This document shows positions 1 to 33,021 of a stretch of DNA of 33,021 bases, piece after piece. This stretch comes from a virus. The stretch is taken from IMG/VR virus record IMGVR_UViG_3300025889_000508, positions 1-33,021 of that record. One strand, 5' to 3'. Position numbers and translations under genes: made by a program. The notes under the pieces were generated by a model. That model was not told the origin of the DNA and made no database searches. It saw nothing but the letters and a program-made list of their open reading frames with translations. Numbering within the stretch: the stretch's first letter is position 1; each line of letters begins with the position of its first letter.

Positions 1-2
1 TC

Positions 3-80
3 ATGTATATGTTCGGGGCTTTTTTATACACGTTCCCCGCTAATGTACATATATCGGCTTTTTCTATACATATTCCCGCG
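3..80. repeat. Two imperfect tandem repeats, period about 40 bp
   Basis: Two adjacent copies (3-40 and 43-80) share the order ATGTAyAT, a CGG/CGGGG block, a pyrimidine run (GCTTTTTT or GCTTTTTC), TATACA and TTCCC(C)GC. Within each copy TGTA(T/C)A and TATACA form inverted arms, and in the first copy CGGGG faces CCCCG. On the opposite strand both copies read TGTATA followed by an A-run, which resembles a -10 element pointing out of the window. They could be operator or activator sites, tandem leftward promoters or part of an origin; the sequence does not decide. Confidence 0.5.
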
Positions 81-99
81 AAAGCATCTAAAACTTGAA

Positions 100-127
100 T
101 TGATTGCTTGGTCATGGTGTTTATACT
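100..127 (+). promoter_or_regulatory. Predicted sigma70-type promoter for the left accessory operon
   Basis: TTGATT at 100-105 and TATACT at 122-127 are separated by 16 bp and match four and five positions of the -35 and -10 consensus. The element lies just downstream of the tandem repeats and upstream of the first gene, whose ribosome site is AGAGGAG at about 145-151. It would drive the string of overlapping small genes that follows. Prediction by eye only. Confidence 0.45.
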
Positions 128-160
128 TGGTTTATCAATTAACAGAGAGGAGCAACAAAA

Positions 161-646
161 ATGAAACCAACACAAGAGCAACTGAATGATCCTAAGTGGT
201 GGGATAAGAACGCGCCGGAAGATTGCGATTTATTTTATGAAGATGAACGCCTTAACTATTGGTTTGCACAAAGCGAGTCTTCTCACTCCTGTCATTCTCT
301 ACTAGCCGAACGCCCAACCAAGCCAGCATTTGTGCCGGACACAAATACAAAAACTATATACTGGGTAGCAGAGGTCGATACTCACGGAACTCCATGGAAT
401 TTTGATGGCCCCCATGAAGATCGAAAATCAGCAGAGGATTCAATTCCATTACTTCTAGCAGTTGGTGAAAAAAACAGGAAGCTTGTAGTTACTAGCATGG
501 AGTTTAGCCCCATAAAATCCGAGCGTGATGAATTCATGGAAAAAGCAATGACGGTTTTTAAGGGAGATAACATGGAGCTATATAGTGTTGTAGCTGGCGC
601 TCTATACGACTCCGGCCTATTCTGCCTAAAGGAGACCGACAAATGA
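161..646 (+). CDS. Hypothetical phage protein with MKPTxEQLxDPxWW N-terminus
   Basis: 161-residue soluble protein of unknown function. Residues 1-20 carry the motif MKPTxEQLxDPxWWxKN, which also begins a different, shorter protein on the opposite strand at 28294-28527; the remainders of the two proteins do not look alike. There is no signal peptide or membrane segment. The start follows GAGAGGAGC with good spacing, and the stop overlaps the next start (ATGA at 643-646), so the pair is probably translationally coupled. It is the first gene of the left accessory operon. From memory, this N-terminal motif recurs in many phage orphan proteins as a modular head; its role is unknown. Confidence 0.8.
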   Translation: MKPTQEQLNDPKWWDKNAPEDCDLFYEDERLNYWFAQSESSHSCHSLLAERPTKPAFVPDTNTKTIYWVAEVDTHGTPWNFDGPHEDRKSAEDSIPLLLAVGEKNRKLVVTSMEFSPIKSERDEFMEKAMTVFKGDNMELYSVVAGALYDSGLFCLKETDK

Positions 647-918
647 TCCTACAAATGCGAAGAAACCGCCATGAGGTACTCACCCTTATGAGTACAGGAT
701 TGGTATTCCCACCGGAATATTGCGAGTTTGAAGAAGCATCAGCAATAATGGAAAAGATGAAAGTAATTCTAATGGAGCACGCAGGAACAATGCCAAGCGG
801 GTATTGGTTTGAGATTGTAACAAAGGATAATGAAGGCCGTGAGCGTACCAGTGAGATACCGGCAGAACTGGACAACGCCGACGAGCTGCATTTCTGGTAT
901 CTAAGTGAGGTGCAATAA
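643..918 (+). CDS. Hypothetical small phage protein
   Basis: 91 residues, not recognised. The sequence is mixed helical with an acidic C-terminal half and no signal peptide or membrane segment. The ATG overlaps the upstream stop by four bases and is preceded by AAAGGAG. The last base overlaps the ATG of the next small gene. Tight packing and good ribosome sites support it as real; no function can be given. Confidence 0.7.
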   Translation: MILQMRRNRHEVLTLMSTGLVFPPEYCEFEEASAIMEKMKVILMEHAGTMPSGYWFEIVTKDNEGRERTSEIPAELDNADELHFWYLSEVQ

Positions 919-1082
919 TGGCTTACTACACACCATACGAAGAGCAAGAACCTTGCTGCTTCATGGATTGCCAAGCGATAGGTGATAGGCGAGTGCATGA
1001 CACCGTCCATGGGCAGATTGTTAGTGTATGCAAGGAACACGAAGAGGAGCTTATCCAATGGATAGCGGAATCGCTTACATAA
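918..1082 (+). CDS. Small zinc-ribbon-like protein
   Basis: 54-residue protein beginning MAYYTPYEEQ. It has a Cys-Cys-(x)3-Cys group in its first third and a CKEH element in its second half, so a CxxxC...CxxH arrangement could hold one zinc ion, as in many small phage zinc-ribbon proteins. The start overlaps the end of the preceding gene (GTGCAATAATGG context), and the 3' end overlaps the following gene by 25 bases. Assignment as a zinc-binding protein is inference from cysteine spacing; the target is unknown. Confidence 0.6.
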   Translation: MAYYTPYEEQEPCCFMDCQAIGDRRVHDTVHGQIVSVCKEHEEELIQWIAESLT

Positions 1083-1231
1083 TCGGTCTTTTGTGGTGCT
1101 TTACTTATGTGCTGGTGCTTCATATAGAAGTGCCGCAGATAGACACAGGCCTGCCGCAAGTATCGGAAAAGTACGACTCACGCGCACAGATCAAAACCGC
1201 TTGCATGGCGTTCGTTGAGCGTGTAGATTGA
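1058..1231 (+). CDS. Small single-pass membrane protein
   Basis: 57 residues. Residues 4-23 form one hydrophobic segment rich in Ile, Leu, Val and aromatics, followed by a polar tail. The ATG at 1058 is chosen because GAAGAGGAGC lies seven bases upstream, inside the end of the previous gene; an upstream in-frame ATG at 1028 has no such site. Small inner-membrane proteins of this kind are common among phage accessory genes. No function is assigned. Confidence 0.55.
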   Translation: MDSGIAYIIGLLWCFTYVLVLHIEVPQIDTGLPQVSEKYDSRAQIKTACMAFVERVD

Positions 1232-1247
1232 ACGAATCATCAACCAG

Positions 1248-1295
1248 AAGGAGGTGATTAAGCTGTACCCGCCAATCACATGCGAGAGTATCTGA
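1248..1295 (+). promoter_or_regulatory. Full-length Shine-Dalgarno with possible leader peptide
   Basis: AAGGAGGTGAT at 1248-1258 matches the anti-SD end of 16S rRNA over 11 bases, yet no ordinary gene starts behind it. In register are GTG (1254, overlapping the SD) and CTG (1263, eight bases after GGAGG), which would give a 10-13 codon peptide ending at TGA 1293-1295. A nine-codon ATG frame (1280-1309, MREYLRRFF) also exists but lies about 20 bases away. The peptide would run through the 5' arm of the terminator that follows, an arrangement typical of attenuation. Real as a sequence; the function is inferred. Confidence 0.4.
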
Positions 1296-1307
1296 GGCGG
1301 TTTTTTT
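1269..1307 (+). terminator. Hairpin plus T-tract before lipoprotein gene
   Basis: CCGCC (1269-1273) pairs with GGCGG (1296-1300), extended inwards by TCA/TGA across a small AA bulge, and is followed by seven T residues (1301-1307). It lies between the small membrane protein gene and the lipoprotein gene, whose own ribosome site TAAGGAG is downstream of the T-tract. The long loop makes it a moderate intrinsic terminator or attenuator. Confidence 0.5.
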
Positions 1308-1323
1308 AACTAAGGAGCAGATT

Positions 1324-1530
1324 ATGAAAAATCTAGTTTTAATTCTATCGATAGCCGCAATTAGCGGATGCAAGACAAACGTTTCTGACCTGAATGATGA
1401 CATCAAGATATGCCAAAACAAGACTGGCGAAAGATGCTCATGGGTGGTTCTGCCTGAAAGCTCTATTCCAGATATTGTAGTGATATATAAAAAATATGGA
1501 CTTATTGCAGATGATCAGGAGCAACCATGA
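1324..1530 (+). CDS. Small outer-membrane lipoprotein
   Basis: 68 residues. The signal sequence MKNLVLILSIAAISGC ends in a good lipobox (ISGC, Cys16), followed by Lys rather than Asp at +2, which predicts outer-membrane sorting. The mature part is about 53 residues with two more cysteines (CQ and RCSW) that could form a disulfide. It is not proline-rich, so it does not look like a classical Rz1. The gene has its own strong ribosome site (TAAGGAG) after a terminator-like hairpin and ends in an ATGA overlap with the outer-membrane-protein gene behind it, so the two products are probably made together at the envelope. Surface exclusion or lysogenic conversion is possible but not shown. Confidence 0.7.
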   Translation: MKNLVLILSIAAISGCKTNVSDLNDDIKICQNKTGERCSWVVLPESSIPDIVVIYKKYGLIADDQEQP

Positions 1531-1973
1531 AAACCATCAAGATCACAATGGCCACGCTACTTCTGATTCTAGCTTATTCGCTAGTAGCAGAAGACACAGA
1601 GGCCAATCAATCAATCTACGCAGGTCTTTACACGCAGCACTACTCGGGCGGCGAAGACTACAACGAAGACAATCGCGTCATTCAATATCAATACAACGAC
1701 TCAGGCCGATTCTACGGCGCTGCTACGTTCAAAAACTCGTACAGCGTGCGATCGTATCAGGCAGGCGCTGGGCGTTACTGGCAGGACGGGCAAAGCGAGC
1801 TAGGTGCAGGCGTGAGTGTTGTTTATGGGTACGAAGGACATCTAAAAACAGTTGGGCTGGGCTTGATTATCGTACCTGGCGTTTATTACGAATATAGACT
1901 AGGCTCGACAATAGGTGTAAAAATGATTGTTATGCCATCCGTGTACAATATTGGGTTTAATTATGCGTTTTAA
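1527..1973 (+). CDS. Outer-membrane beta-barrel-like protein
   Basis: 148 residues. An N-terminal signal peptide (about residues 1-21, ending around LVAED) precedes a mature chain of alternating polar and hydrophobic residues rich in Tyr, Gly and Ser. It ends in Tyr-Ala-Phe, the C-terminal aromatic signature of barrel proteins handled by the Bam machinery. Size fits a small eight-stranded barrel (OmpX, PagP or OmpA-N scale). It is coupled to the preceding lipoprotein gene by ATGA, with GGAG just upstream. A second, unrelated-looking barrel gene sits at 25340-25840 on the other strand. Phage barrel proteins such as lambda Lom alter the host surface; that role here is inference. Confidence 0.7.
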   Translation: MKTIKITMATLLLILAYSLVAEDTEANQSIYAGLYTQHYSGGEDYNEDNRVIQYQYNDSGRFYGAATFKNSYSVRSYQAGAGRYWQDGQSELGAGVSVVYGYEGHLKTVGLGLIIVPGVYYEYRLGSTIGVKMIVMPSVYNIGFNYAF

Positions 1974-1984
1974 GGAGAGATACA

Positions 1985-2299
1985 ATGAGTGAATATACAC
2001 AAGGTATCTGCATGGATGGTGCGGCAATACTAAAAGATGGCGAGATGCTAACCATAGAGGAAATTCTTGAAGGTTTGCGAGCAGGTGAAGAAGCCAAACA
2101 ACAAGCCACCGCCTACCGCATTAGCTTGGAGAATCTTGAGGCCAGCCTGCCAAAGGTTCGGGCGGCTGCTATCAGACTGCTAATCAATGAAGAAATGGTA
2201 GTTGGAAGGCTTAGAAATGATTCCATGCGAAGTTTTATTTTTGTTAGTGACGCAAAGGCATTTGCTGATAAATTGGAGCAAGGCAATGAGACATTATAA
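1985..2299 (+). CDS. Hypothetical phage protein (TQGICxDGAAIL type)
   Basis: 104 residues, soluble. It begins with the phrase TQGICMDGAAILKDGEMLT, which I recall from many small phage proteins of unknown role. The middle (residues 35-70) is helical and coiled-coil-like (EEAKQQATAYRISLENLEA). It has an AAGGAG ribosome site and a 14-base overlap with the next small gene. Function unknown. Confidence 0.7.
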   Translation: MSEYTQGICMDGAAILKDGEMLTIEEILEGLRAGEEAKQQATAYRISLENLEASLPKVRAAAIRLLINEEMVVGRLRNDSMRSFIFVSDAKAFADKLEQGNETL

Positions 2300-2426
2300 A
2301 AATCATACAAGATGCAAGCTAATTTATGATTCTTGGCCTGATTGGAAGAAAGAAGTGACTCTTACAAAATACAGTAAAAGAGATAAAAATACAGAAGCTG
2401 CCGATAGAAAAGGAGCAAGGAAATGA
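2286..2426 (+). CDS. Small basic hypothetical protein
   Basis: 46 residues, rich in Lys, Arg and Trp (RHYKNH, DSWPDWKKE). It starts at an ATG preceded by TTGGAGCAAGG inside the end of the previous gene, and its stop overlaps the next start as ATGA (2423-2426). This coupling on both sides is the main support. A nucleic-acid-binding role would fit its charge but cannot be shown. Confidence 0.5.
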   Translation: MRHYKNHTRCKLIYDSWPDWKKEVTLTKYSKRDKNTEAADRKGARK

Positions 2427-2653
2427 GTAATGATTTTCAAAGAGAAGATAGATATTTAGTATTCAAACTAAGTGATATTGAAAAATACCTTATCCCATCA
2501 GAACGACAGGCTCTTAGTTTTTATTCTAAGGTAATTGATGATTGCAGAAAAGAAGATGGTAAAGAAACTTTACGCACTGTATGTATAGAGGAAGATTGGC
2601 CAGAATATGATAAAGTTTGGGATATGCTAAAGGAGCGCATGGACAATGAGTAA
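2423..2653 (+). CDS. Hypothetical small phage protein
   Basis: 76 residues, acidic and helical, with no signal peptide or membrane segment and no family recognised. It is coupled upstream by ATGA and overlaps the following gene by eight bases. AAAGGAGCAAGG lies before its ATG. The local sequence is visibly more AT-rich than the head genes, as often seen for phage accessory genes. Confidence 0.65.
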   Translation: MSNDFQREDRYLVFKLSDIEKYLIPSERQALSFYSKVIDDCRKEDGKETLRTVCIEEDWPEYDKVWDMLKERMDNE

Positions 2654-2951
2654 GCAGAAGATTAGACAATTGGCACTTGATAAGGGCTTCAAACTAAAAG
2701 AACAGTCAAATGGTGAAATGGATTTGAACCCGTATGTATATGATTTTGCCGAGGCATTGATCAAAGACCAGAGCGCGTGGAACGAAGAGCGAACCACATT
2801 GCTACAGGCTGTTAGATTCTACGCTGAACAAGCAGATTACAGCGCATCATGGAATGTAGACAGTGCTTTTCACGTAATGGAAGACAGGGGCGCAGTGGCA
2901 AGAAACGCTTTATTTCAAATAGATGCACTACCACCAACACAGGAGGGTTGA
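2646..2951 (+). CDS. Hypothetical phage protein
   Basis: 101 residues, soluble, mostly helical. The central part (EALIKDQSAWNEERTTLLQAVRF, residues about 37-59) looks amphipathic. AAGGAGCGCATGG lies before the start. The stop at 2949-2951 is immediately followed by the GTG of the next gene. No function is recognised. Confidence 0.65.
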   Translation: MSKQKIRQLALDKGFKLKEQSNGEMDLNPYVYDFAEALIKDQSAWNEERTTLLQAVRFYAEQADYSASWNVDSAFHVMEDRGAVARNALFQIDALPPTQEG

Positions 2952-2952
2952 T

Positions 2953-3126
2953 GTGAAAATACCTAGAATCAACAGGGTTACATTATTTCTATTTTATTTA
3001 ATGCTCGCTATATGGTCTTTGTTTCACCCTAAAGGCACTGTGTTTCTACTTGATGCACATAAAGAAAAGCATTTAAGAGATGCAACGGAGCGATCAAGAA
3101 AGCGTAGATTTGGAGGCAGAGTATGA
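2953..3126 (+). CDS. Small single-pass membrane protein, GTG start
   Basis: 57 residues from GTG at 2953. This start is chosen because AGGAGGG (2941-2947) is six bases upstream and the previous stop abuts it; the in-frame ATG at 2923 lacks a ribosome site and lies deep in the neighbour. Residues about 9-24 are hydrophobic (VTLFLFYLMLAIWSLF), followed by a basic tail ending RKRRFGGRV, giving an N-terminal anchor with a positive C-terminal part. The stop overlaps the next ATG. Function unknown. Confidence 0.6.
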   Translation: MKIPRINRVTLFLFYLMLAIWSLFHPKGTVFLLDAHKEKHLRDATERSRKRRFGGRV

Positions 3127-3365
3127 CAGAACAAAACCTACTAGACCGCCTAGAAAGCGCAAAGCGGCGCATCGCTAGCCTAGAAGCTGAGAACAACAAG
3201 CTGACGAATGATTGTAAGGCCAAGAACGGCACCATTGCTAGTCTGCGTGGGCGCAACGGATTTTTAAAGTCTGCATTAGCAAAGCTTGCAAAGGTAACTC
3301 CAAACGCCTATGACAAAATAGAGGCATGGCAAAAAATAGCAAATGATTGTAAGCATTTGGAGTGA
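3123..3365 (+). CDS. Coiled-coil hypothetical protein
   Basis: 80 residues. Residues 5-30 show heptad spacing (LLDRLESAKRRIASLEAENNKL) typical of a short parallel coiled coil; the remainder is basic and helical. It is coupled to the previous gene by ATGA and ends just before the next start. Such small coiled-coil proteins are common next to terminase genes; no function is assigned. Confidence 0.65.
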   Translation: MTEQNLLDRLESAKRRIASLEAENNKLTNDCKAKNGTIASLRGRNGFLKSALAKLAKVTPNAYDKIEAWQKIANDCKHLE

Positions 3366-3367
3366 TT

Positions 3368-3610
3368 ATGTACTACATAGTAAAAACAGCAGTTTACGAC
3401 CACGGCGTAATGTGGATTGGAGAAGATGAAGCCGAAGCCATTAAAGAGGCAAACAGGTTTCGCTCTATGGATGGCGATAATCATCATGATTATGAGGTTC
3501 GACTGTTTGGAGAGCCTTCACTTTGTTTGAGTGGCGGCTTGAAGCAATTTTATGGTCAGAAGTTTTTAGACTGGAAGGCTGGCGGTAAAGTGGTGTATAC
3601 AGCTAGCTAG
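3368..3610 (+). CDS. Hypothetical phage protein
   Basis: 80 residues from ATG 3368 (GGAG at 3359-3362 gives proper spacing; an in-frame GTG at 3362 overlaps that site). The sequence is mixed alpha/beta with a acidic helix (EDEAEAIKEANRF) and no membrane segment. It is the last of the left accessory genes; the late-promoter motif starts directly at the base after its TAG stop. Confidence 0.65.
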   Translation: MYYIVKTAVYDHGVMWIGEDEAEAIKEANRFRSMDGDNHHDYEVRLFGEPSLCLSGGLKQFYGQKFLDWKAGGKVVYTAS

Positions 3611-3619
3611 TGATACAAT
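3611..3619 (+). promoter_or_regulatory. Extended -10 promoter motif before small terminase
   Basis: TGATACAAT, an extended -10 (TGnTACAAT), begins at the base after the preceding stop and 33 bases before the ATG of the small terminase gene. No good -35 is seen (TGGTGT at 3591-3596). It is one of six such motifs in the late region. Confidence 0.5.
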
Positions 3620-3643
3620 CAAGGCATTTATAGGAGACTATCT

Positions 3644-4126
3644 ATGCCTTTCGAACATGGCAACCAGCTCTACCAGCTACGAGAAAAAGACCAAGGCACC
3701 CGCCCGTTTATATTCGAATTCCCTGAAGAACTGATCAGGGAGTTCAATAAGTACGCCAAACACAAACACGAAAACCCTGAGCGTATCCATACGCCTATCG
3801 CTTCCGACCCTTCACTGCATACTGAGAAGTACCTGCCACTAACTATGCAGGGATTCGCTGCGTTCCTTGGCATTGCTAGGCAGACGTTAAACGCATGGTC
3901 AAAAGATGGCCATCACCTAGCAGAAGCTGTAAACAAGATCAAAACCCAGTGCGAGGCTAGCCAGTTAGAAGGCGCTATGATTGGCAAATACAATGCGCCG
4001 ATTGTTATTCGTAACCTAGGGCTTGGGGATAAGGTTGACCACACAAGCTCAGATGGATCATTGAAAGCACCTAGTCGAATCGAACTAATCGCACCGAAGA
4101 TAGACGATGACAACAGCGACGATTGA
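3644..4126 (+). CDS. terS: Terminase small subunit
   Basis: 160 residues. Terminase small subunits recognise the packaging site on phage DNA and load it onto the large subunit. Residues about 66-90 form a helix-turn-helix (LTMQGFAAFLGIARQTLNAWSK), followed by a helical oligomerisation stretch (residues 93-130) and an acidic tail ending DDDNSDD. Size and order fit the family, and the gene immediately precedes and overlaps the large subunit by 20 bases. TAGGAGA lies upstream of the ATG, and an extended -10 lies 33 bases upstream. Assignment rests on HTH, size and position. Confidence 0.85.
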   Translation: MPFEHGNQLYQLREKDQGTRPFIFEFPEELIREFNKYAKHKHENPERIHTPIASDPSLHTEKYLPLTMQGFAAFLGIARQTLNAWSKDGHHLAEAVNKIKTQCEASQLEGAMIGKYNAPIVIRNLGLGDKVDHTSSDGSLKAPSRIELIAPKIDDDNSDD

Positions 4127-5345
4127 GCTACCGCCCAAGCTAATCCCTGTATTCAGTGGCAAGGCACCTGTAAGGGGTGCCCATGGTGGCAGGGGTAGCG
4201 CTAAGACTCGCAGCTTTGCTTTAATGGCTGGTGTTCGCGGATACATGCTTGCTAGTGAAGGTATCAGCGGCGTTATATTGTGTGGCCGTGAATATATGAA
4301 CTCTCTGGCGGATTCATCCATGGAAGAGATTAAGCAAGCCATCAAAGAAACGCCATGGCTAGAAGCCCAATACGACATTGGCGAAAACTACATACGAACC
4401 AAGTGCAAGCGAGTCTCGTTTGTATTCGCAGGCCTTCGCCACAATCTAGACAGCATCAAATCTAAGGCGCGTATCCTCCTTGCATGGGTAGACGAGGCAG
4501 AGTCCGTTAGTGATGTTGCATGGTCAAAACTAATACCAACCATTCGAGGCATTGAAGACGCTGAGCTATGGGTAACATGGAACCCAGAGAAGAAGGAAAG
4601 CCCGACAGATATCAGGTTTAGACTGAAAGCTGCTGCCGATGCCAAGATAGTGGAAATGAACTACACGGACAATCCATGGTTCCCTAAAGTGCTGGAGCGT
4701 GCCCGCCTAGAAGACAAGCGCATAATGAATGAGTCGGATTATCGCTGGATATGGGAAGGTGCATATCACGAACATTCAGATTCACAGATATTTGCTAACA
4801 AGTACCGCATTGCTGACTTCACTCCCCAGCCAAATTGGGATGGGCCTTACAATGGTTTGGACTTTGGCTTTGCTCAAGATCCAACGGCTGCCGTGAAGTG
4901 CTGGGTTAATACCGACACGCTTTATATTGAATATGAGGCTGGTAAGGTCGGGCTTGAGCTGGACGACACAAGCGAATATATTGAGCGATTAATACCAGAT
5001 TACGGTCAGTATGTTATTCGTGCGGACAGTGCCCGCCCTGAGTCTATCAGCTATCTAAAACGCTTTGGTATGCCTCGCATAGTTGGCGTGGAGAAAGGCA
5101 AAGGCAGTGTAGAGGATGGCATTGAGTTCATAAAGAGCTTTAAAGAGGTCGTTATCCATACGCGATGCAAAGAAGTTGCCAAAGAGTTTAGTCTGTACAG
5201 CTACAAGGTAGACAGGCTTACTCAGGATGTATTACCAGTGCCTGTGGACGCTTGGAACCATTACATTGATGCCATTCGTTACGCATTACAGCCGCTCATG
5301 AAGGCACGTAAATTCAAACCAATCTCCATATCATTTATTAATTAG
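4107..5345 (+). CDS. terL: Terminase large subunit
   Basis: 412 residues, the ATPase/nuclease motor that packages DNA into the prohead. Walker A is GGRGSAKT (27-34), Walker B with catalytic Glu is ILLAWVDEAE (123-132), and the coupling motif is TWNP (157-160). The RNase H-like nuclease domain shows LDFGFAQDPT (Asp252 and Asp258), RADS (Asp307) and DAWNHYIDAIRYAL with Asp388 near the end. This is the Terminase_3-type layout and the length is normal. It overlaps the small subunit. Replication concatemers are the expected substrate; cos versus headful packaging cannot be told from this alone. Confidence 0.97.
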   Translation: MTTATIELPPKLIPVFSGKAPVRGAHGGRGSAKTRSFALMAGVRGYMLASEGISGVILCGREYMNSLADSSMEEIKQAIKETPWLEAQYDIGENYIRTKCKRVSFVFAGLRHNLDSIKSKARILLAWVDEAESVSDVAWSKLIPTIRGIEDAELWVTWNPEKKESPTDIRFRLKAAADAKIVEMNYTDNPWFPKVLERARLEDKRIMNESDYRWIWEGAYHEHSDSQIFANKYRIADFTPQPNWDGPYNGLDFGFAQDPTAAVKCWVNTDTLYIEYEAGKVGLELDDTSEYIERLIPDYGQYVIRADSARPESISYLKRFGMPRIVGVEKGKGSVEDGIEFIKSFKEVVIHTRCKEVAKEFSLYSYKVDRLTQDVLPVPVDAWNHYIDAIRYALQPLMKARKFKPISISFIN

Positions 5346-5352
5346 TCTATGG

Positions 5353-5361
5353 TGTTATAAT
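5353..5361 (+). promoter_or_regulatory. Extended -10 promoter motif before portal
   Basis: TGTTATAAT, a perfect extended -10, lies eight bases after the large terminase stop and 33 bases before the portal ATG. The -35 region (about 5333-5338, ATTTAT) is poor. Confidence 0.6.
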
Positions 5362-5385
5362 AGGCAAAAACTATAGGGCCGAATA

Positions 5386-6789
5386 ATGGGCGTTACAACT
5401 TTACATCCTGAATACACGTTAAACCTGCCCGACGTTACTCGCACCCGCGATAGCGTAAAGGGCCAGCGTACTATCAAGAGCAAAGGTAAAACCTACCTTC
5501 CTGCTGATTTTGCCGAGTCCGACGCTAGCCGCTATACAGTTTATAAAGAGCGCGCTTACTTTCTTGGCGCTACCCGTCAAGCAGCTAAATCATACAGCGG
5601 TATGGTGTTTCGTAAACCTGCGGACATGGGCGAACAGGGTTTACCGTCTCAGCTTGACGAATATCTGTACAACATAGACGGCAGCGGCAAAAGCCTTGAG
5701 CAGTTGGCAAAGTTCGGGTTCACTGAGCTAGAAGAAGCTGGGCGCATTGGAATTCTGGCAGACTACACCAACGACCAAGAAGGCTTAACCAAGCTAGACG
5801 AACGCCTATCAGGTGCGCGTCCTGTATTGCTGCCTTATGTGTTCGAGTCTATTGGCAATTGGAAGACAGGCACGGTTAGAGGGCGCTCAATGCTAACTAA
5901 GGTCGTGCTGCGTGAAACCATTGAGATAAGCGCAGACGAGTTCGATCATGAGAGCGAATATCAATACCGTGTGTTGCGTATGAATGACCAAGGTCAGTAC
6001 ACAATGCAACTTTATGACGATAGCAGTATGCCGAAAGGCGACGAAATTGTAGTACTAGCCAATGGCCAGCCTCTTGATCATATTCCGTTCTACATTGCAG
6101 GCACAGAAGACAACACGCCAGCCGTTGACGCCCCTTTGCTGCTCGACCTTGCCAATATGAATATCAGTCATTATCAATCAACTGCTAGCGTAGAGGAGGC
6201 AGCTTACCTGCTTGGATGCCCTACGTTGCATATTGATATCGGCGAGATGAGTGTTGACGAGTTCGCATCTGCTAACCCAGCAGGGGTTAAGGTAGGTGCT
6301 CGCCAGGGGTTGCAAACCAAGGGCGGCTCCATTGAGATGGTACAGGCCAATGAATCCAATCTTGGCGCATCTCAGATGGAAAACAAGATTGAGCGCATGA
6401 AAGAATTAGGCGCGAAACTTGTCACCAAGGGCGGCCAGAACGAGACAGCAGAAGCGGCACGAATCAATGCAAGCGGTGAAGCCAGCGCCTTAGACATCGC
6501 CGTAAACAACTTATCAGACGTATTAGAAAAGGCTCTAGAGGATTTCCTTCGCTTCCTTGGTGTTGAAACAGAAGTGACGTACCGACTAAACACTGAATTC
6601 TGGGAATCGTCAATTGATCCACAAGTGTTGAACGGAATTACTGGGCTTAAGACAATGGGTGTTGTTTCTAACCAAGACGTTCGCTACATGATCAGAACAA
6701 AAAACATCGGGTTCAAAGAAGGTAGAACCGATGAAGAAATCGACGCATCAATAGCCGATGACAATAGCGGTTTAACACTTGATAGTTAA
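5386..6789 (+). CDS. Portal protein (DUF4055-type)
   Basis: 467 residues. The portal is the dodecameric channel at one capsid vertex through which DNA enters and to which the tail joins. It resembles the DUF4055 portal family: an N-terminal YKERAYFLGATRQAAKSYSGMVFRKP block, a central DGSG...GFTELEEAGRIGILADY stretch, a helical stem/crown region with ETAEAARINASGEASALD and a C-terminal NxGFKEGRTDEEIDA. Length is normal. It sits directly after terL and before the scaffold, as expected. GGGCC is the only SD-like element before the ATG. Confidence 0.9.
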   Translation: MGVTTLHPEYTLNLPDVTRTRDSVKGQRTIKSKGKTYLPADFAESDASRYTVYKERAYFLGATRQAAKSYSGMVFRKPADMGEQGLPSQLDEYLYNIDGSGKSLEQLAKFGFTELEEAGRIGILADYTNDQEGLTKLDERLSGARPVLLPYVFESIGNWKTGTVRGRSMLTKVVLRETIEISADEFDHESEYQYRVLRMNDQGQYTMQLYDDSSMPKGDEIVVLANGQPLDHIPFYIAGTEDNTPAVDAPLLLDLANMNISHYQSTASVEEAAYLLGCPTLHIDIGEMSVDEFASANPAGVKVGARQGLQTKGGSIEMVQANESNLGASQMENKIERMKELGAKLVTKGGQNETAEAARINASGEASALDIAVNNLSDVLEKALEDFLRFLGVETEVTYRLNTEFWESSIDPQVLNGITGLKTMGVVSNQDVRYMIRTKNIGFKEGRTDEEIDASIADDNSGLTLDS

Positions 6790-6790
6790 T

Positions 6791-6799
6791 TGCTATAAT
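6791..6799 (+). promoter_or_regulatory. Extended -10 promoter motif before scaffold
   Basis: TGCTATAAT lies two bases after the portal stop, with TTTAAC at 6771-6776 as a partial -35 (17-bp spacer). The leader to the scaffold ATG is longer here (63 bases from the TG). It contains two mutually exclusive short stems, GGCTT/AAGCC (6811-6815 with 6827-6831) and GCTTG/CAAGC (6812-6816 with 6831-6835), which could tune scaffold translation. Confidence 0.55.
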
Positions 6800-6853
6800 C
6801 ACAACCAGAAGGCTTGACAGGTCGTTAAGCCAAGCAATCCAGCGGGTGCTAGA

Positions 6854-7501
6854 ATGCCAGTACAAATTGAACATGAAGGTGTGACCAAGACTTTTTACAC
6901 GCAAGAAGAAGTAGATGCGGAAGTGAAGGGCCTGAAAGTAACAAACGAAAACCTAAAAAGCGAAAAGGCCGAGCTAAAGGCTAAAGCCGATGAAGCAGCT
7001 GAGCAAGTGCGCAATGCTCAAGAAGAAGCAGCAAAGGCAGCAGGCGATAAAGAAGCGTTAGAGCGTATTCATGCAGAACGTGAAGCGGAAGCAAAAGCGC
7101 GCATGAATGAGCTAACCGGCAGTATTAAAACCGAGAAGATCAACAACGCCATTAATGACCTAGTTACTGAATTAGGTGCAGGCGGCGCGAAGAACGAAGA
7201 CTTACGCGATTTGGTTAAGTCTCGTTTTAGTATTGATTACGACCTCGATTCGCATGAATTAAAAGTATCTGGCAGCGGCGCAAGTTCGCTGGATGAACTA
7301 AAGAAAACCATTAAAGAAAGCGGTCGCTATGATGCTTTCCTAGCTGGTACAGGTTCCACGGGCGGGCGCTCGACTGGTTCCACAAGCACGGGCGCTGCTA
7401 CTAAGAAATTTAACGAATATACCTCTGCTGAGTTAGTGCAAATTAAGCGCGAAAGCCCAGAAGAATATGAACGACTACGAAGCACAGCTTCCCACTTGTA
7501 A
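6854..7501 (+). CDS. Capsid scaffolding protein
   Basis: 215 residues. Scaffold proteins guide major capsid assembly and then leave or are degraded. Residues about 15-95 are a highly charged coiled coil (Glu/Lys/Ala rich), followed by a helical region, a Gly/Ser/Thr-rich linker (about 165-183) and a short basic/acidic helical end (NEYTSAELVQIKRESPEEY) of the kind that contacts capsid subunits. Its place between portal and major capsid genes supports the call. No protease domain is visible in it or beside it. It resembles GP20-type phage scaffold proteins. Confidence 0.85.
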   Translation: MPVQIEHEGVTKTFYTQEEVDAEVKGLKVTNENLKSEKAELKAKADEAAEQVRNAQEEAAKAAGDKEALERIHAEREAEAKARMNELTGSIKTEKINNAINDLVTELGAGGAKNEDLRDLVKSRFSIDYDLDSHELKVSGSGASSLDELKKTIKESGRYDAFLAGTGSTGGRSTGSTSTGAATKKFNEYTSAELVQIKRESPEEYERLRSTASHL

Positions 7502-7514
7502 GGAAAATTAAAAC

Positions 7515-8525
7515 ATGGCCACTACTCAATTAGCCGACATTATCGACGTAACAGTATTTCAAGACTTACCTGCTGTAAACTCTCCTGAGCTAACAGCATT
7601 CTATCAATCTGGTGTTGTTGTTCGCACGCCTTTACTTGACGCGCTAGCAAACGCAGCCGGTAAAAAAGCAGAATTACCATTCTGGAATGACATTGACGCT
7701 GCTATCGAAGCTAACTTAACCAGCGACGATCCTGCTGAAGTTGCAGCAGCACAGAAGCTAACCCAAGCAGAGCAGGTAAGCCGCAAAGCTTTCTTAAACA
7801 AAGGTTTATCTGCGTCTGACCTAGCTGCTGAGTTAGCCATGGGTGAAAATGCGATGACTCACATTCGCAACCGTGTTGATACCTACTGGATGCGCCAGTG
7901 GCAGCGTCGTTTGATTGCTTCTTGTGACGGTATCCTAGCGGATAACGTGGCGAATGATTCTGGTGATATGGTTGTTGATGTTGCTTCTGAGTCTATTGCC
8001 GGTCAATCTGTTGCTACCAAGTTTAGCCGTTCTAACTTCACCGCAGCTGCGTTCACTTTGGGCGATGCTTTCACAAATACTGGTGCGATTGCTGTGCACT
8101 CTCAAGTGTATAAGCAAATGGTTGACGCGGACGACATTGATTTTATCCCTGATTCACAAGGTCAAATGACTATCCCTACTTACATGGGTAAGCGTGTAAT
8201 TGTTGATGATGGCATGACCGTAACAGCTGGCTCAACTGACGGCTTCAAATATACTACTGTATTATTTGGCGCTGGTGCATTTGGTTACGGCGAAGGCATG
8301 CCGGAATACCCAGTTGAACTAGAGCGTGCTGAATCAGGTGGCAACGGTGGCGGTATCTCTACCTTATGGACTCGTAAAACTCAAATCTTGCACCCATTCG
8401 GTTTTGAATCAACTGGCACACCAACTGGTGACTCTTTCAGCATTGCTGAATTGAAGCTAGCCACTAGCTGGAACCGTGTTGTAGACCGTAAGCTTGTACC
8501 ATTAGCGTTCTTAGTAACTAACTAA
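7515..8525 (+). CDS. Major capsid protein (gp13-like)
   Basis: 336 residues, expected to have the HK97 fold and form the icosahedral shell. It matches the Gp13-like major capsid family in its features: an N-terminal TQLADIIDVTVFQD arm, a helix around residues 105-140 (GENAMTHIRNRVDTYWMRQWQRRLIA, the long spine helix), HSQVYKQMV, and MTIPTYMGKRVIVDDGM. Length is normal and no obvious propeptide is seen. The codons look well adapted and the gene is followed by a very stable hairpin, both as expected for the most abundant product. AAGGAAAATTAAAAC precedes the ATG. Confidence 0.95.
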   Translation: MATTQLADIIDVTVFQDLPAVNSPELTAFYQSGVVVRTPLLDALANAAGKKAELPFWNDIDAAIEANLTSDDPAEVAAAQKLTQAEQVSRKAFLNKGLSASDLAAELAMGENAMTHIRNRVDTYWMRQWQRRLIASCDGILADNVANDSGDMVVDVASESIAGQSVATKFSRSNFTAAAFTLGDAFTNTGAIAVHSQVYKQMVDADDIDFIPDSQGQMTIPTYMGKRVIVDDGMTVTAGSTDGFKYTTVLFGAGAFGYGEGMPEYPVELERAESGGNGGGISTLWTRKTQILHPFGFESTGTPTGDSFSIAELKLATSWNRVVDRKLVPLAFLVTN

Positions 8526-8532
8526 TAATAAA

Positions 8533-8550
8533 GCCCCTCTTCGGAGGGGC
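8533..8550 (+). terminator. Stable C(UUCG)G hairpin after major capsid gene
   Basis: GCCCCTC (8533-8539) and GAGGGGC (8544-8550) enclose a TTCG tetraloop closed by C-G, an exceptionally stable RNA hairpin. The bases after it (GCTATTT) are only weakly T-rich, so it is better read as a partial terminator or an mRNA 3'-end stabiliser that raises capsid protein output relative to downstream genes. Confidence 0.6.
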
Positions 8551-8567
8551 GCTATTTAAGGTTTAAT

Positions 8568-8762
8568 ATGTCAGAATTAAATAAAGATGGTTTAGTACCA
8601 GGTCAAGCGGTTGATTTTACGACCTTGATGCAGACTATCCGTAAGAAGAAAGAGGCGGTAAAAGATGAATCAAGTACCGAAAAGCCAAAGCCCGCAGCTA
8701 GCAGACCCAAAAAGCCTAGCGTTTCAAATGTATCTAAAACAAAAGAGCAGAAAGAAGCGTAA
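8568..8762 (+). CDS. Small Lys/Pro-rich protein after major capsid
   Basis: 64 residues, low complexity in its second half (repeated Lys, Pro, Ser; e.g. EKPKPAASRPKKPS), and likely disordered. TAAGG lies before the ATG, just after the UUCG hairpin. Small charged proteins at this place are often head accessory proteins, but no family is recognised here. Confidence 0.65.
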   Translation: MSELNKDGLVPGQAVDFTTLMQTIRKKKEAVKDESSTEKPKPAASRPKKPSVSNVSKTKEQKEA

Positions 8763-8774
8763 AGAGGCTCAAGA

Positions 8775-9356
8775 ATGAGTCGCACCCCTTCAATAATCCA
8801 AGGCTTACCTGATGATTTGATGACGAATGATGTCACATATATTCGCCGTCAAAAGGTAAGCGCTGAGCCTTCTAGCATTTCAGCTAGTTATAACGAAAAA
8901 CTATTTTCAATATCAGCGAGCTATAGCATACAAGCTGGCAACTCTGTTGCGCTTAATATTTCGCCTTCATCCTCAATAGTAATAACAAAAGCCGCCACAA
9001 ATGACGGGCTGCCAATTAGCATTTATTCGAGTCATGCTACAGGCTCGGCTGATGGTATATTTGCGCCTAGTAATATGAATATATGTTCGGTAGATGAAAC
9101 ACCTACCACAAGTCAGTTGTTTTATGCGGCCACTCCGCAGGGCAGTAAACTAGACACTGGCTATGGCATTATTCAATCGTCTGTTGTTGCTTGTGAATCT
9201 AACACGCCTAGCGTAGTTGTAAAGAATACAAGCGGATCAACACAAGTGATCGACATATATGTGCAGTTTGAAGAAATCGGCCCGCGCAGTCCGACATTTG
9301 GACTAACAGCATCAACAGAACTAGAACCTAATACGGAAATGAGCAACTATGGCTAA
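8775..9356 (+). CDS. Putative head decoration or fibre protein
   Basis: 193 residues, beta-rich, Ser/Thr/Asn-rich, no signal peptide. It contains two similar short segments (SSISASYNEKLFSISASYSIQ, residues about 33-53). The body looks like a beta-sandwich typical of virion surface proteins. It lies between the capsid gene and another beta-rich gene with which it overlaps by eight bases, so a capsid-surface role is inferred. Not recognised as a specific family. Confidence 0.6.
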   Translation: MSRTPSIIQGLPDDLMTNDVTYIRRQKVSAEPSSISASYNEKLFSISASYSIQAGNSVALNISPSSSIVITKAATNDGLPISIYSSHATGSADGIFAPSNMNICSVDETPTTSQLFYAATPQGSKLDTGYGIIQSSVVACESNTPSVVVKNTSGSTQVIDIYVQFEEIGPRSPTFGLTASTELEPNTEMSNYG

Positions 9357-9888
9357 ACAAACAATACCAAATAGCGGCTTGTGGTCGTCTATTGCTAATC
9401 TAATCAATAGCAATTTTGAGACTAATGTGGCACAGGTTTCAATAACGCATCCTACCCCTGCTATTACATTGGCTGTAACAGGAACAGGCGACGCTGATCT
9501 AAATCCAGCTCTTGGCGGATTCTCTACCTTATTAAATGGATACGAGCAGGCTCTACTCGCTGGCACGGCTTTCACTGTTTTGGCAGATGGCAGGGCCCAA
9601 GTCAACAGGGCTGGTGTAGTTGTTATCACTGGTTATGCAGATATAAGCCACACAAGTAACGGCACAACTGTTGGCGCTGCTTTTAGTATTGAGCGGGGTG
9701 GGTCTACTATTTTCAGTCCTCGTTCAGTCCATGCTAGAATGCCGAACGCTGGCAACATTGGCAACCTTAGCGGCACTGGTGCGCTAGACGCTGAGGCTGG
9801 CGACATTATAGGCATAGCGTTAGCCTCTGACATAACCGGAACTATTAGCATTCGCGCAAGCTCACTTGTTTACGAGTTTAAGGGGTAG
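9349..9888 (+). CDS. Putative head fibre with C1q/TNF-like C-terminus
   Basis: 179 residues. The N-terminal MAKQTIPNSGLWSSIANLINSNF resembles attachment segments of phage fibre proteins. From about residue 75 to the end, alternating strands (FTVLADGRAQVNRAGVVVITGYADI ... GDIIGIALASDITGTISI ... LVYEF) have the look of the compact jelly-roll used by trimeric C1q/TNF-like fibre heads. Expected to decorate the capsid or neck. Fold assignment is by pattern only; a structure prediction would settle it. Confidence 0.6.
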   Translation: MAKQTIPNSGLWSSIANLINSNFETNVAQVSITHPTPAITLAVTGTGDADLNPALGGFSTLLNGYEQALLAGTAFTVLADGRAQVNRAGVVVITGYADISHTSNGTTVGAAFSIERGGSTIFSPRSVHARMPNAGNIGNLSGTGALDAEAGDIIGIALASDITGTISIRASSLVYEFKG

Positions 9889-9891
9889 GTC

Positions 9892-10320
9892 ATGGCACTA
9901 ATCGGATACGTAGAAGAAACAGACTTCACAGCATACGCAGCAGCACGTGGCATTACACTGGCAAAAGCTGAGGCGGTGACGCTAACGCTTGCGCTTGACT
10001 ATATTGAGGCTCAGACGTACAAGGGAACAAAAACTGACGAAGCACAGGTATTAGCATTCCCCCGCGATGGCAGCACAGAAATACCGCAAGGTATCAAAAA
10101 TGCCCAAATGGAAGCGGCTTTGATTTACGATCGAGGCGAAGACCCATTAAGTGACGTTGGTCAAAGAGTGACGCAAGAAACTGTATTTGGTGCTGTTTCA
10201 GTGTCATACTCAGACACAGGAAACCAAGCGACTATATACCGCAAGCTCAATGCTATGCTAGCGCCATATTTAGCTAGTGGCGGTTATGGTTCGAGCAACT
10301 TCACTGTATCACATGGGTAA
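9892..10320 (+). CDS. Head-tail connector / adaptor protein (DnaT-like family)
   Basis: 142 residues. It resembles the family labelled putative DnaT-like ssDNA-binding protein in databases, which in phage head operons is the HK97 gp6-type adaptor that docks under the portal. Features are a helix-rich core (ALTLALDYIEAQTYKG, FPRDG...EIPQGIKNAQMEAALIY) and a C-terminal QATIYRKLNAMLAPYL helix. Position after the head genes and before the head-closure gene supports the adaptor role over any DNA-replication role. Confidence 0.8.
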   Translation: MALIGYVEETDFTAYAAARGITLAKAEAVTLTLALDYIEAQTYKGTKTDEAQVLAFPRDGSTEIPQGIKNAQMEAALIYDRGEDPLSDVGQRVTQETVFGAVSVSYSDTGNQATIYRKLNAMLAPYLASGGYGSSNFTVSHG

Positions 10321-10326
10321 ATAGCT

Positions 10327-10794
10327 ATGACCACCATCGTCTATGATCACAAGCGCGGGCAGATTGCCTGTGATAGCCGTTTAACTAAAGGGAGTATGAT
10401 CACGACGGATGGCGCACAAAAGTGGATGAAGACAGAGAATGGCATAATCTTTATGGCTGGGTGCCGCGCTGACTTCGAGATGCTATCTGCGTTGACGGTT
10501 GATTATAGTCATGGCGATGTGGTCGAGACTGAGTTCGAATTGCAGTGCGAGGGCATACTTGTCAAGGATGATCATGTTTATCTTATTAGCATTCAGGATG
10601 GCGGGCAGTTCTGGATGGAGCCACTAGACGAAGCTGTGGCTGCAACTGGTTCAGGTAGTGAATGGGCAATAGCAGCAATAGACCACGGCAAGACCGCAAA
10701 ACAGGCGGTTGAGTACGCAGCGACACGCGACATTTACACCGGCGGCAAGGTTCGCGTTTACGATATTAAAAAAGGCAAATTCATAAATGGCTGA
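10327..10794 (+). CDS. HslV/proteasome-beta-like Ntn-hydrolase
   Basis: 155 residues. After Met removal the chain begins Thr-Thr-Ile-Val, exactly as in HslV, where Thr1 is the nucleophile of this N-terminal-nucleophile peptidase. Counting from that Thr, ACDSR places Asp15 and GAQKW places Lys31 where HslV and proteasome beta subunits have Asp17 and Lys33. ATGSGSEWAIAAI near residue 106 matches the GSG(G)xxA(L/I)AA loop. No propeptide is present. The product could be a multimeric peptidase. Its place between the adaptor and head-closure genes suggests a role in head assembly or protein clearance at assembly. Family call strong, role unknown. Confidence 0.85.
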   Translation: MTTIVYDHKRGQIACDSRLTKGSMITTDGAQKWMKTENGIIFMAGCRADFEMLSALTVDYSHGDVVETEFELQCEGILVKDDHVYLISIQDGGQFWMEPLDEAVAATGSGSEWAIAAIDHGKTAKQAVEYAATRDIYTGGKVRVYDIKKGKFING

Positions 10795-11134
10795 TTTTTA
10801 TCCACGAATGACGGCAACGGCTAGCAAGCTGATGGCCAAATTTAAGCAGGGTGTTATTGAATATGTGCCGCTAGTAGCTGGCGCGACTGAGTACGACCCA
10901 ATGACAGAAGGCACGCCAATTTCGTTGGATGCAACGGCAAGCGGTGTTGCGAAAGAATACGTTGATGATTTGGTCGGTGCTTCGGATACTCAGGTTACGA
11001 GCGCTGTGTTTGGCACCACACCTAATATGCAGGGCCGGATAACTATTGATGGTGTTAGTCGTGAGATTATCCGAATCAAGCAAATGCCGGCGGCTGGTGA
11101 TCCTGTTGCGTGGGTGATATTTGTTAAGGGGTAG
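10787..11134 (+). CDS. Head closure (head-tail joining) protein
   Basis: 115 residues. It begins MADFYPRMTATASKLMAKFKQGV, typical of small neck stopper proteins, followed by a beta-barrel-like body (SGVAKEYVDDLVGASDTQVTSAVFG ... GRITIDGVSREIIRIKQMPAAGDPVAWVIFVKG) like SPP1 gp16/HK97 gp7-type head-closure rings. It overlaps the Ntn-hydrolase gene by eight bases. It would form the ring that stops DNA leak and accepts the tail. Confidence 0.75.
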   Translation: MADFYPRMTATASKLMAKFKQGVIEYVPLVAGATEYDPMTEGTPISLDATASGVAKEYVDDLVGASDTQVTSAVFGTTPNMQGRITIDGVSREIIRIKQMPAAGDPVAWVIFVKG

Positions 11135-11162
11135 TTGCAATAGCGCTAAACTGATGTATATT
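11135..11162 (+). promoter_or_regulatory. Predicted promoter of moron-like gene
   Basis: TTGCAA (11135-11140) and TATATT (11157-11162) are spaced by 16 bp, the -10 being preceded directly by TG. It lies immediately after the head-closure stop and feeds only the next small gene, which ends in its own terminator. Confidence 0.55.
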
Positions 11163-11191
11163 AAAGTGGAGTTTAATTAAAGGAGCAAGTA

Positions 11192-11458
11192 ATGAATAAG
11201 CTAGAAGCATTAAAGCGTAACCTAAAAAAAATAAAAGAACCAAAACCAAGCAATACTGGTGTATTCACATATAAATCAGGACTCAAGTGCTGGTTTCCTT
11301 ACTCGGACAAGGATGATTACATCAAAAAAATGGCCGAGTTGGCAGGAAAAGAGATGCAAATGGAGAGGGATAAAAGGGAATTCTTAAAAAACGACATAGC
11401 AAGGCTAGAATTAATGTTAAATCCGTTCAAGCTTATTAAGTCCTTGTTTAGCAAATAG
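11192..11458 (+). CDS. Moron-like hypothetical protein
   Basis: 88 residues, Lys-rich, with an amphipathic helical stretch (KKMAELAGKEMQMERDKREFLKNDIARLELM, about residues 46-76) and a hydrophobic-basic end. The gene is visibly more AT-rich than its structural neighbours, has a strong AAAGGAG ribosome site, its own promoter and a terminator directly behind it. This is the classic form of a moron, an extra gene inserted into a late operon. It splits the head-closure gene from the Mu-F-like gene. No family is recognised; a host-directed function is likely but unproven. Confidence 0.7.
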   Translation: MNKLEALKRNLKKIKEPKPSNTGVFTYKSGLKCWFPYSDKDDYIKKMAELAGKEMQMERDKREFLKNDIARLELMLNPFKLIKSLFSK

Positions 11459-11475
11459 CCCACACCGATCATTCT

Positions 11476-11484
11476 TGTTATAAT
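11476..11484 (+). promoter_or_regulatory. Extended -10 promoter overlapping a terminator
   Basis: TGTTATAAT, a perfect extended -10, lies 31 bases before the ATG of the Mu-F-like gene and abuts the terminator hairpin. Transcription starting about seven bases downstream (near 11491) would begin in the hairpin loop and lack its 5' arm. Confidence 0.6.
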
Positions 11485-11506
11485 CCCCTCAATCGAGGGG
11501 TTTTTT
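11485..11506 (+). terminator. Intrinsic terminator abutting the next start codon
   Basis: CCCCTC (11485-11490), loop AATC, GAGGGG (11495-11500) and six T residues (11501-11506) form a textbook terminator for the moron-like gene. The ATG of the next gene follows at 11507 with no other ribosome site, so GAGGGG, the 3' arm, must also serve as its Shine-Dalgarno. Confidence 0.8.
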
Positions 11507-12544
11507 ATGCCTATTAATCTAGACCTAATTGCACAACAAAAAGAACGCGACATGTTACGCGCTTTTGCTTCGTCTGTGTCCGATATAAAAAACAGCGTGA
11601 CGCTTAAAGAGCTAGAGGCCGCAATAGAACGCCAAGACAGTGATGCTGTTGTGCGTTTGCTGGGTATCGACAGGGCGGCTTTTGAGCAGGTAGACGATGA
11701 AATATACCAAGCCTACAGAATAGGCGGCTTAACAGGCGTTGAGCAGATAGGGCGCATACCTACTGAGCTAGGCAGTGTCGGCTTTCGTTTTGATATGGCC
11801 GCGCCTAGTGCTATCGAGTGGATACGCAGCGAGTCTAGCCAGTTTCTAACAGAGGTTGTTGATGACCAAGTGGAAATGATTAAGCAGCAATTACAGCTAG
11901 GCTTAGAACTTGGTGACAATCCACGCACCACGGCTATCGAACTAGTTGGCCGATATAATCCAGCAACAGGCAAGCGGGCGGGCGGCACAGTTGGATTAAC
12001 CACGCAGCAGGCAGGATGGGTGAATAAGGCCCGCAATGAGCTACTAGAATTAGACCGCAACTACTTCACTCGTGAACTGCGAGACAAGCGCTACGACTCA
12101 ATCGTTCGCAAAGCCATTGAAGACGGCAAGCCACTAACCAAGGCTCAGATTGATAATGCTATCACGCAAATGCAAAGCAAGGCGTTAAAATACAGAGGCG
12201 ATGTTATCGCACGCACTGAGTCCATTAATGCGCTGAGAGCTGGCCAATTCCAAGCTGTTGAGCAGGCCATAGCCAAAGGTGAACTAGATTCACAGGATGC
12301 ACGGAAGTCATGGGACGCTACAGGCGACAAACGAACGCGCCTAGACCACTTTCAAATGGAGGCCAATTACAAGGATGGCATTCCAATCGAGGAGGCGTAC
12401 ACTTTTCCTGATGGCAGCAAGGCAATGCACCCAGGTGATAACAGTCTAGGTGCACCAGGTAAGCAGTTAATCCAATGCCGATGCCGCAACGTAGTCACAA
12501 TAGATTTTATTGGCCGTCAGGTCAGAATGGAGGGGTTTAAATGA
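11507..12544 (+). CDS. Phage head morphogenesis protein (Mu F / SPP1 gp7-like)
   Basis: 345 residues. The C-terminal domain shows the Mu-F signatures IARTES (234-239), KSWDATGDKRTRLDH (267-281), AMHPGD (306-311) and the terminal CRCRN (324-328), where Cys residues probably bind metal. Such minor head proteins bind the portal, a few copies per virion, and are needed for infectivity. They usually follow the portal gene directly; here the gene comes after the adaptor and head-closure genes. The only SD is GAGGGG within the upstream terminator. It overlaps the next gene by four bases. Confidence 0.9.
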   Translation: MPINLDLIAQQKERDMLRAFASSVSDIKNSVTLKELEAAIERQDSDAVVRLLGIDRAAFEQVDDEIYQAYRIGGLTGVEQIGRIPTELGSVGFRFDMAAPSAIEWIRSESSQFLTEVVDDQVEMIKQQLQLGLELGDNPRTTAIELVGRYNPATGKRAGGTVGLTTQQAGWVNKARNELLELDRNYFTRELRDKRYDSIVRKAIEDGKPLTKAQIDNAITQMQSKALKYRGDVIARTESINALRAGQFQAVEQAIAKGELDSQDARKSWDATGDKRTRLDHFQMEANYKDGIPIEEAYTFPDGSKAMHPGDNSLGAPGKQLIQCRCRNVVTIDFIGRQVRMEGFK

Positions 12545-12960
12545 CATTCACCGCCGACATTAACAAATTCATATCATCCAGTAACGAACGCATTGAAGCC
12601 GTGTTCAAACAGTCCGCGCAAGAGATAATCCGAGAAGCGCAGACCGACTATAACAAAGGCGGTAACACTCCTATTGATACAAGCTTCTTGATTAACTCAG
12701 GGCAGGCTGCAATTGGTCGGCTGCCCATCGGCCCAGACGAGCAGCCAGAAGGCTACACGGTGCAGAACTGGGATGCAGGCGAGACAGTTACAACCATCAA
12801 CCGCTGGCGTGTTGGTGAGACACTGTATTTCGGCTGGACGGCTAACTATGCGCGACCAATGGAGAACCGTTTTAAATTTATGCGAAAGGCTGCGCAGAAC
12901 TGGCAGTACACGGTTGCCAAAAATGCAGGATTATTAATGAGCAGGACGTTAAGAGAATGA
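12541..12960 (+). CDS. Tail completion / HK97 gp10-like neck protein
   Basis: 139 residues. It resembles the HK97-gp10/minor tail completion group: an N-terminal helix (NKFISSSNERIEAVFKQSAQEIIREAQ), a PIDTSFLINSGQAAIG loop (the DTG/SLR-like region of the family), and FGWTANYARPMENRF followed by a C-terminal helix. The ATG overlaps the upstream stop and its own stop overlaps the next ATG. Position between head and tail-terminator genes fits. Confidence 0.75.
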   Translation: MTFTADINKFISSSNERIEAVFKQSAQEIIREAQTDYNKGGNTPIDTSFLINSGQAAIGRLPIGPDEQPEGYTVQNWDAGETVTTINRWRVGETLYFGWTANYARPMENRFKFMRKAAQNWQYTVAKNAGLLMSRTLRE

Positions 12961-13349
12961 CAACACTATCCCAGCTACACATCGCACTAATGGACAAGGC
13001 CAAGGCGTTTGCCACGGCCAACAGCCTGCCAATCAACAACATTGGCTTTGATTTTACAGAACCATCTAGCGGCGCATGGCTTGAGCTATCCATTGCGCCT
13101 AACGACCGTGATTACGGCCTGAATGATACAAAGGTTTTCCGCCGGGGCATTGGTCAGATAAACGTGTGCAACAAGAAGAACAACGGAATTAAACAGTTAA
13201 CGGATATAGCAGGACTACTAGAAGCTGAGTTTATCAGAGGCTCAATATTAGTAGACGCAATTCGTATAACAACTAGTCCGCAAACAATGGAACCATTCCA
13301 GCGGGGAGGCGTGTACGTGTTGCCGCTATCATTTGAGTATTCAGAGTGA
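12957..13349 (+). CDS. Tail terminator protein (DUF4128-like, lambda U-type)
   Basis: 130 residues. It resembles DUF4128 proteins, which structurally match lambda gpU, the hexameric ring that ends the tail tube and joins it to the head. Features include LSQLHIALMDKAKAFATAN at the N-terminus, GAWLELSIAPN, RGIGQINVCNKKNNG and RGGVYVLPLSFEYSE at the end. It directly precedes the tube protein gene. The TG of the next extended -10 motif overlaps its stop codon. Confidence 0.8.
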   Translation: MTTLSQLHIALMDKAKAFATANSLPINNIGFDFTEPSSGAWLELSIAPNDRDYGLNDTKVFRRGIGQINVCNKKNNGIKQLTDIAGLLEAEFIRGSILVDAIRITTSPQTMEPFQRGGVYVLPLSFEYSE

Positions 13350-13355
13350 TAAAAT
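13347..13355 (+). promoter_or_regulatory. Extended -10 promoter motif before tail tube gene
   Basis: TGATAAAAT begins inside the tail-terminator stop codon, 46 bases before the tube protein ATG. No clear -35 is present (TATCAT near 13327). The leader contains ATAGGAAAAAACA as ribosome site. Confidence 0.5.
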
Positions 13356-13392
13356 ACAACTATCAAAAACCGTTGAACCATAGGAAAAAACA

Positions 13393-13839
13393 ATGACTGA
13401 TACATTGACAAACATAGGCACCGTTGTTTCTGTGTCTGCTGCCGCCCCTGCCACATTCGACCAAGCTGGTTATGAGGCGCTTTCGTTCTCAGAAGTGACC
13501 GGTGTTGCGTCAATTGGTGAGTTCGGCCCATCATACGAAATTCTAAACCATGTTGACCTGAAAGATGGCATTACGCAGAAAGCACACGGCGCATTAAACT
13601 ACGGCGACCCTGCCTTACAATATCGCATTATTGAAGCTGACACAGGACAAGGTATTCTTGATACAGCACTATCAGCTCGCACCACTATCAGTTTAAAGGT
13701 AGAGCGTGCTTCTGGATTAGTTCAGTACGTTCAAACCCTAGTTACTAGCGCGCCTACCTCGGAAGGCACAAGCGGTGCTGTCTACATGAAGTCTAGCAAC
13801 TTGGCGCTTAAGTCTTCTATTGTCGAGGTAGCTGCTTAA
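13393..13839 (+). CDS. Major tail tube protein
   Basis: 148 residues, forming the stacked hexameric rings of the tail tube. Beta-rich with Ala/Thr/Ser, and with the loop EFGPSYEILNHVDLKDGITQKAHGALNYGD, a pattern I associate with lambda-V-like tube proteins. There is no C-terminal Ig-like domain, so the tube is expected to be smooth. It is flanked by the tail terminator and assembly chaperone genes exactly as in lambda. It has its own promoter motif, as expected for an abundant product. Confidence 0.85.
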   Translation: MTDTLTNIGTVVSVSAAAPATFDQAGYEALSFSEVTGVASIGEFGPSYEILNHVDLKDGITQKAHGALNYGDPALQYRIIEADTGQGILDTALSARTTISLKVERASGLVQYVQTLVTSAPTSEGTSGAVYMKSSNLALKSSIVEVAA

Positions 13840-13840
13840 T

Positions 13841-14209
13841 ATGGACATCAAGGAGCTAGGCACACAGAACGAAGTTGTTGACGTTATTCACCCGCAAGCT
13901 GGTGACGTTGGTATTAAGTTTACTGTGTGCGACCCATTAAGCGCTGAATTTGCAAACGCCTCTGCTCGTATTGACCGCTCAAAGAGTGGCCCTGATTGGT
14001 CTAGCTTTGTTATCAACCAAGCGCTTTGCGCCGTGGTCGGTTGGTCTGGCGTTACAGAAGATGGGGAAGAGATTCCGTTCACCAAAGAATTGGCGAAAGA
14101 GTACCTAACGAATCCTGAATATTACTGGCTGTGCGTGGCTGTAGACGAGCATTTCGGCAAAAAAAAAGGCTACATGCAGACAATTATGAACAGATTAAAA
14201 CCTTCGTAA
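13841..14209 (+). CDS. Tail assembly chaperone, short form (gpG-like)
   Basis: 122 residues, produced when ribosomes do not slip. It acts with the longer frameshifted form to load tube subunits on the tape measure during tail assembly and is not in the virion. The gene starts two bases after the tube gene stop. A run of nine A at 14159-14167 lies near its end; after it the zero frame has only 13 more codons (GYMQTIMNRLKPS). Confidence 0.85.
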   Translation: MDIKELGTQNEVVDVIHPQAGDVGIKFTVCDPLSAEFANASARIDRSKSGPDWSSFVINQALCAVVGWSGVTEDGEEIPFTKELAKEYLTNPEYYWLCVAVDEHFGKKKGYMQTIMNRLKPS

Positions 14210-14505
14210 AATTAATGGGGTTCCTATCTGCCACGCAAGACGGGCAGAAGGAGCCGCGCTTAAAGCAATGGAATTGGGGTTTTCCAGATCAAGGCCCGCT
14301 AGGCTATGTCTGGGACTGGATTTGTGAGATAGGCCTAGGCACTGTCATAACATGGCAGGAGATTAAAGCTTGGTCTGATATAACAGGGATCAAACCAACA
14401 AAAGACGAGGCGTTCGCCATCGTTCAATTATCAAGCGCTTGGCTCAGTGAACGCAACAGAGGCCACGGCAAACATGAAGTTCAAGACTGGGCAGGTGATT
14501 TTTAA
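13841..14505 (+). CDS. Tail assembly chaperone, frameshifted form (gpGT-like)
   Basis: The -1 frame stays open from before the slip site to 14505. Slipping at A_AAA_AAA (14161-14167), so that base 14167 is read twice, joins the first 109 codons to 112 more and gives about 221 residues. The extension (HADNYEQIKTFVKLMGF ... VTWQEIKAWSDITGIKPTKDEAFAIVQLSSAWLSE) is the T domain, which in lambda binds tube subunits while the G domain coats the tape measure. The stop overlaps the tape-measure ATG. The -1 direction and place match the conserved lambda G/GT arrangement. Confidence 0.88.
14161..14167 (+). other. Programmed -1 ribosomal frameshift site
   Basis: The heptamer A_AAA_AAA in the zero frame sits inside nine consecutive A, between GGC and GGC codons. 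The downstream frame that continues (to 14505) is in the -1 register relative to the short chaperone. This is a canonical slippery sequence; no stimulatory structure was identified with certainty. Confidence 0.85.
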
Positions 14506-16505
14506 TGACAGATATTGCAAAGCTTGCCATACAAGCGGAAACAAAAGGCGTAACGCAAGCGCAATCACAGCTAGATAAGCTTAGCACGTCTGCGGGTAAG
14601 GCTGAAACTTCCACCAAAAAACTAGACAAAACCACAGCTCAAGCCAATGACTCTGCCAGAGCCAGCGCAATTATAAGTAAAGCGCTTGCGTCTAATACAA
14701 CAGACCTAGACGCAGCCAGCCTAAGACTTAACAAAGATACCGCGGCGTTGGCGGCTGGGCAGCTTCAATTAGCGCAAATAAATCAGAAGCTAGAGAACGA
14801 AACAGAAGATTTAGCAAGAGCAACACTGTTGGCATCCAAAGCTAATTTGGAATATTCAAATTCAACTGCTCTAGCTGGAATAAAAGCGCAAGAACTAGCT
14901 ATAAAAAGCGGGAAGGCGAGCGCAGCAACAAAAGGGTTCGGTGGCGCATCTCGCAACCTATCATTTCAGTTAAACCAAGTAGCACAGCAAGGCGCCGTGA
15001 CTGGCAACTATCTTGGCGCTTTGGCTATTCAGCTTCCTGATATGCTGCTTAGCTTTGGTACGCTTGGCATCCTTGTGGGTGCTGCAGCTGGTGTTATGGC
15101 TGGGCCTTTGTTGACGGCCTTGCAAGACAACGAAAAGGGCACAGAAGACCTTAGCGACGAAATAAAAGATCTTACAGATAACTACAAGAATGCAACAGTT
15201 GCGCAAAAGGCATTCTTCGCAAGAGAGAACGCAGACAAGCTAGAAGAAGAAATAAAGAAGCGTGACGAAGCAAATAAGAAGATGGGCGAATACTCTAAAT
15301 GGCTAGAGACAGCTAAACGCAATCTAGACAACCTGCAGCCATCTATTGGTAAATGGGGCGATGCAACATCTAGCGAACAAATGCTAAAACGGCAGGCTAA
15401 GCTGAATGGAAACATTTCTGAACTGAGCGCACTTCTAAATGAACAAGAGACTCTTTTTGATAATGCAAATATCAGAATTGAGAAGTATAACAATCTAATA
15501 GCAGACCCGACCGGCGGCACGGAAACACGCGCACAAGCTATTCGCGACATTAACAACGAATTGGTTGAGCAACTAGCACAGCTAACCTTAAACGATTCAG
15601 AATTATTGCAGCGCCAGCTTATATTAAACCGTGCAACCGACGCAGAGATTGCCAGCGCGCTTGCCATGCAGGGCAGTATTGAAAAGATTGAAGCTGAAAC
15701 AGATGCGCTAAAAAAACAAGAGGCCTTACGTTCTTCGCTTAACAGTCAGCTTGCATCTATCGAAGTGCAGCAGGCTGACCCTGCCGAGCGTGCAAGATTA
15801 CAGTTTGAACGTCGTAATGAGGTCATTCAGCTATCAAACGACGAGCTAAACCTATCTCAAGAGCGCTACGACCAACTTAGAACACAGAACGCAGAGAAGC
15901 TATCTGCCGATTTGATTGCAATAGAAAACAGAACGCAAGAGCAGAAAAGCCAAATCCTTTCCGCCGAACAACAAAAAACACTAGGCTACACCGGTCAATT
16001 CTTCGGGAACCTAGCAGAAATAGCCAAGCAAGGCGGAAAAGAACAGTTCGATAACTACAAGGCACTGGCAAGTACGCAAGCGCTTATTAGTGCTTCGCTA
16101 GCTGTTCTAGGTGTGCTTGGTGATCCATCTATACCAACTATAGCAAAACCAGTTTTCGCCACTGCTATGGCGGGACTGGCTGCGGTACAGATTGCGGCTA
16201 TTAACAAGCAAGAATACCAGGGCGCTCGCGCGATGGGTGGCCAAGTATCAAGTGGCAACAGCTATTTAGTTGGTGAGAACGGGCCAGAGATTGTGCATAT
16301 GAACGGAAACGGAAATGTACAAGCTAATCACAACCTAGGCGGCGGCGAGAATAACGTCACTGTGAATGTAAATATCCAAAGCGGTGTGACTAAAGCCGAG
16401 CTAGCTGGGCTGCTACCAAGCATCAATCAATCCGTTTATAATCAAGTATTTGCAGCAATAAACGGCGGCGGTTCAGCATCGCAAGCCGTAAGGAGACGCG
16501 CATAA
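14505..16505 (+). CDS. Tape measure protein
   Basis: 666 residues. It spans the tail lumen and sets tail length; at about 1.5 angstrom per residue this predicts a tail near 100 nm. Long coiled-coil stretches (residues 15-135 and 215-470) surround a hydrophobic segment at about 168-206 and another near 520-565. The C-terminal GGQVSSGNSYLVGENGPEIVHM is the phrase commonly found at the end of lambda-H-like tape measures, followed by a Gly/Asn-rich tail that may be trimmed. The start is TAATG, overlapping the chaperone stop. No lytic domain is visible. Confidence 0.93.
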   Translation: MTDIAKLAIQAETKGVTQAQSQLDKLSTSAGKAETSTKKLDKTTAQANDSARASAIISKALASNTTDLDAASLRLNKDTAALAAGQLQLAQINQKLENETEDLARATLLASKANLEYSNSTALAGIKAQELAIKSGKASAATKGFGGASRNLSFQLNQVAQQGAVTGNYLGALAIQLPDMLLSFGTLGILVGAAAGVMAGPLLTALQDNEKGTEDLSDEIKDLTDNYKNATVAQKAFFARENADKLEEEIKKRDEANKKMGEYSKWLETAKRNLDNLQPSIGKWGDATSSEQMLKRQAKLNGNISELSALLNEQETLFDNANIRIEKYNNLIADPTGGTETRAQAIRDINNELVEQLAQLTLNDSELLQRQLILNRATDAEIASALAMQGSIEKIEAETDALKKQEALRSSLNSQLASIEVQQADPAERARLQFERRNEVIQLSNDELNLSQERYDQLRTQNAEKLSADLIAIENRTQEQKSQILSAEQQKTLGYTGQFFGNLAEIAKQGGKEQFDNYKALASTQALISASLAVLGVLGDPSIPTIAKPVFATAMAGLAAVQIAAINKQEYQGARAMGGQVSSGNSYLVGENGPEIVHMNGNGNVQANHNLGGGENNVTVNVNIQSGVTKAELAGLLPSINQSVYNQVFAAINGGGSASQAVRRRA

Positions 16506-18247
16506 TGGCCGTTAAGAATTTCCCTAATGTTAGCCCAGATGCTAACCCCAGTTTTACGCTTGAATCGAATACAAGCTCGTTTGAGTCTAGTTTGAATAAA
16601 AATGTGCAGCACATGGAATTACCAGGTGCGCGCTGGCGTGGTTCGGTTGCGTTTAGTAACCGCACTCGCCAAGAAGCGAACAAGATTAAAGCGTTTATGA
16701 CTAGTTTAGGCGGTCAAGTCGGGCGCTTTTATTTAACACCTTTCGATGCTTACCAATCTGGCACCATGTCTGGAACTGGTGCTGTTGATGGCGCTGTGGC
16801 TTCTGGTGTTAGTTCTATACCTACCAAGGGTTGGGAAGCTGATCAGGATACGCTTTTTGAGGCTGGCGATTATATCGAGGTTAATGGCGAGCTAAAGATG
16901 GTTACTGATGATGTGGCTGGATCTGATTACATTGAATATGCTGGGACTAACTACATGCCTAGCCCGTTTGATCCTGATGGGTGGCAAGGCGCTTCCGATT
17001 CTGATGTTAATTACACAAAAATTACAGAATCTAATCCTAGTGGCGAGCCTACTGTTGGTCTCTTTGAATACCTTGGCCCTGGCACTCCCCCTATATGCCA
17101 GACTCTGAATAATTCAATTTCTATAGGTGAAAAATCGTATGTTGCTATATTGGCGAAAGGAATTTCCGGCACAGAATTGGGATTGAGAATAGCTTTTCAA
17201 GAAAATGTCACAACTTTTTCTAATGTGCGCGTGAATGTGCAAAATGGTGCAAGCTCTGTATCTGGTGGCATATCAAATGTTCTTGTAACTGATATGCCAG
17301 ACGGCTGGAAACTAATACAAATAGAGAACACATCCGAGAATAACGTTGTGTCTGATTTTGATATATATGTTCAGTTTTACAAGATAGGAGAAAATGGCTC
17401 TCAAATAGGATTCCCAAGTGTTGGCGATTCAATAAAGTGTCAAGCCACCTACTTCGGCAAATCCGACAGATATAAGGGCGCTATTTCGTACACTGGCACT
17501 AACTTGATGCCTAGTCCGTTTGATCCGAGTGGGTGGAGTGGGGCGAGTGATCCTGATTTATCATACACTAACGTAACAATAGGAAATCCAAGCGGGGAGT
17601 CTTTTACAGGCGAATTCGAGGCACTAGTATCAACATTTTGCCAAATAAATACTTTAAATTACATAAACAGTCCACCAAATGGATTTTATTACACTTGTTT
17701 CATAATTAAAGAGATAGCTGGGATAGATTTAGGGGTTAGAGTAATTACAAGAAGCACTACCACTCAGCTTGATAATAGTTACGTCAATTTAAGTACTTTA
17801 AATACCTCAACAACAGCAGGCGCAGAATTCAATAATATTGACCTTGGTTCAGGCTGGAAGCTAATTCAAATAAAGCTAGATATACAATCAAGCGAAGCGA
17901 CACTAAGAAGCGAAATATACCTTTGGGATGTCAACCCATCAGGGACAGCAACGGGTTTCCCAACAGTTGGAGACACCGTTCAGTGTCAAGCCGCCTTTTT
18001 CGGCAAAGCCGACGACTATCCAGCTGTGATAGACCCTGCTGATCCCAATCAGTACCCTGCTAATCTACTAGCAACCGCAGACGTACCAATCGCCCCTCCA
18101 CTGCGAAAGGCGCTAACAGGTGGAGAGTCTATCATCACTAACGAGCCAAAGGGCAAGTTTTACCTAGGCTCAAATGACCAAAACTGGGATATTAACGTGA
18201 ACGGCGTACAATCAATGGGGTTTGATTTTATTGAGGACGTAAACTAA
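16505..18247 (+). CDS. Distal-tail-like protein with two inserted repeat domains
   Basis: 580 residues. Residues 1-142 (RWRGSVAFSNRTRQEANKIKAFMTSLGGQVGRFYLTPFDA) and about 508-580 look like the two halves of a phage distal tail/minor tail protein, which forms the ring between tube and tip. Between them lie two tandem copies of a domain of about 180 residues (144-322 and 327-505), each starting (Y)xGTNxMPSPFDPxGWxGASD and ending GFPxVGDxxxCQAxFFGK. These are probably beta-sandwich carbohydrate-binding modules like those in evolved Dit proteins. Position after the tape measure supports it; the start overlaps the tape-measure stop (TAATG). Confidence 0.75.
   Translation: MAVKNFPNVSPDANPSFTLESNTSSFESSLNKNVQHMELPGARWRGSVAFSNRTRQEANKIKAFMTSLGGQVGRFYLTPFDAYQSGTMSGTGAVDGAVASGVSSIPTKGWEADQDTLFEAGDYIEVNGELKMVTDDVAGSDYIEYAGTNYMPSPFDPDGWQGASDSDVNYTKITESNPSGEPTVGLFEYLGPGTPPICQTLNNSISIGEKSYVAILAKGISGTELGLRIAFQENVTTFSNVRVNVQNGASSVSGGISNVLVTDMPDGWKLIQIENTSENNVVSDFDIYVQFYKIGENGSQIGFPSVGDSIKCQATYFGKSDRYKGAISYTGTNLMPSPFDPSGWSGASDPDLSYTNVTIGNPSGESFTGEFEALVSTFCQINTLNYINSPPNGFYYTCFIIKEIAGIDLGVRVITRSTTTQLDNSYVNLSTLNTSTTAGAEFNNIDLGSGWKLIQIKLDIQSSEATLRSEIYLWDVNPSGTATGFPTVGDTVQCQAAFFGKADDYPAVIDPADPNQYPANLLATADVPIAPPLRKALTGGESIITNEPKGKFYLGSNDQNWDINVNGVQSMGFDFIEDVN
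16934..18019 (+). repeat. Tandem duplication inside distal-tail gene
   Basis: Two in-frame units, about 16934-17470 and 17483-18019, encode homologous domains. DNA identity is still visible at unit starts (CCTAGyCCGTTTGATCC) and at SGWKLIQI and CQAxxFGK codons, while the middles have diverged strongly, so the duplication is old or was acquired as a pair. Confidence 0.8.
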
Positions 18248-18831
18248 TGCCGCGCAATATTGATCAAGTCATTATTGATTATTTAGCAACAGGAAAGCCG
18301 TTCAAGACGGCTTTTCTTGTTCTTATTGATTTTGATGAGCCGTATAGACTGGCATTAACGACTCTAAACGGCTCATATACTCACGAAGGCATTGAGTTTA
18401 TAGGCCTTGGGTCGCTTGGGAATGTCTCGATGCCGCAAGGTGATGGCAAACTATCGCCAAAACAATACGAGGTAACATTAAGCGGCATCAGTGACGAAGT
18501 GCTTGAGGCTATAAGCCAGCTCAACTATCTGAACAATCTAGCCACATGCTGGCAGATTTTCTTTGACGAGGACGGTGTTCAGCTTGGTACGCCCGTGATT
18601 GCATGGCGTGGCTTAACAGATGCTGTTAATTTCAAATACGGAGAAACATCAAGCGCGTCTATCTCAATTAGGGATAGGCTCGTAGACTGGGAGCGCCCAA
18701 AAGTAGAGCGCTACACTAATGGTGATCAAGTAGCTAAATATCCTAATGACCGTTTCTTTGAATTCATATCTCAAGTTGCCACAAAAGAGGCGAACTGGCC
18801 AGAATCAACTTGGTATCAAAAACAGTCCTAA
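18247..18831 (+). CDS. Minor tail / tail-tip component
   Basis: 194 residues. It sits between the distal-tail-like and J-like genes, where lambda has L, K and I. The sequence (FLVLIDFDEPYRLALTT ... YEVTLSGISDEVLEAI ... WRGLTDAVNFKYGETSSASISIRDRLVDWERPK) resembles the group of phage tip or baseplate hub proteins with ring-forming beta domains. No peptidase or lysozyme motif is present. The name is based on position and overall pattern. Confidence 0.65.
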   Translation: MPRNIDQVIIDYLATGKPFKTAFLVLIDFDEPYRLALTTLNGSYTHEGIEFIGLGSLGNVSMPQGDGKLSPKQYEVTLSGISDEVLEAISQLNYLNNLATCWQIFFDEDGVQLGTPVIAWRGLTDAVNFKYGETSSASISIRDRLVDWERPKVERYTNGDQVAKYPNDRFFEFISQVATKEANWPESTWYQKQS

Positions 18832-18833
18832 GC

Positions 18834-18842
18834 TGTTAAAAT
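18834..18842 (+). promoter_or_regulatory. Extended -10 promoter motif before tail tip gene
   Basis: TGTTAAAAT lies two bases after the preceding stop and 33 bases before the ATG of the J-like gene. No convincing -35 (TATCAA near 18814). TTTTAAGGGTG provides the ribosome site. Confidence 0.5.
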
Positions 18843-18866
18843 TAGTAATCTTTTAAGGGTGTTGCT

Positions 18867-21800
18867 ATGGGCCTGTTTAGTCAATTAGAGACGTTTGTTA
18901 ATGACATTGGCGACAATGTCGGTGATGTGCTTCGGGGCGATATAGCCGGGGGCCTTGGTGGTCTTTTTGAGAATTCGCTAGACTTCATTACACTTGGCTT
19001 CTATTCAAAAGTTAAGCAGGTTATAGATTCATTACAGCCACCAGATTTACCCGCTCAAACCTATCAGGCGCGCTCACAAATGGGGTTGTCTGCTCAAACG
19101 CCTAGACAGTTCGTCTATGGCCGATGCCGTATAGGTGGGCAGCTTACCTATTGGACAACAACCGGCGCAGATTCTGAGTTTATGCACATGGTTGTAACGC
19201 TTGCGCCGCATGAGCTGAGATCAATCAGCCAAGTTTATTTCAACGATGAATTAGCCATTACTGTCGATAATGACGGGGATAGTCTTTATTTAACTGTAGC
19301 TGAGAAATTCAATGGCGCGATAGCGCGACAGATATTCGTTGCCAATCCAAGAACAGAGGCAAGCAGCGTGCTTGTTGATGAAATGCCAGAGTGGACAACT
19401 GACCACATCGGGCGTGATCATGCCTATATCTACTTAAAGCTAAACTACAATAAAGAAGCTTATTCACGCGGAATGCCCAATGTTTCCTGTGTTGTCCGTG
19501 GTAAAAAAGTCTATGACCCAAGAACGCTAACAACATTATATTCAACTAACCACGCCCTAGTTTGCCTTGATTATATTTTGAGCGATAACGGACTAAGGGC
19601 AACGCTTGACGAGGTTGATCTCGATTCTTTTATTGCTGGCGCAAATGTGTGTGACGAGCAAGTCGCAGGCATAGGCGGCACAGAATCACGCTACGAAATA
19701 AACGGTACGCTAGAATATAGCGCAAGTCCAATTGATAATTTGATGGCGCTTGCTGATGCTGGACACGCCCTTATTCATTATGAGCAGGGCACGTGGCAGT
19801 ACGTCGCTGGCACTTATACTGCCCCTATTATGGATTTAGACGAATCCGATTTGGTTGGCGGCATATCTGTTATGACTGGCCCGTCTAAGTCGGATTTAGT
19901 TAATACTGTGAAAGGCTCATTTCTTGACCCGCGACAAGATTTCGAAGTTGTGCAATTCCCTCAAATTTCCATTGATACATATGTAGCAAGAGACAAAGAA
20001 GTGCTATCTGCTGAGATAAGCGCGCCATTTACTATTACTGCTAGCGCAGCTAGACGAATCGGTAAGCTTCATATAGAGCAATCACGCTTTGGTGTTCGTA
20101 TGCAAGCTGCATTTAAGTTTGTTGCATTAAAGTTATTGCCTGGTGATCGCGTGACATTCTCAAGCACTCGCCTAGGATGGGATAAAAAGATATTTCGTGT
20201 TGTTGGCGGTGGTCAGTCTATTTCATTAACGGGCGGGATTGATTTAACATTGGCCGAGGACTCGCCGGATGTATGGAGCTGGACAGAGGGCGAAGCGCTA
20301 GACGTTGATATTCCTCCTGCGTTAAGCCTGCCGGATTCCAGCTTGGCCGCCCCTTTGCTTTTTGCTGCTAGTGAAGAACTGTATGCGACTAACGTGCAGA
20401 ACATTATTAAAACCCGTGTCACGCTAACATGGGAGCGCGGCGGTGTTCGTTCTAATGCGTTCAATATCGAAGCGAAGAAAGCGGGCGAAACTGAGTTTAG
20501 AGAATTAGCAAGAGGCTGGACAGGCACGCAATTTACAATAGAAGACAGTGAACTTGGCGAATTTGAATACCGTGTACAAGGCGTTAGCGATATAGGCAGG
20601 CTCAGCCAGTGGGCGAATTTAACGTATGAAGTGCTAGGGAAAAATGCGCCACCTGCTGATGTTCCAACTATTTCAGCCATACAAAGAAGTTATGGGATAG
20701 ATGTTTCTTGGCAAGCTGTGCCTGATGCTGACGTTCAAGAATATGAAGTTAGATTGGATCAGGACTTTGGCGAAGCTGGCTCAGTTTACACAGGCCGTCA
20801 ATTGCGCTTTACAGATATTCGCAGGGCTGACGGCACGATTTACTATATAAAAGCATTAGACACGAGTGGTAATTATAGTGCCAATGCCACCAGTTTTGCG
20901 CCTACAATTACTGGCCCATCACCTGTGAGCTCTTTGGCTTTGCTTGCTACTGACAGCCAGATCCAGCTCAGATGGGCGAGTGCCGGTTCTGTTTATCCTG
21001 TTTCAACTTATCGCCTGTATGAAGGGGATATGTTCGACACTGCTGTGCCTATTGGTGAATCTAGCGGAACTTTTGAGGTTATTATCCGTGAAGAAACTGG
21101 AACCTATACGTTCTGGGTTGAGCCGGTTGACGCTGCGGGTAATGTAGGCGGTGCCGTTAAGGGTGCTATTAGTGTAGATGGTGCGCAAGATTACATACTA
21201 AGAACAGATGAGTTTGTTGATTTTAACCAAATGGATACGCTTACTGACATGGCTATTGGCCAAGGCGGCGGCGGTCTTGGTTGGGATGATGAAACAGAGC
21301 TTGACTGGTCTAGTGATACTAGCCCCCGCTGGGATGAAGCGCCAAGCCCTGACTTGATTGGCCCAGTTAATACAACTGAGACTTTCCTAGAGAATATGAC
21401 TCGCTCTGGCTTAACCAGCAATCCTGATCAGTATTGGAATGATGAAACAGGCATATCATGGGATGATGAAACAGAATTACAGTGGAATGATATTGGCGGC
21501 GACCCTTACCAAGTAAAACTTGATAACGGCTTCACTCATTTTCTTGACCCGAGCACTAGCATTGGCGTAGCTGAGCGCATTATTGATTTTGGCGCACTAA
21601 TTCCTAATACGCGAATTACAGTCAATCTTGATTACGAAGATTTACGATCTGGCGCGATTGTAACAACTGTTTTAAGCACATCTACCGATGGCATTTCATG
21701 GAATGATTTTCCTGATAATCAGCTCGAGATTACAGCGTCCAATTTTCAGTATTTAAAAATCAATATAAACATTGATGCAACCGGCACCAATGGTTTGGTT

Positions 21801-22103
21801 CGTATTAATTCCATACGCTATAAGTTGGACATAAAACAAAAAACAGACCAAGGGCAGGCGCAGATATTCGCCGCAGATTATGACGCGGGCAATCCAAGCT
21901 CCAGCGGCACAGTAGTCGTATTAAACAAGCCTTTCCTTGATCTTGATTCTGTAGTCGCGACAGCTAAGGCGAATGATGCTAAAATTGTCGTAACTAATTT
22001 TGATGATGTAGGCAATCAAGACCGTTTCCGTGCAGTGGCTTTTGACCGCGCAACAGGGAACGCAGTTGATGCTACAATAAGCTGGAATGCGCGAGGCTCT
22101 TAA
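18867..22103 (+). CDS. Tail tip / host specificity protein (gpJ-like)
   Basis: 1078 residues. The first 500 residues form the conserved hub of lambda J-like tips (GARSQMGLSAQTPRQFVYGRCRIGG region at about 68-92, PHELRSISQVYFNDE, VSCVVRGKKVYDPR, LSDNGLRATLDEVD). Fibronectin type III-like modules follow (about 510-770: TLTWERGG...FEYRVQGVSD, DVSWQAVPDADVQEYEVR, IQLRWASAGSVYPVSTYRLYEG). A Trp/Asp-rich section at 800-880 carries repeats of WDDETELxW, and the C-terminal part probably contacts the receptor or holds fibres. It defines host attachment together with the two fibre genes behind it. Confidence 0.9.
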   Translation: MGLFSQLETFVNDIGDNVGDVLRGDIAGGLGGLFENSLDFITLGFYSKVKQVIDSLQPPDLPAQTYQARSQMGLSAQTPRQFVYGRCRIGGQLTYWTTTGADSEFMHMVVTLAPHELRSISQVYFNDELAITVDNDGDSLYLTVAEKFNGAIARQIFVANPRTEASSVLVDEMPEWTTDHIGRDHAYIYLKLNYNKEAYSRGMPNVSCVVRGKKVYDPRTLTTLYSTNHALVCLDYILSDNGLRATLDEVDLDSFIAGANVCDEQVAGIGGTESRYEINGTLEYSASPIDNLMALADAGHALIHYEQGTWQYVAGTYTAPIMDLDESDLVGGISVMTGPSKSDLVNTVKGSFLDPRQDFEVVQFPQISIDTYVARDKEVLSAEISAPFTITASAARRIGKLHIEQSRFGVRMQAAFKFVALKLLPGDRVTFSSTRLGWDKKIFRVVGGGQSISLTGGIDLTLAEDSPDVWSWTEGEALDVDIPPALSLPDSSLAAPLLFAASEELYATNVQNIIKTRVTLTWERGGVRSNAFNIEAKKAGETEFRELARGWTGTQFTIEDSELGEFEYRVQGVSDIGRLSQWANLTYEVLGKNAPPADVPTISAIQRSYGIDVSWQAVPDADVQEYEVRLDQDFGEAGSVYTGRQLRFTDIRRADGTIYYIKALDTSGNYSANATSFAPTITGPSPVSSLALLATDSQIQLRWASAGSVYPVSTYRLYEGDMFDTAVPIGESSGTFEVIIREETGTYTFWVEPVDAAGNVGGAVKGAISVDGAQDYILRTDEFVDFNQMDTLTDMAIGQGGGGLGWDDETELDWSSDTSPRWDEAPSPDLIGPVNTTETFLENMTRSGLTSNPDQYWNDETGISWDDETELQWNDIGGDPYQVKLDNGFTHFLDPSTSIGVAERIIDFGALIPNTRITVNLDYEDLRSGAIVTTVLSTSTDGISWNDFPDNQLEITASNFQYLKININIDATGTNGLVRINSIRYKLDIKQKTDQGQAQIFAADYDAGNPSSSGTVVVLNKPFLDLDSVVATAKANDAKIVVTNFDDVGNQDRFRAVAFDRATGNAVDATISWNARGS
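21282..21475 (+). repeat. Short repeats coding WDDETEL in tail tip
   Basis: TGGGATGATGAAACAGA occurs at 21282-21298 and again at 21459-21475, with a third, imperfect copy (TGGAATGATGAAACAG) at 21435-21450. They encode WDDETE or WNDETG motifs spaced around a Pro/Ser-rich linker, as if a short unit was copied within the gene. Confidence 0.7.
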
Positions 22104-22954
22104 TGGCAAGTTGGAATGATCCAAGTAACTCTAACCCTGTTCATGTCAATCTATTGCAGGATTTAGCGAACAAGGATACTTATGCCGCCACAATGGGGCA
22201 GACTAACCTTGGCGCATACACTGATCTCCCAGATGGAACGATGAATTGGGATAATGGTCAGAAGCTTTTACGCCGAGTGCAATCTGGAACTCCAGAGGTA
22301 GTAAAAATCAGTCTAGCAGGCGGCGGCACGGGCGCGAGTGATGCTGCAGGTGCGAGAGCTGCTTTTAATGTGCTAGAAGCTGGAACTGGCGCGACTCAAT
22401 CAAGAACAAATACTCAGAACGATACAAGGTTTGTGCAACAGACTAGAACTGTCAACACCACTCCTCCATTAAATGGCGGAGGCGCATTGAGCGGAAATCT
22501 AACGCTTAGCATTCAAGACAGTACAACCACGCAGAAGGGTGCCGTTCAGCTTAACAACACACTGACTAGCACTAGCACTTCTCAGGCTTTGACGGCGGCG
22601 CAGGGGAAGGTGTTGAAGGATATGTTCAGAAGTGAATCAAAACCTCTTGATGGTCAATTTACAGGAGGCACCGCTTACTTTGCTAAAGCTGGGAATATAG
22701 TTACAGTAGAGATTTTCGGAGGATCAAATCTTATTGCTGCGGAAAATGTTAATACAACTGTTGGGTTTGCCCCATTATGGGCAAGGCCGAGTCGACAATC
22801 TCATAGCAGCGTTGTTTATGAAATAGGATCGTATGGAGTACATGTAACAGTAAATACGAATGGATTAATTCAGGTGACCTACTTCGACAGTTCGTTCTCA
22901 GGGGTTAGTAAAACATTTTTCTCTGGCTCTATATTTATATCTTACACAATTTAA
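22103..22954 (+). CDS. Tail fibre protein
   Basis: 283 residues. Residues about 70-95 have the LAGGGTGASDAAGARAAFNV phrase and residues about 130-170 the STTTQKGAVQLNNTLTSTSTSQALTAAQGKVLKD phrase; both are typical of trimeric phage tail-fibre shafts (lambda Stf, Mu S). The C-terminal 90 residues form a beta-rich tip (YFAKAGNIVTVEIFGG ... FISYTI) with presumed receptor binding. TAATG overlap with the tip gene. Confidence 0.85.
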   Translation: MASWNDPSNSNPVHVNLLQDLANKDTYAATMGQTNLGAYTDLPDGTMNWDNGQKLLRRVQSGTPEVVKISLAGGGTGASDAAGARAAFNVLEAGTGATQSRTNTQNDTRFVQQTRTVNTTPPLNGGGALSGNLTLSIQDSTTTQKGAVQLNNTLTSTSTSQALTAAQGKVLKDMFRSESKPLDGQFTGGTAYFAKAGNIVTVEIFGGSNLIAAENVNTTVGFAPLWARPSRQSHSSVVYEIGSYGVHVTVNTNGLIQVTYFDSSFSGVSKTFFSGSIFISYTI

Positions 22955-22963
22955 GGACTAACC

Positions 22964-23956
22964 ATGCCATACCAACTAATAGACACAGTAACCCCAGACG
23001 TCGGCGCTAAAGCTGGCGCTGATAAGATTAACAACAACGCAATACAAGCGCAGTACCAAGGCGGATACTTTACCGTTGGCGGAACTGCTAATGCGATTAC
23101 ACTAACAAGTGCGACAGGCGCGCCGTCTGGGTATTCGACAGGGCAGGAATTCTGCTTCCGTGCTAATGCTACTAATACAGGCGTAACCACTGTTAATGTT
23201 GACGGGCTAGGTATTAAAACGATAAAGACGCTTTCTGGTGCGGATTTACCAGCAGGCTACTTATCAACTGCGGTTGATACCTGTCTTCGCTATGACGGCG
23301 TCAATATGGTGGCGAATGTTAGCACGGGAGCGCTTGCGGATCAGGTACCAACTAATGCCAACCTTAGTGCTGCCGTGTGTGGTACAGCTTCGTTTTCTAG
23401 CGATGTTTACACGTTTTCTCCAGTTGGTACAGGTTTTAGACCCTTGCAGGCTGGCATGTATTTGAGCTTCAAACTACCTAGTGGATCAGCAAACACTACG
23501 ACCACCCCAGATGTTGATTACAACGGTTCAACTTATGTTATCAAGTGGATTGATGGGAGCGCATTGGCTGCAAATGATCTTACTGAATCGAAAAACAAGC
23601 AGCCTATTTTGCTTTTTTTCGATGGGGCTAGCATGTTAATTGCCAGTGACATCCGAGGTGATGATGGAAATGACACGTGGCTAAGGATGACAAACGGAAA
23701 GCAATTTTGTGAAGGCGCTAGAACAACCCCTGTTACAGCCGCAACAACGGCACAACACTTTCCAGTTTTCGCAAAAGCATTTTCGTCTCCGCCATCAGTA
23801 ACCGCTGGTATAGAAAGTATAGTAGGGACTCAAGGCTGGTATATATATCAATGCTCAAGGGATGCAACCACTACTGGCGTGACTATTTCAACCACTGGTA
23901 GCAGTGCAACTGGTAGTTCTACAATAATTTACCACGCAGTCGGATCATGGTACTAA
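22964..23956 (+). CDS. Second tail fibre / receptor-binding protein
   Basis: 330 residues. The N-terminal half is built of beta repeats (FTVGGTANAITLTSATGAPSGYSTGQEFCFRA, TNTGVTTVNVDGLGIKTIKT) known from fibre shafts. The C-terminal 90 residues, WLRMTNGKQFCEGARTTPVTAATTAQHFPVFAKAFSSPPSVTA..., match the small tip domain seen at the end of many fibre proteins. AAGGACTAACC precedes the ATG. A pair of fibres suggests alternative or dual receptors. Confidence 0.8.
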   Translation: MPYQLIDTVTPDVGAKAGADKINNNAIQAQYQGGYFTVGGTANAITLTSATGAPSGYSTGQEFCFRANATNTGVTTVNVDGLGIKTIKTLSGADLPAGYLSTAVDTCLRYDGVNMVANVSTGALADQVPTNANLSAAVCGTASFSSDVYTFSPVGTGFRPLQAGMYLSFKLPSGSANTTTTPDVDYNGSTYVIKWIDGSALAANDLTESKNKQPILLFFDGASMLIASDIRGDDGNDTWLRMTNGKQFCEGARTTPVTAATTAQHFPVFAKAFSSPPSVTAGIESIVGTQGWYIYQCSRDATTTGVTISTTGSSATGSSTIIYHAVGSWY

Positions 23957-24168
23957 TGGCTAAACTACTCCGCATCTTAGAATGGACAGCAATCGCGCTG
24001 TTCGTTCTGTTTGCAGGGTGTGCGGTTTGTTGTTGGTGGGTTGGAGCTAAGACAGAACAGCTACGGCGAGCGCTACAAGGCCAGAAGAAAACAAGCCGCC
24101 CGCCCAGAAAACGCCTTTCCAGTATGTTTCGCGCTTTGCGTCACTCTTTTCTAGCTCGCTTATTCTAG
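23956..24168 (+). CDS. Small membrane protein at start of lysis region
   Basis: 70 residues from ATG 23956 (TAATG overlap with the fibre stop; an in-frame upstream ATG at 23947 is inside the fibre gene). One hydrophobic segment at about 8-30 (LEWTAIALFVLFAGCAVCCWW) is followed by a strongly basic tail. It could be a holin-related or accessory lysis protein. The last 122 bases overlap an opposite-strand gene, so the tail sequence may be constrained by that gene or the reverse. Moderately supported. Confidence 0.5.
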   Translation: MAKLLRILEWTAIALFVLFAGCAVCCWWVGAKTEQLRRALQGQKKTSRPPRKRLSSMFRALRHSFLARLF

Positions 24169-24343
24169 GCTCGATTGATACCATTATTTTGTTTATTGAA
24201 TCGGCTAAATATCGGGTACTGACTGAATTCTCTGTTGTTTCTCTTTGCATGACCATCATGGCATCTAGCATTTTTGAAATATCGCCCTTTATCGGGTCTA
24301 TGTGTTCTTTTAATTGCGAGTGTGTCACGTGTTCGCCAGCCAT
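24047..24343 (-). CDS. XhlA-like membrane-anchored coiled-coil protein
   Basis: 98 residues on the strand opposite to the late genes. A long helical, coiled-coil-like N-terminal part (residues 8-72) ends in ISELEKSDAKRETYWKG and then one hydrophobic helix to the C-terminus (VFWAGGLFSSGLVALAVAVLS). This matches the XhlA/haemolysin-type phage proteins that assist lysis. TAAGG lies before its start. It lies between the fibre and endolysin genes but is read antisense, and its 3' end overlaps the membrane protein gene on the + strand. An independent regulated function (for example antiholin or prophage-expressed protein) is possible. Confidence 0.65.
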   Translation of the reverse strand: MAGEHVTHSQLKEHIDPIKGDISKMLDAMMVMQRETTENSVSTRYLADSINKIMVSIEPRISELEKSDAKRETYWKGVFWAGGLFSSGLVALAVAVLS

Positions 24344-24371
24344 TGGTTTGCCTTAAAGAATGGTGTATATT
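24343..24371 (+). promoter_or_regulatory. Predicted promoter of the lysis genes
   Basis: TTGGTT (24343-24348) and TATATT (24366-24371, preceded by TG) with a 17-bp spacer lie 49 bases before the endolysin-like gene. The same TGGTGTATATT string occurs on the other strand before the outer-membrane-protein gene. The gap to 24419 also holds an ATTATA box that reads TATAAT on the - strand (24381-24386), a candidate -10 for the antisense gene, so the region may be divergent. Confidence 0.45.
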
Positions 24372-24419
24372 GTACTAGCGATTATAACTTAAACAATTAG
24401 GCAATGGTATGGGTGTGAC

Positions 24420-24872
24420 ATGGAACTACATTTAAAACGAATAGGCGGGAATGACGATACCACTATTGGGGCGCTGTATATTGGCGATGGAGTAAGCAAA
24501 TACCTATTTAGCTTCACTATCGAAGATGAGCGACGATTTAATAAGGTATCAGGAGATACGCGCATCCCAGCCGGTCACTATAAGATTGAGCTAAACCACT
24601 GCGGCGGCATGAATAAGAAATACGAGAAATACCCATGGCACCAAGGTATGTTAGAATTGCAGGAGGTGCCGGATTTTGAGTATATTTATATTCACCCTGG
24701 CAATGACGACGACGATACGGAAGGCTGCATTTTGCCTAACTACAAAGCCGATTTAGGCGGTATGCGCGGTGAAAACAGCTTTGAATGCTACAAAGACCTA
24801 TATTTGGAAGTTGTAGCAGCAATGAAAGACGACGAAGACGTTTATATCACAATCACAGACGAGGAATTCTAA
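24420..24872 (+). CDS. DUF5675 protein, candidate endolysin
   Basis: 150 residues, soluble, no signal peptide. It fits the DUF5675 family of phage lysis regions. TRIPAGHYKI (48-55), YIYIHPGN (His92) and DDTEGCIL (Cys103) resemble the TPxGxF, HG and SHGC elements of L,D-transpeptidase (YkuD-type) folds. A cysteine-based activity on peptidoglycan peptides is therefore plausible. It directly precedes the holin gene (TAATG overlap), and no other lysozyme, amidase or peptidase is visible in the window. The enzymatic role is inference; family placement is fairly sure. Confidence 0.7.
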   Translation: MELHLKRIGGNDDTTIGALYIGDGVSKYLFSFTIEDERRFNKVSGDTRIPAGHYKIELNHCGGMNKKYEKYPWHQGMLELQEVPDFEYIYIHPGNDDDDTEGCILPNYKADLGGMRGENSFECYKDLYLEVVAAMKDDEDVYITITDEEF

Positions 24873-25075
24873 TGGAAAAGAAATGGTACCAATCTAAAGC
24901 AGTATGGGGCGGCCTAATCGCAGTAGCGGCGGCAATCGCTGGCGCTTTCGGATATGCAGTAAGCCCAGAAGACCAATCTAGCCTAGTAGACGCTATCGTG
25001 GCAATCGGCGGCGGCGTTGGTGGTGTGCTTGCTGTGTATGGTCGTGTCAAAGCGGAAGCATACATCAAGAAATGA
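24872..25075 (+). CDS. Holin
   Basis: 67 residues from ATG 24872 (GAGGA seven bases upstream, TAATG overlap with the previous gene). Two hydrophobic segments (about 9-29, AVWGGLIAVAAAIAGAFGYAV, and 38-59, VDAIVAIGGGVGGVLAVYGRV) are joined by a short polar turn (SPEDQSS) and followed by a basic tail. This is the layout of a small class II holin that opens the inner membrane at lysis. An in-frame upstream start exists but lacks support. Confidence 0.85.
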   Translation: MEKKWYQSKAVWGGLIAVAAAIAGAFGYAVSPEDQSSLVDAIVAIGGGVGGVLAVYGRVKAEAYIKK

Positions 25076-25266
25076 ACACCCTAGCCCGCATAATCCTTGA
25101 ATTGCTCTCCATGTGGGAGCGGTACAAGGCTGATCAGAAAAGGATAAAACGAGATGCAGCAATCAAAAAGGCTCGCAAAGATCCCGCTGATGCTTTCAAT
25201 GATCACTTTGGCGGGCTGTCTGACGATGCCACAAAAGCCGATCAAACCGATAAAGCCGAACATTAG
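25072..25266 (+). CDS. Small lysis-region protein overlapping o-spanin
   Basis: 64 residues. The N-terminus (MNTLARIILELLSMW) is a short hydrophobic/amphipathic helix, followed by a long charged helix (ERYKADQKRIKRDAAIKKARKDPADAFNDHFGG) and an acidic end. It is coupled to the holin by ATGA, and the o-spanin gene is nested out of frame within it. By position it would be the inner-membrane spanin (Rz-type), but the hydrophobic part is shorter than a normal membrane helix, so that label is uncertain. Confidence 0.7.
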   Translation: MNTLARIILELLSMWERYKADQKRIKRDAAIKKARKDPADAFNDHFGGLSDDATKADQTDKAEH

Positions 25267-25360
25267 GGCCGACTACCAAATAGAAAACGTCTGCTTTTCG
25301 AGGGCAGACGCTTCAAGCTTGTTTCAATACATCATCGAGCTAGAATCTGGCTACGAGTGA
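25154..25360 (+). CDS. o-spanin lipoprotein (Rz1-like)
   Basis: 68 residues in a different frame from the gene it overlaps. A basic N-region (QQSKRLAK), hydrophobic core and perfect lipobox LAGC (Cys22) are followed by a proline-rich start of the mature chain (MPQKPIKPIKPN), the hallmarks of Rz1-type outer-membrane spanins that fuse inner and outer membranes after endolysin action. The last 21 bases overlap the convergent outer-membrane-protein gene. No strong ribosome site is visible, as is common for nested spanins. Confidence 0.75.
   Translation: MQQSKRLAKIPLMLSMITLAGCLTMPQKPIKPIKPNIRADYQIENVCFSRADASSLFQYIIELESGYE
25288..25310 (+). terminator. Hairpin near the end of the late operon
   Basis: CGTCTGC (25288-25294) pairs perfectly with GCAGACG (25304-25310) across a nine-base loop, inside the o-spanin coding sequence. 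The sequence after it (CTTCAAGCTTGTTT) is only partly T-rich. It is the best candidate for late-transcript termination before the convergent genes, but it could work at RNA level otherwise. Confidence 0.4.
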
Positions 25361-25840
25361 TAAACCCAGGCCTTTCGTGTCTTCATATCCGCACCAGTCT
25401 GATTTTTTGCCGTAGTAATCGTTCATTGACGCTTTAACTGAATATTTGCTATTAATTTTATATTGAATAGCTAATCCGTAACCCGTGCCAGTGTCTGCTT
25501 TTGGTTCGCCGTTTACTACTTCCTTGTATTCTGTATATGTAAAAGATGGAATAAAGGATATATTTTTTGTTACTTTTAATTCATAAAAAGCACTCATAAC
25601 CCAGAAATCCCTTAGCTTAACTGTAGCAACTTGCTCGCTTTGTGTGTCCGATTGACCGGCTAAGGCGCTGAATCCAATGCCGTTTTTAAATAAGTATGAT
25701 CCGCCGACTTGGTTTAGTGTGAAATTAAAGCTTCCCTTATCACCCCAATTCATAGCAACCTTGGAGGCCTTAGACTCCAGCTGCCATTCAGCATGGGATA
25801 TGCTTGAAATAAGTAATAGTGAGATAAGTAATGTTTTCAT
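25340..25840 (-). CDS. Outer-membrane beta-barrel protein (Lom/Ail-like position)
   Basis: 166 residues. The signal peptide (residues 1-17, cut after SHA) is followed by alternating beta strands with many Tyr, Ser and Gly, and the chain ends in Ala-Arg-Phe, the barrel end signature. Size fits an eight-stranded barrel. In lambda the Ail/OmpX-like gene lom lies just behind the tail tip gene; here the gene lies behind the lysis genes and on the opposite strand with its own promoter, so it may be expressed from a prophage. GGAGCG precedes the ATG. Role in surface change is inferred. Confidence 0.75.
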   Translation of the reverse strand: MKTLLISLLLISSISHAEWQLESKASKVAMNWGDKGSFNFTLNQVGGSYLFKNGIGFSALAGQSDTQSEQVATVKLRDFWVMSAFYELKVTKNISFIPSFTYTEYKEVVNGEPKADTGTGYGLAIQYKINSKYSVKASMNDYYGKKSDWCGYEDTKGLGLSLVARF

Positions 25841-25869
25841 TTGTTACGCTCCGTGTGTTTGTGTAACTA

Positions 25870-25897
25870 AATATACACCACACAGGAGCGATAACAA
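25870..25897 (-). promoter_or_regulatory. Predicted promoter of outer-membrane-protein gene
   Basis: Read on the - strand: TTGTTA (25892-25897), 16-bp spacer, TATATT (25870-25875) preceded by TG. It lies 30 bases upstream of the ATG and gives the gene a transcript of its own. The TGGTGTATATT string is shared with the lysis promoter at about 24361. Confidence 0.5.
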
Positions 25898-25924
25898 GTT
25901 GAAGTTTTCGATAGGTTTGTCGGG

Positions 25925-26221
25925 TTATTTATCGGCTAGGGCGATCAATACTAGGCACTCGCCGATGGCGCGGAGTGGGTTGTTGTCATGTGCCGAATGA
26001 CTATCACAAACTACAATTGCCTTTCGTTCAGTTGAATTACATATACTGATAGACAAATCATTACTGAAAGCCAGCGGCATAGTTAGGTTGTAGTCTTCTA
26101 AGTAGTCATAGCCCATGTATTCATCGTAGTAACCATTGTAGTTACTTTTATCAGGATAGAGCCAAATAATAGCTCTATTCAGCTCATTGTCACTTAACGC
26201 GCTTACTTGTTCTGGTGTCAT
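25925..26221 (-). CDS. Hypothetical phage protein (MTPEQVSALSDNELNRAI type)
   Basis: 98 residues. It begins LSDNELNRAIIWLYPD and ends HDNNPLRAIGECLVLIALADK, a frame known from DUF2591/NinX-like small phage proteins of lambdoid phages, which have unknown function. It is the last gene of a chain of coupled genes on this strand (ATGA overlap with the 28-codon gene upstream). No membrane segment. Confidence 0.65.
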   Translation of the reverse strand: MTPEQVSALSDNELNRAIIWLYPDKSNYNGYYDEYMGYDYLEDYNLTMPLAFSNDLSISICNSTERKAIVVCDSHSAHDNNPLRAIGECLVLIALADK

Positions 26222-26304
26222 TTCAATCTCTCCAACTCTTCACGCGTCATCTTCACGCCGTTAATGTAATACGCCCATATGCCGGTTATGCGGGTTGCTT
26301 TCAT
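26218..26304 (-). CDS. Tiny 28-residue ORF in ATGA chain
   Basis: Encodes MKATRITGIWAYYINGVKMT followed by REELERLK. It overlaps the glycosyltransferase stop by four bases and its own stop overlaps the next ATG by four bases. It has no separate ribosome site, so translation would depend on re-initiation. Perfect coupling on both sides and a sensible composition favour a real gene; no function is known. Confidence 0.5.
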   Translation of the reverse strand: MKATRITGIWAYYINGVKMTREELERLK

Positions 26305-27467
26305 AATTTAACTAACTCCATAGAATAGTCATTATCATTCTTTATGTTATGTCCATTTAGTTTTATCAGCTTGTTATTCTTAAATGGCCTGTAGTCAACG
26401 TGATGGTGCCACCTATTAAACCTCCACACAACACTAGCAACGTCTGGATGTAGATCAGCAAGCATCTTAGATTTTGGTAGCGTACCCTCCTTACTGTAAA
26501 ACTCCTTAGTGTTTCCTCCTTTCATTCTTTGAGTGGTTACTTTCCCACACAGGAATGCGTTAAACTGGATCGTACACAATCCGTCTTTTAATACTCGAAG
26601 TGATAAGTCAGTGTCCTCATTGTAACGACCTCTCCACCTATACCCTGAATTATTATCAATCAATAAGCATGAGTAGATTCTAGTATTTAAAATAAATGGT
26701 GGAACTTTGTCAGTTTTCTTACAAAAAGAATAATAATTTAACCCAGCAACAGGCACGTTTGAATATCTATCGACAAAATCCTCTGCTGCGAGCAATGTGG
26801 CTCCTGTTTCCACCTCGTATTTTTCGTTATTAGTTAGGCGATGAAACGCATCTAAATTGTCATCCATCACCCAATGTCGATCAAAACCCATGGTGAGCGA
26901 GTGGTCTAAGCAGAAATTACGCGCAGCACCTGGGCCTTTGCTTCTAGAATTGCCGATATTATCACAAGTGTCATAATCATCTAAGTAACCTTGAGGCAAA
27001 ATTAGTATCTTTGCACTTGTGTTTTTTTTGTACTGATCATATTCACTACGCTCAACTACAATATAATGATCGACACCCATCTTATTAAGCGCTTTTGTTG
27101 TAAGGCCGTTGTTGGCACGACCTTTTGACACAATGTAAACCGGATATCTAGGTGAGACCTTTTCTTTTGTTCTCCATCTTAGTTTTTCAAGTCCCCAGTG
27201 GGACTTGTACGGAAACCAAATAGATTTTGTTTTCTTTGTTATCTTCTGTTTTGCGGCTTTTGCTAGATCCTCTCTATTATTAAAATAGAAATCTTTGCCA
27301 TCATAATACTGGCCAAATCCACAATTTTTAAAATCATCTTCTTTATCAAACCTAATAAAAAGGTGGGTTCCATCATTTTCTATAAGAACCTTGCACTTCT
27401 TAAAAGGCTCTTTCTTCTCCTGCTTAAATTCAGGCATTCCAACCCAGTGTTTGGTGTAGTCGCTCAT
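26301..27467 (-). CDS. TET-associated-glycosyltransferase-like protein (TAGT)
   Basis: 388 residues from ATG 27467 (a TTG three codons upstream is weaker and overlaps the neighbour). The core RYPVYIVSKGRANNGLTTKAL (107-127), HYIVVERSEYDQY, GPGAARNF (178-185), WVMDDN (199-204, a DxD-like metal/nucleotide-sugar site) and RGRYNEDTDLSLRVL (279-293) fits the glycosyltransferase-A-type TAGT family. In phages these enzymes are thought to add sugars to modified pyrimidines in DNA. An N-terminal extension of about 100 residues is extra. No TET/JBP oxygenase or hydroxymethyl-nucleotide synthase lies in the window. The gene is visibly AT-richer than the head genes. Confidence 0.75.
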   Translation of the reverse strand: MSDYTKHWVGMPEFKQEKKEPFKKCKVLIENDGTHLFIRFDKEDDFKNCGFGQYYDGKDFYFNNREDLAKAAKQKITKKTKSIWFPYKSHWGLEKLRWRTKEKVSPRYPVYIVSKGRANNGLTTKALNKMGVDHYIVVERSEYDQYKKNTSAKILILPQGYLDDYDTCDNIGNSRSKGPGAARNFCLDHSLTMGFDRHWVMDDNLDAFHRLTNNEKYEVETGATLLAAEDFVDRYSNVPVAGLNYYSFCKKTDKVPPFILNTRIYSCLLIDNNSGYRWRGRYNEDTDLSLRVLKDGLCTIQFNAFLCGKVTTQRMKGGNTKEFYSKEGTLPKSKMLADLHPDVASVVWRFNRWHHHVDYRPFKNNKLIKLNGHNIKNDNDYSMELVKL

Positions 27468-27468
27468 A

Positions 27469-27771
27469 TTATCCAAACCTATTAAAAGTTACTGACTTGC
27501 CATAATCATTAGGCGGCAATGCGATGTTTTCGCGAGTCGTGCGCGCTTTTGGCTTCTCTCGCAACTGGGCAGACATGAAAGCAGCTTTCAAGTCCGTGTC
27601 GTTGCATGGCGTTTGCATAATCACACGACCGGTGCCAACTAAGCCAAATCCTGCAAGCTCTTTTCCACAATGGATAACTTGGACTGTATAGCTAGGCTCA
27701 GTTAAGCGGTGTTCTGCCTGTAGCGCTTGTGAGAAGTCGCTCAGGTGCATTGTTAGGGTTAGTGGTTTCAT
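27469..27771 (-). CDS. Hypothetical protein upstream of glycosyltransferase
   Basis: 100 residues, soluble, mixed alpha/beta, with CGKELAGFGLVGTGRVIMQTPCNDTDLKAAFMSAQLREKPK in the centre. It has an ATGA overlap with the HTH gene upstream and one base between its stop and the glycosyltransferase ATG, so the three are one transcript. Not recognised. Confidence 0.65.
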   Translation of the reverse strand: MKPLTLTMHLSDFSQALQAEHRLTEPSYTVQVIHCGKELAGFGLVGTGRVIMQTPCNDTDLKAAFMSAQLREKPKARTTRENIALPPNDYGKSVTFNRFG

Positions 27772-28115
27772 TTCGATTGCTCCAAAAAATAAATATCAGG
27801 GCGCTTTGGAAAACTAGAAAACCCGTATTTTCTAGCCTTGTATAGTGTGACGTATATCGTGCGACGGGTGACTCCATAAATGTCGGCCATGTCTTCACCA
27901 GATACACCCAGCTCTTTCATTTCAAACATTTTTGCAATGTCTTCTGCATACCAGCGGCGATGCCCTTGGCTCGCATCCGTTTTAAAGTCTGGGTAAACTT
28001 TTTTGATTCGACCAAAAACCGCGCCCTTTGTTAGCCCTAGCTTCTTTGCGGCCTCATTATAGCCAAGAACCTTACAAAGTTCGTAAACTTCATCGAATCC
28101 ATGGGATGATTTCAT
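27768..28115 (-). CDS. Double helix-turn-helix DNA-binding protein
   Basis: 115 residues from ATG 28115 (GGAGG seven bases upstream; a GTG one codon earlier is less well placed). Two HTH-like segments are seen: YNEAAKKLGLTKGAVFGRIKKV (about 19-40) and VSGEDMADIYGVTRRTIYVTLYKA (about 71-94), joined by a basic linker. It could be a transcription regulator or another DNA-site-binding protein. It is in an operon with the TAGT-like gene, so it may target or regulate that system; this is inference. Confidence 0.7.
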   Translation of the reverse strand: MKSSHGFDEVYELCKVLGYNEAAKKLGLTKGAVFGRIKKVYPDFKTDASQGHRRWYAEDIAKMFEMKELGVSGEDMADIYGVTRRTIYVTLYKARKYGFSSFPKRPDIYFLEQSK

Positions 28116-28297
28116 CACTCAACCTCCGGATTAATCAGCACAATATAATGATCTGGCAGTACTTCCCATGAGTCCGTGGTCATTGCAATTGCGCGGCCGT
28201 TGCTTGTGCAGCCGTATGCGATGTAATCCTTGCCTAGCGATTGGTTGGCTTCTTTTAGGTTGGTTGGTTTGTTTGTGTCTATGTCGAATAAGATCAT
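28115..28297 (-). CDS. Hypothetical small phage protein
   Basis: 60 residues, beta-rich (KDYIAYGCTSNGRAIAMTTDSWEVLPDHYIVLINPE), no membrane segment. It shares one base with the next start (TGATG) and is coupled to the gene upstream by ATGA. Not recognised. Confidence 0.65.
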   Translation of the reverse strand: MILFDIDTNKPTNLKEANQSLGKDYIAYGCTSNGRAIAMTTDSWEVLPDHYIVLINPEVE

Positions 28298-28527
28298 TTT
28301 TTTTGCTCCTCTTTATACGGTCGGTCACAAAGCTTAACCCATAAATGGTCGCCAGTTTTAACTAAATCACCATCAATGCAGCCGTCTCTAGTTACAAAAA
28401 TAACATCGCCAATCGAACATTCTAGCCCTATCCAATTTGGGCCAGTTGTGTACGCCTGCGTGTAGTAACCCCTAATATTTTTGTTCCACCATTCTGGATC
28501 TTTTAATTGCTCAGTTGTTGGTTTCAT
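28294..28527 (-). CDS. Hypothetical protein with MKPTxEQLxDPxWW N-terminus
   Basis: 77 residues. The first 17 residues follow MKPTxEQLxDPxWWxKN, the motif also found at the start of the gene at 161-646; the rest (GLECSIGDVIFVTRDGCIDGDLVKTGDHLWVKL) looks like a small beta-barrel and differs from that gene. It has an AAGGAGCGGG ribosome site and a predicted promoter 32 bases upstream. First gene of a chain of coupled small genes. Function unknown. Confidence 0.7.
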   Translation of the reverse strand: MKPTTEQLKDPEWWNKNIRGYYTQAYTTGPNWIGLECSIGDVIFVTRDGCIDGDLVKTGDHLWVKLCDRPYKEEQKK

Positions 28528-28558
28528 CTTTCCCGCTCCTTTTGTTTACCTGCCTATT

Positions 28559-28587
28559 AAGATAGACGCTGGCCTAGTGTTTTGCAA
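28559..28587 (-). promoter_or_regulatory. Predicted promoter for accessory chain on - strand
   Basis: Read on the - strand: TTGCAA (28582-28587), 17-bp spacer, TATCTT (28559-28564), lying in the end of the upstream gene and in the 46-base gap. It would drive the chain 28527 to 25925, including the glycosyltransferase. Confidence 0.4.
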
Positions 28588-28786
28588 GTAGTTTTTTAAC
28601 ATATTCTCGTAATCGTGTATTTGCGGCGCGTCTGGCCTTGTTGCTTTTCATGTGGTCGATAGGCTCCGCGTCGTACGCCTCCTTAAAAACCCTTTTATAC
28701 CCCTCTATTGCCGCATTTCTGTTTTCGAATGGGATTAGATTGAGCTGTTGCTTTATCCATTGCTGGTCTAGTTTGTGCGGCTCCAT
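28574..28786 (-). CDS. Small basic helical protein
   Basis: 70 residues from ATG 28786; this start has GGAGG ten bases upstream, and longer versions of the frame only shadow the nuclease gene. Mostly helical with a basic C-terminal half (NKARRAANTRLREYVKKLLAKH). It overlaps the VRR-NUC gene by 19 bases, which suggests linked expression with the replication genes. Possibly a DNA-binding accessory protein; not recognised. Confidence 0.6.
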   Translation of the reverse strand: MEPHKLDQQWIKQQLNLIPFENRNAAIEGYKRVFKEAYDAEPIDHMKSNKARRAANTRLREYVKKLLAKH

Positions 28787-29163
28787 CCCTCGAATGCCTC
28801 CATAGCTGCTTCCCAGCCCAGTGCGACACAACCGTAAAAACCAAGTTTGTTGATTACTTCTAGGTACTCGACCTGCTCTGGCGCTATCTTGCTTTTTGTA
28901 TGGTCTTTGCGTTTGAGCTCGCAATAAAACCCGCCCACGATAATATCACTAGCACCTTTAGTCATGCCTTCGGCCTTTTCACGCCTAACTTGCTGTGCCG
29001 TTTTCTTGCCCTCGTTTCTTATGTGCGTAGCAATCCGGCCCCATGTATCAGGATATTTACGGCGTATCTCATTAAAAAATGTGACCTGTTCCGCAGTTTC
29101 GCTAGGGCAGTCGCCACGGTATTTAGTGTCCCCGAACAAAGGGACGGTTTTAGGTAGCTTCAT
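28768..29163 (-). CDS. VRR-NUC domain nuclease
   Basis: 131 residues, a stand-alone PD-(D/E)XK-type nuclease of the VRR-NUC family. Asp73 lies in KGASDIIV and Glu82/Lys84 in FYCELKRK, with an N-terminal SETAEQVTFFNEIRRKYP helix. Such phage proteins process branched or stalled DNA and sit beside helicases; here the gene overlaps the helicase gene by 14 bases. Likely role in replication or recombination intermediate processing. Confidence 0.88.
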   Translation of the reverse strand: MKLPKTVPLFGDTKYRGDCPSETAEQVTFFNEIRRKYPDTWGRIATHIRNEGKKTAQQVRREKAEGMTKGASDIIVGGFYCELKRKDHTKSKIAPEQVEYLEVINKLGFYGCVALGWEAAMEAFEGWSRTN

Positions 29164-30979
29164 TTATTGGCTCCACATCAACGGGCTGATTATGAGCAAA
29201 AACATTCCAGTATTTTTTACCGGCCTGTCTTTGATAAGTGATTGTTTTCGGTGGTACACCTTTGTCACGATGCTCGAAAAACGTCGCTATGTCTGGCGCA
29301 ACCTTGCCAAAGAAATACGCCTTGCTAAAGTCTTCGTACAATCCACGGTATTTAGATACTTTGCTATCTGGGTTATACCACACATCAAATTTAGCATAAT
29401 CCGTTACATAGTGAACCTTTATTGTTAGATTGCCAGCTTTGCTCATATGCTGCTGCATGGAGAATGCGCGAACATAGTCAGTGCTTACCTTTAACGGATC
29501 GGCCTTCATGCGGTGAAATTCAACGGCTAGACGCTCGTTAGGATCAATCAATTCCTCTTTGCATGACTCACAGAACCGAGCCGCTATATCGTTTTCATGC
29601 TCGCACTCATGGCAGGGTTTTGACGACCAGCGGTGCTCACATCGTACAGATTGGCCAGCAACAATAGACTGACCGAAGCAACGGCGGCCAAAATGGGCGG
29701 GCATTGGCTGATCATCAACCATTACTTTGTTGCCGGTTAAGTCTGTAAAATCACCGTCTTGATCAATTGGCAACTCGTCTGGGTTAGGGCGTAAACTAAA
29801 CTCATTCACCGCATTGCAAAGCGGGCAGCAAACGTCGATAGGTTCACCCTTGTTTTTCTTGCGTGCTTTTATCTGTGGAGAGAATAGGTCGTTTTCTAGT
29901 TGGTGGCGCTCTATATTTTCAGCATAGTCTAGTACTAGGCAATCTTGCTTTTCTGGATGGATACGGAGGCCACGGCCAATGATTTGCAATAATAAGCTGG
30001 CGGATTCCGTGGCGCGCAATATCGCTATAACGTCAACGTGCGGCGCGTCAAATCCAGTGGTTAGCACGCCGATGTTCACCAAGTACTTAAATTTGCGTGC
30101 TTTGTAATCAGCTATTATTTGCTTGCGTTCACCTGCTGGCGTTTCACCTGTCACCATACGGCTGTTTTCAGGTGGTAGGCTTTCCATGCACTCAATAGCG
30201 TGGTTCTTGGTTGCTGCGAATATCATCACACCCATGCGACCATGGGCGTGTCTTACAACGTCCGCAATAATTTCGGCGGTTTTACGGCCTCGCCCTTCGA
30301 ATGCTTGCTCGTATTCTTTTTGAGTGTGGCGGCTAATGTTTGAAACGTCATAGCTTGCGGCGTGATCAGGATCTGCGTGTGGTTGAGTCAAATAGCCCAT
30401 ACTAATCAGCTCAGGCCCAGTTATGCGATAAAGGCATGTGTTATAAAAAGGCTCTAGCGTTTGATCTTCTGGCACGGGGTTGCCGTGTTCGTCATAGGCA
30501 TAAATGTACCCGCCGCCCATTGTATAGGGCGTGGCAGTCAAACCAATGACGCGCACCTTTGGATTAAATTCTTTTATCTTTTCGATAATCAGGCGAATTG
30601 TCGGCGTTGTTTTGTGGCATTCATCCACGATAATGGCCGCCGTGTCTTTGAACCCGTTAATGTTGCCCTTAACAGTGCCAGGCGTTCCAAACACAACATG
30701 ATGACGCAGCGATTTTGCACCCGCGCTAGACGAATAGATGGAAGCTTCTAGGTCGTAGCTGGTGTATTTCTCGTGGTTTTGTTTTGTTAGCTCAGCAGAT
30801 GGCTGCAAACAAAGCACGCGCTTACCGCTTGTGCTATGAACAAATTCAGCAACCTTGGCCACGATGATTGATTTGCCCGCGCCTGTGACTGCCTCAATCA
30901 TGCAAGGTTCAAAGCTTTTTTTTATCCAGTCTAGGATGGCATCAATAGCATCCTGCTGGTACGGTCTAGGATCGTACAT
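29150..30979 (-). CDS. DEAH/DECH-box superfamily 2 DNA helicase
   Basis: 609 residues. Motifs: Walker A TGAGKS (32-37), DECH (119-122), TATP (148-151), TTGFDAP (307-313), QIIGRGLR (332-339). After the two RecA-like domains come cysteine clusters CCPLC (384-388) and C-x2-C groups at 456-473 that look like zinc fingers, then an unrecognised C-terminal domain. This is a phage SF2 helicase that probably unwinds or remodels DNA at replication or recombination with the VRR-NUC nuclease. Its only ribosome site, AAGG, is the 3' arm of the hairpin directly before the ATG, so translation may be sensitive to that structure. Confidence 0.92.
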   Translation of the reverse strand: MYDPRPYQQDAIDAILDWIKKSFEPCMIEAVTGAGKSIIVAKVAEFVHSTSGKRVLCLQPSAELTKQNHEKYTSYDLEASIYSSSAGAKSLRHHVVFGTPGTVKGNINGFKDTAAIIVDECHKTTPTIRLIIEKIKEFNPKVRVIGLTATPYTMGGGYIYAYDEHGNPVPEDQTLEPFYNTCLYRITGPELISMGYLTQPHADPDHAASYDVSNISRHTQKEYEQAFEGRGRKTAEIIADVVRHAHGRMGVMIFAATKNHAIECMESLPPENSRMVTGETPAGERKQIIADYKARKFKYLVNIGVLTTGFDAPHVDVIAILRATESASLLLQIIGRGLRIHPEKQDCLVLDYAENIERHQLENDLFSPQIKARKKNKGEPIDVCCPLCNAVNEFSLRPNPDELPIDQDGDFTDLTGNKVMVDDQPMPAHFGRRCFGQSIVAGQSVRCEHRWSSKPCHECEHENDIAARFCESCKEELIDPNERLAVEFHRMKADPLKVSTDYVRAFSMQQHMSKAGNLTIKVHYVTDYAKFDVWYNPDSKVSKYRGLYEDFSKAYFFGKVAPDIATFFEHRDKGVPPKTITYQRQAGKKYWNVFAHNQPVDVEPINEAT

Positions 30980-30986
30980 AGAAAAA

Positions 30987-31015
30987 CCTTAGCCGCGCAT
31001 TGGCGGCTGTTAAGG
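30987..31015 (-). terminator. Hairpin plus T-tract abutting helicase start (- strand)
   Basis: On the - strand AGCCGC (31008-31003) and GCGGCT (30996-30991) enclose a six-base loop, with outer CCTT/AAGG pairing (31015-31012 with 30990-30987) across a bulge and a TTTTTC run (30986-30981) before the helicase ATG at 30979. AAGG in the 3' arm is also the helicase Shine-Dalgarno. A possible TAAAAT box lies just upstream at 31019-31024. Confidence 0.65.
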
Positions 31016-31016
31016 G

Positions 31017-31889
31017 TTATTTTAATGACCAGTATGAGCTAGGCTTTTTGCGATATTGCTCAAGGTCTACGCCTTTTAATTCTGGCACCTTGGCATACTC
31101 AATAGAACCTTTTCGCTCGACTTTGGTTAGCTTATGCCCGTCGATCTCACTTTGACGTTCGCCGCAGCGCTCGACTATCTCAGCTAACAGGTCTTTTTTC
31201 ATTACTTCTATAGCTTTGATTTGGTCGCTTAAGTTGCCATATTGAGCAACTAAATCAACAACAAAAGTATCATCCTGCTCTTTGTGCTTTGGCTCAAGAT
31301 AGCGCTGCGCGTTTGGCATTTCACGCTCGACTAAATACGAATCATAAAAAGCTTTTAGCCTTGGTAGGATTCCGTCAAGCCATGATTGACTAAAGGCGTG
31401 CTCTTCAATTGCGTCGCCATTTGGTGCCCACTGGTAGAATTTACACCATGTTCGCCCAGTGCAAGCCATTTCGATTTGTATCTGTGCAAAGTAATGCGGT
31501 TGGTCAGTTAGTGATTTAAACTCTGGCACGTCTTTACCGCGTTGGCCAAATGGGCATTTAATTTCCGCTATGCCGTCTTCACCGATTAACCCGTCAGGGC
31601 TTGCGCCTAGCCAGTCGTGCTCAGGGTGAACGTGAAAGCCGGTTTCCTCAACCGGCTGGTCAAGGTGAAACATTTCAAGCGAAGAAATGGCGGTTTGCTC
31701 GTTTGCTGTGCCGTAATCCGTTGCAATGTTGCCTTTGAACTCTCGCTCTGCTCCGTGATAATCACGAACCATGTTACGCATTACGTCAGCTGGCTTCATA
31801 TACGGATTCAGGCCTAGCACTGCCCCTGCTATGCTTCCGGTAATGCGGCCTTTGCGGGCCTCAAACCATTCTTTTGATCGTTGTTCCAT
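31017..31889 (-). CDS. YqaJ / lambda-exonuclease-like recombination exonuclease
   Basis: 290 residues from ATG 31889 (GGGAG seven bases upstream; a TTG two codons earlier is not needed). RSKEWFEARKGRITGSIAGAVLG at the N-terminus and LGASPDGLIGEDGIAEIKCPF (94-114) with Asp99, Glu109 and Lys111 form the YqaJ viral recombinase signature. It resects dsDNA 5' ends to yield 3' overhangs for single-strand annealing. No Bet/RecT/Erf annealing protein is visible in the window; it may lie beyond the right edge next to the SSB-like gene. Confidence 0.92.
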   Translation of the reverse strand: MEQRSKEWFEARKGRITGSIAGAVLGLNPYMKPADVMRNMVRDYHGAEREFKGNIATDYGTANEQTAISSLEMFHLDQPVEETGFHVHPEHDWLGASPDGLIGEDGIAEIKCPFGQRGKDVPEFKSLTDQPHYFAQIQIEMACTGRTWCKFYQWAPNGDAIEEHAFSQSWLDGILPRLKAFYDSYLVEREMPNAQRYLEPKHKEQDDTFVVDLVAQYGNLSDQIKAIEVMKKDLLAEIVERCGERQSEIDGHKLTKVERKGSIEYAKVPELKGVDLEQYRKKPSSYWSLK

Positions 31890-31891
31890 TG

Positions 31892-32164
31892 TCAAACTCC
31901 CTTAAGCAAATACGCAACAACAAGCATAAGACCATACTTTATCGAGGTTGCCATAAGTATGTCGCTTATATTTTTTTGTTTTACATCTAAAATGTACTGA
32001 TAATTAAAAAGACTAAATATAGTGCCTATCATATAGGCTTGAACCCAAGATATTCTTGGCAGACCGAACAATTCCATTAAGTGCCATTCATAAATGCAAA
32101 TTAAAACATAGGGTTGCAAGACAGCAAGAATTATAAAAAGCAAAAAACCAAATAAAAATTTCAT
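31892..32164 (-). CDS. Small multi-pass membrane protein
   Basis: 90 residues. Hydrophobic segments at about 3-23, 38-52 and 70-86 predict two or three membrane helices. The phrase LFGLPRISWVQAYMIG resembles a short motif found in small phage membrane proteins of unknown role in recombination/replication operons. AAGGAG sits six bases before the ATG. Function unknown. Confidence 0.65.
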   Translation of the reverse strand: MKFLFGFLLFIILAVLQPYVLICIYEWHLMELFGLPRISWVQAYMIGTIFSLFNYQYILDVKQKNISDILMATSIKYGLMLVVAYLLKGV

Positions 32165-32184
32165 ATTAACTCCTTATTTTAAGA

Positions 32185-32215
32185 AAAGGCTAAAGCTAAA
32201 ATAGCAATAGCCTTT
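32185..32215 (-). terminator. Long imperfect hairpin after SSB-like gene
   Basis: AAAGGCTA and TAGCCTTT (32185-32192 and 32208-32215) form eight pairs, then a 2x2 internal loop, then GCTA/TAGC with a three-base loop. On the - strand it is followed by TTCTTAAAATA. It separates the SSB-like gene from the membrane protein gene, and acts as a terminator or processing site. A TAAAAT box just behind it may restart transcription. Confidence 0.55.
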
Positions 32216-32232
32216 ATTTTACCTTATGGTTG

Positions 32233-32739
32233 CTAGAACGGAATATCGTCGCCTTTTGCGTTATCGTCAGTATTCGCAGGCTGCGTCGCTGGCGTTGCAT
32301 TGCGAGCCGCTACGGATGATACCCAGTTGCCAGACTTGTCGTTAATTTCCCAAATCTGAACCTTAATCATCATCGGCTTAGCACACAATGCCGCAGGCAT
32401 ATTGTGATCCGCTGGCGCTTCACCTGATGCCGCTAGTTTGCCACCGCAGTTATGGTCAATTGCCATTAGCATACGCTTAGCTTTATCTGCTTTTGTTGAA
32501 TCAGCATCGAATACACGCACCTTTTGAAAAATCTTGCGATTTTTATACTGCTCTGGCGCTTGTACAGTCCAGCGAAGGCTAATATAGGTATCATCTTCGT
32601 AGCTGTCGAGCTTGGCTTCGTCGATTAATGCTAACAGCTCGGTACCGTTAGGGATTGGCTCCATGTTGCCGCCTCCCATATCCATAGAGCCGTTTGATTC
32701 TGCTTTGTTACCGTCTGATAGATCCCAGAATGATGTCAT
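32233..32739 (-). CDS. Phage single-stranded-DNA-binding-like protein (DUF669-type)
   Basis: 168 residues. The first 25 residues are Gly/Asn/Asp-rich. A beta-rich core follows (NGTELLALIDEAKLDSYEDDTYISLRWTV ... RKIFQKVRVFD ... AKPMMIKVQIWEI) as in the DUF669 group of phage proteins. The C-terminus is a linker rich in Pro, Ala, Asn and the acidic tip GDDIPF, the partner-binding tail of bacterial SSB. AAGGAAAACAAC precedes the ATG. It is very likely the ssDNA-binding protein of the replication/recombination module. Confidence 0.8.
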   Translation of the reverse strand: MTSFWDLSDGNKAESNGSMDMGGGNMEPIPNGTELLALIDEAKLDSYEDDTYISLRWTVQAPEQYKNRKIFQKVRVFDADSTKADKAKRMLMAIDHNCGGKLAASGEAPADHNMPAALCAKPMMIKVQIWEINDKSGNWVSSVAARNATPATQPANTDDNAKGDDIPF

Positions 32740-32751
32740 GTTGTTTTCCTT

Positions 32752-33021
32752 TTATTGGTTGTTGGTTTGGTTGAAAAATGGAATGTAAGAAAGCAAAGGG
32801 TTCTCGCCTTCCGTGAATTTAATTTCCTGCGGCATTTTGTATCGCGTTTTCGCGTCAACATAGCCGACAGTGCCGTCGGACGAGGTGATCAAAATACGGT
32901 CGCCGGTTGTTGTAACCCGTGCGGCTTTCGTTTGATTGCCTTTTTTGTCTTGCTCGCCGCCCATAACGAACTGCTCTTTTTTAATGTAGATTACAGCGTC
33001 GCTTTTATCAATATAGATTTT
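32752..33021 (-). CDS. Hypothetical protein, cut by right edge
   Basis: The frame ending at 32752 is open to the window edge (33021), so at least 89 codons are present. A Met at 32964 could start a 70-residue product, but the 19 codons before it (IYIDKSDAVIYIKKEQFV) read like protein and no ribosome site lies before that Met, so the gene probably begins outside. Beta-rich segments (GDRILITSSDGTVGYVDAKTRYKMP) and a Asn/Gln end are seen. It lies just upstream of the SSB-like gene. Not recognised. Confidence 0.6.
   Translation of the reverse strand, partial: KIYIDKSDAVIYIKKEQFVMGGEQDKKGNQTKAARVTTTGDRILITSSDGTVGYVDAKTRYKMPQEIKFTEGENPLLSYIPFFNQTNNQ

Follow-up and report, generated by a model that had tools for sequence, protein, structure and literature searches.

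A PPH-family N-terminal-threonine peptidase gene in the neck operon of a tailed phage: an empty site in a sister phage and alleles with a swapped substrate-binding segment

We analysed a peptidase gene of the PPH family that lies among the neck genes of a tailed-phage fragment, a 33,021-base IMG/VR record (hereafter the window, meaning this whole stretch). In our reading, to which we assign a probability of roughly 0.6, the protein is an accessory, moron-like peptidase that acts in the infected cell and is not a capsid maturase. The gene itself belongs to a family that was already described; what our data add are two alternative slots within the neck, a sister phage in which the site is naturally empty, and alleles in which the substrate-binding segment is swapped and the catalytic ends are kept. 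The novelty lies in the evidence for dispensability and in the swapped specificity segment. Capsid maturation is the most natural guess from the locus, and as this role has become unlikely, the search for a function is narrowed. A pair of related phages, one of which lacks the gene, and two alleles that differ mainly in the substrate-binding segment provide material for finding the substrates.

Results

The window carries, in this order, terminase, portal, scaffold, major capsid protein (MCP), the adaptor Ad1, the PPH gene, Hc1, a Mu-F-like gene, Neck1 and the tail terminator (Table 1). The PPH reading frame is exactly as first read, with an ATG start and a product that begins MTTIVYDHKRGQIACDSRL. 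It starts 6 nt downstream of the Ad1 stop, and its 3' end overlaps Hc1 by 8 nt. Because the gene is embedded in the neck operon, it is presumably expressed together with the neck genes, that is, late, in the window phage. The earlier note on this DNA had seen no prohead protease between the portal and capsid genes, and we found only the scaffold (PHROG 206) there. It had also seen no HslU-like ATPase nearby; in agreement with this, an HslU/AAA+ partner gene was not found in the window record, which may be a fragment (0 matches, with all 14 controls positive).

Table 1. Features of the PPH gene and its neighbours in the window
Feature	Position	Strand	Evidence or conservation among 54 relatives
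PPH-family N-terminal-threonine peptidase, 155 aa	10327..10794	+	PHROG 1040, PF00227, AF2 model, PDB 20S beta5
Thr1 codon, predicted nucleophile after Met removal	10330..10332	+	Thr 54/54
Asp17-equivalent codon	10372..10374	+	Asp 53/54, Glu 1/54
Central substrate-binding segment, codons about 21-107, swapped in L009/L010	10387..10647	+	nt identity by block
Lys33-equivalent codon	10420..10422	+	Lys 52/54; in the other two, Lys one or two positions off
Gly-Ser-Gly, Ser129-loop equivalent	10648..10656	+	G 54/54, S 48/54, G 54/54
Asp-Ile-Tyr-Thr-Gly-Gly, Asp166/Ser169 equivalents, proteasome-beta type	10729..10746	+	D 51/54; T/S 54/54; GG 54/54
Head scaffolding protein	6854..7501	+	PHROG 206 E 4.2e-25
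Major capsid protein	7515..8525	+	PHROG 247 E 3.8e-100
Head-tail adaptor Ad1, left edge of PPH slot	9892..10320	+	PHROG 477 E 2.6e-30
Head closure Hc1, right edge of PPH slot	10787..11134	+	PHROG 161 E 4.5e-11
Mu-F-like head morphogenesis protein	11507..12544	+	PHROG 3517 E 3.3e-97

The junction between Hc1 and the Mu-F-like gene (window 11135-11506) is another variable cargo slot. It holds an 88-aa orphan in the window, and in record L052 it is occupied by a 133-aa PHROG 7702 gene and a 73-aa ORF; in L053 no such gene is present.

The relationship of the window protein to the proteasome and HslV is far beyond chance. The PHROG 1040 profile ("peptidase HslV family") covers residues 1-151 (E 1.9e-32), and the protein scores over the curated cut-off of Pfam PF00227 (Proteasome). 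Its scores with the NCBIfam HslV models, 21.1 and 19.2 bits, are far below the cut-offs of 137 and 157.75, and an archaeal proteasome-beta model outranks these models by E-value. A profile of 31 relatives matched proteasome beta5/beta5i over positions 2-149 (E 1e-12), and HslV only over the first 110-127 positions (E 3e-11 to 5e-9). The AlphaFold2 monomer (pLDDT 92.3, pTM 0.87) has a confident proteasome-beta fold, for which the best PDB matches found by Foldseek were 20S beta5 chains (E about 3.5e-9, probability 1.0). The first reading as an HslV/proteasome-like peptidase is thus supported by PHROG 1040, PF00227 and Foldseek. In sequence and fold the protein is somewhat nearer to proteasome beta than to HslV, since its RDxYTGG motif, with the Asp166/Ser169 equivalents, is of the proteasome-beta type. 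With 20S beta subunits (beta5/beta5i) it shares the fold, this motif in the form RDxYxGG and the Thr1/Asp17/Lys33/Ser129/Asp166/Ser-Thr169 set, whereas it is about 50 aa shorter, lacks H2 and H5, has no alpha partner and is only about 20% identical. With HslV (ClpQ) it has in common the MTTIV start, the triad, the GSG loop and the absence of a long propeptide, but there is no HslU gene nearby, the RDxYTGG motif is not HslV-like and only 21 of 137 bits are reached.

Fuchs, Alva and Lupas (2021) described the PPH family as proteins of about 140 residues from Caudovirales and their hosts; according to their family description, PPH proteins, like RPC, have no helix H2, no AAA+ protein co-occurs with them, and no function is assigned (PMC8665760). 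The model of the window protein has helices at 47-59 and, after intervening strands, at 111-119 and 124-134. H2 is absent, and a single helix takes the H1/H2 place, as in PPH. Size, which separates PPH from RPC, points the same way: the protein has 155 aa with no C-terminal extension, and its relatives mostly have 140-165 aa. The window gene is a member of the described, functionally uncharacterised PPH family. The protein shares with PPH / PHROG 1040 a length of about 140-155 aa, an MTT N-terminus without propeptide, the conserved triad, the sole H1 where others have H1/H2, the phage origin and, as far as the family description goes, the lack of a co-occurring ATPase; nowhere does it fall outside the family range. 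Two details of this lineage, the slot between Ad1 and Hc1 and the swap of the central segment, do not appear in that description (PMC8665760). The earlier note knew of no established function for such phage proteins, which is correct, though the family had by then been named and described in that paper.

The matches to HslV profiles, and the lack of an unfoldase of its own in the window, could mean that the protein docks onto HslU or another AAA+ unfoldase of the host, a plausible supply, and redirects or replaces the host HslV against regulators or defence proteins. We consider this improbable, as the protein is closer to proteasome beta, with RDxYTGG in place of HslV-type residues, and lacks helix H2 like PPH and RPC. 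Moreover, no AAA+ protein co-occurs in the data of Fuchs et al., whose account of the families lists no HslV for Actinobacteria (PMC8665760); a related protein, of uncertain subfamily, is found in a Microbacterium phage all the same.

The 54 relatives used to assess conservation include tblastn matches from phages, which are free of N-terminal pattern bias; a contig scan with the MTTIVYDH pattern alone as usable query gave no matches. Thr1, Asp15 and Lys31 as well as the GSGS loop are all where the earlier note had placed them, and the three residues are conserved (Thr in 54 of the 54 sequences, Asp in 53 with one Glu, Lys in 52). The catalytic Thr1, Asp17, Lys33 and Gly47 correspond to T2, D16, K32 and G45 of the reading frame; Asp and Lys stand two residues ahead of the canonical 17/33 due to a shorter first hairpin. 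The Gly47 equivalent is kept in 53/54 relatives. The sole Glu at the Asp17 equivalent belongs to Vibrio phage 1.147.O (L048:7001-7441). At each of the positions 20, 35, 45 and 49, the equivalents of the proteasome S1 pocket, many different residues occur among the 54 relatives. Between alleles with 92-99% protein identity, dN was 0.003-0.043 and dS 0.36-1.5; the enzyme is under strong purifying selection. Judged from this selection and the residue conservation, the window protein is very probably an active N-terminal-threonine peptidase.

It is very unlikely that the protein is a specific Ntn amidase or a connectase-like protein ligase and not a protease. The superfamily does include connectase, a monomeric ligase according to the description in PMC8665760, and the pocket of the PPH proteins is strongly variable. 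However, the model is without the S3/S4 helical insertion that this description gives as typical of connectase, and Ser129, Asp166 and Ser169, which as a set characterise beta subunits with proteolytic activity, are conserved.

The strongest evidence on the role of the gene in the virion comes from a sister phage, L161, whose proteins are highly similar to those of the window (terminase 96% identical, portal 88%, Ad1 87%, Hc1 86%, Mu-F-like 81%, Neck1 94%). L161 has a natural empty site. Its Ad1 and Hc1 genes are direct neighbours, and where the window has 466 bp containing the PPH gene, L161 has 5 bp; the flanks align at 79-80% on both sides (BLASTN). PPH is absent from the whole 37-kb record and is dispensable in this phage. 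No protease is found between portal and MCP in L161. Its scaffold (PHROG 206) and MCP (PHROG 247) belong to the same PHROGs as those of the window, but the sequences have diverged, and the pair is not perfectly isogenic. In L161 4647-6302, between a near-identical portal and neck, the scaffold/MCP cassette has been replaced by another one from the same PHROG families, which amounts to a capsid-module swap.

PPH is also absent from nine further records of 35-46 kb, for which completeness is not proven and whose MCPs are 55-83% identical; those inspected contain portal, a Mu-F-like protein or nuclease, scaffold and MCP, and no protease. A prohead protease would be needed by the capsid module that it accompanies; in L161 and these nine records, related capsid modules occur without the PPH gene. 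Conversely, PPH coexists with an annotated head maturation protease in Klebsiella phage (Jedunavirus) VLCpiM12a, where the tail genes are on the other strand, and in Microbacterium phage WaterT. We also considered whether another gene of the head module hides a protease. Among the PHROGs matched by the Mu-F-like genes are some that include a head maturation protease family, but these are weaker matches that reflect the Mu-F domain, not a separate protease domain.

The position of PPH differs widely between phages, and the gene is mobile in position. One and the same neck module has two PPH slots, one between Ad1 and Hc1 (the window group) and the other between Mu-F and Neck1 (L093, L094, L162, L165, L166 and L168). 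The Ad1-PPH-Hc1 order is found again in L065 (PHROG 283) and L067 (PHROG 1328), which have unrelated capsids, and in Vibrio 1.147.O, with a PHROG 247 capsid. Further arrangements are PPH-Mu-F (L058, L075, L077), PPH-TerL-portal (L061), and PPH adjoining Ad3 (L032) or NinG (L056); it also lies near NinG in Shewanella phage 3/49 and Pseudomonas phage AH02. In phiAH14a the gene is upstream of the terminase, in a Jerseyvirus immediately ahead of the holins, in L081 after an exonuclease, and in KPP10/PAK_P3 and ESCO5 within DNA or nucleotide metabolism regions. The PAK_P3 protein, gp143, does not belong to the early block gp74-gp112, and its gene shares a region with those for helicase and DprA. 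At the level of regions, the transcriptome paper on PAK_P3 places the transcription of those with nucleic-acid genes at middle time, so that PPH is probably not a structural-late gene there.

The gene for PHROG 1501 (DUF5675), present at 24420-24872 (+) in the window and directly after PPH in L056, was considered as a partner of PPH. It occurs only in some PPH phages and also in L161, which has no PPH, and it was uncorrelated with PPH across 45 records; we therefore rejected it as a partner.

In many marine lineages with unrelated capsids, PPH stands beside packaging, head or neck genes. This adjacency is commoner than we would expect for randomly placed cargo, and a virion-related role is therefore conceivable, in which PPH would process the scaffold, the capsid or a neck protein (Ad1/Hc1). 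The location within the neck operon, overlapping Hc1, would fit such a morphogenetic protease, as would the recurrence of the slots Ad1-PPH-Hc1, MuF-PPH-Neck1, PPH-MuF-portal and PPH-TerL-portal, and the PPH phages with PHROG 206 or 648 scaffolds that were examined in detail have no other protease beside the capsid gene. We nevertheless regard this role as unlikely. L161 manages without PPH with the same neck (81-94% identical) and the same scaffold/MCP families, relatives with 55-83% identical MCPs have neither PPH nor a protease, and PPH is found in phages that have an annotated head maturation protease, alongside unrelated MCP families, and also within DNA-metabolism regions. Like phage prohead proteases, PPH is a phage protease that is encoded among the structural genes of the window phage, but it is of an unrelated enzyme class, and its varied location, its dispensability and its presence beside annotated head proteases argue against such a role. 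Our literature search for virion proteomics of PPH phages yielded nothing on the PPH protein itself. The earlier suggestion that the enzyme processes scaffold or capsid is not supported: the same scaffold and capsid families occur without the gene, head maturation proteases occur with it, and its location shows no fixed relation to the capsid genes. The other suggestion of the earlier note, that the enzyme degrades host proteins, may hold. That PPH is the capsid-maturing enzyme of the window phage is unlikely.

Two further records, L009 (1278-1736) and L010 (4222-4680), carry PPH in the same slot as the window. Compared with the window, their DNA is 84-98% identical over the first 15 codons and over about 30-40 codons at the end, while most blocks at codons about 21-107 show only 13-67% nt identity. 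This swapped segment takes in the strands that bind substrate, helix H1 and the loop that leads to GSG. The equivalent of position 49 is changed from Arg to Ile, and all catalytic residues are retained. Recombination within the conserved ends would be the simplest cause, and a possible selective reason is the use of different substrates.

Discussion

Taken as an accessory peptidase of the infected cell, PPH might work as follows. Removal of Met would expose Thr1 as the nucleophile, assisted by the Asp17/Lys33 and Ser129/Asp166/Thr169 equivalents. The protein would assemble by itself into a small complex, perhaps a small ring, without an unfoldase of its own, and could cut proteins that are flexible or unfolded, or a small number of specific ones, independently of ATP. 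We infer that these substrates are cellular rather than virion proteins. In the window phage, insertion into the neck operon would bring about co-expression with the late genes. The cutting specificity would differ by lineage and could be exchanged when the segment that binds the substrate recombines.

A bolder form of this idea, which we put forward only tentatively and hold to be rather doubtful, is that the substrate-binding segment is a specificity cassette exchanged between phages, with fixed catalytic ends. The reason would be that its targets, whether host regulators, defence proteins or neck proteins, are not the same in every host. If so, PPH would be a working one-component viral proteasome.

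Some relatives are longer (206-294 aa) and partly extended at the C-terminus (L051:6001-6885, L045:6836-7528, L087:7001-7741 and L076:7001-7621). They come from larger-genome phages or contigs and may be RPC-like or other proteasome homologues.

Apart from PPH, the window encodes a TET-associated glycosyltransferase at 26301-27476 (-) (Pfam TAGT E 4.5e-51; PHROG 842), which suggests that the DNA of this phage is glycosylated and hypermodified.
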